Source: an uncultured Tateyamaria sp. (GTDB taxonomy: Bacteria; Pseudomonadota; Alphaproteobacteria; Rhodobacterales; Rhodobacteraceae). Taken from it: a stretch of DNA of 64,000 nucleotides. The notes under the pieces were generated by a model that had not been told where the DNA came from, ran no database searches, and saw only the letters and a program-made list of their open reading frames with translations. Each line of letters begins with the position of its first letter. Within the stretch, counting starts at the first letter, position 1. The DNA lies in contig NZ_CANNDN010000001.1 of the NCBI RefSeq assembly GCF_947503465.1, positions 2,067,501-2,131,500 of the forward strand. Direction: 5' to 3'. Of this stretch, positions 1-64,000 are shown in pieces. Both the position numbers and the translations under genes were made by a program.

Positions 1-175
1 TTCCCCCGAAGGGCGTATGCGGTATTACTCTCCGTTTCCAGAGGCTATTCCGCAGAGAAGGGCATATTCCCACGCGTTACTAACCCGTCCGCCGCTCACC
101 CGAAGGTGCGCTCGACTTGCATGTGTTAGGCCTGCCGCCAGCGTTCGTTCTGAGCCAGGATCAAACTCTCAAGTT
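1..175 (-). rRNA. rrs: 16S ribosomal RNA, 5' end (partial)
   Basis: Read on the minus strand, the first 175 bases are the start of bacterial 16S rRNA. They include the universal GAGTTTGATCCTGGCTCAG segment and the ACATGCAAGTCGAGCG segment, then a very short V1 helix (CACCTTCGGGTG), as is typical of Rhodobacterales. The gene runs off the left edge. The mature 5' end is placed near 175 by analogy with other 16S genes and may be off by a few bases. Confidence 0.97.
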
Positions 176-580
176 GAAAAGCTGTTACCAGCTTATCCTT
201 GACGTTCGAACCTCTGCACATCGTCCCTCCCGGCATGGAAGGGACAGTCTTCTGTTTGTTGTGCTTCAGGTTTTCATAAGAAAACAAGAAACCGTCCAAA
301 CAGTGAAGCTGACACTAGATCATCGGCCGAAGCCTACTAGCGCGATATACAGACGTTGATCCATCGAATGAACCAAACCGCCCACATATCTCTTCAGTTA
401 TCATCAATTTCAAAGAGCGTAGAGACAAAAGAGACTGGATGCGCCCTAACTTCTTTGGCGCGCCCCGCCCAAATACCTCTGATTTATTCTTGCGTCTCGT
501 TGCCGTCTGTCTGCGTTTCCGCTTCCGTGTGGCCCGTCTGGCGCCCCGTTGGTGCATCTCTGCGCCGCCGGTGAGGGGGG
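176..580 (-). other. 16S rRNA leader (transcribed spacer upstream of the 16S gene)
   Basis: This roughly 400-base stretch lies between the rRNA promoter (about 581-608) and the 16S 5' end. It carries a boxA-like antitermination motif and no plausible coding region. The short frames in it have no recognisable product and no ribosome binding site. It is inferred to be the rRNA precursor leader with processing and antitermination signals. Confidence 0.75.
408..420 (-). promoter_or_regulatory. boxA-like antitermination element
   Basis: The minus strand reads ACGCTCTTTGAAA, close to the boxA consensus TGCTCTTTAACA found in rRNA leaders, where it recruits NusB/S10 for antitermination. Its place inside the 16S leader supports the call. 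No boxB or boxC was assigned. Confidence 0.6.
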
Positions 581-608
581 TTCTACGGTTAGTACGGGGT
601 ACCCGCAA
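580..608 (-). promoter_or_regulatory. Candidate rRNA operon promoter
   Basis: On the minus strand a -35-like TTGCGG (603-608) is followed, after 16 bases, by a -10-like GTAGAA (581-586), or after 17 bases by TAGAAC. This fits alphaproteobacterial housekeeping rRNA promoters. Just upstream (611-665) are A/T tracts that could act as an UP element. The call rests on motif and position only. Confidence 0.6.
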
Positions 609-610
609 GT

Positions 611-665
611 GCTTTTTTGAAGAAATCCGCATTTTTTCCAAAAAACCGTATTTTCCTCGAAAAAA
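611..665 (-). promoter_or_regulatory. Phased A/T-tract region upstream of the rRNA promoter
   Basis: Three imperfect units of about 20 bases, each with a run of T or A (around 613-618, 634-645 and 653-666), lie directly upstream of the -35 element in an otherwise GC-rich sequence. They could be a curved UP element or Fis-like binding region for the rRNA promoter. This is inference from base composition and position. Confidence 0.4.
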
Positions 666-766
666 CAGGTGTTTAGGCAAGTAAATTTCGCCGACCTAAG
701 GTCAAATCGGTCGAAAATTACCCGGATCCTCACCCACTGTCACACGCCTGTTATCTATATATGGGG

Positions 767-787
767 GTATCCACAGACCTATCCCCA
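767..787 (+). promoter_or_regulatory. Two DnaA-box-like 9-mers
   Basis: GTATCCACA (767-775) differs from the DnaA box TTATCCACA at one base. CTATCCCCA (779-787), starting 12 bases further on, differs at two. An A/T-rich segment (751-762) lies just before them and a GANTC cluster just after. The arrangement resembles an origin or a DnaA-regulated promoter. The neighbouring genes are not those I would expect beside a chromosomal origin, so the function is open. Confidence 0.3.
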
Positions 788-788
788 A

Positions 789-918
789 GACTCACCGGAC
801 TCACCCGCCCCAAACCCATGAATCGCCCCCGATTCATCGCCACGAGTCGGGCGATTCACCAAATTAGCATCCAGATTCTCTGAAATTTTGCGGCACGGCA
901 CGGATTCATGTGCGACTC
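789..918. repeat. Cluster of nine GANTC sites, spaced near helical-repeat multiples
   Basis: GANTC, the CcrM methylation motif of alphaproteobacteria, starts at 789, 798, 820, 831, 844, 853, 874, 903 and 914. About 0.5 would be expected by chance in 130 bases. Offsets from the first site (0, 9, 31, 42, 55, 64, 85, 114, 125) all lie within about 2.5 bases of a multiple of 10.5, so the sites face one side of the helix. Several extend to GAYTCAY, and 818-837 is a perfect dyad, ATGAATCG-N4-CGATTCAT. No gene covers it. It sits between the 3' end of msrQ and the rRNA promoter. Confidence 0.8.
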
Positions 919-956
919 GCAAGACAAACATCGCCTCGTTGAAGGCAAAGGGCCCC

Positions 957-1559
957 TCAGGCTGCCACTTTCTTGACCAGCGCAGGGACGCGCAGCGCCA
1001 ATAGCCCCAAAATCACCGTCAGATACACCAGCGGCTCCAACTGAAAGCCTTTGCTCAGCCAGATGAAGTGCACAGACGACAGAATCGCAATGGGGTAGGT
1101 CAGCAGGTGCAGCTTGCGCCATGCAGGTCCCAGCCAGCGGACGGACGTATTGTTCGATGTAAACGCGAGCGGGATCATCAGAACAAACGCGGCCATTCCG
1201 ATCGTGATGTAGGGTCGCTTGATAATGTCAGCGACAACGCGGTCCAGCGATTGCACATCAAGCACCGCCCAGACCAGCAGATGCAGCAGGACGTAGGCAA
1301 ACGAGATCAGGCCAATCGCACGCCGGAACTTGATCAGGTTGATCCCTGCAAACTTGCGCAGGGGCGAGATGCACAAGCCGAAAATCACAAGCTGTAGGGC
1401 CAACTCGCCCAGCTCGTGTTCGAGGGCGCGAACAGGCTCGCGGCCCAGGCCCCCCGTTTGGGCCATATATAGGAGTACGGGGACCGGAATGATGGACACT
1501 ATATATACTGCCCATGTGGGGACCTTTCGGGCCGCCTGGTTGATCCGGTCCACCAGCAT
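957..1559 (-). CDS. msrQ: Protein-methionine-sulfoxide reductase, heme-binding membrane subunit MsrQ
   Basis: MsrQ is the inner-membrane b-type heme protein that passes electrons from quinol or reduced flavin to the periplasmic molybdoenzyme MsrP. The 200-residue product has the expected length, several hydrophobic helices and the ferric-reductase-like transmembrane fold. Histidines sit in the helices, for example in the segments around YVLLHLLVW and HFIWLS. Its ATG overlaps the TGA of msrP (TGATG at 1558-1562), so translation is probably coupled. The pairing with msrP makes the assignment firm. Confidence 0.93.
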   Translation of the reverse strand: MLVDRINQAARKVPTWAVYIVSIIPVPVLLYMAQTGGLGREPVRALEHELGELALQLVIFGLCISPLRKFAGINLIKFRRAIGLISFAYVLLHLLVWAVLDVQSLDRVVADIIKRPYITIGMAAFVLMIPLAFTSNNTSVRWLGPAWRKLHLLTYPIAILSSVHFIWLSKGFQLEPLVYLTVILGLLALRVPALVKKVAA

Positions 1560-2467
1560 CAGTAGTTCGCGCGCAGATCCATGCCTTCATACAGGCTGGC
1601 CACGTCTTCTTCGTAACCGTTGAACATCAGCGTCGGCTGTCGCTTGGCAAAGAGGCCCCCGCCAACCAGGCGTTCACTTGCCTGGCTCCACCGCGGGTGA
1701 TCCACAGTTGGGTTCACATTACTATAGAAGCCATATTCACGCCCGTTCGCCTTGTTCCAGCTGGTGGGAGGCTCGTCTTCCGTCACGGTGATGCGGACAA
1801 TCGACTTGATCGACTTGAACCCGTATTTCCACGGCACCACCAAACGCATGGGGGCGCCGTTCTGGTTCGGGATTGTCTTGCCATAGATCCCGGTGGCCAT
1901 CATCGTCAGCGGATGCATGGCTTCGTCCAGGCGCAACCCCTCGACATAGGGCCAGTCCAGAACCGGAAAGCGAACGCCCGGCATCTCGTCGGGGCGCAGT
2001 GCGGTTTCAAAGGCGACGTATTTGCCCTCGGGCTGCACACCGGCAAGGGTCAACAGATCAGCCAACTCAAACCCGTTCCACGGAATCACCATCGACCACG
2101 CCTCGACACAGCGGAAACGATAGATGCGCTCTTCTATTGTCATCGCTTCCATGATCTGCGCCATCGAATAGTCGCCGGGATTGTCGACCAGACCATCAAT
2201 GACAACAGTCCACGGCTCCGTGGTCAGGGTATGCGCATTGCGCGCCGGATCCCCTTTGCCGGTCCCGAACTCGTAGAAGTTGTTGTACTGGGTGATGTCT
2301 TCCCAGGAATTGGGCACCAACTCCTCGGTCTCCTCGCTGCGTGCCATGCCCGCAGCACCGATCAGGCCCAAACCCATCGCCCCCGCCATGATCTGCCGAC
2401 GATTCATATACGCCGCAAGCGGCGTCGCATCAGCACGCGTAAGGGTGTTTTTCCAACGATGGGCCAT
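1559..2467 (-). CDS. msrP: Protein-methionine-sulfoxide reductase, molybdopterin catalytic subunit MsrP
   Basis: MsrP reduces methionine sulfoxide in oxidised periplasmic proteins. The 302-residue protein has a Tat-type leader around residues 22-46, with NRRQIM followed by a hydrophobic stretch, so it should be exported folded with its molybdenum cofactor. The sulfite-oxidase-like domain follows. Cys120, in the context RFRCVEAW, is the expected molybdenum ligand. The gene is first in a two-gene operon with msrQ. No regulatory motif was identified upstream; the gap to the next gene is only about 70 bases. Confidence 0.95.
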
Positions 2468-2539
2468 TCATATGTCTCCTGCGGTTTCAAGCATCATGGC
2501 ACATAGATGGTTCCGCACGATTACGAAAATGATATCCGC

Positions 2540-4033
2540 TCACGGCCTTGTCACCGGGTTGTAACTCGGGGTGATTTCATTCAGCGGGCGGGACCTGCCA
2601 TCATCCTGCACGATGCGCACATGGCGGCGGCGCATCATCCGTGGTTCGGCCACACCCACGGAATGGGCAATGGTCTCGACCTCGTGGATCAGATCGCGGG
2701 CATAAAGGGTCACCCGCTTTTCCTTGTCCTTCACGACCAATCCCTTCTGGAACCGCTTGTCATGGGTGGTGATGCCGGTGGGGCACGTGTTCTTGTTGCA
2801 CTTCAATGCCTGAATACAGCCAAGGCTGAACATGAACCCGCGGGCGGTTGTCACGAAATCGGCCCCCGCCGCCAGCGCCCAGGCCACATCGCCCGGGTTC
2901 ACCAGCTTGCCCGAGGCGACAACGCGAATGCGGTCCTTCAGCCCCGCCTGATCGCGCAAATCCACAACAGATACCAGGGCTTCTCTGATGGACATGCCCA
3001 CCAGATCAATCAGGGGCATCGGCGCCGCCCCCGTCCCGCCCTCGCCCCCGTCCACGGTAATGAAGTCAGGCGCGCTTTCGGCGCCGCGCGCATTGATCGC
3101 GGCAAAAAGATCCGCAATCGGGGCTTCGGCCCCGATGACGGTCTTGATGCCGACAGGTTTGCCGGTCACGTCGCGGATGTGTGCGATCAGGTCCAGCAGG
3201 TCGTCCCAATCGTCCACCTCTGCGTGGCGGTTCGGTGAAATGCCGTCCTGCCCCACGCGCAGGCCACGAATCTGCGCAATCTCCTTGGTGACCTTTGCAC
3301 CGGGCAAGATTCCACCCTTTCCGGGCTTGGCCCCTTGCGCCAACTTGATCTCGAACATCCGCACCTGTTTATGCGCGGCCACCTCGCGCAGCTTGTCGTC
3401 GCTCAGGTTCCCGTCCTCGTCCCGAACGCCGAACTTGGCCGTGCCGATCTGAAAGACGATGTCGCACCCGCCCTCCAGATGATACGGGCTGATACCGCCC
3501 TCGCCCGTGTTCAGCCATATGCCCGCCTGTTTCGCGCCCCGGCTCAGGGCCCGGACAGCCGGTTTGGAAATAGCGCCATAGCTCATGCCCGAGATGTTGA
3601 AAAACGACCGCGCGGTGAAAGGGATGCGCGCGCCCTCCCCGATGACCATGGGTGCTGTGCGCGCGAACTGATCCTCCAAAGGCGGGAATGCGGCGTTCAC
3701 GAAGATCGGTGTGCCCGCGACATTCAGGTTTCGGGTCGATCCAAAGGCCACCGTGTTGCTCACGCCCTCGCCCGCGCGCTTGATCCATTCGCGTTGGGCG
3801 CGATTGAAAGGCAGTTCCTCGCGGTCCATGGCAAAGAAGTACTGGCGGAAAAATTCGCCCAGCGCCGAAAACAAATGGCGAAAACGCCCGATGACCGGAT
3901 AGTTCCGCCGGATGGCATCGTGGGTCTGGGCCCTGTCGACGACAAACATAACAACGGCCGCCGCCACCGTCAGTCCGATGACAAAGAAAAAGCCGAGGAC
4001 CATGACCTCGAGCACGGACATTGCAAATCCCAC
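2540..4033 (-). CDS. FMN-binding glutamate synthase family protein (GltB2-like)
   Basis: This roughly 497-residue protein has the central FMN/synthase domain of glutamate synthase but no glutamine amidotransferase domain. An N-terminal transmembrane helix (about residues 8-30) is followed by the TIM-barrel domain with segments such as GEGGISPYH and [12 protein letters not shown] cysteine cluster C-x5-C-x4-C ([12 protein letters not shown]) should bind a 3Fe-4S centre. The true substrate of these stand-alone proteins is not established. A GTG start at 4033 is preferred because GGAGG lies 7 bases upstream; ATG at 4021 is the alternative. Confidence 0.85.
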
Positions 4034-4280
4034 CGGGCATCCTCCATTGCGTGTCAGGCGCACTGTGCAAAGCCGCGATCGTGGACGCAAGCACGGGCGG
4101 ATTTTTGCCCGACTTAACAAAGTCGTGAGTGGAAACGAAAAGGCGCGGCAGCTTAGGGAGCGTCACTCTCGTTTCAAGAGTGTGTGGGAAAAATTTCCAC
4201 GTGATCTAATCGGGCCTCGCGTGCGTTCCCTTTTCGATGCCGCACTGCGGTCATCTCAACTTCTCAAAGGGAGACACACA

Positions 4281-4769
4281 ATGATCCGCAAGACACTTCT
4301 GGCCACAGTCGCCACCGCCGCTTTCGCAACCGCCGCCATCGCCGGTTCGGCGAAAAAGGACATCGTTGACACCGCCGTCAGCGCCGGATCCTTCGAAACA
4401 CTGGTGGCCGCCGTGCAAGCCGCCGGTCTGGTCGACACGCTGAAAGGCGACGGCCCGTTCACCGTTTTCGCACCCACAGACGAAGCGTTCGCCGCCCTGC
4501 CCGAAGGTACGGTCGAAGAGCTGCTGAAACCCGAGAACAAGGACCAGCTGACTGCAATCCTGACTTACCACGTTGTCCCGGGCAAAGTGATGTCGACCGA
4601 TCTGCAGGACGACATGGAAGCCACCACCGTCCAGGGTGAGTCCGTGACCATCGACCTCGACAACGGCGTGCAGGTCGAAGAAGCGACCGTCGTGTCCGCA
4701 GACATCGAAACGTCGAACGGCGTGATCCACGTCATCGACACAGTGATTCTGCCCGAAGGCAACAGCTAA
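4281..4769 (+). CDS. Secreted fasciclin (FAS1) domain protein
   Basis: The 162-residue product has a cleavable Sec signal peptide (about residues 1-22, ending AIA) and one FAS1 domain. The domain shows the H1-like motif [13 protein letters not shown] and the YHVVPGK segment, and ends with a VIDTVILP strand. FAS1 proteins are cell-surface or extracellular adhesion modules in bacteria. The ATG at 4281 follows AAAGGGAGA at good spacing and begins the signal peptide, so longer upstream frames are rejected. A terminator follows at once, so it is probably a single-gene transcript. RTX proteins lie downstream. Confidence 0.9.
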
Positions 4770-4792
4770 GCCGTCTCGGACAGAACCGGTTT

Positions 4793-4822
4793 CGGGCCCG
4801 CAGTGTTGCGGGCCCGTTTACA
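4793..4822 (+). terminator. Rho-independent terminator after the fasciclin gene
   Basis: CGGGCCCGCA and TGCGGGCCCG (4793-4816) form a strong GC stem with a tiny loop, followed by TTTACATTT. It starts 24 bases after the fasciclin stop codon. Confidence 0.8.
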
Positions 4823-4980
4823 TTTGGCACCCGGAAAAATTGAAGTTGCCAAATTCGTGACTCCGTTTCAGCATTTTAACACCACATTACAGAATCCAGT
4901 GGTACCAAATCCCCAAAAGCGGGCCTGCCAGCCAAAACGCGCAACGCGCAATGTCGCGCAACCACCTGGGGAAAATTTGA

Positions 4981-6801
4981 ATGCCGACCGATTACGTTGA
5001 AGACACGTCATTTCCGAACGGCACGGACAGGCCCTACACCGAATCCTTTAACGGCGGTGTTCCCATCGATTTTCAGATCGGAGACACGGTCAGCGGCAAC
5101 GTCGGAGTGCGGTATTTGGGAGGCCCCGACAACCAAGACCAAATATCCTTCAACGTTCAAGCCGGTGTTGCTTATGGTTTCGAAGTGACCGTTCAAAAAT
5201 CCGGGTCAGACGTGCGCATCGCGATCGGAGAAGACAGCGTTGAAATACCTTTTACAGAACCAGAGGGCAAATACACGTTCACACTCGGCCTGCCCTACGA
5301 CGCAAACGGCATAGGTGCGTTAAGCATAAGTGCTGGGTCGTCCGTAAACTACACCTTCACGGTCCTGGAAGTCATCTACCCCGACCCGTCCGAAGGCGAC
5401 GACTATATCGTCGGCAATATGACGTCTGACCGTGTGGACCTGCTGGGCGGCAACGACACCTATGTGGCGCTTGGCGGCTCCGATATTGTGATCGGCGGCC
5501 TGGGCAACGACAGCATCGACGGTGTCTGCGGCAACGACACGCTAGAAGGAGACGACGGCAGCGATACCCTGATCGGGGGCAACGGGAGCGATGTGCTGTT
5601 CGGCGGCGCGGACAACGACCTGCTTGATGGCGGCAACCAAGAGGACAGGCTGGACGGCGGCGCGGGCAACGACACCCTGATTGGTGAAAAAGGCGACGAC
5701 ACGCTGGTCGGTGGCGAAGGCGACGACGATATCAACGGCGGCAAGGACAACGACAGCATGACCGGCGGCACCGGGGCGGATATCTTCCGCTTCAGCCACG
5801 GCGATGGTCAGGACACCATCAGCGACTTCACCCGGGGCGAGGACCTGATCGACCTTACCGTTCTGGGCATCTGGGACATCATGCAACTGACCGTTCAGGA
5901 TCTTGGGTCGGGCGTGCGCGTCAACACCGGCAACGGCAACTATATCGAACTGACGGGCCTGACGACCCGCGACCTGACAAATGACGATTTCATGCTGGTG
6001 GACCCACCCGTCACCACCACCACCGATGGCGCCGACGACATCACCGGCACGGGCGCGGCCGACATGTTTCTGGGCGGCGATGGCGCCGACCGGTTGCGGG
6101 GCGAAGGCGGGCGCGACACGCTGGATGGCGGATCAGGCCGCGACACGATTTATGGCGGCGCAGGGCCGGACGGCATCAATGGCGGATCGGGTCAGGACGT
6201 CCTTTACGGCGGACTGGGCGCAGACACCATTCTGGGTGGGGCCGACAATGACCGGCTCTATGGTGACGAAGGCGCGGATGTTCTGGACGGCGGCAATGCC
6301 AATGACCGCCTGTACGGCGGCGAAGGGTCGGACGTGCTGACAGGCGAAAACGGCAACGACAAACTGTATGGCGAAGGCGGGCGCGACAACCTGATGGGCG
6401 GCGCGGGCAAGGACACGTTGGAAGGCGGGGCAGGACGCGACACGCTGGACGGTGGGCAGGGCGATGACATCCTGACCGGCGGCGCGGACGCGGACTTGTT
6501 TGTCTTCTCGGACGACAGGACACGCGCAGACACAATCACCGACTTCAACGCAAATGTGGACGTGATCGACCTGACGGCTCTTGGTTTCTCCAGCCTCGCC
6601 GATGTCGGCTTTGTCCAGCAAGGTGACGATGTGTTTGCCCGGTTCAGCGACCGCGACTCACTTCTTCTGCTGGATGTCGACCTGGCCGACCTGAACGCCA
6701 TGAACGTGCTGGTCGGCGGACCGGCGGTGCCGGTCGGCGCGAAACGGGACGACGTCGTTGGCCCATCGGTCGCGGATGTCGAGGATGTTTTCATCTTCTG
6801 A
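4981..6801 (+). CDS. RTX calcium-binding repeat protein with two tandem RTX modules
   Basis: The 606-residue protein is acidic, has no Sec signal and is rich in GGxGxDxLxG nonapeptides that fold as calcium-binding beta rolls. An N-terminal beta-rich region (about 1-130) is followed by RTX block 1 (about 140-265) closed by ADIFRF and DFTRGEDLIDL. RTX block 2 (about 348-503) is closed by ADLFVF and DFNANVDVIDL. Both closures match the serralysin-type C-terminal domain, so the module looks duplicated. The C-terminus ends DVFIF, fitting type I secretion. No ABC/MFP exporter genes are nearby and no enzymatic domain was recognised. Confidence 0.88.
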   Translation: MPTDYVEDTSFPNGTDRPYTESFNGGVPIDFQIGDTVSGNVGVRYLGGPDNQDQISFNVQAGVAYGFEVTVQKSGSDVRIAIGEDSVEIPFTEPEGKYTFTLGLPYDANGIGALSISAGSSVNYTFTVLEVIYPDPSEGDDYIVGNMTSDRVDLLGGNDTYVALGGSDIVIGGLGNDSIDGVCGNDTLEGDDGSDTLIGGNGSDVLFGGADNDLLDGGNQEDRLDGGAGNDTLIGEKGDDTLVGGEGDDDINGGKDNDSMTGGTGADIFRFSHGDGQDTISDFTRGEDLIDLTVLGIWDIMQLTVQDLGSGVRVNTGNGNYIELTGLTTRDLTNDDFMLVDPPVTTTTDGADDITGTGAADMFLGGDGADRLRGEGGRDTLDGGSGRDTIYGGAGPDGINGGSGQDVLYGGLGADTILGGADNDRLYGDEGADVLDGGNANDRLYGGEGSDVLTGENGNDKLYGEGGRDNLMGGAGKDTLEGGAGRDTLDGGQGDDILTGGADADLFVFSDDRTRADTITDFNANVDVIDLTALGFSSLADVGFVQQGDDVFARFSDRDSLLLLDVDLADLNAMNVLVGGPAVPVGAKRDDVVGPSVADVEDVFIF

Positions 6802-6826
6802 CGCTGCCCAATCCAACCCGGTACGT

Positions 6827-6851
6827 GAAAGGGCCACCGGCCCTTTCTTTC
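6827..6851 (+). terminator. Rho-independent terminator after the first RTX gene
   Basis: GAAAGGGCC and GGCCCTTTC (6827-6847) form a hairpin with a 3-base loop followed by TTTC, 25 bases after the stop codon. Confidence 0.8.
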
Positions 6852-7034
6852 GCGCGGTCACGCAATTTCCTTATTCACGGGCAATTGCGGCAAAACGTTT
6901 AAATCTTTCACTAAATTTTCCGCAATCCGCTCGATACCGCGCCACAGTTGATCCCTAGCCGTTCACCGCAGGGGCAAGCGAGCAGCACGATTTCCGCGCC
7001 CTGCAAACTGAATGAACTTTGAAGGGTATCAGGA

Positions 7035-8096
7035 ATGGCAATCATCAACGAAGCGCACGACGCAACAATCAACGCACACGCGTCGGGCAACTACATCATT
7101 TCCGAAGGCGATGTTTTCAACGGCAACCTTGGCGTCGGCGACCATGAGGATGGGATCAACCTGCGCCCACTGACGCCCGGAACGACATATACGGTGTCGG
7201 TGACAGTGGATGATCTTGCAGGCTTTACCGGGCTGACATTGATCAACCACAACGACTTCCACTCGATCACGCATCATGTGTCCGACGGCGTGCCCCATGC
7301 CGGTGTGCCCGAATTCGTTAACGGTTGGGTCCGCAACTTCGTCGAAACCTCCGGCGTCCGCGTCGACACCGACACAAACACGATCTCTTTCGATTTCACC
7401 CCGGCGGCAGGGTTCACCAGCTTTGCCTTCCAGGTGCAGGGCAGCGGCGTGGCAGAAGCCTACAGCGTGACATTCGAAGAAACCGTGCTGGAAAACATCG
7501 TGGACGGCACCGACGGCAATGACCGCCTGAACGGCTCCGGGGATCTGGACATCATCACCGGGGGCGAAGGCGACGATCACCTCGAAGGGTTCGGCGGCAA
7601 TGACGTTCTGAACGGCGGCGCTGGCAAGGACAAACTAACCGCAGGCACTGGCGACGACACCCTGAACGGTGGCGACGGCAACGACTTGCTGAATGCCGGC
7701 GACGGCAACGACCTGTTGGATGGCGGCGCACGCAATGACCGTCTGTTTGGTCAGGATGGCAATGACACGCTGAACGGCGGCTCCGGCAATGACCGCATCG
7801 ATGGCGGCGCCGATGACGACGTTCTGGATGGCGGGGCAGGCAAGGACGTGTTGACCGGCGGTTCCGGCGCAGACGTGTTTGTCTTTGGCAACGGCGCGCA
7901 CCGCGACACGATCACCGACTTCGAAGATGGCGTCGACCTCATGGACTTCAGCGGCGACGCGTCGGTCACCTCGCTGGCCGACCTGACGATCACCCAAAGC
8001 GGCGCAAACGTGGTGATCGGCCACGGCGGCCCGGATCAGATCACGCTTCTGAACATGAATGCCACCGATATCGACGCGACCGATTTCATCTTCTGA
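7035..8096 (+). CDS. RTX calcium-binding repeat protein (single module)
   Basis: This 353-residue protein resembles the C-terminal half of the RTX protein just upstream. A non-repeat N-terminal domain (about 1-150) is followed by GGxGxD nonapeptides (about 156-275), then ADVFVF and DFEDGVDLMDF, and it ends DFIF. It should be a type I secretion substrate; its transporter is not in view. AAGGGTATCAGGA precedes the ATG. It has its own terminator, so the two RTX genes are probably separate units that arose by duplication and divergence. No catalytic domain was recognised. Confidence 0.87.
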   Translation: MAIINEAHDATINAHASGNYIISEGDVFNGNLGVGDHEDGINLRPLTPGTTYTVSVTVDDLAGFTGLTLINHNDFHSITHHVSDGVPHAGVPEFVNGWVRNFVETSGVRVDTDTNTISFDFTPAAGFTSFAFQVQGSGVAEAYSVTFEETVLENIVDGTDGNDRLNGSGDLDIITGGEGDDHLEGFGGNDVLNGGAGKDKLTAGTGDDTLNGGDGNDLLNAGDGNDLLDGGARNDRLFGQDGNDTLNGGSGNDRIDGGADDDVLDGGAGKDVLTGGSGADVFVFGNGAHRDTITDFEDGVDLMDFSGDASVTSLADLTITQSGANVVIGHGGPDQITLLNMNATDIDATDFIF

Positions 8097-8116
8097 TCTT
8101 GGATCACCTGAGACCG

Positions 8117-8146
8117 AAAAGGCCCGCATCGCTGCGGGCCTTTTTG
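8117..8146. terminator. Bidirectional terminator between the second RTX gene and clpB
   Basis: AAAAGGCCCGCA and TGCGGGCCTTTTT form a perfect stem with a short loop. A run of As precedes the hairpin and a run of Ts follows it, so it can end transcription from both convergent genes. Confidence 0.88.
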
Positions 8147-8147
8147 G

Positions 8148-10763
8148 TTAGTGGATCACCGCATCATCCGGTCGTGGTCGGTTCGACGCGCTGATGCGAT
8201 CCCCAATGACCAATCCTTCGCTGCCGGCTGACACCTCGACGGTGTCACCGTCCTTGATGTCTCCGGCCAGCAGCATCTCGGCCAACGGGTTTTGCAGGGC
8301 CGATTGAATCACGCGCTTCAAGGGTCGCGCGCCAAACACAGGATCATACCCCTCGTCCGCCAGCCACGTCCGCGCGCCTTCATCCAGCGACAGTGTGATC
8401 TTCCGGGCGGCCAACCGCTTCAGCAAACGCGCCATCTGGATATCAACGATCCCGTCCATGTCATCACGGGCCAGCCGGTCAAAGATGATCGTTTCGTCCA
8501 GGCGGTTCAGGAACTCGGGCCGGAAATGGGCCCGCACCGCATCCATCACGTCGCGCCGCGCCTGGCTGGCATCCGCCCCGTCGGGCAACTGGCTCAGCGC
8601 CTGCGCACCCAGGTTCGACGTCAGGATGATCAGCGTCTGCTTGAAGTCGACGGTACGGCCCTGACCATCGGTCAGCACCCCGTCATCCAGAACCTGAAGC
8701 AGCACGTTGAACACATCCGGGTGCGCCTTCTCGACTTCATCAAACAGGACAACCTGGTATGGACGCCGCCGCACGGCTTCGGTCAGCACGCCGCCCTCGT
8801 CATACCCGACATAACCCGGCGGGGCCCCGATCAGCCGCGCCACGGCATGCTTCTCCATGAATTCCGACATGTCGACGCGAACCATCGCGCTGTCATCGTC
8901 GAACAGGAACTCGGCCACCGCCTTGGTCAACTCGGTCTTGCCGACACCGGTGGGCCCAAGAAAAAGGAACGATCCAAGCGGTCGGTTCTCGTCATTCAGG
9001 CCCGCCCGCGCCCGGCGCACGGCGTTTGCAACAGCACGCACAGCGTTGTCTTGGCCGATCACCCGGTTGTGCAACTGCTCTTCCATGCGCAACAGTTTCT
9101 CGCGCTCACCTTCCAGCATCTTGGACGTGGGGATACCGGTCCACCGCTCGACAACGCTGGCGATCTGCTCGGGGCGGACAGCCTCGGCCACCATCGCATC
9201 CGTCTCGGCACCTTCGGCTTCGGCCAGCTTGCGCTCAAGATCGGGGATCACGCCATAGGACAGCTCGCCCGCCTTGCCGAGGTTGCCCTCGCGCTTGGCG
9301 ATATCCAGCGCGGCCCGCGCGTGGTCCAACTGTTCTTTCAGGTCGCGCGCCGACGCCAGCTTGTCCCGCTCGCCCTGCCACTGCGCCGTCATCTCTGCGC
9401 TGCGGTCAGCCAGGTCCGCCAGATCCTTCTCAAGTGTCTCCAACCGGTCCTTCGACGCCTGATCATCTTCCAGGCGCAGCGCCTCCACCTCGATCTGCAT
9501 TTGCAGGATCTGACGGTCAAGCGCATCCAGTTCCTCGGGCTTGGAATCCACCTCCATCCGCAACCGGCTTGCGGCCTCGTCCACAAGGTCGATGGCTTTG
9601 TCCGGCAGGAAACGATCCGTGATATAGCGATGCGACAGGGTCGCGGCGGTCACAAGCGCGCTGTCCGAGATCCGTACACCATGGTGCAGTTCGTACTTTT
9701 CCTTGATCCCCCGCAGGATGCTGATCGTGTCCTCGACCGTCGGCTCGACAATCATCACGGGCTGAAACCGGCGGGCCAGTGCCGCGTCTTTCTCTACATA
9801 TTTGCGGTACTCATCCAGGGTCGTCGCGCCGACACAGTGCAACTCACCCCGTGCAAGCGCCGGCTTGATCAGGTTCGCCGCATCCATGGCACCGTCCGAT
9901 TTGCCCGCGCCCACCAGCGTGTGCATCTCGTCAATGAACAGGATGATCTCGCCCGCGGCCTCCGTGACCTCGGTCAACACAGCCTTCAGCCGTTCCTCGA
10001 ACTCACCACGATACTTCGCACCCGCAATCAACGCGCCCATGTCCAAGGCCAGGAGACGCTTGTTGCGCAACGACTCGGGCACGTCACCATTCACGATGCG
10101 CAGCGCCAATCCCTCGGCAATGGCGGTCTTGCCCACTCCCGGCTCACCAATCAGCACAGGATTGTTCTTGGTCCGGCGGCTCAGCACCTGCATGGCGCGG
10201 CGTATTTCCTCGTCCCGGCCAATGATGGGGTCGATCTTGCCCGCCTCGGCCCGCTCGGTCAGGTCCATGGCGTATTTCTTTAGCGCGTCATAGCCTTCCT
10301 CGGCACTCGCACTGTCAGCCGTACGGCCCTTCCGAATATCGTTGATGGCCGAATTCAGCGCCTGCGGGTTCACCTTGCCCGCGGCCAGCGCATCCTTGGC
10401 CCCGGACTTCACCATACCCAGCGCCATCAGCACCCGTTCGACCGGGACAAAGCTGTCACCCGCCTTCTTGGCCAGCGCCTCGGCCTCGGCCAGCACCTTG
10501 GCGGTTGCGTTGTCCAGATACACCTGCGCGGCGTCACCCGTCACCTTTGGCATCTTGGCCAGCACCTGGTCCACATGGGTCAGCACACGCGCCGGATCGC
10601 CACCCGCACGCGTGATCAGGTTGGATGCGAGGCCCTGCTCGTCATCCATCAACGCTTTCAGCACATGTTCGGGGGCAAGCCGCTGGTGACTGTCGCGGGT
10701 TGCAATGGTCTGCGCCGCCTGAACAAAGCCGCGCGACCGCTCCGTGAACTTCGACAAGTCCAT
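8148..10763 (-). CDS. clpB: ATP-dependent chaperone ClpB
   Basis: ClpB is the cytosolic Hsp100 disaggregase that works with DnaK to rescue aggregated proteins after heat stress. The 871-residue length is normal. The N domain (1-150) is followed by AAA+ module 1 with Walker [10 protein letters not shown] near residue 207, the long coiled-coil middle domain (about 410-530) and AAA+ module 2 with Walker [10 protein letters not shown] near residue 602. The start is supported by GGAGAG 8 bases before the ATG. A sigma-32-like promoter lies upstream. Confidence 0.98.
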
Positions 10764-11196
10764 GGGTCATCTCTCCTTTTTCAGCGCCCATATCGAACCG
10801 CGCCCTCCCAGAGGCACACGGCCCCGCGGGCCTATGACCAAAAGATGGGGAAAGCCGTGGCGTTGCACAAGTGCCACAGGGCAATTTCGGACGGCATTTT
10901 TGAACACCCCCGAGGGTGATTTTTGCCTGGGACAGATCACGTCAAACCTTCACCTTTGCTCCCTGTTCGCGGAAATTTCGGCAAAACCTTGCCGATTCAA
11001 CGGCTTAGACACAGGGGCACCTTCCATACGCATCCGTTAAGAAAAAGTTAATGATTTCAGAATCTTGGGCGAAATCAGCCGCTTATTGCAACACAAACCG
11101 CACGACGCTGTGATTCACCGTGACAGGATCTCCCCCTTATCGCCGGGAACAAATGACCCATGTTGAGTGTTACCAGAGCAGAACCACAAAATGTAG
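10764..11196. other. Intergenic region between clpB and a small plus-strand gene
   Basis: This 430-base divergent region holds the heat-shock-type promoter for clpB near its left side. The rest (about 10900-11196) is moderately A/T-rich and shows no recognisable RNA gene, repeat or coding sequence. It probably carries the promoter of the small plus-strand gene, but no clear -35/-10 pair was assigned. Confidence 0.6.
10843..10871 (-). promoter_or_regulatory. Candidate sigma-32 (RpoH) promoter of clpB
   Basis: On the minus strand CTTGTG (10866-10871) is followed after 15 bases by CCCCATCT (10843-10850). This matches the heat-shock consensus CTTGAA-N13-17-CCCCATNT, about 80 bases upstream of the clpB start. 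ClpB is a classic RpoH target, so position and motif agree. Confidence 0.7.
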
Positions 11197-11205
11197 GTGA
11201 CCAAA

Positions 11206-11517
11206 ATGCAGACTGTTCCGTTGCAACTGGGCGATGTGATCTACAACGCCGCCACACAGTCTTTCGAAGCGCTCGTAACCGTGCACGACACGGCCGGAGC
11301 CCGCAGCTATGCGTGCGCCATCGACGCGCCCATCACAATGGAGTTCGAGGACGCCGCCAAAGGCCTCGCGACGCAGGCGATGCGCAGACACACCCATGGG
11401 CGGTCAGACGCAGTGCACATGCCCGCCGCCATAGCGCCCCGCCGCCCCAACAGGCTGCCCGGTCTGCGCCGCATGACCATCGACAAATTCGCGATCCTGC
11501 GCCCCCGCGCAGCCTGA
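11206..11517 (+). CDS. Small conserved-looking hypothetical protein
   Basis: The frame encodes a 103-residue protein with a beta-rich N-terminal half (about 1-60) and a basic, arginine- and proline-rich C-terminal tail. No signal peptide, membrane helix or known motif was seen. The ATG at 11206 is preferred because an AGGTGA-like site lies 5 bases upstream; an in-frame GTG at 11197 would overlap that site. A strong terminator follows at 11633, which supports a real transcript. The function is unknown. Confidence 0.6.
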   Translation: MQTVPLQLGDVIYNAATQSFEALVTVHDTAGARSYACAIDAPITMEFEDAAKGLATQAMRRHTHGRSDAVHMPAAIAPRRPNRLPGLRRMTIDKFAILRPRAA

Positions 11518-11632
11518 TTTCCCTCTTCTCGCACGCCATTTGGGCCTCATGCGCATTTCTGTCCCCGCACGAGCGTCCGGGCCGCGAGAACACACAGAGA
11601 CAGGTGCCTGCCTGCTAAGTCTCTGAAACCTG

Positions 11633-11666
11633 GCCCGGGTGCATCTTGCATCCGGGCTTTTTTTTC
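11633..11666 (+). terminator. Rho-independent terminator upstream of pyrF
   Basis: GCCCGGGTGCA and TGCATCCGGGC (11633-11657) pair with one mismatch around a short loop and are followed by eight Ts. It ends the small gene at 11206 before pyrF starts. Confidence 0.88.
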
Positions 11667-11713
11667 GCGCGCCCCTGCCCTACACCCGCCAAAACACACC
11701 GGGGGACACACAG

Positions 11714-12430
11714 ATGGCAGATGACAGGTTGATCGTGGCAATGGACGTGCCCAACGCTGTGGCGGGTCTGGACCTCGTGGACCGGTTGGGCGACAGCGTC
11801 AGCTTTTACAAGATCGGTCTGGGGATGCTGACCGGCGGCGGTCTGGGCCTTGCCAACGAACTCAAGCAGGAACACGGCAAGCGTATCTTCCTCGACATGA
11901 AACTCTTCGACATCGGCGCCACGGTCGAGGCGGCGGTGCGCGGTCTTGCGCAGTTTGACCTGGATTTCCTGACCGTCCATGGCGACCCCCACGTGGTGCG
12001 CGCCGCCAAGGAAGGGGCCGCTGGCAGCAACCTGAAAATCCTCGCGGTCACCATCCTGACCTCACTGGACCGCGATGACCTTGACGCCAGCCTGATCCAG
12101 CCGGGCGATATTGCCGACCTCGTCGCCGAACGGGCAGGCCGGGCTTTTGATGCGGGGGCCGATGGTGTCATCGCCTCCCCGAACGAAGCAGCGCGTATTC
12201 GCGCCCTGCCCGAAGCTGATGGTCGGCTGATCGTGACCCCGGGCGTGCGTCCGGCCGGGGCCGAAATGGGCGACCAAAAGCGGGTCGCAACCCCCGCCAA
12301 TGCCATAGCCAACGGCGTTGATCACATCGTGGTTGGCCGCCCAATCTGGAAATCCCCCAATCCAAAGGCCGCCGCCGAAGCAATCGTTGCAGAGATGCTC
12401 AGCCCACAGGCACACTCACCAAACCACTGA
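11714..12430 (+). CDS. pyrF: Orotidine 5'-phosphate decarboxylase
   Basis: PyrF catalyses the last step of de novo UMP synthesis, decarboxylating OMP in the cytosol. The 238-residue TIM-barrel protein shows the family-defining catalytic segment FLDMKLFDIGATV (Asp-Lys-Asp tetrad), VTILTS, and the phosphate-binding TPGVRP and VVGRPI loops near the C-terminus. The ATG at 11714 begins a normal N-terminus; the frame extends upstream into the terminator hairpin, which is not credible. It appears to be transcribed alone. Confidence 0.97.
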   Translation: MADDRLIVAMDVPNAVAGLDLVDRLGDSVSFYKIGLGMLTGGGLGLANELKQEHGKRIFLDMKLFDIGATVEAAVRGLAQFDLDFLTVHGDPHVVRAAKEGAAGSNLKILAVTILTSLDRDDLDASLIQPGDIADLVAERAGRAFDAGADGVIASPNEAARIRALPEADGRLIVTPGVRPAGAEMGDQKRVATPANAIANGVDHIVVGRPIWKSPNPKAAAEAIVAEMLSPQAHSPNH

Positions 12431-12539
12431 TCTCAGACGGCTTTTCAGACTTTTCCACTGGTCTACACGGCCCTGTGGATCAATAGGTTGTGCCATTTCA
12501 GCAACGCACCACAGGATATTGGAGGGTCAGGAATTCCGG

Positions 12540-12652
12540 ACTCGGTAAACTCCCGCGCAGGTGGTACGCTTAGGTATAGGTGATACTCCCCGACGGACCG
12601 GCTCTTCCTGAGGTTCGTCACCTCCCCCCGCAACTCGCGGGGGGCTTTATGT
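12540..12652 (+). ncRNA. Possible small RNA ending in a strong hairpin
   Basis: The gap between pyrF and the convergent NUDIX gene holds no coding sequence. It ends in a GC-rich hairpin, CCCCCCGC-AACTC-GCGGGGGG (about 12624-12644), followed by CTTTAT. The hairpin is about 190 bases after pyrF, so it may terminate a read-through transcript or a separate small RNA that starts near 12540. The sequence was compared by eye with SRP RNA, 6S RNA and tmRNA hallmarks and none fits. This is a low-confidence call based on the hairpin alone. Confidence 0.25.
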
Positions 12653-13092
12653 CAGGGCCTCTCAAACGCTGCAGACCCCACGCCAGCAAGATAATCGCGC
12701 AGCCGCGGCTTGAACTGGGGCACCACCCGGTCATGGTCCAGAAACGCCTGAACCTCCATCAGATCCCAGGCTTGCCCCTCATCTCCCAACACGATCTCGG
12801 CGCTGCGGTCGGACGGGACATGCGCCGCAAAGAACCACGATATCTCACCGCTTGACGTTCCGTAATCACGACCCCACCGCACCACGGCCGGATCAAGGAT
12901 CAGCGACAACTCCTCGCGCGTTTCGCGCAGCGCGCATTCCAGCGGGGTCTCGTCCGCCTCGTGCCCACCGCCGGGCAGATCCCAGTAATTCGCCCAAAGC
13001 AGCCCGGGCGTGTCATCGCGCAGCAATGTCGCCAGACGATCCCCGACAAACAGGGCCAGTTTTGCGCCGATCAGTCGTCCGGCCATGTTCAT
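12652..13092 (-). CDS. NUDIX hydrolase
   Basis: NUDIX enzymes hydrolyse nucleoside diphosphates linked to another group, often to sanitise nucleotide pools. The 146-residue protein has a Nudix box GGHEADE-x7-RETREELSL, where the usual glycine near the end is serine. The substrate cannot be told from the sequence. Its neighbour on the other side, divergently oriented, is dinB, and a pool-sanitising role would fit a mutagenesis context, but that is speculation. Two ATGs (13092 and 13086) are possible starts. Confidence 0.88.
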   Translation of the reverse strand: MNMAGRLIGAKLALFVGDRLATLLRDDTPGLLWANYWDLPGGGHEADETPLECALRETREELSLILDPAVVRWGRDYGTSSGEISWFFAAHVPSDRSAEIVLGDEGQAWDLMEVQAFLDHDRVVPQFKPRLRDYLAGVGSAAFERP

Positions 13093-13140
13093 CGCCCCGC
13101 TGCTTTGCTACACACGGATCACTAGCCACAAAGCCGACCC

Positions 13141-14394
13141 ATGCCCAGCCTTTGCCGCGACTGTCTCACCACTTTTGATGCGGGCACCCGCTGCCCGTCC
13201 TGCGGTGCGCCGCGCGTGGTCAGTCACCCCGAACTTTTTGACCTTTGCATCGCACATATGGACTGCGATGCGTTCTATGCATCGGTGGAAAAGCGCGACG
13301 ACCCCGGCCTCGATGGCAAACCGGTGATCATCGGCGGCGGGCGGCGCGGTGTGGTGTCGACCGCCTGCTATGTGGCGCGCATCCGCGGCGTGCGGTCTGC
13401 CATGCCGATGTTCCAGGCGCTGAAACTCTGCCCCGAGGCGGTCGTGATCAAACCAAGGATGGAGGCATATGCCGAGGCCTCCCGCGCCATCCGCGCCATG
13501 ATGGAGGACCTGACCCCCGCCATCGAACCCCTGTCACTGGACGAGGCATTCCTGGACCTGACCGGCACCGCGCGCCTGCACGGCGCACCGCCCGCCGTGA
13601 TGCTGGCCGGGCTGATCAAGCGGATGCGGGACGAATTGGGGCTGACCGGGTCCATCGGCCTCAGCCACAACAAGTTTCTTGCGAAAGTCGCGTCCGACCT
13701 GGAAAAGCCGCACGGGTTTTCGATCATTGGTGCCGCCGAAACCGGCGACTTCCTGCGGGACAAACCTGTGCGCCTGATCTGGGGCATCGGCCCCGCCGCA
13801 CAGGCCTCTCTGGACAAGGCGGGCATTCGCACCTTTGCGGATCTCCTGCGCTGGGACCAGACCGACCTGATCGCGCGCTTCGGCTCCATGGGCGACCGGC
13901 TCTGGCATCTGGCGCGGGGGCAGGACAAGCGCCGCGTGACCCGCAACGCCCCGATGAAGTCGATCAGCAACGAAACCACCTTTGGCGAGGATACGAACGA
14001 CCCCGATATTCTGGACGGCCACCTCTGGCGTATGGCGGACAAGGTCGCCAGCCGGGCCAAGGCCAAGGGCATCGCGGGCCGCGTCGTAACCCTGAAACTC
14101 AAGCGGCACGACCATTCCTCGCTCACACGCCGCGTGTCCCTGCGCGATCCGGCGCAACTGGCCGACACGATCTACCGCACTGCGCGCGGGCTGTTCGACC
14201 AGGTGGGCGACGAAGGGCCATACAGGCTTCTGGGCTGCGGCATCTCGGACCTGGTGGATGCGGGCAGCGTCCAGGCTTCGGGCGACCTGCTGGACCCTGG
14301 CGCCCGCAAACGGGGCGAGGCCGAACGCGCCGCCGACGCCATCCGCGACCGGTTCGGCCCGGACGCCATCGTCAAGGGGCGCGCGCTGCGCTGA
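13141..14394 (+). CDS. dinB: DNA polymerase IV with N-terminal zinc-ribbon-like extension
   Basis: This Y-family translesion polymerase has 417 residues. The palm motif HMDCDAFYASVE (about residues 39-50), the SLDEAFLDLT segment with the second catalytic acidic pair, and the helix-hairpin-helix GIGPAAQASLDKAGI are all present, followed by the little-finger domain. The first 30 residues precede the usual DinB start and hold two Cys-x2-Cys pairs (CRDC and CPSC) that could bind zinc. No canonical LexA box was recognised upstream. Confidence 0.95.
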   Translation: MPSLCRDCLTTFDAGTRCPSCGAPRVVSHPELFDLCIAHMDCDAFYASVEKRDDPGLDGKPVIIGGGRRGVVSTACYVARIRGVRSAMPMFQALKLCPEAVVIKPRMEAYAEASRAIRAMMEDLTPAIEPLSLDEAFLDLTGTARLHGAPPAVMLAGLIKRMRDELGLTGSIGLSHNKFLAKVASDLEKPHGFSIIGAAETGDFLRDKPVRLIWGIGPAAQASLDKAGIRTFADLLRWDQTDLIARFGSMGDRLWHLARGQDKRRVTRNAPMKSISNETTFGEDTNDPDILDGHLWRMADKVASRAKAKGIAGRVVTLKLKRHDHSSLTRRVSLRDPAQLADTIYRTARGLFDQVGDEGPYRLLGCGISDLVDAGSVQASGDLLDPGARKRGEAERAADAIRDRFGPDAIVKGRALR

Positions 14395-14397
14395 CGG

Positions 14398-15258
14398 CTA
14401 CTCGGCCGCCAGGGGCACGCGGCGCTGACCAATCGTCGAAATTTCGGCAACAACGGCACGCAACCGGTCGCGCATCGGCTCGAAATCGGCATGTGGCGTG
14501 ATGGTCCGCTCGTTCATGTAAAGGGACCGGTCAATCTCCACCTGGACGGCGTGCTGGTTGCGGGATGGCCGGCCATAGGCCTGCGTCACATAGGCCCCTG
14601 CAAAGGGGGCGTTCCGGGCAACCGTGAATCCGGCGGCGGCAAAGGCCGCTTCGACACTGTCGACAATCTCGCCCCCGGCGGCGGCACCAAAGCGGTCACC
14701 CAGCACCACATCGGGGCGCCTGCGCGCACCCTGGGCAATGCCGTCCATGGCTTCGTGCGGCATCGAATGGCAATCGATCAGCACCGCCAACCCGTGGGCC
14801 TGGTGGGCCCCGTCCAGCAGCTTCTGCAGCATCTGGTGATAGGGCCGCCAATACAGATCAATCCGCCGCTCCGCCTCGCGCATGGGTATTTTCCCGCGAT
14901 AGATCACGCGGCCATTGGCCACCACGCGCGGAATAACCCCCAAACCGCTGGCAATGCGCGGGTTGTGACCCTGACGCCGCACGCCTTCGATCAGGGCCGG
15001 ATCCAACTCGTCCGCGCTGCGGTTCAGATCGACAAAGGCCCGCGGCGCCCCGGCCTTGAGCAGCGGCGCACCATGCTGCGGACACATGTCGAACAGCTTG
15101 TCGACAAACGCATCCTCGGACGACCGGACCGTCTTTTCATCCAGCACCGTACGTCGCAAGAAGGACCACGGGTAATCGCGCCCGGAATGGGGCGACGCGA
15201 ACACGACACAGGACGTGCGGCGTTCCGGGTGCAGTACTTCGTATGCGACCTTGGGCAT
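14398..15258 (-). CDS. N-formylglutamate amidohydrolase family protein
   Basis: The enzyme family hydrolyses N-formylglutamate to formate and glutamate in the five-step histidine degradation route. The 286-residue protein has conserved family segments: ASPHSGRDYP near the N-terminus, LNRSADELDP, IDCHSMPH and VQVEIDRSLYM. No hut genes are nearby, so its substrate may be another N-formyl or N-acyl amino acid. The ATG at 15258 is chosen because GAGGAGG lies just upstream. It is convergent with dinB, with almost no gap. Confidence 0.9.
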   Translation of the reverse strand: MPKVAYEVLHPERRTSCVVFASPHSGRDYPWSFLRRTVLDEKTVRSSEDAFVDKLFDMCPQHGAPLLKAGAPRAFVDLNRSADELDPALIEGVRRQGHNPRIASGLGVIPRVVANGRVIYRGKIPMREAERRIDLYWRPYHQMLQKLLDGAHQAHGLAVLIDCHSMPHEAMDGIAQGARRRPDVVLGDRFGAAAGGEIVDSVEAAFAAAGFTVARNAPFAGAYVTQAYGRPSRNQHAVQVEIDRSLYMNERTITPHADFEPMRDRLRAVVAEISTIGQRRVPLAAE

Positions 15259-15407
15259 GGCCCCTCCTCTTGCCAGCAACATAGCCCGACCAGATGCAAA
15301 TCCAAAAGCCCTTGATCCTCTCTTCGACTCCTTTTATACGCCCCTCACCCGGCGCGGATTTCCGCGCCCGCTTTTATTGTGGGCAGGTGGTTCGGGCAGG
15401 TCAAAGT

Positions 15408-15482
15408 GGGCGATTAGCTCAGCGGTAGAGCACTTCGTTGACATCGAAGGGGTCACAAGTTCGATCCTTGTATCGCCCACCA
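15408..15482 (+). tRNA. tRNA-Val (anticodon GAC)
   Basis: A full cloverleaf is visible. The acceptor stem GGGCGAT pairs with ATCGCCC, the D-arm reads GCTCAGCGGTAGAGC, the anticodon stem-loop CTTCG-TTGACAT-CGAAG gives anticodon GAC, and the T-arm has GTTCGATCC. The CCA end is encoded (15480-15482). No integrase gene or partial tRNA copy was seen nearby, so the site does not appear to be occupied by an island. Confidence 0.97.
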
Positions 15483-15590
15483 CTCATTCCGCCAACCGGG
15501 GCAACCCGCACGGCACCTTACACCGGCACGTCAGATGCCAAAACGCAACCCGGCGCTGCTTCGCGCCATGAAACATGAGGAAGAAGCGCC

Positions 15591-15716
15591 ATGAAGGTTC
15601 GCAACTCGCTCCGTTCGCTGAAAAACCGGCACCGTGACTGCCGCGTCGTGCGTCGCAAGGGCCGTGTGTACGTCATCAACAAGACGCAGCGCCGGTTCAA
15701 AGCCCGCCAGGGCTGA
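15591..15716 (+). CDS. rpmJ: Ribosomal protein bL36 (zinc-independent form)
   Basis: The 41-residue, very basic product starts [17 protein letters not shown] and continues with [19 protein letters not shown], which is the bL36 family. It keeps only one cysteine of the Cys4-type zinc site, so it is the C-minus (zinc-free) paralogue type. A GAGGAAGAAGCGCC sequence before the ATG supplies the ribosome binding site. A terminator follows. Many bacteria keep C-minus paralogues under zinc control; no Zur box was identified here. Confidence 0.95.
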
Positions 15717-15740
15717 GGCCATAAGCGATATTATCTAGAA

Positions 15741-15769
15741 AAGCCGCTCCATCCGGGGCGGCTTTTTTC
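15741..15769 (+). terminator. Rho-independent terminator after rpmJ
   Basis: AAGCCGCTCC and GGGGCGGCTT form a stem with a short loop, followed by six Ts, 25 bases after the rpmJ stop. Confidence 0.85.
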
Positions 15770-15829
15770 GTTGAGGCGGTCGTCGTGCTGCGCCAGCCTC
15801 CGCTGCGTGAACACCAATGCAAAACCCGA

Positions 15830-15969
15830 GCCGTGCATTGCCAGACCGCGGGATGGCGATCCAACGCAAGTTCGACACACTTTATGGCAGCCAAACACAT
15901 CTTCGATCCGAGCGATGCACCCAGACCAACCAAATCGCCAGCCCGGGGGGCGGTCTGGCGATGCACGGC
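15830..15969. repeat. 140-bp element bounded by 20-bp inverted repeats
   Basis: The left end (15830-15849, GCCGTGCATTGCCAGACCGC) and the right end (15950-15969), read on opposite strands, match at 19 of 20 bases. The region between has no credible gene, though a related GATGCACCCAGACC motif recurs at about 15914-15927. The ends and size resemble a miniature inverted-repeat element or a large transcribed hairpin. No clear target-site duplication was found. Confidence 0.55.
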
Positions 15970-16005
15970 GCCTTCGGCTTGATTCCGTGCTATTCCATAA
16001 TTCAA

Positions 16006-16287
16006 ATGAGCCCGTCTATCGTGATCGCAGGGTATAGCCGCTTGTTTAGTGCCATGAAGCCAATCACAGTCCTATTTGACAGGCTTTTGATGGCCGAAGC
16101 TAAACTTGTGTCCCGAAACCCAATCATTGGTGCTGGATTTTTGCTGCTTTCCACAATTGTGATCGTGTTTTGGCTACCAGCTGAACTCTACAACTGGACC
16201 CACTTGACCATCGCGGTTTCGATCCCGTTGATGTTCGCACTGCAATCCGCCCACCTTTTGGCAATCTTTCGGCGCTTGAAGTTTTGA
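16006..16287 (+). CDS. Possible small membrane protein in a lower-GC patch
   Basis: A 93-residue frame encodes two strongly hydrophobic segments (roughly 47-63 and 71-90) and a basic end (IFRRLKF). No family was recognised. The start is uncertain: ATG at 16006 or 16054 would both keep the membrane part, and no strong ribosome binding site decides. The base composition is clearly less GC-rich than neighbouring genes, so it may be recently acquired or a gene remnant. It could also be non-coding. Confidence 0.35.
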   Translation: MSPSIVIAGYSRLFSAMKPITVLFDRLLMAEAKLVSRNPIIGAGFLLLSTIVIVFWLPAELYNWTHLTIAVSIPLMFALQSAHLLAIFRRLKF

Positions 16288-16322
16288 AGTAGAGGAAAGT
16301 GACCTCGTAGTCAGCGGGTAGG

Positions 16323-16353
16323 GCAGGCTTCAGCCCGCCACTTAGCAACGTAA
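16323..16353 (+). repeat. Hairpin downstream of the small membrane frame
   Basis: GCAGGCTT and AAGCCTGC are perfect 8-base inverted arms about 15 bases apart. No T run follows, so it is not a standard terminator. It may be part of the same non-coding patch or a remnant of a repeat. Confidence 0.35.
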
Positions 16354-16429
16354 GCCTGCGACATACGGCTGCCCGATACAGGATCAAACTTCAAAGCAGC
16401 GCCGCTGAATTTGGTCTACGGCCCCTGCC

Positions 16430-17494
16430 TCAAAACCCCACAAACCAATCCGCCAGCGCCATGAACAGCGGAATGCTCAGGATCGCCACCGGCGTGCCCA
16501 ACCCCGTCGACGTGCCGACATAGGCCGACGGGTTCGCCTCGGGCAGCGCAGCCCGCATGGTCGGCGGGCCGGAGATGTCGGAACTCGATGCCGCCATAAT
16601 CGACAACAGCACCACGCCACCCGCCGAAAAACCAGTCAGATGGTGCGCAACCAAACCCGCGCCAAAGCCAAAGGCACCATGCACCAACGGGGCCGCGATC
16701 CCGTAGACCAGATAGGCATGCGCCACACCCTTCAGCTCCGACAGCCGCGACCACGCCTCGATGCCCATGATCAGCATCAGCACGGACAAGAGCCCCCGGA
16801 ACAGCGGCTCGTAAAAGCTGGCATAGACCGACTCGGGCCGCGCAAACAGGCCCAAGGCCAGACCCAGCAACAGGGCCGAAATGGCAGGCGACCGCAGGGT
16901 GTCGACCAGAATGCCCTTGATCAGACCCTGTTCCACAACCGGGCCGCCAGTGCCACCCGTGCCGCCGCCGATCACGATTGTGCCGCCTTGAACATTGGCC
17001 GCTGCCGCCTTGCGCGCCGCCGCAAGCCGCGCCAGCACGATCGCCGTCACCAATGCCGCCACATCCATGAACGGATACAGCGCACCGATGAACCCTTCAT
17101 AAGCGATGCCTTCATCGTCCAGCACAGCCATACCCGCAGCAAGGGTCGAGGCCGATACAGCGCCGAACAAACCGACGGTCGCGGTCGCATCCACCTGGGA
17201 CACGCCTTTCCAGCGCGCCAGCGTGAACCGGCCCAGCACCACAATCGCGATCCCGACAACGGCAGCCAGCAGCGCGGGCACCGCCAAATCGACAAAAGAC
17301 GCCTCGCGCACGGAAACCCCCGCACCAATGCCGACCTTCAGCAGCAACAGGATCACGATGAACTTGTAGACCGGTTCGGGAACCTCGAACTTGCTGCTCA
17401 ACGCCGCCAGCATCATGCCGCCAATCAAAAAGGCGAGGGTCGGCTTCTGCATCTGTGCCAGAACGGTCGATACGATATCGGTGATGATGTCCAT
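16430..17494 (-). CDS. Sodium-dependent bicarbonate transporter SbtA family permease
   Basis: The 354-residue protein has about ten membrane helices in two repeats and matches the SbtA (DUF897) family, which in cyanobacteria imports bicarbonate with sodium. Visible family features are the helix ending in LLKVGIGAG, VGLFGAVSASTLAAG in the first half and SSSDISGPPTMRAALPEANP in the second. No sbtB-like PII gene is next to it. It is transcribed divergently from a LysR gene, its likely regulator. In a heterotroph it could serve anaplerotic carboxylation; that is inference. Confidence 0.88.
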   Translation of the reverse strand: MDIITDIVSTVLAQMQKPTLAFLIGGMMLAALSSKFEVPEPVYKFIVILLLLKVGIGAGVSVREASFVDLAVPALLAAVVGIAIVVLGRFTLARWKGVSQVDATATVGLFGAVSASTLAAGMAVLDDEGIAYEGFIGALYPFMDVAALVTAIVLARLAAARKAAAANVQGGTIVIGGGTGGTGGPVVEQGLIKGILVDTLRSPAISALLLGLALGLFARPESVYASFYEPLFRGLLSVLMLIMGIEAWSRLSELKGVAHAYLVYGIAAPLVHGAFGFGAGLVAHHLTGFSAGGVVLLSIMAASSSDISGPPTMRAALPEANPSAYVGTSTGLGTPVAILSIPLFMALADWFVGF

Positions 17495-17524
17495 GACGGG
17501 GCCTTTCCTTGGGTGTAGGCTGTC

Positions 17525-17547
17525 ATCTAGATCACCGCCAGGTAGAT
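17525..17547. promoter_or_regulatory. Candidate LysR-type operator between sbtA and the LysR gene
   Basis: ATCTA (17525-17529) and TAGAT (17543-17547) form an interrupted dyad in the 97-base divergent gap. LysR regulators typically bind such dyads. An A/T-rich stretch (about 17547-17563) next to it may be the promoter of one or both genes. Confidence 0.4.
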
Positions 17548-17591
17548 AAAAAATATAACTATTGCGCGGTATCGTTCTATATTCTGAATGT

Positions 17592-18452
17592 ATGGATACG
17601 CTGAACTACCACCACCTGCGCTATTTCCGCGCCGTCGCACACGAAGGCAATCTGACCCGCGCGGCAGAAAAGCTGAACCTGTCGCAATCCGCCTTGTCCA
17701 CGCAAATCAAGGCGTTGGAGGCGCGGCTGGGCCACGATCTCTTTGAACGCGTGGGCCGTCAGTTGAAACTGACCGAGGTCGGACGCATCGCCCTCGACCA
17801 CGCCGACCGCATCTTTGGCACGGGGCAGGAACTGATCGAAACGCTGAACCGCAGCGCCGATCACAGCCCGCCCTTGCGCGTTGGCGCCCTTTCGACCCTG
17901 TCGCGCAACTTTCAGATGCAGTTCTTGCGGCCCATTCTGGATCATCCCGACATGGATATCGTGTTGAAGTCCGGCCAGAACGCGCCTTTGCTCCGGTCTC
18001 TCTCTGAACTTGCGCTCGATGTTGTGCTGACCACCGATGCACCGACCAGCGCCGCGGGTTCCGACTTCATCGCCCACCGCCTCGCGGGTCAAACCGTATC
18101 GCTGCATGGCACGCCAGAACGGATGGCACATGGCTCATTGATAACGCTTCTGGCCTCCGAGCCGGTGATCGTACCCACCGAAAGCGCGATCCGCACCGGG
18201 TTCAACCGCCTGACCGCGCGGCTGGGTCTGCAACCGCGCATCATCGCGGATGTGGATGACATGGCGATGGTGCGGCTGCTGGCCCGCGCGGGCGTTGGTC
18301 TGGCCCTTGCGCCGGACATCGTGTTGGCGGACGAAATTGCATCGGGCCAGTTGTGCACCGCCCCGTTCGAAACGGGCATCACCGACACATTCTATGCCGT
18401 CACGACCCGGCGCAGTTTCCCACATCCGATGCTGGACACCCTGCTGCCCTAG
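17592..18452 (+). CDS. LysR-family transcriptional regulator
   Basis: The 286-residue protein has an N-terminal winged helix-turn-helix (about residues 1-60, with LSQSALSTQIKALEARLG) and a C-terminal periplasmic-binding-like effector domain. The NYHHLRYF start resembles the NhaR subgroup, which responds to sodium in enterics. That is suggestive next to a sodium-dependent transporter but not proof. The ATG at 17592 is chosen as the usual LysR N-terminus. It is transcribed divergently from sbtA with a dyad in the gap. Confidence 0.9.
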   Translation: MDTLNYHHLRYFRAVAHEGNLTRAAEKLNLSQSALSTQIKALEARLGHDLFERVGRQLKLTEVGRIALDHADRIFGTGQELIETLNRSADHSPPLRVGALSTLSRNFQMQFLRPILDHPDMDIVLKSGQNAPLLRSLSELALDVVLTTDAPTSAAGSDFIAHRLAGQTVSLHGTPERMAHGSLITLLASEPVIVPTESAIRTGFNRLTARLGLQPRIIADVDDMAMVRLLARAGVGLALAPDIVLADEIASGQLCTAPFETGITDTFYAVTTRRSFPHPMLDTLLP

Positions 18453-18547
18453 CACAGACAGGCGTTCGTGGGCGCACAGCCACGCCCCTTGTCGCTGCGG
18501 CTGGGGATCATACGTTCGCACGGTATACGAAATCGAAAGGCCTGATC

Positions 18548-19423
18548 ATGAGCGACCCCACCTACACACCGCCCGCCAAATGGACATGGGACACCGAATC
18601 CGGTGGCAAGTTCGCCTCGATCAACCGCCCCATCGCGGGGTCAATGCAGGACAAGGATCTGCCCGTCGGCAAGCATCCATTCCAACTCTATTCCCTCGCC
18701 ACGCCCAACGGGGTCAAGGTCACCATGCTGTTCGAAGAGCTGCTCGCCGCCGGCGTGACCGATGCCGAGTATGACGCATGGCTGGTCGATATCGGCGAAG
18801 GCGATCAGTTCGGTTCCGGGTTCGTGGCGGCCAATCCCAACTCCAAGATCCCCGCCTTGATTGACCGGTCGGGCAGCGCAGACCTGCGCGTGTTCGAATC
18901 GGGCTCCATCCTCATCCACCTTGCCGAAAAGTTCGGGATGTTCCTGCCCGCATCCGGCCCCGCCCGCACCGAAACGTTGAACTGGCTGATGTGGCAAATG
19001 GGGTCTGCGCCGTTTCTGGGCGGCGGTTTTGGGCACTTCTATGCTTATGCCCCCGAGAAATACGAATACCCCATCAACCGCTACGCGATGGAAAGCAAGC
19101 GCCAGCTTGACGTGCTGGACCGCGAACTGGCGACCAAGCCATTCATCGCGGGCGACGCATACACCATTGCCGATATGGCCATCTGGCCGTGGTACGGGCA
19201 GCTGTGCCTCGGACGGCTCTACTCTGCTGCGGAATTCCTGGATGTAGAGAACTACACAAACGTCATGGCCTGGGCGAAGAAGATCGACGCGCGGCCCGCG
19301 ACCCTGCGGGGACGGATGGTCAACCGCGCGTTCGGAGAGCCCGAATTGCAGTTGCACAACCGCCATGATGCTTCGGATTTCGACACGCAAACGCAGGACA
19401 AGATCGGGCCCAAGGACGGCTGA
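18548..19423 (+). CDS. yghU: Glutathione-dependent disulfide-bond oxidoreductase, YghU-like
   Basis: The 291-residue protein is a glutathione transferase of the YghU/Nu-class type, longer than ordinary GSTs. An N-terminal extension (about 1-45, with YTPPAKWTWD) leads into the thioredoxin-fold domain. That domain has the LYSLATPNGVKVTM and NPNSKIPAL segments and the ESGSIL glutathione-binding loop, then an all-helical C-terminal domain. YghU binds two glutathiones and reduces organic peroxides and disulfides. GAAAGG lies near the ATG at 18548. Confidence 0.92.
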   Translation: MSDPTYTPPAKWTWDTESGGKFASINRPIAGSMQDKDLPVGKHPFQLYSLATPNGVKVTMLFEELLAAGVTDAEYDAWLVDIGEGDQFGSGFVAANPNSKIPALIDRSGSADLRVFESGSILIHLAEKFGMFLPASGPARTETLNWLMWQMGSAPFLGGGFGHFYAYAPEKYEYPINRYAMESKRQLDVLDRELATKPFIAGDAYTIADMAIWPWYGQLCLGRLYSAAEFLDVENYTNVMAWAKKIDARPATLRGRMVNRAFGEPELQLHNRHDASDFDTQTQDKIGPKDG

Positions 19424-19428
19424 GCGGG

Positions 19429-19448
19429 ATTTGTCCCCGCGGGGACAC
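19429..19448. repeat. 20-base palindrome-containing repeat, copy A
   Basis: ATTTGTCCCCGCGGGGACAC occurs here, 5 bases after the yghU stop, and again, identical over all 20 bases, at 45496-45515 inside a coding sequence. Its core GTCCCCGCGGGGAC is a perfect 14-base palindrome. No T run follows, so it is a poor terminator. Confidence 0.6.
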
Positions 19449-19505
19449 GCTGTGCGGTGGCTTCATGACATGTTCACACATGCCAAGAACATCCGCCAAG
19501 ACAAA

Positions 19506-19535
19506 GGGCTACCGGTCCGTACGGTCTGGTAGCCC
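19506..19535 (+). terminator. Hairpin, possible terminator before the small secreted protein gene
   Basis: GGGCTACC and GGTAGCCC are perfect 8-base arms around a 14-base loop that can itself pair partly (CCGTACGG). No T run follows, so it may be a Rho-dependent or attenuating structure, not a classical terminator. Confidence 0.4.
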
Positions 19536-19647
19536 ATGTTAACCACCAATCCGGCACCCTCGTGCCCGACGCGGCGCGGTTGGCCGCTTGCCCGGCGTGC
19601 ACCGCAGGCTAGGTCACACGGGGACATGATATTCAAAGGCTTGCGCC

Positions 19648-20127
19648 ATGCGCCCTTTCATCCTTGCCCTTGCCGTATGCGTGCCGTCCACCGCGTTTGC
19701 AGACCTGACCGTGACCTTCCGCGACGGGGCACCCAAGGACCGGTTCACACTGACCTACCAGGGGGCCTGCGCCTTGGATCGGCTGGCGGTGCAAATCGAC
19801 CTTGGCACCGCCCCTGCGGGCTTGATCTTTGACACCACGGGCGCGGGCGCGGGGGTCGATGTTTTCCAACCGCTGGAATGGGTCACGGGCACGGCCACCA
19901 CGTCGGACGTGACAGATGGCGACACGCTGCTTTCCATGACGCTGGAGGGCGTGAGCCCGGGGGCCACCTGGGCCTTTACCGTCGATATCGACGACACGAC
20001 CAGCACCCGACAGATCACCGTGGACGGCTCTGAAATGGCAGGTGCGACGGTGACCGCAGAAGGCCAGACCGGGGCATTCGACGGCAGCGGTGACGCGACG
20101 GTGCCCCTGCAAAACTGCATCTCGTAG
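19648..20127 (+). CDS. Secreted protein resembling 'aggregation factor core' proteins
   Basis: The 159-residue product has a Sec signal peptide (about 1-18, ending AFA-D). The mature part is beta-rich and acidic, with one cysteine near each end (in GACALDRL and in LQNCIS) that could form a disulfide. Segments such as GAPKDRFTLT and GLIFDTTGAGAGVDVFQP recall small Rhodobacterales proteins annotated as aggregation factor core, as I remember them. The real function is unknown; a periplasmic or secreted calcium-binding adhesin-like role is a guess. Confidence 0.7.
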   Translation: MRPFILALAVCVPSTAFADLTVTFRDGAPKDRFTLTYQGACALDRLAVQIDLGTAPAGLIFDTTGAGAGVDVFQPLEWVTGTATTSDVTDGDTLLSMTLEGVSPGATWAFTVDIDDTTSTRQITVDGSEMAGATVTAEGQTGAFDGSGDATVPLQNCIS

Positions 20128-20246
20128 GAAGAACCAGGCCCGCATCACGGTTGCCCGTCACCTAGGTCACGCGGTGGGCGGAAGGAGGTGCGGTTGTGTC
20201 CTGATGACTGGTGTGCGGGACGGAGCTGACGTTCAAGAACGCTATT

Positions 20247-20259
20247 TGAATGTCCGCTT
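20247..20259 (+). repeat. 13-base inverted repeat, left copy, flanking the MFS gene
   Basis: TGAATGTCCGCTT here is the exact reverse complement of 21674-21686. The two copies bracket the MFS gene at 20325-21650. I recall similar AGCGGACATTC strings in intergenic DNA of roseobacters, so it may belong to a dispersed repeat family. Confidence 0.55.
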
Positions 20260-20324
20260 GTTCCAAGTCCGAGGTAACGAGACCGTAGCTCTGTAATTCA
20301 GTCGCCGAATTATTCGGCCGAGGG

Positions 20325-21650
20325 CTAGCGTTTCATTTGTCGAGCCAACAAAATGGCAAAAACTGCGGCTAAAGCAAGACCGAGCGTTCCAGCGATCCAT
20401 GCAATATCCACACCTTCCGTCTCGCCGACTGAGCCGAGGACAAGCAGACCCACCATCGCACCTAATTGCTTCAGCAGCGACTGGACCGAAAGGATCGTTG
20501 AGCGGCGGTTGTCGGGCGCATGAGCGTGCAGGATGCTCGCGGCAGGAGATTCTGACAGTCCGAGGACCACGGAAAAAATGAGGAATACGACGATGAATCC
20601 CACAAGCGATGCCTGCATAGCGAGCGCGATTTGACAGACGATGAGCGCTGAAAGGACCGCCACAAGCGTTACCGCGTGACGGCGACCAAACAGTCGACTA
20701 ACACGCCCGGCGAGGCTTGCTCCTGCTGCAATCGCTAAGAAGTATCCTGCAGTCAAAAGTCCCACTATGGCAGCAGCGCGTTCGGGATCGAGCATGGTTT
20801 GAACCACGGTGGGCCACAGCACCTCGACTGGATTGGTGGCAAAGAGCATGAGAGTCAGAATCGCGAGAAGCAGAAGGAGCGCACGGTGTGAGATTGCAAG
20901 CCGGGCACCGTCCATGATCGTGCTCGGGACGGCGCGTATCTCACGTAGAACAACTGCACCATTCATGGTGCGCGCCGGTTCCCGGATCAAAAGGGCCGTA
21001 TATACAATCACTCCGAGTGTTAGCAAAATTCCTGCAGCGTACGACACATCATAGACTGTGAGACCAACCAATGGGTCGGAAGGATCATTCCCTGTGACGA
21101 GGCCAGGAAGGAACCCGCCTACAATCGCTCCAAATCCGAGACCCGCGAAATTGGCTGTCTGTGCACGCGCAAGCAGGGGCTGGATTTCGACACCGGGCGC
21201 GTGAACACGCAGTTCTTCTACGTACCAGGCGTCTAGCGTCCCCGACCGCAATGCTCGACCCAAGCCTACCAATCCGAACGATGCGGCGAGTGGCCAGAAC
21301 GCGTCAGATGCGATGAAAACAATGGAGGCCATTAGGCTCGCAACTGTTGCAATCAGAAAGACTGGCTTGCGCCCCACACCGTCGGCTAGCCCACCAAACG
21401 GCAGTTCAGCGATCATGGCGACAGCGGCGTAGACGGCAAAGAGTGCGCCGATCTCACCAACGCCTAAGCCGCGCCCTTGAAGGCAAAGAGCCGTCACGGC
21501 AACGATGACGCCCATTGCAAAACGATCTAGAAATTGGTGCCCTTGAAACAAATACACATGCCGACGAGCGGGGGTCGGTAGCTGCTCGAAGGGTATATCT
21601 GCGTCTGACACCATATCCGGAAACGTCAGCCAAAAAGGGACAAAGCGCAA
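20325..21650 (-). CDS. MFS transporter
   Basis: The 441-residue protein (or 429 if it starts at 21614) has about 12 hydrophobic helices and the MFS loop motif after helix 2 (GGLADGVGRKPVFL). The substrate is not evident; multidrug or sugar efflux is possible. Its base composition is noticeably less GC-rich than nearby genes, and it uses A/T-ending codons more often. Thirteen-base inverted repeats lie outside both ends, so transfer into this site is plausible. Confidence 0.85.
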   Translation of the reverse strand: MRFVPFWLTFPDMVSDADIPFEQLPTPARRHVYLFQGHQFLDRFAMGVIVAVTALCLQGRGLGVGEIGALFAVYAAVAMIAELPFGGLADGVGRKPVFLIATVASLMASIVFIASDAFWPLAASFGLVGLGRALRSGTLDAWYVEELRVHAPGVEIQPLLARAQTANFAGLGFGAIVGGFLPGLVTGNDPSDPLVGLTVYDVSYAAGILLTLGVIVYTALLIREPARTMNGAVVLREIRAVPSTIMDGARLAISHRALLLLLAILTLMLFATNPVEVLWPTVVQTMLDPERAAAIVGLLTAGYFLAIAAGASLAGRVSRLFGRRHAVTLVAVLSALIVCQIALAMQASLVGFIVVFLIFSVVLGLSESPAASILHAHAPDNRRSTILSVQSLLKQLGAMVGLLVLGSVGETEGVDIAWIAGTLGLALAAVFAILLARQMKR

Positions 21651-21673
21651 CTGTCATTACGGCGTTTTCACAG

Positions 21674-21686
21674 AAGCGGACATTCA
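21674..21686 (-). repeat. 13-base inverted repeat, right copy, flanking the MFS gene
   Basis: AAGCGGACATTCA is the reverse complement of 20247-20259. Related degenerate pieces follow: TGCGGACATGG near 21722 and GCAATGTCCACTT near 21744. The 250-base gap up to 21904 thus holds decayed repeat material and no convincing gene. Confidence 0.5.
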
Positions 21687-21904
21687 TGAAAGCCGCAGCA
21701 TTTGGGAGGTATGGGCTCACTGCGGACATGGGGCCTAACTCTGCAATGTCCACTTCCTGCGCAGAACTGACTTTCGAACCGAACGCGGCACCCCTCTCGC
21801 CTTGCCTCTCACCCGACCTCTCGTCGGGTGACCCAACGCCACACCGCAGCGGCGCGCCTCCTGGCTTGACGGCCGTGTCCCTCATTGCCGGCATTTCCGT
21901 GCGT

Positions 21905-23563
21905 CTAGCGGCGGCCCACCTGGCGGCAGATCAGGATGACCGGCAACAGTCCCACGGCCACGATCACCAGGCTGGGCACGGCGGCACCGTTCAACCGTTC
22001 GTCCGACGCCAGCCTGTAGGCTTGCACGGCAAGCGTATCGTAATTGAAGGGCCGCATGATCAATGTGGCCGGAAGCTCTTTCATCACGTCCACAAAGACG
22101 ATCAGAAGGGCGGTCAGCAGGCTGGGCGTCAGGATCGGCAGGTGGACGCGCCGCAGCGTTGCAAATGGTCCCTTGCCCAGCGACCGGCTGGCCGCATCCA
22201 TGTTGGCATGGACCAGCGCCTGCCCGCCTTCGTAAGCGCCCAGGGCCGCCGCCAGGAACCGCACCATGTAGGCAAAGACCAACAGCCAGATGGACCCGGT
22301 GATCAACAGCCCCGTCGAGATGTCGAACGTGGCCCGCATCCATGCATCAAGCGCGTTGTCAAAGGCCGCAAAGGGCACCAGCAGGCCCACGGCGATCACG
22401 CCGCCCGGCACCGCATAGCCAAGCCGCGCAATATATGCCGCAAGGGTGGCCGCCCGTCCCGGTTTGCTGCGCAGGTAGTATCCCACGGTGATTGCCGCGC
22501 CCAGTGTCAGCCCTGCCGCCGTTGACGCCAGAACCAGCGAATTGCGGATGAACCCCAGGTAGCGTGCGCTGGTCAGGTCCTGTTCCGACCCAAGCCCCAT
22601 GCTGAACAGCGCCACGATGGGAAAAAGCGCACCGAAGGTCACGGGCACCGCGCACAATGTGATGGCCGCTGCCGCGGACCAGCCTGTCAGGTGCAGCGGC
22701 GGGAGGTGGCGTTGTCCGCGGCTGGGATCGTGGTACTTGGCCTGCCCCCGCTGCGTCCGTTCCAGGACCGCGAGCAGCAGCGCGAAGCTGAGGAGGCACA
22801 GTGCCAGTTGCGCGGCACCGGCCCTGTCCCCAAGCGAGAACCAGCTGGTATAGATACCCGTGGCAAAGGTCTGTACCCCGAAATAGGCCACGGTGCCGAA
22901 ATCGGCGATGGTTTCCATCACGGCGAGCAGGACGCCCGCCGCGATGGCCGGGCGCGCCAGCGGCAGACTGACCCGCAGGAACGCGGCAACGGGACGTGAC
23001 CCCAGCGCCCGCGCCGCCATGAAGGTCGATCCGCTTTGCTGGATAAAGGCGGCCCGGCTGAGCAGGTAGACATAGGGATAGAGCACCAGCACCAGCATGG
23101 CCGCCGCACCGCCGAGGCTGCGGATCTCGGGGAACCAGTAGTCGCGCGGGCCCCACCCCGTCACCTCGCGCAGGGCGGTTTGCACGATGCCGGGATGGTC
23201 CAGGATATGGGTATAGGCATAGGCCAGCACATAGGCCGGAAAGGCCAGCGGCAGGACCAGCGCGATCTCGAATATCCGGACGCCCGGAAAGCGCGTCATC
23301 GTCACCAGCCACGCGGCACCGGTGCCGATCGCGAAGGTGCCCGCGGACACCAGCAGCACCAGCAACAGCGTGTTGCCCGTATAGCGCCCCAGAACCGTCG
23401 ACATCAGGTGGCTGAGCGTGTCGGTCCCCCCCGTCACGGCGGCAAGTCCCACTGCGAGCATGGGCAACAGGCACATCAGCGCCACCGCCCAGCCCAGGGC
23501 GGGCAATATGCGCGGGGCGGCCCCGCGCGATGCGTTCGACTGAAAGACGGAAGTCAGCGCCAC
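21905..23563 (-). CDS. Iron(III) ABC transporter permease, FbpB/SfuB-like
   Basis: The 552-residue protein is a fused double permease with about 12 helices. Two EAA-type loops are visible (around ARALGSRPVAAFLRVSLPLARP and DAASRSLGKGPF followed by RVHLPILTP), as in FbpB, SfuB and AfuB. It should form the membrane channel for periplasmic ferric-iron uptake. No FbpA-like binding protein or FbpC ATPase is adjacent, so it must pair with subunits encoded elsewhere. The start is GTG at 23563 with AGGA upstream. Confidence 0.9.
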   Translation of the reverse strand: MALTSVFQSNASRGAAPRILPALGWAVALMCLLPMLAVGLAAVTGGTDTLSHLMSTVLGRYTGNTLLLVLLVSAGTFAIGTGAAWLVTMTRFPGVRIFEIALVLPLAFPAYVLAYAYTHILDHPGIVQTALREVTGWGPRDYWFPEIRSLGGAAAMLVLVLYPYVYLLSRAAFIQQSGSTFMAARALGSRPVAAFLRVSLPLARPAIAAGVLLAVMETIADFGTVAYFGVQTFATGIYTSWFSLGDRAGAAQLALCLLSFALLLAVLERTQRGQAKYHDPSRGQRHLPPLHLTGWSAAAAITLCAVPVTFGALFPIVALFSMGLGSEQDLTSARYLGFIRNSLVLASTAAGLTLGAAITVGYYLRSKPGRAATLAAYIARLGYAVPGGVIAVGLLVPFAAFDNALDAWMRATFDISTGLLITGSIWLLVFAYMVRFLAAALGAYEGGQALVHANMDAASRSLGKGPFATLRRVHLPILTPSLLTALLIVFVDVMKELPATLIMRPFNYDTLAVQAYRLASDERLNGAAVPSLVIVAVGLLPVILICRQVGRR

Positions 23564-23682
23564 GGTCGGTCCTGCAATTGACGTTTTCGCCTTATCTTAC
23601 GTTTTTGCTTGGGTTTCCAGCCTTTTGGGATCGGCACCCGCATCTGTTAGGCTGCACACGACAGCAAGTGGGAGAAACACAC

Positions 23683-24039
23683 ATGCCTTACATCGACGGA
23701 TTCATGGCCCCCGTCCCGACGAAAGACCGGGACCGCTTTGTCACCTGGCTCAGGGATCAGCATGCCGTTTTCAAGGAATACGGGGCCGACGTAATCGTGG
23801 ACGCGTGGGAAGACGACGTGCCTGAGGGCGAAGTGACGTCCATGCACAGGGCCGTCGCCTTGAAAGAGGGCGAAAGTGTCTCGCTTGGGTGGATCATGTG
23901 GCCCGACAAGGCGACACGCGACGCCGCGTGGGCCAAGGTCATGGACGATCCGCGTATGACACCGGAGCAAAACCCGATGCCCTTTGACGGCAAGCGCCTG
24001 ATCTTTGGCGGCTTCGCCCCGGTGCTGATAACCGGCTAG
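23683..24039 (+). CDS. DUF1428 family protein
   Basis: The 118-residue protein begins MPYIDGFMAPVP and contains WIMWPDKATRDAAWAKVM and PMPFDGKRLIFGGF, the hallmarks of DUF1428 (YbaA-like), a ferredoxin-fold dimeric family with unknown activity. GTGGGAGAAACACAC precedes the ATG. Its stop overlaps the stop region of the convergent ligase gene by 4 bases. Confidence 0.9.
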   Translation: MPYIDGFMAPVPTKDRDRFVTWLRDQHAVFKEYGADVIVDAWEDDVPEGEVTSMHRAVALKEGESVSLGWIMWPDKATRDAAWAKVMDDPRMTPEQNPMPFDGKRLIFGGFAPVLITG

Positions 24040-25250
24040 TCGTAGCTGCGCTGGTCCTCGATGACGAGCCCGTCCCGGGGCAAGGTGCCCGGCGCATGGA
24101 TTTCAAGGGTGCCCTTCAGTTTGAGCGTATCCACGACGCTTTGTGCATAGGCATCCGGCGCAGTGTTCGGGCTTTCGATCTGCACCGTCATCGCGTCCTG
24201 TTCGCCAACCCGTGTGGCGATGACACGCGCGCGTGTCACCTCTTCATGTTTGCCCACAAGGGCCGCGACCTGTTCGGGGCGCACGAACATGCCCTTGATC
24301 TTGGTGGTCTGGTCTGCGCGGCCCATCCAGCCCTTGATCCGCATGTTGGTCCGACCACACGGGCTGTGGCCGTCCAACACGGCGCTCATGTCGCCGGTGG
24401 CAAAGCGGATCAGCGGGTAGTCGGGGTTCAGCGAGGTCACAACCACTTCACCGACCTCGCCCGGGGCCACGGGGGTGCCGGTGCCGGGGGTCACGATTTC
24501 GACCACAACCCCTTCGTCCACGATCATGCCTTCAAGCGCAGAGGATTCGTAGGCGATGTTGCCCAGGTCCGCCGTGGCATAGGATTGCATACAGGTGATA
24601 CCGCGATCCTTGTAATGCTGGCGCAGGGAGGGGAAAAGCGCGCCGCCGCCAACAGCGGCCTTGGTAATCCCCAGCGTGACACCCATCTCGTCCGCCTTGT
24701 CGAGGATGACTTTCAGGTAATCCGGCGTACCGGCATAGGCCGTGGTGCCCACGTCGCGCGCGGCCGTGACCTGCAATTCGGTCTGCCCGGTGCCAGCGGG
24801 CAGCACCCGGGCCCCCACGGCGCGCGCCCCATTTTCAAAGATCATGCCCGCAGGCGTCAGGTGGTAGCCAAAGCAGTTCTGCACGATGTCACCTGGCCCG
24901 AAACCTGCCGCGTGCAGGAAGCGGCCCATGCGCCACCAGTCATGGCTGATCCCGCCGGGTTCATAGATGGGACCGGGGGACTGAAAGACATGGGCGATGT
25001 TCGACACCGGGATGCCACCAAAGGGCGGCTTTTCGGCCTGCCATTTCGCCAATTCGGATTTGCGCAACACAGGAAGATGCGCCAGATCATCCAGGTATTT
25101 CAGCGTGCCGATGTCGGGCAGGCAACTGCCCGCCGCCTCGGCCACGCGGGCAAGCTGGGCATTCACGGCCTCCAACTGCGCCGCGTGCCGCGCGTCGGAC
25201 GAGCGGGTTTCCAGATCGTCGTAATACACCTTGTCGAGCATCTCTCTCAT
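24036..25250 (-). CDS. Phenylacetate-CoA ligase-like AMP-forming enzyme with altered P-loop
   Basis: The 404-residue protein belongs to the PaaK branch of the acyl-adenylate family and is slightly short. Conserved parts are NCFGYHLTPAG, the YATADLGNIAYE segment, RFATGDM and GRADQTTKIKGMFVRP. Where PaaK normally has the ATP-phosphate loop SSGTTGxP, this protein reads SPGPIYEPGG. The change could lower or alter adenylation. The gene is last in the liv-type cluster and its ATG overlaps the stop of the DUF6958 gene by 4 bases. The natural acid is unknown; an aromatic acid is the usual guess. Confidence 0.85.
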   Translation of the reverse strand: MREMLDKVYYDDLETRSSDARHAAQLEAVNAQLARVAEAAGSCLPDIGTLKYLDDLAHLPVLRKSELAKWQAEKPPFGGIPVSNIAHVFQSPGPIYEPGGISHDWWRMGRFLHAAGFGPGDIVQNCFGYHLTPAGMIFENGARAVGARVLPAGTGQTELQVTAARDVGTTAYAGTPDYLKVILDKADEMGVTLGITKAAVGGGALFPSLRQHYKDRGITCMQSYATADLGNIAYESSALEGMIVDEGVVVEIVTPGTGTPVAPGEVGEVVVTSLNPDYPLIRFATGDMSAVLDGHSPCGRTNMRIKGWMGRADQTTKIKGMFVRPEQVAALVGKHEEVTRARVIATRVGEQDAMTVQIESPNTAPDAYAQSVVDTLKLKGTLEIHAPGTLPRDGLVIEDQRSYD

Positions 25251-25534
25251 ACCGCCCTGATCTGTTGCGGACCCTTGACAGCGAGGCGTTCAATTTCGCC
25301 CCGCACTTCCAGTTCCAGTTTCACCGTGACCACGTGCCAACCCAGCTTGCCAAGGTCGGCAAGGGTCTGGTCATCCAGTCGGGACTGCACGGCCGCGTTC
25401 AGATCCTTGTAAAGGATCGGACCGTTTTCCAGCGCCCCAAGGATCGCCGCGCGCACCGCGTCAAACTTCCACACCGGGATGTTGGTGACCCCATCGCGCC
25501 CTTCGGCGGGGGTGCGGCACGCGACCTTGTCCAT
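25247..25534 (-). CDS. Small DUF6958-like protein
   Basis: The 95-residue cytosolic protein has the layout of DUF6958: a winged-helix-like fold with KFDAVRAAIL, a middle LNAAVQSRL helix and a closing strand pair around LGWHVVTVKLELEVRGEI. No enzymatic motif is seen. It sits one base after the cupin stop and overlaps the ligase start by 4 bases, so it is tightly co-translated. A regulatory or accessory role to the ligase is an inference from this coupling. Confidence 0.65.
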   Translation of the reverse strand: MDKVACRTPAEGRDGVTNIPVWKFDAVRAAILGALENGPILYKDLNAAVQSRLDDQTLADLGKLGWHVVTVKLELEVRGEIERLAVKGPQQIRAV

Positions 25535-25535
25535 G

Positions 25536-25916
25536 TCAGTTGGCCAGGACCGTCAACGGTTCGCCCTTGCGCACGACAAAGGTGGTGATCGCCACCATCG
25601 GTGCGTCGCCCACATTGGTCAGACCGCCATGCACCTGCCCCTCGGGGAAGTAGAGCGGCGTGCCCACCGCAAACTCGACGATATTGCCGTTGGGCGCTTC
25701 GGCCCGCGCATCCGTGACCACCACCGTGTGTTCATCGCCCGGATGGGTGTGCAGCGGAATGGTGGCCCCGACCGGCACCGTCAGACGAAACACAACCACC
25801 TCCATCGTGTCCGAGCCCGGCACATCAACGCGCCGGATTTCTTCGCGCGCAATCTCCTGCGCCCAGGCGGTGCCCGCCATCAGCAAGGCGATGCCAGTGA
25901 ATACAAGTCGCTTCAT
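25536..25916 (-). CDS. Exported cupin-domain protein
   Basis: The 126-residue product has a signal peptide (about 1-19, ending AWA-Q) and one cupin barrel. The metal-binding motif 1 is partly visible as PLHTHPGDEHTVVV (two histidines and a glutamate), and motif 2 as FPEGQVHGGLTN. A periplasmic metal-binding or binding-protein accessory role is likely, but no reaction can be named. It lies between livF and the ligase genes and is read in the same direction. Confidence 0.82.
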   Translation of the reverse strand: MKRLVFTGIALLMAGTAWAQEIAREEIRRVDVPGSDTMEVVVFRLTVPVGATIPLHTHPGDEHTVVVTDARAEAPNGNIVEFAVGTPLYFPEGQVHGGLTNVGDAPMVAITTFVVRKGEPLTVLAN

Positions 25917-25928
25917 CTTCGAACTCCC

Positions 25929-26753
25929 TCAGCTCAGCCACCGTTTGCGGCGGCGATAGGACCGCACGTCGCGAAAGGACTTGCGCCCTTCATCCGACAT
26001 GCCAAGGTAGAATTCCTTCACGTCCGGGTTCTCGCGCAACTCGGCCGCTGGGCCGTCCATCACCACGCGCCCGCTTTCGAGGATATAGCCGTAATGGGCA
26101 AAGCGCAGGGCGACATTGGTGTTCTGCTCGGCCAGCAGGAACGTCACGCCCTCATTCTCGTTCACCGACTTCACGATACCAAAGATCTGTTCGACCAGCT
26201 GTGGCGCCAGCCCCATCGACGGCTCGTCCAGCAGGATGGTTTCGGGCCGGGACATCAGCGCGCGGCCAATGGCCGTCATCTGCTGTTCGCCCCCCGAGGT
26301 GTACCCCGCCTGAGACTTCCGGCGTTCGCGCAAACGCGGGAAATAATCGTACACCATCTCAAGATCGGCAGCGACAGCCCCTTTGCCATCGCTGCGGGTA
26401 TAGGCCCCGGTCAGCAGGTTCTCCTCCACGGTCAGGTGCTCGAAACAGTGGCGCCCTTCCATCACCTGCACCACGCCGCGCTTGACCAGGTCGGCGGGGT
26501 CCTTTTCGGCTGTGTTCTCGCCGTTGTGCAGGATCGACCCCTTGGTCACCTCGCCGCGCTCGCTTGCCAACAGGCCCGAGATTGCTTTCAACGTCGTTGT
26601 CTTGCCCGCGCCATTGCCCCCCAGCAGGGCCGTGATGCCCCCTTTGGGCACCTTCAGCGACACGCCTTTCAGCACAAGGATCACGTGGTTGTAGATCACC
26701 TCGATATTGTTGACGTCCAGAACGGTGTCAGTCTGCGTCTCGGCATCCAGCAT
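25929..26753 (-). CDS. livF: ABC transporter ATP-binding protein, LivF-like
   Basis: This 274-residue ATPase is the LivF-type partner of a branched-chain amino acid/amide (HAAT) importer. Walker A GGNGAGKTT, the signature SGGEQQM and Walker B ILLDEPSMGL are all present. The C-terminus carries an extra basic tail (SYRRRKRW). In this gene context the importer more likely carries an aromatic or other carboxylate. Confidence 0.95.
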   Translation of the reverse strand: MLDAETQTDTVLDVNNIEVIYNHVILVLKGVSLKVPKGGITALLGGNGAGKTTTLKAISGLLASERGEVTKGSILHNGENTAEKDPADLVKRGVVQVMEGRHCFEHLTVEENLLTGAYTRSDGKGAVAADLEMVYDYFPRLRERRKSQAGYTSGGEQQMTAIGRALMSRPETILLDEPSMGLAPQLVEQIFGIVKSVNENEGVTFLLAEQNTNVALRFAHYGYILESGRVVMDGPAAELRENPDVKEFYLGMSDEGRKSFRDVRSYRRRKRWLS

Positions 26754-26824
26754 GGGCCACCTTCATTGTTCCAAAAATATGCAAGTTCCCGGCGGCAACG
26801 CGTGCTGCCGCCGGGTCATAGGCC

Positions 26825-28099
26825 TCAGCAGCCCGCTTCGATGCCGTTTTCGCTGGCATAGGCGGCGCTGTCTTCGTCGATCAGGGGCTGGATCACGTCC
26901 ATGTCCGTTTCCGCGAATTCAGAGATCAGCGACCATGTGCCCGAGGACGCATCCCACTGGGTCATGCCGATCAGGCCCGGACCCCCGTGGTTTTCGCACG
27001 ACACGCTAAAGGACGGACCAAAGCCGGGCAGACCAAGGTCGGTCATCTTGGCTTCGGTGATCTCCAGCGCTTCCATGCCGTCGCGCATCATGGCCGGTGT
27101 GATGTCGGCCACGCCGTGGATGTCCTGTGCGGTCTTGGCAGCCTCGGCCGCCAGCATCGCGGCATAAAGACCGCGGTTATACAGCACCGTACCGATCTGG
27201 TCGCCGGCACCTGCGGCGAGGCCCTTGTCAACCACATGCTCCTGGATGTCGTCGAAGATGGGGAAGTCGCTGCCCACACCGTGGAATGTCAGCGCCTTGT
27301 AGCCATTGGCCGCGTCACCCGCGGGCAGCACGTCGTTTTCAGACCCCGACCACCAGATGCCGATGAAGTTTTCCATCGGATACCGGATGTTGGCTGCTTC
27401 CTGGATCGCCACCTGGTTCATCACACCCCAGCCATACATGATGACATTGTCGGGACGCTCACGCCGGATCTGCAGCCACTGCGACTTCTGCTCCTGACCG
27501 GGGTGATCCACGGCCACCAGCATCAGCTCGAACCCGTGCTTTTCCGACAGCTCTTCGAGCGTACGGATCGGTTCCTTGCCATAGGCGGAGTTGTGGTACA
27601 CGAGCGCGATCTTCTTGCCCGCGATGTCGCCCTGGCTCATCAGGTAGTTGATGGCGCCCGACGCCCCATTCCAGTAATTGGCGGGATAGTTGAACGTGTG
27701 GCTGAAGACCGAGCCATTGGCGGCGGATGTCCGGCCATAGCCCATGGTGTGCATGGGGATGTTGTCGGCGGTCGTCTTGGGGATCAGCTGGTAGGTGATG
27801 CCGGTCGACAGCGGCTGGTACACCAGTGACCCTTCGCCCTTGGTGGACTCGTAGCATTCCACACCCTTTTCGGTGTTGTAGCCCGTCTCGCATTCCAGAA
27901 CGCGTGTCGCCACGCCGCCGATACCACCGTCCCGCTCGTTCAGCAGGGTGAAATAGTCGGCATAGCCATCCGCAAAGGGGATGCCTCCGGCCGCATATGG
28001 GCCCGTGCGGTAGCTGAGCGACGGGAACACGAGGTCCGCCATCACGGGGCTTGCCGCCATCATGGTTGCGACGGCGTAGGTGCCTAGTTTCATCTTCAT
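26825..28099 (-). CDS. ABC transporter periplasmic substrate-binding protein, LivK-like
   Basis: The 424-residue protein has a signal peptide (about 1-21, ending VMA-D) and a type I periplasmic binding fold, as in LivJ/LivK and the amide-urea-aromatic family. Segments such as LSYRTGPYAAGG, NERDGGIGG and VYHNSAYGKEP are typical of the HAAT family. GGGAGGAAACACCG precedes the ATG. The ligand is unknown; its neighbours code for acyl-CoA ligases. Confidence 0.93.
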   Translation of the reverse strand: MKMKLGTYAVATMMAASPVMADLVFPSLSYRTGPYAAGGIPFADGYADYFTLLNERDGGIGGVATRVLECETGYNTEKGVECYESTKGEGSLVYQPLSTGITYQLIPKTTADNIPMHTMGYGRTSAANGSVFSHTFNYPANYWNGASGAINYLMSQGDIAGKKIALVYHNSAYGKEPIRTLEELSEKHGFELMLVAVDHPGQEQKSQWLQIRRERPDNVIMYGWGVMNQVAIQEAANIRYPMENFIGIWWSGSENDVLPAGDAANGYKALTFHGVGSDFPIFDDIQEHVVDKGLAAGAGDQIGTVLYNRGLYAAMLAAEAAKTAQDIHGVADITPAMMRDGMEALEITEAKMTDLGLPGFGPSFSVSCENHGGPGLIGMTQWDASSGTWSLISEFAETDMDVIQPLIDEDSAAYASENGIEAGC

Positions 28100-28133
28100 C
28101 GGTGTTTCCTCCCTATGGTTTTATCCGATGTGT

Positions 28134-28188
28134 GGTGCGCGCACAGCGCACACCCTACGGTGTAGGGTGCGCATTCATTGCGCACCAT
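28134..28188. repeat. Compound hairpin repeat between livM and livK
   Basis: Two stems are adjacent: GCGCACACCCTAC with GTAGGGTGCGC (a 2-base bulge), then GTGCGCA-TTCAT-TGCGCAC, which share their GGTGCGC arm. This resembles extragenic palindromes I recall from Rhodobacterales genomes (TGCGCAATGAATGCGCACCC type). In this operon it could give differential stability to the livK message. Confidence 0.65.
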
Positions 28189-28198
28189 TGGCCGGCCC

Positions 28199-29275
28199 CT
28201 AATGCGGGAACGGCCACAATCTCAATTTCTCCTTGGCCACGCGCCACAGCTGCGCCAGCCCGTGTGGCTCCAGGATCAGGAACAGGATGATCAGGCCGCC
28301 CACGATCACAAGCTGGAAATGCGCCACGATGTCCGTGGGCCACCCCAACACGTCCACGCCCACGATCTTGAGGACAACAGGCAGCACCACAAGAAAGGCC
28401 GCGCCCGCGAAGGACCCGAAGATGGACCCAAGGCCGCCGATGATGATCATGAACAGCACAAGGAACGATTTGGTGATGCCGAACACCTCGCCCACCTCGA
28501 CCGCGCCCAGATAGACGGCAAAGAACAAGGCACCCGACACGCCGACAAAGAAGGACGACACGGCAAAGGCCGTAAGCTTCGCACGCAGCGGGTTCACCCC
28601 GATGATCTCGGCCGCAATGTCCATGTCGCGGATCGCCATCCACTCGCGCCCGATGGACCCGCGCGTCAGGTTGCGGGCCAGAATTGCGGCCCCCACGGTG
28701 AAGACCAGGCAGAACAGATAGGTGGCCCAGGCTTCGGTATTGGGGCCTGTCACTTCGATCCCGAACACGGCGCGCTCAGGTGCGTTGATCTGGCCCGAAG
28801 CCGAGTAGTTGTAGAACCACGACACCTTGTTGAAGAGCCACACCAGAAAGAATTGCGCGGCCAGCGTCGCCACGGCCAGATAGAACCCCTTGATGCGCAA
28901 GGACGGCAGGCCAAACAGCGTACCGACGACGGCCGTGATCCCACCCGCGAGGATCACATGGAAAAAGATGTTCACATCCGGAAAGGCCGTCATCAGCTTG
29001 TAACAGGCATAGGCCCCCACGGCCATGAACCCCCCGGTCCCAAGGCTGACCTGCCCGCAATATCCGGTCAGAATGTTCAGCCCGATGGCCGCGATGGCGT
29101 AGATCAGAAACGGCAGAAAGATCGAATTGACCAGATAATCCGTCATCACGAAGGGCATGACCAACAGGGCCACGGCCAGCACGACATAGTACCGATAACG
29201 GTCGAACCTGATCGGGAACGTCTGGCTATCCTGCGGATATGTCGTCGAAAAATCGCCCGCCTCACGATAGAACAT
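28199..29275 (-). CDS. livM: ABC transporter permease, LivM-like
   Basis: The 358-residue inner-membrane protein has about 9-10 helices and the LivM signature: NILTGYCGQVSLGTGGFMAVGAY in the first third and the cytosolic coupling loop REWMAIRDMDIAAEIIGVNP. It pairs with the LivH-like permease encoded upstream in the same cluster. GGAGCAAACTG precedes the ATG. Confidence 0.94.
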   Translation of the reverse strand: MFYREAGDFSTTYPQDSQTFPIRFDRYRYYVVLAVALLVMPFVMTDYLVNSIFLPFLIYAIAAIGLNILTGYCGQVSLGTGGFMAVGAYACYKLMTAFPDVNIFFHVILAGGITAVVGTLFGLPSLRIKGFYLAVATLAAQFFLVWLFNKVSWFYNYSASGQINAPERAVFGIEVTGPNTEAWATYLFCLVFTVGAAILARNLTRGSIGREWMAIRDMDIAAEIIGVNPLRAKLTAFAVSSFFVGVSGALFFAVYLGAVEVGEVFGITKSFLVLFMIIIGGLGSIFGSFAGAAFLVVLPVVLKIVGVDVLGWPTDIVAHFQLVIVGGLIILFLILEPHGLAQLWRVAKEKLRLWPFPH

Positions 29276-29401
29276 CAGTTTGCTCCTTCCAGGGGCTGCA
29301 TGGTGAATGTGCCCTTAACCATCCGTTCGGATTTCGTCGTTTTGCCACATTTCCCGACCCGACCCATGGCACACTGGGCCCGGGTAAATGGAGTGGGATC
29401 T

Positions 29402-29728
29402 ATGACCGCAATTCTGGACGACATCCGTCGTCTCGAGGCCGCGCATGCGCGGGGTGAGTTGAGCGCCGTCGACCTGGCGGCAAAAAAGGCAAAGCTGTTC
29501 GAGGCGATACCGGACGCGGACGACGTATATGTCGAAGCGCCCGCGCGCGTGCCACCACGGCGGGCGCAATCCCGGCTGGGACAAACGCTACTGTTGTGCC
29601 TGTTTGTCCTGACGCTGTGTGCGGGGACAACCATCGTTCTGACGGGGGACCTGATGCTGGCGACGACATTGTCGATCACCGTGCTGGCCGCGTTGACGGT
29701 CACGATGTTCCGCCAGCTGGACGGATAG
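29402..29728 (+). CDS. Small SHOCT-like membrane protein nested in the liv cluster
   Basis: The 108-residue product lies on the opposite strand to the liv genes around it. Its N-terminus (ILDDIRRLEAAHARGELSAVDLAAKKAKLFEAI) resembles the SHOCT-type short helical motif often found at protein ends, and the C-terminal third has two adjacent membrane helices. GGAGTGGGATCT precedes the ATG at 29402, which supports translation. The function is unknown. Confidence 0.65.
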   Translation: MTAILDDIRRLEAAHARGELSAVDLAAKKAKLFEAIPDADDVYVEAPARVPPRRAQSRLGQTLLLCLFVLTLCAGTTIVLTGDLMLATTLSITVLAALTVTMFRQLDG

Positions 29729-29794
29729 GCTGCGAAGGTTCCCGGGTGGGCGGGTCTCGTTGGACGCAGGCCAACGGGGTCGTCCGCGCGGGGA

Positions 29795-30826
29795 TCACAC
29801 ACGTTCAATGATCTTCTCCCCGAACAGGCCCTGCGGGCGGAACACGAGGAAGATCAGCGCCAGCACGTAGGCAAACCAGTTCTCGGTCGCGTTCATGGTA
29901 AAGCCGAACAGCGCCCCGGCAAGGTCGCCCGAGGACATGAAGAACTCGAACAGCTTCTCTCCGACACCGATGATCAGCCCGCCGACAATGGCGCCCGGGA
30001 TCGACGTGAACCCGCCCAGCATCAGCACCGGCAGGGCCTTGAGCGCGATCAGCGACAGCGAAAACTGCACGCCCGATTTCGCGCCCCACATGATGCCCGC
30101 GACCAGCGCCACGAAACCCGCCACCGACCACACCAGGATCCAGATATAGTTCAGCGACACACCCACGGACAACGCCGCCTGGTGGTCATCCGCCACGGCC
30201 CGCATCGCGCGCCCCTGCTTGGTGTATTGCGAAAAGATCACCAGCGCCGTCACCAACAAGATCGCGATGATCGTCGCCGTGATGTCCAGATTGTCGATGA
30301 AGAACCCGTAGCCAAACAGGTTGAACGTCGCCTCGTCGATGGCAAGGTTGATACCCTGCGGCAGGCACGTGCCCTCGGCCAGGCACACGTCCAGCTTCTT
30401 GATCTCGGACCCCCACATCAGGTCGGCCACGCCTTCCAGCAGATAGGCGAGCCCGATGGTCGCCATGAACAGGATGATCGGTTCTTGCCCCACCAGATGC
30501 TTGAAGATGAACCGCTGCACCATCCAGGCCAGCCCGATCATCACCACGACAGTCAACAGAATGGCGAGGATCGAATGCACCTCCCACCCGAAATAGTGGA
30601 TATCAGTGCCAAAAATGGCGTTGATCAGGTGGGCAAAGGGCACCTGCCCGTTCTGGATGCCCACCAGCGTCATCGCGGCAAAGAGCGCCATGACCCCTTG
30701 CGCAAAGTTGAAGATACCGGACGCCTTGAAGATCAGGACAAAACCCAGCGCCACAAGGGCATAAAGCACCCCGGCCATGAGGCCGTTCAGGAACACTTCG
30801 CTGGCATAGATCAGTTGTTCAGACAT
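29795..30826 (-). CDS. livH: ABC transporter permease, LivH-like
   Basis: The 343-residue permease has about 8 helices and the LivH features ALVALGFVLIFKASGIFNFAQG near the N-terminus and GRAMRAVADDHQAALSVGV in the coupling loop. The ATG at 30826 is preferred, with GGGAGG about 8 bases upstream; a TTG lies just before it. It heads the part of the cluster that continues, after the nested plus-strand gene, with livM, livK and livF. Confidence 0.94.
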   Translation of the reverse strand: MSEQLIYASEVFLNGLMAGVLYALVALGFVLIFKASGIFNFAQGVMALFAAMTLVGIQNGQVPFAHLINAIFGTDIHYFGWEVHSILAILLTVVVMIGLAWMVQRFIFKHLVGQEPIILFMATIGLAYLLEGVADLMWGSEIKKLDVCLAEGTCLPQGINLAIDEATFNLFGYGFFIDNLDITATIIAILLVTALVIFSQYTKQGRAMRAVADDHQAALSVGVSLNYIWILVWSVAGFVALVAGIMWGAKSGVQFSLSLIALKALPVLMLGGFTSIPGAIVGGLIIGVGEKLFEFFMSSGDLAGALFGFTMNATENWFAYVLALIFLVFRPQGLFGEKIIERV

Positions 30827-30881
30827 CAAAGTGCCTCCCTTTGGCGTTTCGGCCGATCAGAACTCTGGAACACAGGCCGTA

Positions 30882-31469
30882 TCATTTCACCGCCACCCCC
30901 ATCAGGTCCGCCGTATGGTCCCTGAGCGGCTGGTAACTCACCCGCAACCGCGTCAGCCCCTCGAACGTCAGGTTCCAGTTCAGCGTGATTTCGGTCACCC
31001 GCCCGTCCCGGCGCGGCGCCGCCAGGAATGCGGCGGCATAGGCGCGGTCCATCGTGACCCGGCTGACCGGTTCGAACCCCGTGGTTGACACGAACCGTGC
31101 GCCTGCCCCATCGCGCCATGCGTTGAACGCAAGCAGCAGTTCGGAATAGCTCAGCCCGTGACTGATGATCTCGCAGGCCGGTTCGTCGTACATGAACACG
31201 ACCAGCGTATTGGCCAGGTCCGTTTCCTGATAGCCCAGCGCATATGAATTCAGCGTGCTCTCGAAATACCGCCGGAAGGTGCGCGGGATCGGCATGATGT
31301 CCTGCGGCGACAGGCTCGCTGGGTCCTCAAGATAGGGCAGGCAGCGGGTTTCGATCACGTCGCACAGGCCCGCCATGCCCGGCTGCGCCGCATCGCAGAT
31401 CGCGGGTTCTTCCGCCAACGCGGGACCGGCCCAGAGAGCCGCGCATATGGCCAGCCCCCTAACTCTCAA
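30882..31469 (-). CDS. Exported hypothetical protein in the liv cluster
   Basis: The best reading is a TTG start at 31469, with GGAG 7 bases upstream, overlapping the end of the previous gene. It gives a 195-residue protein with a signal peptide (ending ALA-E). The mature part has cysteines in ICDAAQPG, GLCDVIETRC and EPACEII that could pair as disulfides. No family was recognised. The position between LivG and LivH suggests an accessory to the importer, perhaps in ligand capture; this is inference. Confidence 0.6.
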   Translation of the reverse strand: MRVRGLAICAALWAGPALAEEPAICDAAQPGMAGLCDVIETRCLPYLEDPASLSPQDIMPIPRTFRRYFESTLNSYALGYQETDLANTLVVFMYDEPACEIISHGLSYSELLLAFNAWRDGAGARFVSTTGFEPVSRVTMDRAYAAAFLAAPRRDGRVTEITLNWNLTFEGLTRLRVSYQPLRDHTADLMGVAVK

Positions 31470-31938
31470 GATCCGTCTCCAACACGCGGTAGACGACACC
31501 CTGCCCGTCAATGGACGCCTCGACATGCACCTGCGGTTCGATCCATGCGTCACTGACCAACATGCCCGCCTCCGGCACATAGATCTGGCGCCGCGTGACA
31601 TCGGCCACCCAATCCAGATAGGCAACGTCCAGCATGTCCGCACCAAGCTCATGCACGGCACAGGCCCGGTTGCCGTCGTCGGGGGCCGCATCCAGCACCA
31701 GCAGCAGGCCGTCCACCGCGGCAAAGACCAGTTCGGCGTCGCGCATCTGGTCCGCAAGCTGCTGCGCCAAGCCGTCCGTCACCGGCTCTGTCAGGTGTTC
31801 ATATGGGTCGAGGCACCGCGCCTGAAACATGTTCCACGCCGCCCCGGCCTGCGCGGCACCGGCAAGCGCAAGGCACACAAGCGGTGCACAGGCTGTGCAC
31901 AGGGTGTGTACGCGTTGTGCATGCCGGTTTTCAGTCAT
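31459..31938 (-). CDS. Exported hypothetical protein overlapping livG
   Basis: The 159-residue product begins with a long signal peptide (about 1-33, ending AQA-G), and the mature part starts AAWNMFQARCLDPYE. The ATG at 31938 overlaps the livG stop by 8 bases, and the 3' end overlaps the next exported protein gene. No family was recognised. It may be a pseudo-paralogue or partner of its downstream neighbour, as both are periplasmic and of similar size. Confidence 0.65.
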   Translation of the reverse strand: MTENRHAQRVHTLCTACAPLVCLALAGAAQAGAAWNMFQARCLDPYEHLTEPVTDGLAQQLADQMRDAELVFAAVDGLLLVLDAAPDDGNRACAVHELGADMLDVAYLDWVADVTRRQIYVPEAGMLVSDAWIEPQVHVEASIDGQGVVYRVLETDLES

Positions 31939-32749
31939 GGGACACCCCAAGATAGGCGTCGATCACATCCTGATTGTTGCGCACCTCGTCCGGGCTGCCA
32001 TCACCGATCTTCTTGCCGTAATCCATCACCACGACGCGGTCCGACAGGTCCATCACGACGCCCATGTCATGTTCGATCAGGGCGATGGTGGTGCCAAATT
32101 CGTCATTCACATCAAGGATAAAGCGGCTCATGTCCTCTTTTTCCTCGACGTTCATCCCCGCCATGGGTTCGTCCAACAGCAAGAGCGACGGCTCGGCCGC
32201 CAGCGCGCGCGCCAGTTCGACCCGCTTTTTCAAACCATAGGGCAACCGCGCGACAGGCGTTTTGCGGATGGCCTGGATCTCCAGGAAATCAATAATCTTT
32301 TCAGCAACTTCCCGGTTGGCCGTCTCTTCGGCCTCGGCCTTGCCCTTCCAGATCGCCTGACCAAACAGTCCCGTCTTCATATGGGTCAGCCGCCCGGTCA
32401 TCACGTTGTCCAGAACGGTCATGCCTTCGAAAAGGGCGATGTTCTGGAACGTCCGGGCAATCCCCTGCCGCGCGACTTCAAACGGCTTCATCGGTGGGCG
32501 CGGCGCCCCCTTGTAGTACACCTGCCCCTCCTGCGGGATGTAAAAGCCGGAAATCACATTCAGCATCGACGACTTGCCAGCGCCGTTCGGGCCGATAATC
32601 GCCCGGATCTCGCCCTCGCGAATATCGAACGAGATATCCTTGATCGCCTCAACCCCACCAAATCGCAGGGTAATATTGCGCATCTCCATGACAACGCCCC
32701 CGATCTTGCGACCGTCGGCTGTGACGTATCCTTCGGCCTGATCAAGCAT
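31931..32749 (-). CDS. livG: ABC transporter ATP-binding protein, LivG-like
   Basis: The 272-residue ATPase has Walker A GPNGAGKSS, a degenerate signature region (ARLPYGLKKRVELARAL, where LSGG is normally expected) and Walker B LLLLDEPMAGMN. It completes the liv-type importer with LivF, LivH, LivM and the binding protein. GGAGG 6 bases before ATG 32749 fixes the start. Confidence 0.94.
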   Translation of the reverse strand: MLDQAEGYVTADGRKIGGVVMEMRNITLRFGGVEAIKDISFDIREGEIRAIIGPNGAGKSSMLNVISGFYIPQEGQVYYKGAPRPPMKPFEVARQGIARTFQNIALFEGMTVLDNVMTGRLTHMKTGLFGQAIWKGKAEAEETANREVAEKIIDFLEIQAIRKTPVARLPYGLKKRVELARALAAEPSLLLLDEPMAGMNVEEKEDMSRFILDVNDEFGTTIALIEHDMGVVMDLSDRVVVMDYGKKIGDGSPDEVRNNQDVIDAYLGVSHD

Positions 32750-32831
32750 GGGCTGCCTCCATCGTCCGCGAGTTAAGCAGGACATTAACCATTTTCTGCG
32801 CAAGCTCGGGACACAACTCGGAGGGGTCCCA

Positions 32832-33026
32832 ATGTTTGACGCACTTGAACGCCGCTACTTGCTGAAACTCGCATTCGACTGCCGCCGCAAGGGGCTGAGT
32901 GCTGCGGAAACGCGCCAGGTCATGCGCCGGAACATCGGCCATTTCACCGGCGACAACCGTCTGATCTGCGCGGTGCGGCACGTGTTCGGGGATGCGGGCA
33001 CAAATCCCATTCACTTTGCCAGGTAA
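32832..33026 (+). CDS. Small basic hypothetical protein
   Basis: The 64-residue frame starts with ATG at 32832, with GGAGGGG at ideal spacing. The product is basic and probably helical (MFDALERRYLLKLAFDCRRKG). It lies on the strand opposite to its neighbours. No family was recognised. Confidence 0.5.
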   Translation: MFDALERRYLLKLAFDCRRKGLSAAETRQVMRRNIGHFTGDNRLICAVRHVFGDAGTNPIHFAR

Positions 33027-33130
33027 ACTCCCCCCGGAGGGCCGGTCGGCCATCCACGCCGTCGCGCCGGGCCAGGCACCTCGCGGGATGGTGGGTGGGG
33101 CGATGCCCGAAGGGCGAGCGTCACGCATCA

Positions 33131-35140
33131 TCATTCTGCCGCCAGCTTTTGCGCAACCGCGGACGTGACCGCGGACCGAATGTCCAGCGTCGCCGAAATC
33201 GACCCCTTGCGCCCATCCTCATAGGTCACCTCGGTCTTGGTCGAGACCTCGGAAGATCCATCATACAGCGCCGCGATGATGTCTGCATATTTCTCCTCGA
33301 TGATGCGGCGGCGCACCTTCCGCGTCCGGGTCAATTCGCCATCATCGGCATCCAGTTCCTTGTGCAGGACGACAAAGCGGTGCACCTGGCAGCCCGACAG
33401 CATCTCGTCCTCGGACACTGACCTGTTCACCTCTTCCACATGCTCGGTGATCGTCGACAACACCTGCGGATGCTGCGCCAGTTCCTGGTACGACCCGTAC
33501 CCGATATTGTTCCGCTCGGCCCAGTTGCCGACCGCTGTCAGGTCGATGTTGATGAACGCCGTGCATTCCTCACGCCCGTTGCCAAAGACCACGGCCTCCA
33601 GGATGTTGGGGAAAAACTTTAGCTTGTTCTCAACATATTTGGGCGCAAACAGCGCCCCCGACGCCATCTGCCCCACATCCTTGGCCCGGTCGATGATCCG
33701 CAGATGCCCGGTGTCTTCCTCGATGAACCCGGCATCCCCGGTGGCGACCCAACCGTCGGCATCCTTGGTCCCGGCGGTGCTTTCGGGGTTCTTGTAATAT
33801 TCCACGAACACACCGGGCGAACGATAGAACACCTCGCCATTGGGCTCGATCTTCAACTCGACCCCGGGGCATTTCACGCCCACGGTGTCGCTGCGCACCT
33901 CGCCATCGGGCTGCGCGGTGATGAACACCGTGGCTTCGGTCTGGCCGTAAAGCTGTTTCAGATTTATGCCCAATGACCGATAGAAATCAAAGATTTCCGG
34001 TCCAATCGCCTCACCCGCCGTATACCCCACGCGCACGCGGCTGAAGCCAAGCGTGTTCTTCAGCGGGCCATAGACCATCAACTCGCCCAGGGCATATTTC
34101 AACCGGTCCCCAAGGCCGACGGATTTGCCATCCAGGATCGCCGGACCAACCTTGCGCGCATGATCCATGAAATAGCGGAACATCTTCTGCTTGAAGACCC
34201 CCGCGTCCTCCATCCGGATCATCACGTTTGTAAGCTGCATCTCGAACACACGCGGCGGGGCAAAATAATAGGTCGGCCCGATCTCGCGTAGATCGACATG
34301 CATTGTGTCGGCACTTTCGGGGCAGTTGGTGCAAAAGCCCGACCACAGCGCCTGACCAACCGAAAAGATGAAATCGCCCACCCACGCCATGGGCAGATAG
34401 GCCAGAATGTCATCTGACTGCCGCAACCCGTCAAATTCCGAAGACGATTTCGACGTCTCGATCACATTGCGGTTCGACAGCACCACGCCCTTGGGTTTGC
34501 CCGTCGTCCCCGATGTGTAAAGCATCACGCATGTGCTGTCGTAATCCAGCGCTGCAATGCGTTTTGCCATCTCGGGCGCCAGTTCGTCGCGCTTGGCCCG
34601 GCCTGCATCCTGAACGTGACTGTACTGATGCAGTTTCGAATGATCGTATTTTCGCAATCCGCGCGGATCGAGATAGATCATCTGCTCGAAGTCAGGCAGT
34701 TGCCCCTGCACTTCGATCACCTTGTCGACCTGTTCCTGATCCCCCGCGATGACAAAGCGCGCACCGGAATGATCAAGTGTATAGGCCATCTCTTCGGCTG
34801 CCGCGTCCTGATAAAGCGGCACCGGGATTGCACCTGCCATTTGCGCGGACATCATCGACCAATACAGGTACGGGCGATTGCGCCCGATCACCGCGATATG
34901 GTCACCGGGTTTGACGCCCAGATCTATCAGGCCAAGCGCCAGCGCCTCGACCTCTTCCAGCGTTTCCGTCCAGGTCCAGCTTTGCCAGATCCCGAATTCC
35001 TTTTCGCGATAGGCCGGGGCCGATCCAAATTCCCTGGCATTTCGGTGTAACAGCGCCGGAACGGACACAAGCCCGTGCGCGCCTTCAGGCGACTTCGTCA
35101 CGAATTTTCCTCCCGAACGCGCCCCGTATCCCGAGGTCAC
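33131..35140 (-). CDS. Long-chain acyl-CoA synthetase-like AMP-forming ligase
   Basis: The 669-residue protein is a full-length FadD15-type ligase. The ATP-phosphate loop YTSGTTGKPKG, the YGQTEATVF motif, the TGDAGFIEE motif and the closing RIIDRAKD segment are all intact. It forms acyl-AMP and then acyl-CoA. It is the first gene of the liv-type cluster, so it probably activates the imported acid; chain length cannot be read from the sequence. Confidence 0.92.
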   Translation of the reverse strand: MTSGYGARSGGKFVTKSPEGAHGLVSVPALLHRNAREFGSAPAYREKEFGIWQSWTWTETLEEVEALALGLIDLGVKPGDHIAVIGRNRPYLYWSMMSAQMAGAIPVPLYQDAAAEEMAYTLDHSGARFVIAGDQEQVDKVIEVQGQLPDFEQMIYLDPRGLRKYDHSKLHQYSHVQDAGRAKRDELAPEMAKRIAALDYDSTCVMLYTSGTTGKPKGVVLSNRNVIETSKSSSEFDGLRQSDDILAYLPMAWVGDFIFSVGQALWSGFCTNCPESADTMHVDLREIGPTYYFAPPRVFEMQLTNVMIRMEDAGVFKQKMFRYFMDHARKVGPAILDGKSVGLGDRLKYALGELMVYGPLKNTLGFSRVRVGYTAGEAIGPEIFDFYRSLGINLKQLYGQTEATVFITAQPDGEVRSDTVGVKCPGVELKIEPNGEVFYRSPGVFVEYYKNPESTAGTKDADGWVATGDAGFIEEDTGHLRIIDRAKDVGQMASGALFAPKYVENKLKFFPNILEAVVFGNGREECTAFINIDLTAVGNWAERNNIGYGSYQELAQHPQVLSTITEHVEEVNRSVSEDEMLSGCQVHRFVVLHKELDADDGELTRTRKVRRRIIEEKYADIIAALYDGSSEVSTKTEVTYEDGRKGSISATLDIRSAVTSAVAQKLAAE

Positions 35141-35292
35141 GCATGATCGCTTAGACGATTCTTACTGTGCCTAAGGATGTTGTTCGCACGCTGCGCGTCA
35201 ACTTTTTCCTGATGTTTTCCCAATCCTTACGAATTGTAACAGCGCCCCCGCCCCCGTTGTGCGCACGCCAAATCCAATGCTAGCCATGAAGG

Positions 35293-37185
35293 ATGGCACA
35301 GGATCACACGGCATCCCTGACGGCTTCGGGCCTGAATCTGATCGCGCAGGCACTGACGATCTATGACCGCGATCTGCGTCTTGCCGTGTGCAACGCCCCC
35401 TTTCAGCAGATGTTCGACCTGCCCGACGCGCTGGTCACGCCCGGATCGACCTTTCGCGAAACGATCACCCATCTGGCACGGCGGGGCGAATACGGTCCGA
35501 TCGACGATCTCGACACATTCGTGCAGGAACGTGTCGACCAGGCGCTTGCGTTTGAACCGCATTACATGGAACGCACCCGCGCCAATGGCCGCACCATCAG
35601 CGTCGAAGGTTCGCCCCTCCCGCAGGGAGGCTGGGTCACCGTTTACACGGACATCTCGCACACCAAGGCGCAAGAGGCGCTGCTGCGCGCCCGCGCCACG
35701 GAACTGAGCGATCAGGTTCTGCAACATACCGAAGCGTTGAGTTCGACAAACCGCCAGCTTGCCGCAACCGTATCCGCCCTCGAAGAGGCCAAGCGTCAAC
35801 TGACCGAAACAGAGGCACGCACCCGTCTTACGACCGAGATGATGCCCGCCCATATCGCCCACGTGGATGCATCGGGCCACTACACATATTCCAACAGACG
35901 GCTCAGCACGGTGATTCCGAACCGCCCGTCAGAGATTGTGGGCGAACATATCTCTGACGCCTTGGGTGCCTTTGCCTATGGCCGTATCGCGTCCAACCTT
36001 GCACGGGCGTATCAGGGTGAGGCATCGGTTTTCGAATTCACCGACGAGGCCAGCGCCAGACGCATACGTGTGTCGTTCACGCCCGAAGCGTCTGGCGGCG
36101 TCTACATCCTGTCCATGGATATCACCGAGGAAACCCAGGCCCGCGTCGCCCTGCAGCAAAACCGTCGGCGCACGCTGGCGGCGCAGATGACGTCCGGCAT
36201 GGCACACGACTTTTCCAACTTGCTGACAATCATTCTTGGCCTGCAATCCAAACTTTCGCGTATGGACGATCTGCCCCAGGGCGCGACCGACCTGATCGAC
36301 GGCACCCTGTCCGCCGCCCGGCGGGGCGGAGAGCTGTTGAACGCGATCGCCGACATGACCGCAGGTCGCGCCATGCGCCCTGCGGCCACGGACATCGAAA
36401 CCTTGCTGGGCGACGTCACGACCATGGCTCAATCCACCCTGCCGCCGGGCCTGACCCTCAGCACATTCACCACGGTGACAGGCCCCCACATGCTTGATCC
36501 CGGCCTGGTCAAGGACAGCCTGTTGAACCTTGTCCTGAACGCCCGCGACGCCTGTGGGACGGCCGGCCAGATCACACTCACGGCCCGTCCCGTCCACGAC
36601 ACCTGGCTCGAGTTTACCGTCACCGACAGCGGCCCCGGCTTTTCGAACGAGGCGCTCGAACACGGCTTTGATCCCTTCTTTACCACCAAAGGGTCCGAAG
36701 GGTCGGGTATGGGCCTGCCGATGGTCTATGACATGACCAAGCGCGCGGGCGGCGACCTGAAGTTGGGCAACGGAGATGTGGGCGCACAGGTCCGCCTGCG
36801 CCTACCGCTGCGCCCCGCCCCGCAACTGGCCGGCGCGCTTGTCCTGCTGGTCGAGGATGACCCCGACTTGCGCCAACACTACCGCGACCTCTTGATGAGC
36901 ATGGGACACGCCGTCATCGAGGCGGCAGGTGTGGACGAAGCGGTCGCGCTGACTGCTGACCTTCCCGACATCGGCCTTGTCCTGTCGGACATCAACCTCG
37001 GCTCCGGCACACGCACCGGCATCGACCTGGCCACGCAGTTGAACGGCACCCTGCCCGTGATCCTGATGACCTCCCTCTTGCCCAATGACCCAACCTTCCA
37101 GATGGCCACCCGCGCCGCGCCGGTCCTGCGCAAACCATTCGAAGCGTCCGACCTCGCGGCCCTCCTGCAGGCAGACGCCGCATGA
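35293..37185 (+). CDS. Hybrid sensor histidine kinase/response regulator with two PAS domains
   Basis: The 630-residue cytosolic protein has no membrane helix. PAS domain 1 (about 10-125) is joined by a coiled coil (about 130-180) to PAS domain 2 (about 190-285). The phospho-accepting histidine is His305 in MAHDFSNLL. The ATPase domain (about 345-510) shows NLVLNARDA and GSGMGLPM. A C-terminal receiver domain has the acceptor Asp566 in LSDINLG. It overlaps the response regulator by 4 bases (ATGA). The signal is unknown; PAS domains suggest redox, light or a small ligand. Confidence 0.93.
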   Translation: MAQDHTASLTASGLNLIAQALTIYDRDLRLAVCNAPFQQMFDLPDALVTPGSTFRETITHLARRGEYGPIDDLDTFVQERVDQALAFEPHYMERTRANGRTISVEGSPLPQGGWVTVYTDISHTKAQEALLRARATELSDQVLQHTEALSSTNRQLAATVSALEEAKRQLTETEARTRLTTEMMPAHIAHVDASGHYTYSNRRLSTVIPNRPSEIVGEHISDALGAFAYGRIASNLARAYQGEASVFEFTDEASARRIRVSFTPEASGGVYILSMDITEETQARVALQQNRRRTLAAQMTSGMAHDFSNLLTIILGLQSKLSRMDDLPQGATDLIDGTLSAARRGGELLNAIADMTAGRAMRPAATDIETLLGDVTTMAQSTLPPGLTLSTFTTVTGPHMLDPGLVKDSLLNLVLNARDACGTAGQITLTARPVHDTWLEFTVTDSGPGFSNEALEHGFDPFFTTKGSEGSGMGLPMVYDMTKRAGGDLKLGNGDVGAQVRLRLPLRPAPQLAGALVLLVEDDPDLRQHYRDLLMSMGHAVIEAAGVDEAVALTADLPDIGLVLSDINLGSGTRTGIDLATQLNGTLPVILMTSLLPNDPTFQMATRAAPVLRKPFEASDLAALLQADAA

Positions 37186-37883
37186 CCGGAGCCCTTGTCA
37201 CCATCCTTGATGACGAACCGGCGATCCGCAGGATTCTGGCCGACGCGCTGGAAGAGGCGGGGTTCCGCACCCTCTCCTTCTCGCGTGCCTCTGCGTTCGA
37301 AGCGGCGCTGAAAACCCACAAACCCGACGTCTGCCTCGTGGATCTCGGTCTGCCCGACACCGATGGCCTGACGCTTGTGCACAAGCTGGCGTTGGAACAA
37401 GGCGCTGCCGTCATCATCATCTCGGGACGTGCCCAGGTCCAGGACCGGGTCACGGGCCTCGAACTCGGGGCCGACGACTACATCATCAAACCCTTCGACC
37501 CGGCCGAGGTGGTGGCGCGCATTCGCGTCCGCCTGCGCACACCCAAGTCTACGGCGCAAACCGGTCAGATCGCCCATTTCAACGGCTGGACCGCTTCGTT
37601 CGACAGCTACACATTGACCGACGACCAAGGCTCGGAAACCCCCTTCTCCCACGCAGAAGGCGAAGTGCTGCGTCTCTTCCTCGACGCGCCCAAACGACTG
37701 ATCAGCCGGGCCCAAATGCAGGAAATGCTGGGCGGCGGCGCAGGCGACAGCTTTGACCGGGCCATGGACGTGCGCATCAGCCGACTGCGTACCAAGCTGC
37801 GCGAAGACCCCAAGAACCCCCGCCTGATCAAGACGATCTACGGCGCGGGCTACATCTTTCTGGGCGATGTGCAGTGGACATGA
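37182..37883 (+). CDS. OmpR/PhoB-type response regulator
   Basis: The 233-residue protein has an N-terminal receiver domain with the phospho-acceptor Asp54 in CLVDLGLPD and a Lys in IIKPFDP. The C-terminal winged-helix DNA-binding domain (about 135-230) ends LIKTIYGAGYIF, the classic OmpR-family recognition region. It is translationally coupled to the hybrid kinase. The target genes are not known; the WGR gene just downstream may be one. Confidence 0.95.
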   Translation: MTGALVTILDDEPAIRRILADALEEAGFRTLSFSRASAFEAALKTHKPDVCLVDLGLPDTDGLTLVHKLALEQGAAVIIISGRAQVQDRVTGLELGADDYIIKPFDPAEVVARIRVRLRTPKSTAQTGQIAHFNGWTASFDSYTLTDDQGSETPFSHAEGEVLRLFLDAPKRLISRAQMQEMLGGGAGDSFDRAMDVRISRLRTKLREDPKNPRLIKTIYGAGYIFLGDVQWT

Positions 37884-37910
37884 CACTTCAACCTATGCAA
37901 GAATTACACC

Positions 37911-38132
37911 ATGGTTGAAGCGCTTCTCTACCGCAGCGACGATGCCCGGTTCTACCGGGTCGAAATCACGCTGAACCTGTTTGCCGAAGCGTCCGTCGTG
38001 ATCGAATGGGGCATCAGGGGCGGTCAACCCTGCCGCCAAATTACGTGCCACAGCGACCTGCGCGCGGCATCTACTGCCGCAGACCGTTACCGGCGGCGCG
38101 CACTCAGCCGCGGCTATGCGCGCGCAGGCTAA
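37911..38132 (+). CDS. Stand-alone WGR domain protein
   Basis: The 73-residue protein is essentially a single WGR domain. The defining motif appears as EWGIRGG, preceded by [11 protein letters not shown] and followed by basic residues. WGR domains are named from poly(ADP-ribose) polymerases and are often found alone in bacteria, where they may bind nucleic acid. It follows the two-component genes by 27 bases and overlaps the convergent amidohydrolase by 4 bases. Confidence 0.8.
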
Positions 38133-39319
38133 AGCCCGGCCGCATGGGCAAGCACACGCAGCCCGGCAACCAGATCATCCTCGTCGGTGTCTTCCTCGAA
38201 CGCATGGCTGATGCCCCCGATGGAGGGCACAAACAGCATCGCCACCGGCATGCACCGCGCCACATTGGTGGCGTCATGCAGGGCACCTGATGGCATGCGC
38301 CGCCACATCCCCGGCGCGACGACCTCGGCCCCGGCCTCCAGACGCGCGCGCAACCCGGCATCCATCGCCACAGGGTCCAACCCCAGCAACGGCCCCGACT
38401 GAACCCCCAACGCCATCTCTGCGGTGACGGCGGCCAACGTCTCTTCGATGACCGTCTCCATGCGTGCCAGCCGGTCCATTTCCGCATCGCGCCACTGCAT
38501 CGAAAACCGCACCTGGCCCGGCACAATCGAAGACGCGTTGGGGGCCACCGCGACATGGCCGATGGTCCAAACGGACTGCGGGGTCACCACATTGCGCAGC
38601 CGATCATTCAGACGGCAGGAAAAGGCCACAAGCCCCTGAAACGCATCCCGGCGCAGTGCCATGGCGGTGGTGCCGGCGTGGTTTTGTTGCCCGGTCAAGG
38701 TGATGGTACGATCCCGAATGCCCACAATATCCGTAACAACGCCAATCTGCTCATCCGCCGTATCCAGCGTCGCACCCTGTTCAATGTGCAATTCGATAAA
38801 TCCGGTGAATCGCGCGGGATCAACCGGCCCGCCCGCACGGTCCCCCACAATCCGGCGGGCCGCACCCAGCGTGACACCCTCGTGATCCACCAGCGCATCC
38901 GCCTCGACCTGCGACAGCCCACCGGTCCACACGTTGGACCCGGTGGTCACGCCATACCGGCCCTCCTCGTCCTGAAAGGACACCACGGAAATCGCCGGTC
39001 CACCGGACTCGATACTGGCGCGGGCCACCTCCAGCGCGGCAATCACGCCCAGCGCGCCATCCAGCCACCCACCTTGCGGTTGGCTGTCCGAATGTGACCC
39101 CAACAACAGCGAAGGTCCGTCGGCCAAGCCGAAAAGGTTGCCCATCGCGTCAAAATGAGGCTGCAATCCGGCCTCCACCATGCGGCCCGCCAACCAGTCC
39201 CGCGCCGCCATGTCAGCCTCGGAATAGGCAGGGCGCACAACACCCTTGCCCTCGCCTGCCGCGCCAAAAGCGCGCAACGCGTGCAAATCGGCCAAGAACC
39301 GCCCCGGTTGCAGCGCCAT
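38129..39319 (-). CDS. M20-family amidohydrolase (hydantoinase/carbamoylase type)
   Basis: The 396-residue enzyme is of the N-carbamoyl-L-amino-acid hydrolase/ureidoglycolate-type zinc family. Metal-site segments are visible: [18 protein letters not shown], the FQDEEGRYG catalytic pair and ELHIEQG, with [14 protein letters not shown] later. The reaction could be on a carbamoyl amino acid or an allantoate derivative; allantoate amidohydrolase is in the same family, and purine-degradation genes occur later in the window. ATG 39319 is chosen because the upstream part is repeat DNA. Confidence 0.88.
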
Positions 39320-39328
39320 GCCCCACCC

Positions 39329-39390
39329 CTTCTTCTGGCTGAAAATACTTTCGGGGAGTTTGAGGGGCAGACAGCCCCTCATCAACAAAA
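39329..39390 (+). repeat. Dispersed intergenic repeat, copy 1
   Basis: CTTCTTCTGGCTGAAAATAC is followed about 20 bases later by a GAGGGGC/GCCCCTC hairpin. Related copies at 46206-46256 and 61102-61165 share the block CTTCTTCYGRCTGAAAATAC and a GGGGC-type stem. A weaker relative may lie at 26761-26780. Confidence 0.7.
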
Positions 39391-39424
39391 ATGAATCGCG
39401 CGCGCCGTCAGGCGCACATTCGGA

Positions 39425-42190
39425 TCACTCCGCCGCCACCGCACCGGCAACAGCCTCGACACGCACGGCCGAAAACTTGAATTCCGGGATCTTGCCATAA
39501 GGATCAACCGCCGGGTTGGTCAGGATGTTTGCCGCCGCCTCGACATAGGCAAAGGGCAGGAACACCATGTCCGGGGAAACAGCGCGATCTTCCCGCGCCA
39601 TGATCTCGATGGACCCTCGCTTGGTTGTCAGCCGGACCATTCCGCCTGCCGAAATCCCCAATGTGCGCAGGGTGGACGGATGCAGCGAACAATTCGCCTC
39701 AGGCTCCACCGCGTCCAGAACCGACGCGCGGCGGGTCATCGACCCCGTATGCCAGTGTTCAAGCTGCCGTCCCGTGGTCAGGATCATCGGATATTCGGCA
39801 TCGGGTACATCATCGGGCGCGATGACAGCTGCGGGGGTAAACCGGGCGCGCCCGTCCGGCCGCGGGAATCCGTCTCCAAAGACAATCGCCTGTCCCGGAT
39901 CCTCCGGCGACAACGACGGATAGGTGACGGCATTCTGCCCCTCCAGACGCTCCCAGGTGATGTTGTTCAGCGACTTCATGTTCAACTTCATTTCGGCAAA
40001 CACATCCGCCGGGCTTTCATAGGACCACCCCAGACCAAGCCGTTTCGCCAGTTCCACCTCGATCCACCAATCTTCCCTGGCCTCACCGGGCGGGGGCACC
40101 GCGGGCCGGCCCATCTGCACCTGACGGTTCGTGTTGGTCACGGTCCCCGTCTTTTCGGCAAAGGCCGATGCGGGCAGGATCACATCGGCATAATTCGCCG
40201 TTTCGGTGATGAAAATATCCTGCACCACCAGGTGATCGAGCTTGGCCAGCGCATCGCGCGCATGTTCCACGTCCGGGTCCGACATGGCCGGGTTTTCCCC
40301 CAGAATATACATTGCCTTGATCTCGCCCGCGTGGACCGCATCCATGATCTCGGTCACGGTCAAACCCTTTTCGCTGGAAAAGTCCCCCGATCCCCAAACA
40401 TCCGTAAAGGCCGACCGCACACCATCGTCCGTCACCGTCTGGTAATCCGGCAGGAACATCGGGATCAGCCCGGCATCTGAGGCGCCCTGCACATTGTTCT
40501 GCCCGCGCAGCGGATGCAGTCCGGCGCCGGGCCGCCCCACCTGGCCGCACATCAGCGCCAGCGATATCAGGCAGCGCGAATTGTCGGTGCCATGAATGTG
40601 CTGGCTGACACCCATGCCCCAGAAAATCATCGCCGACTTGGCGCCGGCAAAGGTCCGCGCCACATCGCGCAGCACCTCCGCCTCGATCCCGCAAATCTCG
40701 GCCATCTTCTCAGGTGCAAACCCTTCCAGATGCACCTTCTCCGCCTCCCAATTCTCGGTATAGGCGTCGATATACTGCTGGTCGTACAGACCTTCCTCCA
40801 CGATCACATGGCAAATCGCGTTCAGCATCGACACATCGGCGCCGGGCCGGAACTGCAGCATATGGCTGGCAAAACGCTTCAGCGCCTGGCCCCGCGGGTC
40901 CATGACAATCAGCTTGCCACCGCGCTTGGTAAACTGCTTGAAATAGGTCGCCGCCACCGGGTGGTTCTCGATCGGGTTGCAGCCAATCGCAATCGCCACA
41001 TCCGCATTCTCGATCTCGTTGAACGTCGCGGTCACCGCGCCCGACCCCACGTTCTCCATCAGCGCCGCCACGGAACTCGCGTGGCACAACCGCGTGCAGT
41101 GATCGACGTTGTTGTGACCAAACCCCTGCCGGATCAACTTCTGAAACAGGTACGCCTCTTCGTTGGTGCACTTGGCAGACCCAAAGCCCGCCACCTCGCG
41201 CCCGCGCCCCTTCATGCCACGCGCGGCAAAATCCAGCGCCTCATCCCAGGACGCCTCGCGAAAGTGCGTCGACCAGTCGCCGGGATCCACGTTCAATCCC
41301 TTGGCAGGCGCGTCCTCGCGCCGGATCAGCGGCTTGGTCAGGCGGTGATCGTGGTGGATGTAGTCAAAACCAAACCGCCCCTTCACACACAGCCGCCCCT
41401 CGTTCGCAGGACCATTGATGCCCTCGACATATTTCACGCGACCATCCTTCACTTTCAGCGAAATCTGGCAGCCCACGCCGCAGAACGGGCAGATACTCTC
41501 GACCTCATTATCGAAATCGGCACTGTCGCCCACCTGCTGATCATCCACGACGGTCGATGGCATCAGAGCGCCGGTCGGGCAGGCTTGCACGCATTCACCA
41601 CAGGCCACGCAGGTGCTGTCGCCCATCGGGTCCGCCATATCAAAGGTCGGGTAGGCATCATGCCCCCGCCCCGACATGCCGATGACGTCATTGACCTGAA
41701 CCTCGCGGCAGGCCCGCACACACAGGCCGCATTGAATGCAGGCATCCAGGTTCACGGACATCGCCACATGGCTGTCGTCCAAAAGCGGAATGCGCCCCTC
41801 TTCAAGTTTCGGAAACCGGCTTTCGGTCACGCCGTTCAGGTCTGCCATATCCCAAAGATGCGCAGACTTGTCATGCGCCACATCCCGCTCCGGCTGGTCG
41901 GCCACCAGCATCTCGACCACCATCTTGCGCGCATTTTCGGCGCGCGCCGAATTGGTCGTGACAACCATCCCGTCCGAGGGTTCGCGAATACAGGACGCGG
42001 CCAGCACCCGCTCGCCCTCGATCTCGACCATACACGCGCGGCAGTTCCCATCGGGGCGGTATCCCGGCGCTGGCTTGTGGCACAGATGCGGGATCACCAG
42101 GCCACGGCCGTTGGCCACCTCCCAGATGGTCATGCCTGCCTCGGCCTGCACTTCTTGGCCATCCAACGTGAATGTCACCGTGTCCGTCAT
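39425..42190 (-). CDS. fdhA: Formate dehydrogenase alpha subunit (molybdopterin, multi-FeS)
   Basis: The 921-residue protein contains, in order, an N-terminal 2Fe-2S domain (with HLCH and GNCRACMVEIEG), a His-Cys3 4Fe-4S region, a double 4Fe-4S ferredoxin domain (two Cys-x2-Cys-x2-Cys runs), a further 4Fe-4S site (CPFCGVGC) and the large molybdenum bis-MGD domain. Cys369 in CTRLCHASS is the expected metal ligand. It matches soluble NAD-linked FdsA-type enzymes, but no flavin/NADH subunits (FdsB/FdsG) or FdhD are adjacent. Confidence 0.92.
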   Translation of the reverse strand: MTDTVTFTLDGQEVQAEAGMTIWEVANGRGLVIPHLCHKPAPGYRPDGNCRACMVEIEGERVLAASCIREPSDGMVVTTNSARAENARKMVVEMLVADQPERDVAHDKSAHLWDMADLNGVTESRFPKLEEGRIPLLDDSHVAMSVNLDACIQCGLCVRACREVQVNDVIGMSGRGHDAYPTFDMADPMGDSTCVACGECVQACPTGALMPSTVVDDQQVGDSADFDNEVESICPFCGVGCQISLKVKDGRVKYVEGINGPANEGRLCVKGRFGFDYIHHDHRLTKPLIRREDAPAKGLNVDPGDWSTHFREASWDEALDFAARGMKGRGREVAGFGSAKCTNEEAYLFQKLIRQGFGHNNVDHCTRLCHASSVAALMENVGSGAVTATFNEIENADVAIAIGCNPIENHPVAATYFKQFTKRGGKLIVMDPRGQALKRFASHMLQFRPGADVSMLNAICHVIVEEGLYDQQYIDAYTENWEAEKVHLEGFAPEKMAEICGIEAEVLRDVARTFAGAKSAMIFWGMGVSQHIHGTDNSRCLISLALMCGQVGRPGAGLHPLRGQNNVQGASDAGLIPMFLPDYQTVTDDGVRSAFTDVWGSGDFSSEKGLTVTEIMDAVHAGEIKAMYILGENPAMSDPDVEHARDALAKLDHLVVQDIFITETANYADVILPASAFAEKTGTVTNTNRQVQMGRPAVPPPGEAREDWWIEVELAKRLGLGWSYESPADVFAEMKLNMKSLNNITWERLEGQNAVTYPSLSPEDPGQAIVFGDGFPRPDGRARFTPAAVIAPDDVPDAEYPMILTTGRQLEHWHTGSMTRRASVLDAVEPEANCSLHPSTLRTLGISAGGMVRLTTKRGSIEIMAREDRAVSPDMVFLPFAYVEAAANILTNPAVDPYGKIPEFKFSAVRVEAVAGAVAAE

Positions 42191-42341
42191 CGCGCACGTC
42201 TCCCTGATAGTGCGCCTGTTCTAGCGTGCCCGCAGCGCGCAAAGGACTCCCAATCCCGACACGACGCCCCGGTTTTGCGCCACCCAGGTTTCCGATGGGC
42301 AACCATTGCTCCCCCAAGGCAACTCGGGGTAGCGATGCGCC

Positions 42342-43385
42342 ATGCTTGCCCGCCCCTCAGCCCACAACCTGCGTATCACCTGCCAGACCCTGATCATCGG
42401 GGGCATCGGCGCAGCCATTGCCGAAGCGATGAACGCGCCCATCGCCGTGCTTACCGGGCCTGCGCTGTTGGTCAGTCTCGCCGCGCTGGGGGGCCTGCGC
42501 ACCGGTATCGACGATACCGTGCGCAACCTGATCTTCCTGCTGGTCGGTGTCTCTATCGGCAGCGGAGTCGACGCATCCGCGACCCAGGCGATGCTGCGCT
42601 GGCCCTTCGCATTTGCCGCTCTGGGCGTCATGCTTTGGGCCACGCTCTGGCTCTGCGGGCAAATCCTGCACCGGGGGTTTGGCCTGGACAGGCGCAGCGC
42701 CTATCTTGCCGCGGCACCTGGACATCTGAGCTTTGTGGTGGGGTTGTCCACGGGCCTGAACCTCGACACAACGCGCATCGTCGTTATCCAATCGGTGCGC
42801 CTTCTTGCACTGACCCTGAGCGTCCCGGCAATCGCCCTGGGCTTTGGACTGGAACTGACAGGACAGGTCCTGCCACCGGGCGATCCCATGGCATGGACCG
42901 ATCTGGGCCTCCTCTTGTTCGCGGGCCTCGCGCTTGGCTATGCACTGGACAAGATCGGACTTCCCGCACCTCTGCTGATCGGCGGCATGTTGGCCTCCGC
43001 GTTCGGGCACGCCAGCGACATCACACCCGGGGTCATGCATCCATGGCTCAGCTATGCTGGGCTGATGACGGTCGGTACGCTTATCGGGGCCCGGTTCAAC
43101 GGGATCACGCGCAAGGCCCTTGCAAGCTCGCTTGTCGCCGGGCTCACGGTCACGACGCTCACAGTGCTGATGGCGCTGGCCGCAGCCCTCCCGGTGGCCT
43201 ATGCGCTCGGCTTCGACCCGACCCACGTGCTGATTGCCTTTGCGCCGGGGGGCCTGGAAACGATGATCGCCATGGGTGTCGTCCTGGGTGCCAACCCCGG
43301 CTTTGTTGCTGCCGCCCATGTCACACGACTGCTTTTCCTGACCGCCCTCCTCCCTGCCTTCGTGGGTCGCCTGAAACGCGCCTGA
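42342..43385 (+). CDS. AbrB-family membrane protein (COG3180)
   Basis: The 347-residue protein has about ten helices in two similar halves, as in the AbrB_dup family, once labelled putative ammonia monooxygenases. Conserved PPG-like loops occur as YLAAAPGHLSFV and FAPGGLETMI. The function is unproven; regulators of carboxylate or aidB expression have been proposed for relatives. It is transcribed divergently from fdhA with about 150 bases between them. Confidence 0.85.
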   Translation: MLARPSAHNLRITCQTLIIGGIGAAIAEAMNAPIAVLTGPALLVSLAALGGLRTGIDDTVRNLIFLLVGVSIGSGVDASATQAMLRWPFAFAALGVMLWATLWLCGQILHRGFGLDRRSAYLAAAPGHLSFVVGLSTGLNLDTTRIVVIQSVRLLALTLSVPAIALGFGLELTGQVLPPGDPMAWTDLGLLLFAGLALGYALDKIGLPAPLLIGGMLASAFGHASDITPGVMHPWLSYAGLMTVGTLIGARFNGITRKALASSLVAGLTVTTLTVLMALAAALPVAYALGFDPTHVLIAFAPGGLETMIAMGVVLGANPGFVAAAHVTRLLFLTALLPAFVGRLKRA

Positions 43386-43487
43386 TCCATCCTTCATTTC
43401 ACCGAATAAACCGCCGCGGCAGGCGCCCGCACTTTCCACCCACAGCGCCGTGGCCTAGAACGAAAGAAACACCCGTCAAAGGCCCCC

Positions 43488-44141
43488 ATGTCCCACATTA
43501 CCCTGATCCGCCACGGCCAAGCCAATACCCACGCCAAGGACGAGGCGAGCTATGATCAATTGTCTGCGCTTGGGCACCAACAGGCGGCATGGCTTGGCGA
43601 TCACATGCGGGCCACACATCAACACCACACCCGGCTTTATACGGGCACCCTGCGCCGCCACCGCGAAACCGCCGAAGGCATGGCCACCGGGATGGAGGCA
43701 ACAGAAGACGCGCGCCTGAACGAGCTGGAATACTTCACCATGGCGCAGGCGCTTGAGGCCGAACACGGCATAGCCGCCCCGTCCGAGCCTGCGGAATTCG
43801 TGCACCATTTCCCAAAGGTGCTGAAGCACTGGCAGGATGACAGGCTTGAAGGCGCGCCCGAACGTTTCGGCGACTTCGAAACACGGATCAGGGATGCGTT
43901 GGCAGAGATCGGACAGGGCACGGGCCCCGCGCTTGTGGTGACTTCAGGCGGATTGATCGCCATGACGATGCGCCTGCATCTCGGGCTCGAAGTGCAGGCC
44001 ATGGCGAATGTCGCGCTGGCGATCATGAACACGTCCATGCACCGCCTGCACCCTATCGGCGGTACCTGGTCGCCCGTCATGTTCAACGCCGTCCCGCATC
44101 TTGAACACCCGGACCGTCATCACGCCCAGACACATGTCTAA
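43488..44141 (+). CDS. Histidine phosphatase superfamily protein
   Basis: The 217-residue protein has the catalytic RHG motif at residues 8-10 (LIRHGQA) and the later acceptor-site segments LYTGTLRRHRETAEGM and VVTSGGLIAM. It belongs to the phosphoglycerate-mutase-like branch and hydrolyses a phosphomonoester of unknown identity. It is first of the plus-strand run leading to the saccharopine genes. Confidence 0.92.
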   Translation: MSHITLIRHGQANTHAKDEASYDQLSALGHQQAAWLGDHMRATHQHHTRLYTGTLRRHRETAEGMATGMEATEDARLNELEYFTMAQALEAEHGIAAPSEPAEFVHHFPKVLKHWQDDRLEGAPERFGDFETRIRDALAEIGQGTGPALVVTSGGLIAMTMRLHLGLEVQAMANVALAIMNTSMHRLHPIGGTWSPVMFNAVPHLEHPDRHHAQTHV

Positions 44142-44150
44142 GGAACACCC

Positions 44151-44762
44151 ATGAAACTATACTACGCCACCGGCACGATCTCGATTGCTGTCGCCATCGC
44201 ATTGGAAGAGGCCGGGCTGACCTATGACGCCCACCGCCTCAACTTTGCGGCCGGTGACCAGCAGTCGCCCGACTATGCAGCGATCAATCCCAAGGGGCGC
44301 GTTCCCGCGCTTGACGTGAACGGCACGATCCTTACGGAAACCGGCGCTCTTCTCGACTACATCGCCATGCAGGACCCGGCGCTCATGCCGTCCGATCCCG
44401 TTCAGGCCGCGCAGGCGCGCAGCGTCATGTATTACCTCGCGTCCACCATGCATGTGAACCACGCCCACAAGATGCGCGGCCACCGCTGGGCGGATAACGA
44501 GGCCAGCTGGCAGGACATGACGGCAAAAGTGCCAGAAACCATGGCCGCCTCGGCCCGCTTCGTCGAAGACGAGTGCCTCACCGGACCCTACATCCTGGGC
44601 GACAGCTTTACCCTGGCTGATGCCTATCTGTTCATGGTCTGCACCTGGCTGCCTGGTGACGATGTCGACCTGGCCCCCTTCCCCAAGATCCGCACCTTCA
44701 TGGACGCGATGGAGGCACGGCCCAGCGTCAAGACCGTCCGCGCCAAGGGCATGCTGCGATGA
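44151..44762 (+). CDS. Glutathione S-transferase
   Basis: The 203-residue protein begins MKLYYATGTISIAVAIALEEAG, a thioredoxin fold with the serine-type start of beta/theta-class GSTs. NPKGRVPAL and ETGALLDYI are the glutathione-binding loops, followed by an all-helical C-terminal domain. It starts 10 bases after the phosphatase stop and overlaps lys1 by 4 bases. Its link to lysine breakdown is not known. Confidence 0.93.
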   Translation: MKLYYATGTISIAVAIALEEAGLTYDAHRLNFAAGDQQSPDYAAINPKGRVPALDVNGTILTETGALLDYIAMQDPALMPSDPVQAAQARSVMYYLASTMHVNHAHKMRGHRWADNEASWQDMTAKVPETMAASARFVEDECLTGPYILGDSFTLADAYLFMVCTWLPGDDVDLAPFPKIRTFMDAMEARPSVKTVRAKGMLR

Positions 44763-45811
44763 CACATCTGTGGGTCCGAGCCGAACAGCGCGAGAACGAA
44801 GACCGTGTGGGTCTGACCCCGGAAGGCGCGGCAAGGCTGATCAACGCCGGGATTAAGGTAACGGTCGAAGACAGCCGGGCCCGCTGCATTCCGACCGACC
44901 GATATGCACAGGCGGGTGCCGCCATTGCCCCAGAAAACGCATGGCCCACGGCACCGGACGATGCCATCATCTTCGGGCTCAAGGAGCTGCCCGACAATGG
45001 CACGGCGCTGCGGCACAAGCACATCATGTTCGGCCATGCCTACAAGGGCCAGCCGTCAGGTCAAATCCTCCTGAACCGTTTCAAGCAGGGTGGTGGCACG
45101 CTGTATGACCTCGAATACCTGGTGGACGGGGCAGGCAGACGGGTGGCCGCCTTCGGGTACTGGGCAGGCTATGCGGGTGCTGCCGTTGCGCTCAAATGCT
45201 GGATCGCCCAGCAACAGGGGCACATCGCAGGACCGGTCCAAGCCTACCCCAGTTCCAACCACCTGCTGGCCGAATTGCAATCCGACCTCGTTGCGACAGG
45301 CAGCCACCGGCCCACAGCGCTGATCATAGGCGCTCTTGGGCGGGTCGGCACCGGGGCTGCGGACCTGTGCACCGTCATGGGCGTGCCAACCACCCGCTGG
45401 GACATGGCGGACACCGCCCATGGCGGACCTTTCCCAGAGATCCTGCGGCACGACATCTTCTTCAACTGTATCCTGGCGCGGCCTGGCACACCCGTATTTG
45501 TCCCCGCGGGGACACCGCACCAACCGCGCAAGTTAAGCGTCATCGGCGACATCGCCTGCGACCCGGACAGCGACTTTTCCCCGATCAAGGTCTATGACCG
45601 GACAACGACATGGACAGACCCCGCGTTGCGTGTCCATGACAGGCCCCCGCTGGATGTGACCGCCATCGACAACCTGCCGTCGATGCTGCCGGTGGAAAGC
45701 AGCGAGGACTACGCCGAACAACTCCTGCCCAGCCTCCTTGCACTCACGGACCTGACAACGGGTGTCTGGGGCCGCGCCAAACACAGCTTTGACCAGGCCA
45801 TCGCCAATTGA
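44759..45811 (+). CDS. Saccharopine dehydrogenase (NAD+, L-lysine-forming), Lys1-like
   Basis: The 350-residue protein matches the yeast Lys1 type, with an alanine-dehydrogenase-like N-domain (NEDRVGLTPEGAARLINAG), then AYKGQPSGQILLNRF and LYDLEYLVDGAGRRVAAFGYWAGYAG, and a nucleotide-binding central part (ALIIGALGRVGTGAADL). Read in the catabolic direction it condenses lysine and 2-oxoglutarate to saccharopine. A 20-base palindrome-containing repeat lies inside codons encoding FVPAGTP, where the sequence looks inserted relative to relatives as I recall them. Confidence 0.92.
   Translation: MTHLWVRAEQRENEDRVGLTPEGAARLINAGIKVTVEDSRARCIPTDRYAQAGAAIAPENAWPTAPDDAIIFGLKELPDNGTALRHKHIMFGHAYKGQPSGQILLNRFKQGGGTLYDLEYLVDGAGRRVAAFGYWAGYAGAAVALKCWIAQQQGHIAGPVQAYPSSNHLLAELQSDLVATGSHRPTALIIGALGRVGTGAADLCTVMGVPTTRWDMADTAHGGPFPEILRHDIFFNCILARPGTPVFVPAGTPHQPRKLSVIGDIACDPDSDFSPIKVYDRTTTWTDPALRVHDRPPLDVTAIDNLPSMLPVESSEDYAEQLLPSLLALTDLTTGVWGRAKHSFDQAIAN
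45496..45515. repeat. 20-base palindrome-containing repeat, copy B, inside lys1
   Basis: This copy is identical to 19429-19448 over 20 bases, and here it lies in frame within the Lys1-like gene, encoding part of PVFVPAGTP. Confidence 0.6.
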
Positions 45812-46197
45812 TGCGGCCACAATACCACTTTCGCCACGGGCCGGACGGGTTGATGGCATGGGATATGCGCAAGATCGCGGCAGCCGCCTCTCACCTTGAC
45901 CCGGACCAAGTCGCGCTGACGGATATTGAAGAACTGGATGAAAACTGGTGGTTCGCCCATGGCACCCCGCCCACCCCGCGCGCCATTGCAGGTCACATGA
46001 AACGGATCCGGCAGGTCGACCGCAGCCACCCCATCATCCTTGATGCGGACGGACGCCTTATGGACGGCATGCACCGCGTGGTCCAAGCGTTGCTGGCAGG
46101 GGACACGATGATCCTCGCCATCCGCTTGCCTGAAACGCCACCGCCCGATTACATCGGCGTCAACCCGGACGACCTGCCCTACGATGTGGACGCGTAA
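45811..46197 (+). CDS. ParB-like small protein in the saccharopine operon
   Basis: The 128-residue protein contains HPIILDADGRLMDGMHRVVQALLAG, which resembles the ParB/Srx-type nucleotide-binding motif (DGxHRxxAA). The rest is rich in aspartate and proline. Its ATG shares a base with the lys1 stop (TGATG), so it is translationally coupled. A regulatory or enzymatic role, perhaps phosphoryl transfer as in ParB/sulfiredoxin-fold proteins, is only a suggestion. Confidence 0.7.
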   Translation: MRPQYHFRHGPDGLMAWDMRKIAAAASHLDPDQVALTDIEELDENWWFAHGTPPTPRAIAGHMKRIRQVDRSHPIILDADGRLMDGMHRVVQALLAGDTMILAIRLPETPPPDYIGVNPDDLPYDVDA

Positions 46198-46205
46198 CCA
46201 TACCC

Positions 46206-46268
46206 GCTTCTTCTGACTGAAAATACGACGGGGTCTGGGGCAGCGCCCCAGTCCATCAGACAAAAAAG
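46206..46268 (+). repeat. Dispersed intergenic repeat, copy 2
   Basis: CTTCTTCTGACTGAAAATAC, then GACGGGG and a CTGGGGC/GCCCCAG hairpin, lies between the two saccharopine-pathway genes. It is the best match to copy 3 at 61102-61165. Confidence 0.75.
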
Positions 46269-46277
46269 GACACCGAA

Positions 46278-47420
46278 ATGACCATCCATTGGTGCGGCAC
46301 CGGCCTCTCAGCCGTTCCCGGTCTCAAGCGACTGATCGAACTGGGCTATCCGGTTGTGGTGTGGAACCGCACGGTGGACAAGGCACAGGCCGCCATCGGC
46401 AGCTACACCTCGGATATCCGCACCTTTGACCTCAAGGCGCTGACATCTGCATTGACGGCGGGCGATACGGTGGTGTCGATGCTGCCCGGGGACTGGCACG
46501 TGCCGTTGGCACAGGCCGCTATCGACGCACAGGCGCATTTCGTCTCTTCCAGCTATATCGCACCAGAGATGCGCGCCCTGGACCAAAAGGCCAAAGAGGC
46601 CGGCGTGGCCGTGATCAACGAAGTGGGGCTCGATCCCGGCATCGACCACCTCATGGCGCATCATCTCGTTGCGGCTTACAGAAACTCGAACGCCTATGAC
46701 GACGCCAACCGCATCAGCTTTACGTCCTATTGCGGCGGCATACCGAAACACGCCAACCCGTTCCGGTACAAGTTCAGCTGGGCACCGGTGGGCGTGCTCA
46801 AGGCGCTCAGGTCACCCTCAACGTCGATCCGTGCGGGCTCGGAACTGACCGTGACTAAACCGTGGGACGCGATCACCTCTTACCTGGCTCCGCTGCCCCA
46901 ACCCGAGACGTTCGAGGTTTACCCGAACCGCGACAGCCTGCCCTTCATGGCCGAATACGGGTTTGACCCGAAATGGGAGGTCCACGAATTTGTCCGTGGA
47001 ACCCTGCGCCTGAACGGCTGGGCCGAGGCCTGGAAGGACGTGTTTGCCGAGATCGAGACCAACCCGACCGACGCGCGCCTTGCAGAGATGTCCGACGCGA
47101 TGCTTGCCGACAACAGCTATGACAAAGGCGAACCGGACCGCGTGGTTCTGTGTGTCGATCTGAAGGCGGAAAACGCCACAGGGACCGTTTGGCACCAAAC
47201 CTATGTCATGGACGCTTGGGGCGATGCACGCGGCACCGCCATGGCACGGCTGGTCTCCGTCCCCGTTTCACTGGCGGTGCAAGCGGCACGGGTGGGCGCG
47301 ATCAAGCCCGGTGTGCACGCTGCCCCATCAGACCTGCATCTTGTGGCGAACTGGATGGACGAAATCGCACGGCTGGCCCAACATCTTGGTGTCGTCGATC
47401 ACGTCAACGTTCAGGCCTAG
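46278..47420 (+). CDS. Saccharopine dehydrogenase (glutamate-forming), Lys9-like
   Basis: The 380-residue protein has a Rossmann start (HWCGTGLSAVPGLKRLIELG) and the LYS9 features SSYIAPEMRALDQKAKEAG, NEVGLDPGIDHLMA and FTSYCGGIP. It converts saccharopine to glutamate and aminoadipate semialdehyde. With the Lys1-like gene upstream it makes a complete two-enzyme saccharopine pathway, whereas many bacteria use one fused protein. Its 3' end overlaps the convergent DUF3775 gene by 4 bases. Confidence 0.93.
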   Translation: MTIHWCGTGLSAVPGLKRLIELGYPVVVWNRTVDKAQAAIGSYTSDIRTFDLKALTSALTAGDTVVSMLPGDWHVPLAQAAIDAQAHFVSSSYIAPEMRALDQKAKEAGVAVINEVGLDPGIDHLMAHHLVAAYRNSNAYDDANRISFTSYCGGIPKHANPFRYKFSWAPVGVLKALRSPSTSIRAGSELTVTKPWDAITSYLAPLPQPETFEVYPNRDSLPFMAEYGFDPKWEVHEFVRGTLRLNGWAEAWKDVFAEIETNPTDARLAEMSDAMLADNSYDKGEPDRVVLCVDLKAENATGTVWHQTYVMDAWGDARGTAMARLVSVPVSLAVQAARVGAIKPGVHAAPSDLHLVANWMDEIARLAQHLGVVDHVNVQA

Positions 47421-47740
47421 CGCAGCAACGCATCCTCGGCGTCACCCAGCGGCTGACCAAGGGCTTCCATGCCTTCCTCGATGTGATCCGCGAAATGCGG
47501 CGTGCCAAGCAGGTAATCCGCGCACGGGGTCGAGGCTTCGGCTTCGGCCGTTTCCAAGGCCTCGGTCCAATCCGTCACTTCGAATGCGCCGCGGCCGATC
47601 CACATGATTGCGACCAGTTCGGCCTGTTCATCCGTGCCGAGCCGATCAATCAATCCGCGCAATTCGCCCTCGGCCCGTTCCAGTTCGCGGCCCATCAGTA
47701 CAACCTGCGCCACCACGGCGCGCTCAATTTCAAGGTCCAT
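47417..47740 (-). CDS. DUF3775 family protein
   Basis: The 107-residue acidic protein shows the DUF3775 pattern: an N-terminal helix with LEIERAVVAQVVLMGREL, then ELVAIMWIGRGAF in the middle and YLLGTPHFADHIEEGMEALG at the end. The activity is unknown. The ATG at 47740 has GGAGG 7 bases upstream, so it is preferred to the TTG at 47746. Confidence 0.85.
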   Translation of the reverse strand: MDLEIERAVVAQVVLMGRELERAEGELRGLIDRLGTDEQAELVAIMWIGRGAFEVTDWTEALETAEAEASTPCADYLLGTPHFADHIEEGMEALGQPLGDAEDALLR

Positions 47741-47813
47741 GTTCAACCCTCCTGCTGCACTGTCGTGCAGGCAGAAACGTCATGCCTTGATCCGCATCAA
47801 ATGCCGGGCTGTG

Positions 47814-48551
47814 TCAGGCGAAAATCCGGTAGTAAAGCCAGTCCGGCAGGAATTGCGACCCCCGGAACAGAAGTGAAAAGAAGGTCGGAAAGCTCTTTTT
47901 GAAGCTGTCGGTCAGCATCAGTTCAAACATCTCGCGCGCGGCCTGCTCCGGCTCCATGATGAACGGCATCTTGAAGTCGTTCTTGTCGGTCAACTGCGTC
48001 TTGATGAAGCCCGGATTGGCGACCTGAACACGCACGCCGGTCGTGCGCAGATCGGCATACATGCATTCGGCCAAGGACATCGTCGCCGCCTTGGACGCTG
48101 TATAGCCAATGGATCGCGGCAACCCGCGAAACCCGGTCAACGATGAGGTGATGACGATGTGGCCTGCATCCTTTTCCACGAAGTGCGGCACGACCTGACC
48201 CAACACGCGCATGAAACCGGTAAAATTAACATCCGCCATGGTGGTGGCCTGTTCGGCGTTCCAGTCACGGGCCGAAAACGGCCAGTACACTCCTGCCAGC
48301 AGCACCAGCCCGTCAATGTCACCCACAGCCTCTGCCGCCGCTCGGACGCTGGCGTCATCGGCGATATCGATGGTCTGGTACGATGCCTTGCCGGGCAATT
48401 CCGCGACCAGCTCTTTCAGCTTGTCCTCGCTTCGCGACGACACGATCACTTCAACCCCCGAACGGCTCATGCAATGGGCCAAAGCGCGGCCAAGCCCGTC
48501 TCCTGCACCAATCAACCAATATCTCTTGCCGCTCAGTGTCGTGTCCGTCAT
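47814..48551 (-). CDS. Short-chain dehydrogenase/reductase
   Basis: The 245-residue SDR has the cofactor-binding GAGDGLGRALA motif and the catalytic Ser with Tyr-x3-Lys (TSSL and GYTASKAA). It is last of the five-gene operon divergent from rpoE-chrR. The same order (SDR, DUF3833, MFS, DUF1365, FAD oxidase, then rpoE-chrR) is, as I recall, found in Rhodobacter sphaeroides, where the operon belongs to the singlet-oxygen regulon. The substrate is unknown; a fatty-acid-derived carbonyl is plausible. Confidence 0.92.
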   Translation of the reverse strand: MTDTTLSGKRYWLIGAGDGLGRALAHCMSRSGVEVIVSSRSEDKLKELVAELPGKASYQTIDIADDASVRAAAEAVGDIDGLVLLAGVYWPFSARDWNAEQATTMADVNFTGFMRVLGQVVPHFVEKDAGHIVITSSLTGFRGLPRSIGYTASKAATMSLAECMYADLRTTGVRVQVANPGFIKTQLTDKNDFKMPFIMEPEQAAREMFELMLTDSFKKSFPTFFSLLFRGSQFLPDWLYYRIFA

Positions 48552-49129
48552 GCCGCTTCTTTCATCTCTTCATTGGCGGGGCGCATGGTCGCCACAAGTT
48601 CTGCCACCTTGATCCCGTACTTACGGAACTGTGACCGGTTCACGATGGTTCCATTCGGCGCAAGGTACATCCAGTCCACGGTGTCCAGCACATGCCCACC
48701 CGACGCCTCGGGCAGGCGGAACTTGTACTTCAATTGGACCGAACTGCCGGTTTGCTGCCCGGTGCCGTCGCCCACCACATCGTCCGCGCGTGCAACGATC
48801 TTGCCATCGTTGCCAATGGTCAACCGCCAGGCCCGCGTCTGCTGCGATCCATCGTCGTAGGTGAACACCTCGTCCATGGTGCCGCTGTTGCCTTCCCATT
48901 TGCAGTCGAATTCGCCCACGAAGCGGGACGACACGCGCCCCGTCGGGCCAAAGATCACGCCCTCGCAGATGATCGGACCATTCAGATGCGTTCGCACATC
49001 GAATTGCGGACCGTGCCCGGCGGCATAGTCATCCGGGCTTTGCGCGAGGAAATCGGCATAGCGCGATCGCGTCCAGCCAAACATCAACACGACGGCGGCA
49101 CCCAAAAGGGCAAAGATCAGTCCATCCAT
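48548..49129 (-). CDS. DUF3833 family membrane-anchored protein
   Basis: The 193-residue protein has one N-terminal membrane helix and a lipocalin-like beta-rich domain, with FDVRTHLNGPIICEGVIFGPTGRVSSRF and NRSQFRKYGIKVAEL. DUF3833 proteins are often near fatty-acid or lipid genes. It overlaps the SDR gene by 4 bases and lies 1 base from the MFS gene. Confidence 0.85.
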   Translation of the reverse strand: MDGLIFALLGAAVVLMFGWTRSRYADFLAQSPDDYAAGHGPQFDVRTHLNGPIICEGVIFGPTGRVSSRFVGEFDCKWEGNSGTMDEVFTYDDGSQQTRAWRLTIGNDGKIVARADDVVGDGTGQQTGSSVQLKYKFRLPEASGGHVLDTVDWMYLAPNGTIVNRSQFRKYGIKVAELVATMRPANEEMKEAA

Positions 49130-49130
49130 G

Positions 49131-50366
49131 TCAGGTCTCCTTCAGGTCTGTCGTCGCAAGCAGCGCAATGGCGACAACCTTGAGGCCACAAGGCACGGCC
49201 GCATAAAGCAGCGTGAGAAGCGCAAGCGCCTCGGGCGGGTGAATGGCAGCACCACTGTCGAACCCGGCCCGCTCAAGTGCGGGCAGCAGGGTGACGGCGG
49301 CAAAGGCCAGGGTAAATTTCGAAACAAACGACCACAGTCCGAACCCTTCGGCGGCCGAGGGGCTGATCCGCGCCATGCGGCTGGCAAACACAGCTGGCAG
49401 CACGGTCAGATCAGCCCCAAGCGTCGCCCCCGACAACGCACAAATGATCGCAAAGGCAAGCCAATCGCCCGGACCCAGCGTGACAGCCCAGCCAAAGGCC
49501 GCAATGGCCAGGACCATCGCCGCAAGCAGCACGGGTTTCGGGCCGTAGCCTTCGGCCAACCGGCCCCAGATCGGCGCCGCCAAGGCCGCGGACAAGAAGA
49601 ACAGAAGCAAAAGCGGCCCCTCAAAGCCAGGTGCCTCGAGGCGGCTTTCGACAAAGAACAGGAACAAGGTCGAACTTACGGCGACGGGTGCGGCGTTGAC
49701 CAAGGCGATCAACAACAACTTGCGGGCCAGCGCGTCCCCCAGCACAGCCTTGAACCCGACCGACGGGGGCAGGCCATCGCTGACCCATTCGCCGCGCATC
49801 ATCACAACCGCCGCCAGCGCCAGAACCAGAAAGCCGACGGCAAAGCCTGCAAATGGGGCACCGATAAAGCCGCCCAACATGACAGGTGCGATCGCCGCCA
49901 CGCAGACCCCCAGCAACGCGCCAGTCTCGCGCCAGCGGGCGAGCATGAGGTGCCCCTGGCCCGGCAGACGATCAGCCTTGACCACCCCCTGGGCATAGAA
50001 GTTGATTGTCAGGAAACTAAAGGCCGAGAACACGCCCGTCAGCATCAAGGCAAACCAGATCAACGGCGGCAACAGCGGCGGCACCGCAAAAAGGCCCAGC
50101 ATGGACAGCGCCATAACCGTGCATCCGATCAGGACGGCGACGCCCCGGCGCGACCGCAACGCTTCGGACATGCGGCCAAACAGCGGGTCCTGAACCACGT
50201 CCAGCAACCGCAGACCAAAGAGAACGGCGCCCAGCGCAGCAAGCGACACGCCGTATTCATCGACATAGAACTTGGGCGCGTGGATGTAGATCGGCAGCCC
50301 AGCCGCACTCAGCAACGCGGCGAAAACCGCGTATGCCGGAAGCTTTTGAGGCTGGGCGTTGTTCAC
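49131..50366 (-). CDS. MFS transporter (GPH-like)
   Basis: The 411-residue membrane protein has about 12 helices and loop features of the glycoside-pentoside-hexuronide-type MFS family (FGLRLLDVVQDPLFGRMSEALRSRRGV). It overlaps DUF1365 by 4 bases. In the sigma-E operon it may move a lipid precursor or an oxidised product; no substrate can be named. Confidence 0.88.
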   Translation of the reverse strand: MNNAQPQKLPAYAVFAALLSAAGLPIYIHAPKFYVDEYGVSLAALGAVLFGLRLLDVVQDPLFGRMSEALRSRRGVAVLIGCTVMALSMLGLFAVPPLLPPLIWFALMLTGVFSAFSFLTINFYAQGVVKADRLPGQGHLMLARWRETGALLGVCVAAIAPVMLGGFIGAPFAGFAVGFLVLALAAVVMMRGEWVSDGLPPSVGFKAVLGDALARKLLLIALVNAAPVAVSSTLFLFFVESRLEAPGFEGPLLLLFFLSAALAAPIWGRLAEGYGPKPVLLAAMVLAIAAFGWAVTLGPGDWLAFAIICALSGATLGADLTVLPAVFASRMARISPSAAEGFGLWSFVSKFTLAFAAVTLLPALERAGFDSGAAIHPPEALALLTLLYAAVPCGLKVVAIALLATTDLKET

Positions 50367-51121
50367 CGCGAGACCTCATCGGACGGGGGCAGTGGGCGGG
50401 CGCGGTATGTCGCACGTTTCCACCACAGCTTGAGCGCCTGCCAATGGATCAGGGCCAGCACGCGGCGCGAGCCAAAGGGGCGGCGCAGGGCCGCACGCAG
50501 GATGCGCCTGTTGGTCAGCGGACAGCGCTGCCCGGTCAGGGTGGCAATCAGCCCGCCTTCGCCGCGAGAATAGTCGATCCAGACGCCGATCCGATCCTCG
50601 CGAATATCGAAACGAAATTCATACCCGCCTTCGACCGGCTGGAAGGGCGAGACATGAAAAATCTTGGTCGCTTGCATCCGGTCATCGGCCGCAATGGGGC
50701 GCAGGTCAGAATGGTTCACAAGATAGCTGTGCCGGTCGCCAAAGGTGTTTGTCACCTCGGAAATGACGGCAATCAACGTGTCGTCGTCGCGGCGACACAG
50801 CCAGAAGCTGACGGGGTTGAAAACGTGCCCCATGACCTTGGGCTGGGCCAGCAATTCGATCCGGGCCACACCGGTGATCTGGTGCGCCTGCAGCACCTCA
50901 CGCACCCACGCGGCCCCGCGCCCGGCCTTGGGCGGGCCGCCGTGATCGACATCATCAAGTCCCATGAGCCCGCGCGTGTTCCGCCCAAACAGGCGCGGCA
51001 CGCGCAACTCGGCCTCTGCATCCAGGAGCATGTAATCCACCGAGTAGCGAAAGGCGTTCTCGATGGCCCCCTTGCGCCCGTGATAGGTGACGCCAGCGAT
51101 ATGATCGATCGTAGCGGTCAT
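50363..51121 (-). CDS. DUF1365 family protein
   Basis: The 252-residue protein has the DUF1365 hallmarks: VTYHGRKGAIENAFRYSVDYMLLD at the start, then PVSFWLCRRDDDT and FHVSPFQPVEGGYEF. The family sits next to FAD oxidases and cyclopropane-fatty-acid-synthase-like enzymes in many genomes. Its ATG shares a base with the preceding stop (TAATG at 51120-51124), so translation is coupled. Confidence 0.9.
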   Translation of the reverse strand: MTATIDHIAGVTYHGRKGAIENAFRYSVDYMLLDAEAELRVPRLFGRNTRGLMGLDDVDHGGPPKAGRGAAWVREVLQAHQITGVARIELLAQPKVMGHVFNPVSFWLCRRDDDTLIAVISEVTNTFGDRHSYLVNHSDLRPIAADDRMQATKIFHVSPFQPVEGGYEFRFDIREDRIGVWIDYSRGEGGLIATLTGQRCPLTNRRILRAALRRPFGSRRVLALIHWQALKLWWKRATYRARPLPPSDEVSR

Positions 51122-52422
51122 TATTCCGCAGCTACCTGCAATTGCGGCGTCCGCAACAACGCGCGGGCCACGTCCAGACCGGCGGTCAGACCGTCCTCGT
51201 GGAACCCGTGGCGCATCCATGCACCGCAGTACCACGTGTGATTGGCACCGTTCATGGCGCGAACCTGATCCTGCGCGGCCAAGGCGGCCAGGTCATAGAC
51301 CGGGTGCCGCAGCACTGTCTGGTCATAGATCAACTCTTCGCGGATCGTCCGCTTGGTGTTCAGGGTCACGAAATGCATGTCGTCCTTGGGGATCGGTTGC
51401 AGCGAATTGAGCCAGTAGGTCAGATCGATGCGGTCCGACTGCGCGCCCCTGTCCTCGGTATAGACCCAGCTGGACCAGACCTGCCGCCGCGCGGGCATGA
51501 TGTTTTGGTCGCGGTGCAGGATGACATCGTTGGGTTGGTACTTGACGGCACCAAGGGCGGCCCGTTCATCGTCCGTGGGATCCTCCAGCAGGCGAAGGCT
51601 GTCATCGGAATGGGTGGCAAGGATCACCTCGTCAAACATTTCCCAGTCCCCGCCCCATGCCTTGACCTGGCCCCCGCCGGCGGTGCGGCGTACGCCTTGC
51701 ACGGGCGCGCCAAGGCGGATGTCCACCCCGTTGCCCAGCATCGCCGCCTCGATCCGGCGGACGTATTCGATAGAACCGCCGTCAACCGTATACCACTGAT
51801 GCTGCCCCGTCGCATTCAGCAAGGCGTGATTTTCAAAGAACTGGATCATGGCATGGGCCGGGAAATCCATGATCTTGTCCACGGGCGTGGACCAGATCGC
51901 GCCGCTGAGGGGAAGGAGGTAATAGTCGCGGAACCAGTCGCCGGTGCCCATCACGTCCAGGAACTGTGCGATTGTGCGCGTGCGGTCTTCGTTCGCGACC
52001 CGCAATGCATTTCTGTTGAAGCGCAGGACATCACGCACCATGCCAAGGAACTTGGGGTTCACAGCGTTGCGGCGCTGGGCAAAGAGTGCATCGAGGCTTG
52101 CCAGCCCGTACTCCAGTCGCCCGCCATCAATGGACGCGCCAAAGCTCATGTTGGATTTGACAACCGGCACATCGAGTTCGTCAAACAGGTGCGCCATGTT
52201 GGGATAGTTGGCGTAGTTGAACACCAGAAAACCTGTATCGACAGGCTGATCGCCCCGCTTGCCCGCCATGATGGTTCGGGCATGACCTCCCAATCGCGGC
52301 TCGGCTTCGAACAGGGTGACGTGGTGATCAGACGCAAGGGTATGGGCGGCCCCCATTCCCGATATCCCACCCCCGATTACGGCAATGCGTTTCGGTGCGG
52401 TGGCAGCAGTTTCAAATGGCAT
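51121..52422 (-). CDS. FAD-dependent amine-oxidase-like enzyme of the sigma-E operon
   Basis: The 433-residue protein has an N-terminal FAD-binding motif (VIGGGISGMGAAHTL, about residues 13-27), a second dinucleotide contact (EAEPRLGGHART) and a C-terminal substrate and FAD-closing region (GANHTWYCGAWMRHGFHEDGL). In Rhodobacter sphaeroides the counterpart next to rpoE takes part, as I recall, in furan fatty acid formation, a singlet-oxygen defence. ATG 52422 is chosen as it begins the flavin fold. Confidence 0.88.
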   Translation of the reverse strand: MPFETAATAPKRIAVIGGGISGMGAAHTLASDHHVTLFEAEPRLGGHARTIMAGKRGDQPVDTGFLVFNYANYPNMAHLFDELDVPVVKSNMSFGASIDGGRLEYGLASLDALFAQRRNAVNPKFLGMVRDVLRFNRNALRVANEDRTRTIAQFLDVMGTGDWFRDYYLLPLSGAIWSTPVDKIMDFPAHAMIQFFENHALLNATGQHQWYTVDGGSIEYVRRIEAAMLGNGVDIRLGAPVQGVRRTAGGGQVKAWGGDWEMFDEVILATHSDDSLRLLEDPTDDERAALGAVKYQPNDVILHRDQNIMPARRQVWSSWVYTEDRGAQSDRIDLTYWLNSLQPIPKDDMHFVTLNTKRTIREELIYDQTVLRHPVYDLAALAAQDQVRAMNGANHTWYCGAWMRHGFHEDGLTAGLDVARALLRTPQLQVAAE

Positions 52423-52458
52423 AAGGTGTCGGGTCCTGTGCGTCTTTGCGGTGTGTTT

Positions 52459-52488
52459 TGTGTACGGGTCATTGACGCAAGCGGATGC
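52459..52488 (-). promoter_or_regulatory. Candidate sigma-E promoter of the FAD-oxidase operon
   Basis: On the minus strand GCATCC (52483-52488) and TACACA (52459-52464) are separated by exactly 18 bases. It is a weaker match to the sigma-E consensus TGATCC-N18-TAnnn than the rpoE promoter, but it is correctly spaced and about 40 bases upstream of the start codon. Confidence 0.5.
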
Positions 52489-52510
52489 ACAAAAACCAGA
52501 CATTTATTTT

Positions 52511-52540
52511 TGATCCAAACCGGTTTGTGTGGCGTAGACG
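52511..52540 (+). promoter_or_regulatory. Sigma-E promoter of rpoE-chrR
   Basis: TGATCC (52511-52516), an 18-base spacer and TAGACG (52535-52540) fit the promoter consensus known for ChrR-controlled sigma-E in Rhodobacter, where rpoE is autoregulated. It lies about 90 bases before the rpoE start codon. Confidence 0.8.
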
Positions 52541-52628
52541 GTTCATGTTTGCGGGTTTAGACACGTCTGAAACGATATTTCAGCCATCCACCGGGGGCTC
52601 TCCCGGGGCGGCGACAGGACCGGCACTC

Positions 52629-53177
52629 ATGCAAGACAGCGACGGAAAGCGGATGCAGTGGGTCGACCACATGGTTCGCATCCGTGACACGCAGGATCAG
52701 GCGGCATTTGCCGCGCTGTTTGAACATTTTGCCCCGCGGGTCAAAGGGTTCCTGATGAAGTCGGGCGCGGATGCGTCGCTGGCGGAAGAATGCGCGCAAG
52801 AGGTCATGGCGACCTGTTGGCACAAGGCGCATATGTTTGACCCCGCGCGGGCCTCGGTGGCGACCTGGATCTTCACCATCGCGCGGAACAGAAAGATTGA
52901 CGTGCTGCGCAAGCAGCGCCGACCCGAGCCCGAAGATCTGGGGTGGGGTCCCGAACAGGAACCTGATCAGGCCGACATCATGGCCTTGCAACAGGAAAGC
53001 GAACAGTTGGGTCAGGCGATCTCGGAATTGCCGCCAGCCCAGCGGGAACTGATACAGAAGGCGTATTTCGGGGACCTGTCCCACAGTGAAATCGCCGATC
53101 AAACCGGTCTGCCCCTGGGTACGATCAAATCAAGGATTAGGTTGGCGCTGGAACGACTGCGCCACGCGATGAAGTGA
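52629..53177 (+). CDS. rpoE: RNA polymerase sigma factor RpoE (ECF11 type, singlet-oxygen stress)
   Basis: The 182-residue ECF sigma factor has region 2 (HFAPRVKGFLMKSGADASLAEECAQEV, then WIFTIARNRKID) and region 4 (LPPAQRELIQKAYFGDLSHSEIADQTGLPLGTIKSRI). It closely matches the Rhodobacter RpoE as I recall it. It is released from its anti-sigma factor ChrR by singlet oxygen. ATG 52629 is chosen as the region before it does not match the family; ATG 52653 is possible. Confidence 0.95.
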   Translation: MQDSDGKRMQWVDHMVRIRDTQDQAAFAALFEHFAPRVKGFLMKSGADASLAEECAQEVMATCWHKAHMFDPARASVATWIFTIARNRKIDVLRKQRRPEPEDLGWGPEQEPDQADIMALQQESEQLGQAISELPPAQRELIQKAYFGDLSHSEIADQTGLPLGTIKSRIRLALERLRHAMK

Positions 53178-53182
53178 CGGAT

Positions 53183-53839
53183 ATGGAACAAAAGATCACA
53201 CATCACCTGACGGACGAGATCCTGATGGCATATGCAGCCGGGACGCTACCCGAAGCCTTCAATCTGATGGTCGCGACCCATGTATCGCTCTGCGACACGT
53301 GCCGCGCGGCGGTCGAGGCATATGACATGCTGGGAGGTGAGGTCTTGGCCCTGCCCCCGGGCAATGACGTTTCGCTTACGCCCGGCAGCCTTGCCGCGAC
53401 GATGGCCCTGATCGCAGGTGGCGCAGCGGACGAAATTCGTACATCGCGCCGCCATGATCCGGTGTTGCCACAACCGTTGCACGACTATGTCGGTGGTGGC
53501 ATCGACGCTGTCAAATGGCGGTCCGTCGGCATGGGTGTGAAGCAAGCCATCCTGCCCACGTCCAGGGATGCATCGGCGCGACTGCTGTACATCCCCGCAG
53601 GAACCGCGATGCCGGATCACGGCCACCACGGAACCGAGATGACGATGGTCCTGCAAGGGGCGTTTCAGGACGAAGACGACTATTTCGCGCGTGGCGACGT
53701 CGAAGTGGCAGACAGCGATCTGCACCACACCCCGGTGGCGGATATCCACGAAGACTGCATCTGCCTTGCCGTGACAGACGCCCCGTTGCGTTTCCAGGGG
53801 CTTATCCCCAAGATCGCACAGCGCTTCGCCCGCATCTGA
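53183..53839 (+). CDS. chrR: Zinc-dependent anti-sigma factor ChrR
   Basis: The 218-residue protein has the ZAS motif His-x3-Cys-x2-Cys (HVSLCDTC) in its N-terminal anti-sigma domain and a C-terminal cupin domain with metal ligands (PDHGHHGTEMTMVLQGAF, then HHTPVADIHEDC). It binds RpoE and frees it upon singlet-oxygen stress. An in-frame GTG at 53174 overlaps the rpoE stop, so the start could be a few codons earlier; both are compatible with coupling. Confidence 0.95.
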   Translation: MEQKITHHLTDEILMAYAAGTLPEAFNLMVATHVSLCDTCRAAVEAYDMLGGEVLALPPGNDVSLTPGSLAATMALIAGGAADEIRTSRRHDPVLPQPLHDYVGGGIDAVKWRSVGMGVKQAILPTSRDASARLLYIPAGTAMPDHGHHGTEMTMVLQGAFQDEDDYFARGDVEVADSDLHHTPVADIHEDCICLAVTDAPLRFQGLIPKIAQRFARI

Positions 53840-53998
53840 TCGACGGGGGGCATCTCGCCCTCACCTCCGCCGCGTCCGACACCGCGGTCAGGCGAACGTG
53901 GTGTCAGGCAAAATCCGACCAGCGCAATGTCGCGGTCGGTACAGACCTGAGCCCAAGCTGAGCCATCCTGATGCCGATGCAAAAGATCGGTAGGCCCC

Positions 53999-54877
53999 AT
54001 GCGCGAGACGCTCTTACTGTCAGACGGTCGTTTGACCCCCACCCTGCAGGATCAGTACTGGCGTGACGGGTTTCTGTTTCCGCTGCCCGCCATTTCGGCC
54101 GAGGCGGCCAAGGCAGCGCGTGCTGAGCTTGAAGCCATCGAAGCCCAATACCTGACCGCCGACTTGCCCCACGCGCTGAACACTTACAAACGCGTCAACG
54201 CGCATGTCGTGTTGCCAATGGCGGCCCGGGTGGCCCGCGACCCGGCGGTATTGGACGTGATCGAAGGCATTCTGGGCCCCGACATCCTGATTTACTCGAC
54301 CGAGTTCTTCATCAAAGAGCCCAACACAACGCAGATCGTGTCGATGCACCAGGACCTAACCTATTGGGGGCTTGGCGCCATTGACGGCCTGGTTACCGCG
54401 TGGATTGCCCTGTCACCTGCAACACCTGCCTCGGGCTGTATGGATTTCGTCGCCGGCAGCCACAAGAACGCGATCCTCGAGCACGAAGACAGTTTTGATC
54501 CCAACAACCTGCTGTCCAGAGGGCAGGAAGTGAAAGTGGACGTGGCACCCGAAGACAGGACCGCCATTGAAATCCACCCCGGACAAATGTCGTTGCATCA
54601 CGGCCTGACGATCCACGGCTCAGGCCCCAATACGACGGATGACCGGCGCATCGCCTGCGTTGTCCGCTACATCCGGCCCGACATGGCGCAACAGGTCGGC
54701 ACCCGGGATTACGCGACGCCGGCACGCGGCACCGACACCTATCACAATTTCACACATGTGCCCGTGCCCACCACCAACTTTGCCCCCGACGCGCTTGCGC
54801 TTTACGACGACATTCGCAGGGCCCAAGCCAAGGTGATGATGAAAGACGCCAAGGCCAGCACGGAGATCTATGCCTGA
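53999..54877 (+). CDS. Phytanoyl-CoA-dioxygenase family (Fe(II)/2-oxoglutarate) oxygenase, PhnY/TmpA-like
   Basis: The 292-residue protein has the iron-binding facial triad His116-x-Asp118 (SMHQDLTYWG) and a distal His206 (TIHGSGPN), with an arginine about nine residues later to bind 2-oxoglutarate. It overlaps the HD-domain gene by one base (TGATG). The same pairing of a PhyH-type dioxygenase and an HD-type oxygenase occurs in PhnY-PhnZ and TmpA-TmpB phosphonate degradation, where the first enzyme hydroxylates the phosphonate. Its actual substrate is inferred. Confidence 0.85.
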   Translation: MRETLLLSDGRLTPTLQDQYWRDGFLFPLPAISAEAAKAARAELEAIEAQYLTADLPHALNTYKRVNAHVVLPMAARVARDPAVLDVIEGILGPDILIYSTEFFIKEPNTTQIVSMHQDLTYWGLGAIDGLVTAWIALSPATPASGCMDFVAGSHKNAILEHEDSFDPNNLLSRGQEVKVDVAPEDRTAIEIHPGQMSLHHGLTIHGSGPNTTDDRRIACVVRYIRPDMAQQVGTRDYATPARGTDTYHNFTHVPVPTTNFAPDALALYDDIRRAQAKVMMKDAKASTEIYA

Positions 54878-55494
54878 TGGACCACGTGAAATTCACCGCG
54901 ATGAAGGACGGCGACAAGGAAGACTACGACTTTCTGACGAAACACGAGGTTGAGTATACCCGCGGCACCGCTGACCGCTTGCTGGCCGCCCTGGAAACGC
55001 TGGATGACAGCCTGTCCGGCTATCAGGTGACCCGGCTGGGCCATTCGGTGCAATCGGCCACGCGGGCATGGCGGGACGGGGCGGATACCGATTGGGTCGT
55101 TTCGACCTTGCTGCATGACATCGGGGACATCTTTGCCCCGTACAACCACGATGAATATGCGGCGTCGATCCTGAAACCCTTTGTGCGCGAACAATGCACC
55201 TGGGTCGTGGAAAAGCACGGCGACTTCCAAATGATCTATTATGGTGAACATGTGGGCGCGAACCCGCACAAACGCGACGCATATCTTGGCCACCCTTACT
55301 TCGATGACTGCGTGACATTTTGCGCGCGTTGGGACCAGTCCAGCTTTGATCCGGACTATGACGCTCTTCCGCTGGCGTTCTTCCAGAACATGGTGCGAGA
55401 GGTTTTCGCGCGCGTGCCCTACGATCCGGCGGTCATGTTGCCGGGCGTGCGCGCCCCGCTTCAGGACCCGGAGGTGGCCCGCGCACGCGCTTGA
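54877..55494 (+). CDS. HD-domain oxygenase, PhnZ/TmpB-like
   Basis: The 205-residue protein keeps all six ligands of the PhnZ-type di-iron site: His56 (LGHSVQ), His80-Asp81 (LLHDIG), His91 (YNHDEY), His114 (VEKHGD) and Asp153 (RWDQSS). The first spacing (24) equals that of PhnZ as I recall; the loop before His91 is 11 residues shorter. PhnZ is a mixed-valent di-iron enzyme that cleaves 1-hydroxy-2-aminoethylphosphonate to glycine and phosphate. The coupled dioxygenase upstream fits that path. Its 3' end overlaps the convergent cyclase gene by 34 bases. Confidence 0.82.
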   Translation: MDHVKFTAMKDGDKEDYDFLTKHEVEYTRGTADRLLAALETLDDSLSGYQVTRLGHSVQSATRAWRDGADTDWVVSTLLHDIGDIFAPYNHDEYAASILKPFVREQCTWVVEKHGDFQMIYYGEHVGANPHKRDAYLGHPYFDDCVTFCARWDQSSFDPDYDALPLAFFQNMVREVFARVPYDPAVMLPGVRAPLQDPEVARARA

Positions 55495-56735
55495 ACCTGG
55501 GTCATGCCCCAGGCCGATATCGCCCCTTGACGCCCCGGCAAGACAAGCGACGGAAAGTGCTGCCACCCTTCTTCGCGCTGGTCCAGCGCCTGCATCACAT
55601 CTTCGGAAATCAACAGCGCCATGGCCTCGGTCTTGGTGGCGGCTTCCAGCCGGGCCGCGACATTCACCGTATCGCCCAGAACGGTGTATTCCAGCCGTCC
55701 TTCATCGCCGACAACACCGGCGAACACCTCGCCCAGATGGATGCCAATACCAAGTCGCGCTTCGGAAAAGCGGATCAACAAATCATGTGAAAACGCAACC
55801 GCACATGTCGCGGCATCGCCATGCGTATCATCAAAGACCACCATCGCCCCGTCGCCAACGAACTTGTCCACAATGCCACCTGTCGCGTCGGCAGCCTTGG
55901 AAATGCAGCCCCGGTACCGGGCCAGGAAGGCCGACAGGTCCGGGACGGCCATCGTTTCCGCCAGCGCGGTAAAGCCCCGAATGTCCACGAACAGAACGGC
56001 CATGCGCTGCTGCCGCCCCGCGCGCATCGCATCAATCCCACGTGCGGAAAGCTGGTCATCCAGTTCAGACGGCAAGAACCGGGTCAACTGGCCCCGCGCC
56101 TCCGCCTCGTCAATCGATCGACGCAAAAGGGCACGGATACGCGTGGACGCGGCAACCAGTACAACCGCAGCCAACGCAATCATCACGATCCGCACGATGT
56201 TGGGCGGCCAACCGAAAAGGAAAACCAACCCCGCGCGCGCCTCGGCTTCGGACGCGATGAAGGGAATGGTCAGGATCGCCGCAAAACCGGCAATCAACAC
56301 AAGCGACATGCAGGCTAAAAGCGCGGGGTTGAACCGCAGCGCACCGCAGGCCAGCACCACCGGGATCAGCCAGATCGTGGGAAAGGCGGAAATGAACTGA
56401 CCGGACAGACCCATGTTCGACAGGCTCAGCCACGATCCCAACAGGATGAACACGCAGTCGATAAGCGCCGAGGGCCAGGCCATCCACGCCTGAAAACGTC
56501 TGGCCCGGATCAGAAGGATGATGCCCAGCCCCAGCACGAAATAGCTGCCCATGGTCATCGCGGCATAGATCAGTTGCAGTTCCAGAACGGCCGAGTCCGG
56601 CAAGCCCGTCAACGAGACCGTCACAAACAGAACAACAGCCAGCGATGACGAGATAATCAGACGCAGGACGCCGATGAACCACTCGGCCTGTGCTTCGGCC
56701 TCGAAAAAGATGCGTTGCGCCTGCGGCGTCGTCAT
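55461..56735 (-). CDS. Membrane-bound adenylate/guanylate cyclase
   Basis: The 424-residue protein has about six N-terminal membrane helices (about 20-210) and a C-terminal class III cyclase domain: VLFVDIRGFTALAET holds the two metal-binding aspartates region, FVGDGAMVVF the second, and VLGDTVNVAARLE the transition-state segment. It should make cAMP or cGMP at the membrane. It overlaps rmuC by 4 bases. Confidence 0.92.
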   Translation of the reverse strand: MTTPQAQRIFFEAEAQAEWFIGVLRLIISSSLAVVLFVTVSLTGLPDSAVLELQLIYAAMTMGSYFVLGLGIILLIRARRFQAWMAWPSALIDCVFILLGSWLSLSNMGLSGQFISAFPTIWLIPVVLACGALRFNPALLACMSLVLIAGFAAILTIPFIASEAEARAGLVFLFGWPPNIVRIVMIALAAVVLVAASTRIRALLRRSIDEAEARGQLTRFLPSELDDQLSARGIDAMRAGRQQRMAVLFVDIRGFTALAETMAVPDLSAFLARYRGCISKAADATGGIVDKFVGDGAMVVFDDTHGDAATCAVAFSHDLLIRFSEARLGIGIHLGEVFAGVVGDEGRLEYTVLGDTVNVAARLEAATKTEAMALLISEDVMQALDQREEGWQHFPSLVLPGRQGAISAWGMTQVQARARATSGS

Positions 56736-57970
56736 TCCGCCGCCGGGGGTCGGCTGTTCAGGGCAAGGGTTGCCTCATCCTCAATTTCTTCGAAGTCGAA
56801 GTTATCAAGCCTGTTTGCGCGTTTGCCTGCCTTCTCTGCGCTGATCTTGATGTCTTCGATATCCTTGGACGCCTGGCTGAAATGTCGGTCCAGATTGCCC
56901 ACACGGGTGCCCAAGCGATCCACATCTGCGACCAGCATCGACAATTCCTTGCGAATGGCCCCCGCCTGTTCGCGCATGCGCGCATCCTTGAGGATCGCGC
57001 GCATCGTATTCAGCGTCGCCATGCAGGTGGTGGGCGACACGATCCACACCCGCTTGTCGAACCCTTCGCGTACCAGATCGGGAAAGTTGGCGTGCAATTC
57101 GGCATACACGGCCTCGGACGGCAGGAACATCAATGCGCCATCTGCCGTCTCGCCCTCGATGATGTACTTGTCCGAGATGTCGGCGATATGTTTCTTCACC
57201 GCCGTTTTCATCGCGGCCACGGCCAGTTTCAAATCGTGGTCCGTGTCGGCCTGTCGCAGCGCTTCGTAGGCTTCCAGCGGAAACTTGGAATCGATGACAA
57301 TCGGACCCGGCGGGTTTGGCAGATGTACCATGCAGTCCGCCCGCTTGCCGTTCGACAAGGTTGGCTGCCAGGCATAACTGTCCCTGGGCAGCGCCTTGCC
57401 CACGATATCACGCAACTGGATCTCGCCGAACGCGCCACGGGTCTGCTTGTTGGACAGGATATCCTGAAGGCTCAGGACATCGCCCGACAGCTTGGTGATG
57501 TTGTCCTGTGCCTTGTCGATGGCGGCCAGCCGCTCTTGCAACTGCGTCAAGCTGGTCGTGGTCTGCTTGGATGACCCGTGCAGGGTCTCTTTCATGCGTT
57601 CCTGCATCTCGGTCAGGCTGCGCTGGGACCGCATCGCGTTGTCGGCCAGCCGGTCCTGCATCTGCTGCTGGACCGAAGCCAGGCGCATCTCGACCGTTTG
57701 GGCCAGTTGGGCTTGGCCGTTGGTGGCGGTGTCGGACACCGTCTGGATCGACGCGCGCAGCCCTTCCTGACCTTGTGCCAGACCTTGAACATGCTGGCCC
57801 AGATATCCCAGTTGCTGGGCCAGCGGCTCTGCCGCGCGTGCCGACCGGCCCGCAGCCCGCAGGGCAAAGATCAACAGGACAACGATCAAAAGCAAAACGC
57901 CGGCGGCGATAAGCGCCGCCAAAACCAGCGGATCGCTGGTGTCCAAGGTGGTGTCGCCAATCTGGATCAT
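56732..57970 (-). CDS. rmuC: DNA recombination protein RmuC
   Basis: The 412-residue protein has an N-terminal membrane helix (about 15-37), a long coiled coil (about 45-165) and the RmuC nuclease-like domain (about 175-370), with [19 protein letters not shown] and [14 protein letters not shown]. RmuC limits inversions at short repeats in E. coli. It is co-transcribed with mutL (4-base overlap). Confidence 0.94.
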
Positions 57971-59772
57971 GTGCGCCCGAACAGCCGTTCGATATCGGCC
58001 AGTTTAAGTTCAACGTAGGTTGGTCGCCCGTGGTTGCATTGACCGGAATGGGGCGTCGCCTCCATCTCGCGCAGGAGCGCGTTCATTTCTTCGGCCCGCA
58101 TCCACCGACCCGAACGGATCGACCCATGGCAGGCCACACGGGACAGGATGGCCTCGACCCGCGCCTGTACGGAGTGCGAGGACCCGAGATCGGCCAGTTC
58201 ATCCAGAATGTCATGGATCATCGCCTTGGCATCGACCTCGCCCAAGATGGCCGGGGTTTCACGCACGGCGATGGCATCGCCGCCAAAGGCTTCGATCCCA
58301 AGGCCGAACCGCGCCAGATCATCGGCGATCTCAAGCAAACGCGCGCAATCGCCCGAAGACAGGCTGACAATCTCGGGGATCAAAAGCGCCTGCGCGGCCA
58401 CGCCATTCTCGGCCATCTGGCGCTTCAGCTTTTCATAGACCAGCCGCTCGTGCGCCGCGTGCTGATCCACGATGACCATCCCCGTGGCCGTTTGCGCAAC
58501 GATGTAATTCTCGTGCACCTGCCCGCGCGCCACACCCAGTGGCAGGTCCCGAGGGTCTTCGACAACCGCAGGCGTTTCGACAACCTGCGCGCTGAAATCC
58601 TGGGCCATCTCTGCAAAACCGGACGCTACGGGATCACGCGGCCCAAGGCTGGGCCGGTCCATCTGGTACACCCGCGGCGCCGTCGGTTCGGGCCGCATGG
58701 CATCCAGTGTCGCGCCTGCCACCGTGGTAGAGGCGCGGTGCCCCGCGTCGGCCAAGGCGTGGCGCAGGCCTGATACGATCAGGCCACGGGCGATCGCCGG
58801 GTCACGGAACCGCACCTCGGATTTGGCAGGATGCACGTTCACATCGACAAGCTGCGGATCGCAATCGATGAAAAGGGCGGCCACCGGATGGCGGTCACGG
58901 CTCAGAAAGTCGAAATAGGCGGCGCGCAAGGCACCGGTCAGCACCTTGTCCTTGACCGGGCGACCATTCACATACAGGAACTGCGCCACCGCAGCCCCCC
59001 GGGAATAGGTCGGCAACGCGGCAAAGCCTGTCAGGTGCAGACCGTCCCGTTCGGCATCAATGGCAATGGCGTTGTCGGTAAAATCCTGTCCCAGAACATC
59101 CCGCAAGCGCCCCTTGAGCGCGGACAGGATGTCGCCGCTCTGGGCTTCAACCTTGAAGACGGTCCGCGGGTCGTTTGACACCTCGCGCAGTTCGAACCGG
59201 ATAAACGGCTCTGCCATGGCAAGACGCTTGATCACATCCGTGATCGCCTGGGCTTCGGCCCGGTCGGTGCGCAGGAACTTCAGGCGGGCCGGCGTGGCGT
59301 AGAAGAGGTCGCGCAGCGTGATGACCGTCCCGCCGTTCAACGCGGCGGGTTTGACCGTACTGACTGTGCCGCCCGACACGCTGATTTCAGCGGCGGTTTG
59401 GCCGCTGACGCGGCTGCTGATCGTCAGTCGCCCAACGGCCCCAAGGCTTGGCAGTGCCTCGCCCCGGAAACCGAAGGTATGAATGTTCAACAGGTCCGTG
59501 CCGTCGATCTTGGACGTGGCGTGGCGCGCGAGGGCCAACGGCAAATCATCCGGTGCGATGCCACAGCCATCATCTGTGACCCGGATCAGGGTCTTGCCCC
59601 CGTCAGCCACATCAATCGCGACGCGCGTGGCACCTGCATCAATCGCGTTCTCGACCAGTTCCTTGACGGCCGATGCGGGCCGTTCGACCACCTCGCCCGC
59701 CGCGATGCGGTTGATCGCAGCCTCGTCCAACTGCCGAATGACAGGACGTATGTTGGGGGCATGGGAGTTCAT
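57967..59772 (-). CDS. mutL: DNA mismatch repair protein MutL, endonuclease type
   Basis: The 601-residue MutL has the GHKL ATPase ([29 protein letters not shown]) in the first 330 residues and a C-terminal dimerisation domain. The endonuclease motif DQHA-x2-E-x4-E ([12 protein letters not shown]) and the late [16 protein letters not shown] and FGR motifs are present, so the protein can probably nick DNA itself, as in organisms without MutH. Confidence 0.96.
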
Positions 59773-59838
59773 GCCACAACACTTAGCATGGACACCTGCG
59801 ATTCGACCATGCCGGTTTTGGCGGACGACACGTCCGAC

Positions 59839-61047
59839 CTACGATTTGGTCGCCGCCCGATACCACGCGATGATCGCAGCCCGTTCATCATCTTCCATGT
59901 AGCTGAGATTGGCCGGAGGCATGGCGTGGCTGACCCCTGATTGCAGGTACACGGCGCGGGCCTGTCGGGTCAGATCGGCCTTTGTTTCCAGCACGACCCC
60001 TTTTGGCGCCCAGTGCAGCCCGGGCCAGACCGGTTCAACCGCATGGCACATGCTGCACCGACCCAGCACGATGTCATGGACGCGGTTGAATCCATCGGCT
60101 TGGGCGAACCGGGTTGCCACCGCCGCCTCGCGATCCGTGGACGGCGCGGTACTGAGCCAGGCAATCAGGATGAAGAGGATCACCGTCACCCCCCATGTCC
60201 AATGCGGGTTGCCCTTGCGCGCATGATGCGTGTTGAACCAGTGCCGGATCGTGACCCCCATCAGAAAGACAAGGGACGCGATGACCCAGTTCCAGTCGCT
60301 CGCAAACGCCAGCGGATAATGGTTGCTGAGCATCAAGAAGATCACAGGCAAGGTCAGGTAGTTGTTATGTGTCGACCGTTGTTTCGCGATCTTGCCATAG
60401 AGTGCATCAGGCGCACGTCCCGCCATCAGGTCTGCCACCACGATCTTCTGGTTCGGAATGATGATGAAGAACACGTTGCCGGACATCAGTGTCGCCGTGA
60501 ACGCCCCCAGATGCAGAAGCGCGGCGCGGCCTGTAAACAGTTGCGCATAAAACCACGCCATAGCGACCAGGATCGCAAAAAGCGCCACCATCAACACGGT
60601 CTGGTCCGCCTCGACGAACAGCTTGCACAGCGTGTTGTAGATCACCCACCCTGCCGCCAGCGACAGCACCGAAATGCCAACTGCCTGCCACACGGCAAGG
60701 TCCATCACATTGGGATCAATCAGATAGAATTCGGCGCCCAGATAATAGACCAGAACCAGCAGGATAAACCCGCTGATCCAGGTCCAATAGCTTTGCCATT
60801 TGTGCCAGATCAGCCCGTCGGGCATCCCCGCAGGCGCCACCAGGTACTTCTGGATGTGATAGAACCCGCCGCCATGGACCTGCCATTCTTCTCCGTCCGC
60901 GCCGCTTTTCAGGTTGCGGTCCCGGTGCAGACCCAGGTCAAGCGCAATGAAGTAAAACGACGACCCGATCCATGCGATGGCCGTGATCACATGCAGCCAG
61001 CGCACCGCGAATTCCAGCCACGCGCCCATGACGGCAAGGTCGTACAT
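59839..61047 (-). CDS. puuD: Membrane-bound urate hydroxylase PuuD
   Basis: The 402-residue protein has about eight membrane helices (DUF989) and a C-terminal cytochrome c domain with the haem motif Cys-x2-Cys-His (RCSMCHAVEP). PuuD oxidises urate to 5-hydroxyisourate in the purine catabolic path and passes electrons into the respiratory chain. The uraH gene for the next step lies at the right edge. Confidence 0.93.
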   Translation of the reverse strand: MYDLAVMGAWLEFAVRWLHVITAIAWIGSSFYFIALDLGLHRDRNLKSGADGEEWQVHGGGFYHIQKYLVAPAGMPDGLIWHKWQSYWTWISGFILLVLVYYLGAEFYLIDPNVMDLAVWQAVGISVLSLAAGWVIYNTLCKLFVEADQTVLMVALFAILVAMAWFYAQLFTGRAALLHLGAFTATLMSGNVFFIIIPNQKIVVADLMAGRAPDALYGKIAKQRSTHNNYLTLPVIFLMLSNHYPLAFASDWNWVIASLVFLMGVTIRHWFNTHHARKGNPHWTWGVTVILFILIAWLSTAPSTDREAAVATRFAQADGFNRVHDIVLGRCSMCHAVEPVWPGLHWAPKGVVLETKADLTRQARAVYLQSGVSHAMPPANLSYMEDDERAAIIAWYRAATKS

Positions 61048-61101
61048 ATCGGCTTCCTTTCGTTCCCGCGCGCCACGTTAGATGCGGCACGCGGGATGCG
61101 A

Positions 61102-61165
61102 AAGGGGTTTGGGGCGCTGCCCCCGGCCTGCGGCCTCCCCCGTCGTATTTTCAGTCGGAAGAAGC
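61102..61165 (-). repeat. Dispersed intergenic repeat, copy 3
   Basis: On the minus strand CTTCTTCCGACTGAAAATACGACGGGG is followed by a GGGGCAGCGCCCC hairpin. It lies directly downstream of the cydB stop (61167-61169), where the hairpin may act as a terminator or 3'-end stabiliser. Confidence 0.75.
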
Positions 61166-61166
61166 C

Positions 61167-62177
61167 CTAGTCGTAGCGCAATTCAGCGGCCTTGCCCTTG
61201 AACACCCAGTAGGCCAGCGCGGTGTAGCCGCCAATCATCGGGATAACCACGACTGCCCCCACAAGGATGATCATCAGGCTCTCTGGCGCACTGGCCGCCT
61301 CGTAGATGGTCAGCTTTTCCGGCACCACATAGGGGTAGAAGGAGTAGGCAAGCCCGCCAAAGGCCAGAATGAAGAGCACAATGGCAAAGGAGAACGGCCC
61401 GCGCGCACCCGCATCTGTCGGATTGGGCAACCGTTGCAGCGACCGCCACAGCAACAGCACCATCACGCCCGACAGGATCGGCAACGGTGCCAGATAGATG
61501 ATTTCGGGAAAGGTGAACCACTTGTCAAAGATGCGGGGGCTGACCAGAGGCGTCGCAAGTGACACCGCCCCGAGCCCCAGCACCAAGCCCCAGATGCCAC
61601 CCTTGGCCCATCTGACAGCCTTGAACTGCAACTGTTCCTCGGTCTTGAGGATCAGCCAGCACGCCCCGATCATCGAATAGGCCACGGTCAGGAAGACGGC
61701 CGTGATCATGGCAAAGGCCCAGGTCCCCAGCGTGCTTTCCAGCCCCATCACGTATTTCCCCAGCATGAACCCCTGGCTGAGCGAGGTCATGAGCGAGCCC
61801 GCGAAAAACAGCCAGTTCCATGTGGCCTTGTGCGGAGTGGGCGCCTTGACCCGAAACTCGAACGCGACGCCGCGCAGGATCAGACCGATCAGCATGATGG
61901 CGACCGGCAGGTACAGCGCTGTCAGGATCGTGCCATGGGCCGACGGGAAGGCCACCAGCAACAAGCCAATGGCCAGCACCAGCCAGGTCTCGTTCGCATC
62001 CCAGAACGGGCCGATGGACGCGACCATCGTGTCCTTTTCCGCGTCTGTGGCGAAAGGGAACAGAACCCCCACGCCCAGGTCAAATCCATCAAGAACGACA
62101 TAGACCAGGATCGACACGCCCATCAGCGCCGCGAAGGTGAAGGGCAGCCATTGTGCCGGATCGCCAAACAAGTCCAT
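61167..62177 (-). CDS. cydB: Cytochrome bd-type quinol oxidase subunit II
   Basis: The 336-residue subunit has about eight helices and the CydB features FVVLDGFDLGVGVLFPF near the N-terminus and GPFWDANETWLV soon after. It pairs with the subunit I gene, which ends 5 bases upstream. The cyanide-insensitive type is inferred from subunit I. No cydX-like frame was recognised. Confidence 0.95.
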   Translation of the reverse strand: MDLFGDPAQWLPFTFAALMGVSILVYVVLDGFDLGVGVLFPFATDAEKDTMVASIGPFWDANETWLVLAIGLLLVAFPSAHGTILTALYLPVAIMLIGLILRGVAFEFRVKAPTPHKATWNWLFFAGSLMTSLSQGFMLGKYVMGLESTLGTWAFAMITAVFLTVAYSMIGACWLILKTEEQLQFKAVRWAKGGIWGLVLGLGAVSLATPLVSPRIFDKWFTFPEIIYLAPLPILSGVMVLLLWRSLQRLPNPTDAGARGPFSFAIVLFILAFGGLAYSFYPYVVPEKLTIYEAASAPESLMIILVGAVVVIPMIGGYTALAYWVFKGKAAELRYD

Positions 62178-62182
62178 TCACT

Positions 62183-63571
62183 TCACTCCGCCGGCACTTC
62201 GCGTGCGATGGCCTGGCCCGAAAGCGGTGTGCGGGGCCGCGGCACATCACCATCTACCGCCTTGCGTGCGAGGAAAAAGAGCACACCGATATAGGCGGCC
62301 AGCAGCAGGACGTAAATCGACAGATACGCGCCCAAGGTTGTGCCCACAAATGGCGCGGGCACATCGGCCACCGCCTGTTTCGTGGTCAGCACACCCTGCA
62401 CAAGCCACGGCTGGCGCCCGATCTCGGTCGTGTACCATCCAGCCAGCGTTGCAACCCAGCCCGAGAAGGCCATTGGCACCATGGCGTAGTACATGACGGT
62501 CGGGATGCCTTCGGGCCCACGCGTCTTGCGCAGCATCAGGATCGCGCCCGCCCAGCTCAGGAACAGCATAGCAAAGCCCGTGCCGACCATGATGCGGAAG
62601 GACCAGAAAACGGGGGCAACGGGCGGGTGCAGCACCTCGCCATCTTCGGTCACGAAGTCATTCAGCCCCGGCACCACACCGTCAGCTTTGTGCTTGAGGA
62701 TGATCGATGCCATGTTCGGAATGCCCACTTCCATCCGGTTCTCGCGCGCCGCTTCATCCGGGATCGCAAACAACAGCAACGGCACGTTGGATTGCGTTTC
62801 CCAGTTGCCTTCCATCGCCGCGACTTTCTGCGGCTGGTATTCCAGCGTGTTCAGGCCGTGCAAATCCCCCATCAGGATCTGCACGGGGATCAGCATCGCC
62901 CCCATGAACACACCAGTTTTCAGCGTAACGCGCACCCCTTGGCTGCGGTCCCCCAGCAGCCAGCGGAACGCGCTGAGGCCCGCAATCAGGAAGGCCACCG
63001 TCAGGCCCGACGCCAACATCATGTGGGCAAAGCGGTAGGGCATGGACGGGTTGAATATGATTTCGAACCAGCTTGTGGCAAACGCCACGCCTTCACGCAT
63101 CTCGAACCCTTGGGGCGTGTGCATCCAGCTGTTCAGAACGATGATCCAGAAGGCCGACATGGTCGTGCCAAAGGCCACAAGAAACGTGGCAAGCGTGTGC
63201 AACCAACCGGGAACACGGGAAAACCCGAACAACATGATGCCAAGGAACACCGCCTCAAGGAAGAAGGCTGTCATGATCTCGTAAGCCAGCAAGGGGCCCG
63301 CGATATTGCCGACCGTCTCCATGAACCCGGGCCAGTTTGTGCCGAATTGGAAGGACATCGTGATGCCCGACACAACGCCCATGGCGAAGGACAGGGCAAA
63401 CACCTTCACCCAGAAGCGGTATGCATCCATCCAGCGCACATTGCCTGTCGCGTTGAAACGCAGCTTGAAGAACAGCAGCACCCAGCCCAAGGCGATCGTG
63501 ATCGTCGGAAACAGGATGTGAAACGATATGTTGGCCCCGAACTGGATACGGGACAGCATGAGGGTGTCCAT
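62183..63571 (-). CDS. cydA: Cytochrome bd-type (cyanide-insensitive) quinol oxidase subunit I
   Basis: The 462-residue subunit I starts at ATG 63571, giving MDTLMLSRIQFGANISFHILFP, whose histidine is an expected haem ligand. GWYTTEIGRQPW is the typical GRQPW motif. The quinol-binding loop is short (around residues 240-330), as in the CioA branch of Pseudomonas and Rhodobacterales. It oxidises quinol with oxygen at high affinity. The upstream 320 bases hold its promoter, with no clear regulator site. Confidence 0.95.
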   Translation of the reverse strand: MDTLMLSRIQFGANISFHILFPTITIALGWVLLFFKLRFNATGNVRWMDAYRFWVKVFALSFAMGVVSGITMSFQFGTNWPGFMETVGNIAGPLLAYEIMTAFFLEAVFLGIMLFGFSRVPGWLHTLATFLVAFGTTMSAFWIIVLNSWMHTPQGFEMREGVAFATSWFEIIFNPSMPYRFAHMMLASGLTVAFLIAGLSAFRWLLGDRSQGVRVTLKTGVFMGAMLIPVQILMGDLHGLNTLEYQPQKVAAMEGNWETQSNVPLLLFAIPDEAARENRMEVGIPNMASIILKHKADGVVPGLNDFVTEDGEVLHPPVAPVFWSFRIMVGTGFAMLFLSWAGAILMLRKTRGPEGIPTVMYYAMVPMAFSGWVATLAGWYTTEIGRQPWLVQGVLTTKQAVADVPAPFVGTTLGAYLSIYVLLLAAYIGVLFFLARKAVDGDVPRPRTPLSGQAIAREVPAE

Positions 63572-63892
63572 AAAAGGTCTCCGCCCAAGAAATATGTTAC
63601 GTGGCGTGTCTTGCGATCGATATAGAACTTGGTCAGCCCGGATCAGCAGGGGTGCGACAGGGTGCACATGCGCGTTTTGTCACAGAAGGTTGCGCGGAAA
63701 TTCAGAGCCGACGACGCGCCAGGTGCAGTGCGATCAAATGAGTTGGCACATGCGGACGATGTTGGCTGTGAGGGACGATTGAACCGCTCACCGCAGCAGT
63801 GTCGATGGCCGCCATAAACCAGAAGTCGACGCGGCCTGTTCCAACACTGTGCTCGATCGCCTCAAAGACAATCCGATCACGGGCCGTTCCAA
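63572..63892. other. Intergenic region between uraH and cydA
   Basis: These 321 bases presumably contain the cydA promoter. A minus-strand frame of about 60 codons can be read here but has no recognisable product or ribosome binding site. No FNR-type TTGAT-N4-ATCAA box was found. Confidence 0.6.
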
Positions 63893-64000
63893 TCAACTCC
63901 CCCGATATGTCGAATACCCATAGGGCGAGAGCAGCAAAGGCACGTGGTAATGCGCCTCTTCGTCGGTGATGCCGAAACGGATCGGAACCTGGTCGAGGAA
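63893..64000 (-). CDS. uraH: 5-Hydroxyisourate hydrolase, C-terminal end (partial)
   Basis: The last 35 residues of a transthyretin-like hydrolase are visible, including [22 protein letters not shown], whose YRGS ending is the UraH signature. The enzyme hydrolyses 5-hydroxyisourate formed by PuuD. The 5' part lies beyond the right edge. Confidence 0.95.

Follow-up and report, generated by a model that had tools for sequence, protein, structure and literature searches.

The upstream activating sites for Fis at the rrn P1 promoters of Escherichia coli lie on one helical face upstream of the promoter, in bent DNA with A-tracts. The locus described here, an array of GANTC sites upstream of an rRNA (rrn) operon in an uncultured Tateyamaria sp., resembles them in its one-face sites upstream of rrn and in its bent DNA and A-tracts, whereas the Fis sites have another sequence, are fewer and closer, and have no link to the GANTC methylase CcrM. 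We know of no system in which CcrM sites are arrayed in helical phase with the promoter of an rRNA operon, and we found no description of phased GANTC, or of GANTC at rrn operons, in the open-access literature. The GcrA/CcrM promoters of Caulobacter and Brevundimonas (ctrA P1, mipZ, and ftsZ) are like the array in having CcrM sites beside σ70 promoters in the presence of both proteins. GcrA binds methylated GANTC and σ70 and brings RNA polymerase to promoters with methylated GANTC (PMC3667746); methylated GANTC binding and RNA polymerase recruitment are also described in a second study (PMC7403470), and at ctrA P1 the GcrA footprint extends to the -10 (PMC3667746). However, these promoters drive protein genes, many of them cell-cycle genes, and have few sites each, whereas at rRNA operons the array typically has three to nine sites, which are phased and lie far upstream. 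The pairs of hemimethylated GATC bound by SeqA (PMC5145175) likewise place methylation sites integral helical turns apart on one face but belong to the Dam/GATC system of gammaproteobacteria and keep no fixed phase to a promoter. The hypomethylated GANTC shielded by MucR in Caulobacter and Sinorhizobium also form groups at promoters, where they are occupied by protein, but those promoters, none of them rrn, are repressed and have at most four sites (PMC5172544). Finally, the GANTC enrichment at the ori of Alphaproteobacteria (PMC9836097) is a local excess of CcrM sites as well, but one that follows a regional chromosome trend rather than forming a 130-bp phased array, and the array is not at ori.

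We analyzed a stretch of 64,000 nucleotides of the Tateyamaria genome (hereafter, the window), whose features are collected in Table 1. GANTC starts at 789, 798, 820, 831, 844, 853, 874, 903, and 914, and a re-reading of the sequence places all nine sites exactly where the preliminary description had them. The array also lies upstream of the rRNA promoter, as had been claimed: the 16S start is at 176 (-) and the promoter, TTGCGG-N17-TAGAAC, is at 608-580 (-), positions that were assigned by sequence consensus and not by mapped start sites. Relative to the rrn -35, the array sites begin at -310 to -185 bp, and msrQ (957-1559, -) ends just past them. The dyad reported within the array is perfect, with 8-bp arms around a 4-bp centre. 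The window's own genome shows a single rrn promoter copy, which may be collapsed in the assembly. Elsewhere in the window, two reading frames (4981-6801 and 7035-8096) are rich in GGxGxD-type repeats (hemolysin-type calcium-binding, RTX-like).

Table 1. Positions of the rrn-proximal features within the window
Feature	Position	Strand	Basis
16S rRNA 5' end, operon owning the array	1..176	-	Rfam RF00177, 121.9 bits
rrn -10 hexamer TAGAAC, 17-bp spacer, then C-rich discriminator	580..585	-	invariant in alignment
rrn -35 hexamer TTGCGG	603..608	-	sequence; near-invariant in relatives
A-tract rich, bend-prone stretch	610..700	-	sequence
GACC-TAA-GGTC dyad, ~90 bp upstream of rrn -35	694..704	.	alignment; kept in most close relatives
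Conserved spacer element TCTTGGGGATAGGTCTGTGGATACCCCCATATATAG	755..790	-	alignment
Phased GANTC array, nine CcrM motif sites	789..918	-	direct reading; equivalents in relatives
Perfect 8-bp dyad ATGAATCG-CCCC-CGATTCAT, holding two GANTC sites	818..837	.	direct reading

The chance expectation of about 0.5 sites that had been given for these 130 bp agrees with dinucleotide shuffling, which yields 254.6 GANTC per 64 kb, or ~0.52 in 130 bp. GANTC is, however, a scarce motif in this genome, with 54 sites in the window (positions 1-64000) against 255 in the shuffles, a depletion of ~4.7-fold. A 1.24-Mb sample of the genome contains 860, one per 1441 bp. Since the real density is below that of the shuffles, the honest expectation is ~0.09 sites in 130 bp. 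In this 1.24-Mb sample, ~30% of the genome, no 150-bp stretch outside the array holds more than four GANTC. The nine sites also lie near a common face of the helix: their offsets were said to fall within 2.5 of multiples of 10.5, which is correct (p = 0.0024 vs random spacing), and their Rayleigh R is 0.75 (p = 0.001 at 10.5 bp and 0.005 with the period left free between 10 and 11). Judged from the Tateyamaria window alone, the phasing is suggestive. Altogether, we confirm that the original observation was correct, and it was understated.

The genomes available for comparison are mostly drafts, with rRNA largely masked, and rrn upstream regions were gathered by three routes. Some were reached via msrQ, others by their similarity to the promoter in 198 genomes of the family, with extra copies added, and the rest by scanning named genomes for a pattern. 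The regions were aligned on the -35, giving 104 non-redundant Rhodobacteraceae regions, and GANTC was counted at -360 to -120. We found 547 sites, usually three to nine per region, with only zero or one site in ~9% of the regions. In Rhodobacteraceae, the stretch ~130-350 bp ahead of the -35 is strongly and specifically enriched in GANTC, which stands out among the spaced words of the region with 543 occurrences where its own composition predicts 123 (z 38); the next-best spaced word reaches a z of 8. In a separate sample chosen solely by the 16S start, four or more GANTC fall within 150 bp in 18 of the 27 Rhodobacteraceae whose upstream sequence was long enough, whereas the same search in 30 genomes of other alphaproteobacterial families found one that reaches four and none that exceeds four; this contrast makes the array a feature of Rhodobacteraceae rrn operons. 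The array is carried by most of the examined rrn operons of the roseobacter family. Where a gene has been inserted between msrQ and rrn, as in two loci (L011 and L013), the array remains at the rrn side. The insertion in L011 (genome G016, 2190-2857) is a small secreted-type protein with the C-terminal sorting-type tag VPLPAGLPLLLAGLG, and an inserted frame likewise lies between msrQ and rrn in L013 (G007). Three records named Enemella, Erythrobacter, and Sphingomonadales (L141, L148, and L174) contain a typical Rhodobacteraceae rrn promoter pattern and are probably contaminated assemblies.

Copies of rrn within one genome are no more similar to each other at -380 to -190 than unrelated sequences are, and in most such non-homologous pairs both copies have GANTC sites. 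Thin cases are two G118 copies with one site each and a Bugula symbiont with one site per copy. The period of the 547 sites in the 104 regions is 10.6 bp, and pair distances peak at 11, 22, 33, 44, 53, 64, 73, 84-86, 95, and 105 bp, the commonest site spacings being near 11, 22, and 33 bp. As expected of an rrn upstream activating region, the sites keep a fixed helical phase to the rrn promoter, with a promoter-referenced R of 0.427 compared to a maximum of 0.21 when each array is rotated at random (0 of 2000 as high). For internal phasing the value is 0.32, whereas randomly placed sites give 0.014 ± 0.013, which puts the array 24 SD above the null. Since strict sets without shared 11-mers upstream mostly keep the phasing (p ~0.001 at 10.5-10.6 bp in four of five random sets; p 0.004 and a best period of 11.5 in the weaker fifth), relatedness is unlikely to be the cause of the phase. 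The preliminary description had looked to related genomes, and to a random-spacing null, to tell the array from a chance pile-up of sites. The cluster is present in related genomes and the phasing across them is far above the null, so that chance, which the window-only p values of ~0.001-0.005 would leave some room for, is ruled out by family-wide recurrence and phase and keeps a negligible probability. We regard the phasing across relatives as decisive, and this comparison of sequences shows the array to be a family-wide cis-element that is clearly under selection.

The phase is not confined to GANTC. Across the family, the AA/TT steps of the A-tracts at -120 to -40 are in register with the GANTC sites (z 22), and when GANTC is masked, WW steps still follow the 10.6-bp phase (amplitude 0.33-0.45, z 13). 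Since the masked A/T steps and the A-tracts share the phase, the whole 300 bp is one helically phased, bend-prone block, and because A/T steps outside GANTC share the register, bending by itself could account for some of it. It is conceivable, then, that the element acts mainly by bending: its phased A/T steps would give the DNA a curved path about RNA polymerase or a nucleoid protein, with GANTC as a bend unit tuned by m6A instead of a recognition site. We consider this improbable, as GANTC is ~10 times commoner than CANTG, GTNAC, and CTNAG in the same regions (320 vs 32-36), and GAGTC and GACTC are strongly enriched though expected to be poor bend units.

The DnaA-box element and the A-tracts lie between the array and the promoter, on the array's helical phase. 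The family form of this strongly conserved block is TCTTGGGGATAGGTCTGTGGATAACCCCATATATAG. Its window form contains, at 767-775, a DnaA-box-like 9-mer that differs from TGTGGATAA at one position, with a weaker tandem copy 12 bp farther upstream. A DnaA box with at most one mismatch occurs in 51 of the 104 regions vs 2% by chance, mainly at about -156, -168, -180, or -192. Control of rrn by DnaA may be considered from these matches, but as an idea separate from the array. That a DnaA-box element adjoins the array, and that GANTC rises near ori in Alphaproteobacteria (PMC9836097), could also be taken as signs of a replication origin, whole or partial, in this region. Such an origin is very improbable, given that the sign of the GC skew is constant across the window, that dnaA and a gyrB-like frame lie near each other on another contig, and that single genomes have GANTC arrays at several rrn copies. 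We rejected an oriC at the array on the lack of a GC-skew switch at the locus and of a one-per-chromosome distribution, and a four-site GANTC group near dnaA on contig C3 falls within the gyrB-like reading frame and not at an origin. The suggested role in replication timing accordingly found no support: the GC skew does not flip here, and genomes with multiple rrn have arrays at more than one copy.

We then considered which protein could recognize the sites. Within GANTC the centre base varies freely and the signal lies in the outer four letters. Outside it, the base at -1 is a pyrimidine in 79% of the family sites and the base at -2 is C or G in 80%. Since the motif shared across the family extends only slightly past GANTC, the GAYTCAY extension is not general; the preliminary description had noted it at several sites, and it does occur at five of the nine in the window, but neither it nor GAYTCA is conserved in the family as an extended motif. 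The extended motif of Caulobacter (YGAKTCG/YGAKTCK) accounts for 21.6% of array sites vs 12.6% of the genome background, a modest excess, and K at the N position in the rrn sense has a frequency of 0.62 vs 0.55 by composition. An apparent orientation of GAKTC toward rrn, with a first p of 1e-10, was set aside because much of it reflects strand composition.

These flanks, which are not neutral beyond GANTC, and the AANTC/GANTT near-misses, which share the GANTC phase, could reflect a DNA-binding protein that is blind to methylation, either a regulator or a nucleoid protein, that recognizes YGANTCR-like sites, with CcrM methylation incidental or occluded. MucR would be one candidate, as it protects some of the GANTC sites of Caulobacter and Sinorhizobium against CcrM (PMC5172544), but it is described as a repressor. 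We find such a binder rather unlikely, since the free centre base and the signal in the outer four letters are those of a CcrM target, and GGNTC and GANCC are not phased. The AANTC/GANTT near-misses are A/T-rich and hence explained by the general A/T phase, and we discarded them as weak proof of methylation-blind binding.

Both proteins of the GcrA/CcrM system are encoded in the Tateyamaria genome: CcrM matches the solved Caulobacter enzyme (PDB 6pbd) with an E value of 6e-166, and the DNA-binding and σ-binding domains of GcrA both align to the Caulobacter protein. As at a GcrA/CcrM-regulated promoter, GANTC lies upstream of a σ70 promoter in a genome that encodes both. The readers suggested in the preliminary description, a methylation-sensitive regulator, a GcrA-type factor, or another GAYTCA-binding protein, thus stay candidates. 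A search of 54 genomes found GcrA in every one and the CcrM RAMA domain in 53, missing solely in G162, whose genome is 78% complete. Since GcrA is in all genomes searched, co-occurrence of the array with GcrA and CcrM is uninformative. The reading that we judge most likely, at about even odds, is an upstream activating element for rrn, consisting of phased CcrM sites in bend-prone DNA with GcrA as the best candidate reader. Against GcrA, the array sites are far upstream of the core promoter, the Caulobacter extended motif is only modestly enriched, with a K preference that is small relative to composition, and G050, a genome of another family, has GcrA and the CcrM RAMA domain but no array.

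The sites also lie integral helical turns apart on one face, as pairs read by SeqA do, and SeqA binds GATC sites so phased on the same face efficiently in vitro (PMC5145175). With array spacings near 11, 22, and 33 bp the commonest, a SeqA-like protein might read hemimethylated GANTC pairs on one face after fork passage and thereby sequester or time rrn. We hold this to be quite unlikely, as sequestration needs no fixed phase to the promoter.

Returning to the activating element, we infer that CcrM methylates the sites, that a reader senses m6A, and that rRNA output is affected. CcrM would methylate the GANTC sites of the array, and an m6A-sensing reader, for which GcrA is the best candidate, would occupy neighbouring positions along one face of the bent DNA and help RNA polymerase at the rrn promoter. 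Since passage of the replication fork would leave the array hemimethylated, the amount of rRNA made from each gene copy would track replication and the activity of CcrM. The array probably ties ribosome production to the cell-cycle DNA methylase. More tentatively, and with somewhat less than even confidence, we propose that Rhodobacteraceae control rRNA synthesis through an epigenetic enhancer, in which a nucleoprotein array would assemble cooperatively on the phased CcrM sites and the methylation state of these sites would signal replication.

Paracoccus aminophilus is a species that we take to belong, like Tateyamaria, to the Rhodobacteraceae. CcrM is essential in this species (PMC3925955), and in Rhodobacterales GANTC is found in only 45% of ctrA promoters (PMC8116508). 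With CcrM essential yet so many ctrA promoters lacking its site, the array on rrn operons offers a direct candidate for the vital target of CcrM, namely, rRNA synthesis. If the proposed epigenetic enhancer is true, ribosome production would be directly CcrM-dependent, which could help explain the essentiality of CcrM in a group whose ctrA promoter is mostly without GANTC. The array would, moreover, provide an unusually clear example of methylation sites selected for their helical phase, and it would link replication state to the making of ribosomes in a group that ranks among the most abundant marine bacteria.

Follow-up and report, generated by a model that had tools for sequence, protein, structure and literature searches.

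The 64,000-nucleotide window analyzed here, that is, the whole stretch of DNA under study, encodes a PaaK-like protein in which the loop that normally holds ATP is substituted. This raises the question of whether such a protein can still activate an acid by adenylation and, if not, what it does at the end of an operon that also encodes an uptake system and a complete acyl-CoA synthetase. The genes concerned are as follows.

24036..25250, minus strand: PaaK-like protein with the SPG loop (PaaK*), 404 aa, final gene of the operon
25247..25534, minus strand: DUF6958 protein of 95 aa with a predicted winged-helix fold; 4-base overlap with PaaK*
25536..25916, minus strand: small cupin with a signal-like start; cupin match in 6 of 80 related loci
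25929..26753, minus strand: LivF-type ABC ATPase
26825..28099, minus strand: periplasmic binding protein (Peripla_BP_6)
28199..29275, minus strand: branched-chain-type permease, named LivM (M versus H is our assignment)
29795..30829, minus strand: branched-chain-type permease, named LivH (likewise our assignment)
31931..32803, minus strand: LivG-type ABC ATPase
33131..35140, minus strand: complete acyl-CoA synthetase (ACS), FadD11/long-chain-like, with canonical motifs
35293..37883, plus strand: PAS histidine kinase and OmpR-type response regulator, divergent from the operon

Identity and conservation of PaaK*

PaaK*, as we name the 404-aa SPG-loop protein of the window, is a PaaK relative with 4r1l as its closest sequence match (phmmer, E 6e-34). 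Its scores were below the curated cut-off of TIGR02155 (108.7 against 646.3 bits) and below the gathering cut-off of the Pfam AMP-binding family PF00501 (23.3 against 29.9 bits); an ordinary PaaK encoded elsewhere in the window's genome passed TIGR02155 with 660.3 bits. A previous reading of the DNA, made from the sequence alone, had reported a replaced SSGTTGxP loop and a 4-base overlap with the adjacent gene, and both were found as described: residues 91-98 of PaaK* are SPGPIYEP, and ATGA is common to 24036-25250 and 25247-25534.

The dN/dS values of PaaK* were 0.06-0.16 in 18 of 19 pairs within the window's genus, the remaining pair being saturated, indicating purifying selection and disfavoring a pseudogene. 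Several catalytic motifs are lost, and a truncated relative without the SPG loop exists (L203, 309 aa, 34% identity), as would be expected if PaaK* were the relic of a decaying ligase. However, this origin is hardly credible given the low dN/dS values, the 69 residues invariant in a 28-row alignment, and the same operon place kept across the class and also in further classes within the phylum.

Breadth of the subfamily

We assembled 161 loci, consisting of 30 from a class search (including the window's own), 80 from Rhodobacteraceae, the best 30 of a phylum search, 20 selected regions, and L002. These loci yielded 146 distinct PaaK* proteins, the window's included, a set that favors close relatives and was drawn from part of all matches; outside it stand L002 (an ordinary PaaK), duplicates, the later finds L194-L197 and L202-L205, and the genus loci. 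Matches in the search of 289 genomes of the class fell into two sets, one at 44-74% identity above approximately 250 bits and the other, ordinary PaaK, at approximately 30%, with a few fragments and one case of 37% at 195 bits between them. In addition, PaaK* formed a clade apart from ordinary PaaK in a quick tree of 108 rows (66 from the class and phylum, 36 of the 80 Rhodobacteraceae, two sister relatives, and four ordinary PaaKs), which was built with the trait columns left out.

The survey of the loop among homologues that the sequence-only reading had proposed gave S-P-G in all 146 subfamily sequences, and the same loop was found in four further plasmid copies of PaaK*. The observation was thereby confirmed to be larger than originally described, concerning a whole conserved subfamily and not one protein. 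As judged from its sequences, the subfamily is conserved and PaaK-like in fold but does not carry the canonical adenylation motifs. A sequencing error or local oddity was excluded, as the loop is fixed in the 146 proteins, in the plasmid copies, and in each of the 20 genus genomes.

Sister relatives at 34-37% identity were identified on plasmid pRIdsm_01 of Roseovarius indicus (L205) and in genome G265 (L202), both with a loop of the same type (SPGPIFEP), YATADLG, and no Lys at the C-terminal place. The R. indicus gene lies amid genes for CaiB CoA-transferase, thiolase, and acyl-CoA dehydrogenase, with a TRAP small permease also annotated, and the annotated stretch contained neither a LivFGHM operon nor another AMP-binding ligase. 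At the L202 locus, none of the remaining parts of the window's operon was detected. Because no LivFGHM operon or ACS was found near the genes of this sister clade, the SPG loop can occur outside the operon, and its link with ACS is not universal.

Altered and retained motifs

The following positions of PaaK* were compared with ordinary PaaK.

24957..24980, minus strand: substituted P-loop (A3), residues 91-98, SPGPIYEP; S-P-G in 146/146, SSGTTG in ordinary PaaK
24861..24863, minus strand: His130 of the A4 region, invariant in 146/146 versus Gly in 28/28 ordinary PaaKs
24567..24581, minus strand: A5 YATAD, residues 224-228, in place of YGLSE; Ala227 in 146/146, Asp228 in 139/146
24390..24398, minus strand: A7 TGD, residues 285-287, ribose-binding Asp kept; Asp287 in 146/146
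24291..24323, minus strand: A8 GRADQTTKIKG, residues 310-320; Arg311, Asp313, and Gly320 kept, Gln314 and Lys317 new invariants
24066..24074, minus strand: Asp-Gly-Leu, residues 393-395, at the C-terminal place of the A10 Gly-Lys, with no Lys

Thirty PaaK-family proteins of the same class served as the control, of which 28 were used for the motif comparison after removal of L190 (fragment) and L191 (divergent). The control loop was SSG(T/S)TG in 28 of the 29 readable proteins and TTGTTG in the remaining one, one fragment not covering the loop. In the PaaK* subfamily, S91, P92, and G93 were invariant, the first Thr of the loop was replaced by Pro in 141 of 146 sequences, the second Thr (residue 95) by Ile or Leu in all 146, and the second Gly by Tyr or Phe in 141. 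Proline has no amide hydrogen. A review (PMC8388817) describes Ser94, Thr96, and Thr97 of PaaK1, together with the backbone amides of the loop, as holding the phosphates of ATP, and reports that single changes in the loop of a studied ligase caused a 4- to 2000-fold loss or no activity.

The changes at A5 and A10 had not been mentioned in the previous reading. At A5, Ser was replaced by Ala in all 146 sequences and Glu by Asp in 139, with Glu in the other 7, and Y224 was retained in 143, with Phe in 3. The generic Gly-Lys of A10 fell in a gap for all 146 sequences in the MAFFT alignment with the 28 ordinary PaaKs; the hhalign profile-profile alignment instead paired residue 395 of PaaK* with the A10 Lys. 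This residue is K in 89 sequences, L in 39, I in 11, V in 5, and R in 2, and it changed at least 14 times on the quick tree by parsimony, with at least 9 of these changes forced by well-supported branches. The window's PaaK* is without the A10 Lys by either alignment (gap or non-Lys), and none of the 20 genomes from its genus has Lys at residue 395.

Residues G286, D287, R311, D313, and G320 were retained in all 146 sequences. New invariants of the subfamily were H130, P133, W308, A312, Q314, K317, F322, D393, and G394, of which W308, A312, Q314, K317, and F322 belong to A8, the loop that moves into the active site when the thioester-forming conformation is adopted. According to a survey (PMC6122825), 374 class I enzymes have Glu, Gly, Asp, Arg, and Lys as their five invariant residues, and the A10 Lys, which is important for adenylation, points to the solvent once the enzyme is in the thioester state. 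Four of these five could be mapped, and PaaK* keeps Asp287 and Arg311, on the ribose side, and is without the Glu and Lys.

Taken together, these comparisons suggest that PaaK* probably does not adenylate by itself. Counted against a loss of adenylation are the ability of Asp to bind magnesium instead of Glu, the S91, G93, and, in 134 of 146 sequences, P98 that remain in the loop, and the Lys at residue 395 in 89 of 146. The proposal of the previous reading that the protein might bind its acid without adenylating it, or use a different chemistry, gains indirect support from the three changed adenylation motifs and the kept nucleoside site.

Alternatively, PaaK* could be an active, self-sufficient CoA ligase in which the SPG loop, Asp228, and a new basic residue (e.g., the invariant Lys317) replace the P-loop, Glu, and A10 Lys. 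The strong conservation, the new invariants H130, P133, Q314, and K317, the kept D287 and R311, and the acid-catabolic genes adjoining the operon on the Xanthobacter Py2 and Azospirillum plasmids would agree with such an enzyme. Nevertheless, we regard it as rather unlikely, considering that residue 395 toggles among K, L, I, V, and R across the tree, that mutations at the adenylation motifs lower activity in the studied enzymes (PMC8388817 and PMC6122825), and that a complete ligase is nearly always present, so that a second activating enzyme could be redundant.

The transporter operon and the complete ligase

The PaaK* gene ends an ACS-LivGHM-SBP-LivF operon. The ligase at 33131-35140, described as complete in the previous reading, indeed has all of the motifs TSGTTGKPKG, YGQTEA, TGD, and TRKVRR. 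In a set of 93 ACS sequences (from 92 of 100 loci and the window), the loop began with TSGTT in 86 of 86 readable sequences (6 with TSGTTS), A5 was YGxTE in 87 of 87, TGD was found in 83 of 87, and the Lys of TRxKV(R/K)R, taken as the A10 Lys, was present in 87 of 87.

Genes for ACS, LivG, LivH, LivM, the binding protein, LivF, and PaaK* were found together in 75 of the 80 Rhodobacteraceae loci, and the five loci without the full set of seven were on short contigs. LivF was located within 2 kb of PaaK* on the same strand in all 80 and within 300 bases in 60. Among the 20 distant loci, all seven genes were present in 15 at E 1e-5 and in 16 at E 1e-4, the gap between LivF and PaaK* was at most 300 bases in 13 of the 18 loci with LivF, and PaaK* was detached in 3, with an ACS match on the same contig roughly 13, 26, and 190 kb off.

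Among the matches listed for the 289 class genomes, PaaK* occurred in 84 (approximately three in ten), ACS in 83, and both in 81. An ACS match, defined as E 1e-100 or better, was therefore present in 81 of 84 genomes with PaaK* versus 2 of 205 without, among the matches listed and as raw counts that ignore kinship between genomes. The 81 pairs, again among the matches listed, were within 12 kb of each other in 59 genomes, farther apart on the same contig in 2, and on different contigs in 20; one of the three genomes with only PaaK* carried it on a 6.3-kb contig.

The previous suggestion that the complete ligase could supply the activity is strengthened by the conserved operon and this co-occurrence, which speak for it indirectly. 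That PaaK* is kept next to an intact ligase and an importer, although it has lost the parts with which such enzymes spend ATP, suggests that it has a different job with the imported acid.

A heterodimer of PaaK* with an ordinary PaaK was disfavored as a general rule, since 11 PaaK*-bearing genomes (G015, G036, G056, G074, G096, G109, G112, G128, G135, G164, and G186), some of them incomplete (67-84%), had no match but PaaK* at E 1e-30 among the matches listed.

Another explanation is that PaaK* is a ligand-binding pseudo-ligase without catalysis, sensing acyl-CoA, acyl-AMP, or AMP and controlling ACS or the transporter. The changed adenylation motifs with kept binding residues, as well as the position closely following LivF in the Rhodobacteraceae and distant loci, are in line with a sensor. 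Because a sensor need not keep the Arg, Asp, and Gly320 of A8, which are all invariant, we consider this function unlikely. The operon itself is probably regulated by the PAS kinase and response regulator, given their position; a kinase match was found in 51 of the 65 Rhodobacteraceae loci having room upstream of ACS.

Hints of the substrate and other neighbors

The plasmid-borne operons of Xanthobacter Py2 and Roseovarius THAF8 lie next to genes for a B12 acyl-CoA mutase, which we take to be pivalyl-CoA mutase in the case of Xaut_5043/5044, and a MeaB GTPase. On an Azospirillum plasmid, the operon is followed by genes for isovaleryl-CoA dehydrogenase, carboxylase, and HMG-CoA lyase. Twelve such catabolic proteins were searched in 100 loci (L032-L111 and L142-L161, at most approximately 10 kb on either side), and matches were obtained in 5, with the full set in none. 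These neighbors give a weak hint that the imported substrates are branched short acids, weak because only 5 of the 100 loci had a match.

Other gene clusters were kept near the operon in 36, 36, 26, 20, and 18 of the 80 Rhodobacteraceae loci, namely a Y-family DNA polymerase, N-formylglutamate amidohydrolase, OMP decarboxylase-family protein, peptidoglycan-binding/caspase-domain protein, and ABC permease, respectively, each identified by one representative from an ORF clustering clouded by shadow ORFs in the GC-rich DNA. A link between these five clusters and the operon was not evident.

The DUF6958 protein

The assignment of the overlapping gene to DUF6958 in the previous reading was correct (PF22278, 78.8 bits against a gathering cut-off of 27). 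Its suggestion that the product may be a partner of PaaK* was not supported as a general idea. Only 2 of the 289 sampled class genomes had DUF6958, with no match in the other 287, and the second of the two (G252) carried DUF6958 and PaaK* on different contigs. Among the 80 Rhodobacteraceae loci, DUF6958 directly adjoined PaaK* in one (Tateyamaria omphalii, L032, 92% identical), and a match was located 6-7 kb downstream of PaaK* in L040 and L058; it was directly beside PaaK* in none of the 20 distant loci. Within the window's genus, DUF6958 was found in 15 of 20 genomes, directly before PaaK* in 14, of which 9 had the end-to-start overlap seen in the window, and 0.75 kb upstream in one. The other five genomes gave no DUF6958 match, the PaaK* gene was present in all 20, and its loop was identical with or without DUF6958.

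DUF6958 was found immediately adjacent to PaaK* only in the window's genus and in T. omphalii and hence does not qualify as a general partner. A dedicated role in completing or activating PaaK* could account for the ATGA overlap and for the arrangement in the 14 genus genomes, but it is very improbable in view of the 79 of 80 Rhodobacteraceae loci and all 20 distant loci in which DUF6958 does not directly adjoin PaaK*, the genomes of the genus and class without a match, and the unchanged loop. A DNA-binding or regulatory role is equally likely, as the protein is a predicted winged helix, and DUF6958 looks like a lineage-level accessory or regulator. The AF2 model was a winged helix with a pLDDT of 89.6, and we claim only this fold for it because Foldseek gave no match at E 0.001 or better and the best structural match was to cullin winged-helix domains (Z 11.0, rmsd 2.5 over 75).

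Predicted structure of PaaK*

The AF2 model of PaaK* (54 rows, mean pLDDT 82.1) had a PaaK fold over its full length. Using VIA, the model aligned with 4r1l_C over 395 residues (Z 34.3, rmsd 4.2), with PaaK2 2y4o_A over 390 residues (Z 33.8, rmsd 4.6), and with the 2-hydroxyisobutyryl-CoA ligase HCL in the thioester state, 6he0, over 401 residues (Z 32.2, rmsd 4.1). Shorter alignments were obtained with PaaK1-ATP (2y27_B, 309 residues), PaaK1-adenylate (2y4n_B, 316 residues), and post-adenylation HCL (6hdw, 318 residues), and post-adenylation HCL 6hdx was between the two sets with 342 residues. The longer alignment with 6he0 than with 6hdw, 2y27, and 2y4n weakly indicates that the predicted PaaK* resembles the thioester-forming arrangement. 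This long-aligning arrangement does not exclude adenylation, since 2y4o carries phenylacetyl adenylate according to its entry title, and AF2 may favor one conformation for all PaaK proteins. The model confidence was low in the loop region (approximately 65), a point counted against the explanation that we favor.

Proposed function and comparison with known systems

The explanation that we favor, and to which we assign an even chance, is that PaaK* works as a partner to the complete ligase, having the PaaK fold but no adenylating activity, and that it acts on acyl-AMP, AMP, or CoA. PaaK* would have retained the A8 loop and the regions that bind the AMP moiety of the ligand, whereas those that bind magnesium, the beta and gamma phosphates, and the carboxylate and alpha-phosphate during adenylation would be lost or changed. 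The complete ACS of the same uptake operon would carry out the ATP step, and PaaK* might then accept acyl-AMP, or bind AMP and CoA, or acyl-CoA, and perform the thioester half-reaction or its reverse. That the chemistry is a thioester half-reaction in either direction is a guess within the presumed loss of adenylation, and is possible, with the chances leaning against it. More doubtful is the specific form of a 'half-ligase', in which PaaK* would take acyl-AMP from the operon's synthetase and activation would be split between two adenylate-family proteins behind one ABC transporter.

PaaK* has the whole fold, the AMP-ribose Asp, and the A8 Arg in common with PaaK1 and PaaK2 of Burkholderia cenocepacia (2y27, 2y4n, and 2y4o) and TIGR02155, but differs from them in the absence of SSGTTG and of the A10 Gly-Lys, in the changes of Glu to Asp and Ser to Ala at A5, and in its transporter operon. 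BT_0428 of Bacteroides thetaiotaomicron (4r1l and 4r1m), a putative acyl-CoA ligase, is the best sequence and fold match and shares the C-G-R-T stretch, whereas its loop is SSGTTG. HCL (6hdw and 6he0) also has a PaaK-type fold, with 22-24% identity to PaaK*, and was crystallized with its adenylate and CoA according to the entry titles; as a further parallel, two plasmid loci of PaaK* adjoin an acyl-CoA mutase. EhpF (3hgv, 3hgu, and 3l2k) came next (Z 18.7, rmsd 3.4 over 277), in a fold comparison only. EhpF is not known to have the C-terminal domain present in PaaK*, and its pathway is different. The title of the EhpF paper, as cited in PMC3175449, refers to an atypical member of the adenylating superfamily. 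The transporter parts and ACS are as in other LivFGHM-type transporters with an acyl-CoA synthetase, and the PaaK* gene is an addition to that arrangement.

Literature searches, confined to one open-licence library, did not bring up any paper on the PaaK* subfamily. If PaaK* does not adenylate, nature would here have preserved a single ANL half-reaction in the absence of its counterpart, and the protein would give a lead to the compounds imported by the transporter operons. In that case, ligase labels for PaaK* would also be wrong; among the 30 listed of 58 matching plasmid records, 20 had the label 'AMP-binding protein' and 1 had 'putative phenylacetate-CoA ligase'.

Genomic neighbourhood of the PaaK-like gene

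The transporter operon that ends in the gene for the PaaK-like protein, in which an SPG loop replaces the P-loop, was accompanied by the following features:

25536-25916, (-) strand, small cupin with a signal-like start, between LivF and DUF6958
35293-37883, (+) strand, PAS hybrid histidine kinase with a response regulator, oriented divergently to the operon

A cupin match was found in six of 80 related loci. The kinase was matched in 51 of the 65 Rhodobacteraceae loci that extend far enough upstream of the acyl-CoA synthetase gene (ACS) to include it, and in none of the 15 distant loci. In two loci (L040 and L058), a DUF6958 homologue was located 6-7 kb downstream of the PaaK-like gene and not adjacent to it. 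Additionally, the genome containing the window encodes an ordinary PaaK (G000:C1:2347184-2348416), scoring 660.3 bits, above the cut-off, against the phenylacetate-CoA ligase model TIGR02155.

Plasmid-borne operons and other relatives

The operon was also identified on two plasmids, pXAUT01 of Xanthobacter autotrophicus Py2 (L196) and pTHAF8_b of Roseovarius sp. THAF8 (L197), where it adjoins genes encoding a TetR regulator, a B12-binding subunit, an acyl-CoA mutase, and a MeaB-type GTPase. This gene arrangement hints at branched acids, such as pivalate, as the imported substrate.

In genome G035, a truncated relative of the PaaK-like protein, 309 aa long (L203), whose loop is not SPG, is perhaps a decayed copy.

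A second, more diverged PaaK relative with the SPG loop was observed in Roseovarius indicus (plasmid pRIdsm_01, typed as conjugative, 9004-10200; L205) and at locus L202, lacking the lysine at the C-terminal (A10) position in both. Genes encoding a CaiB CoA-transferase, MaoC, thiolase, and acyl-CoA dehydrogenase neighbour it on pRIdsm_01.
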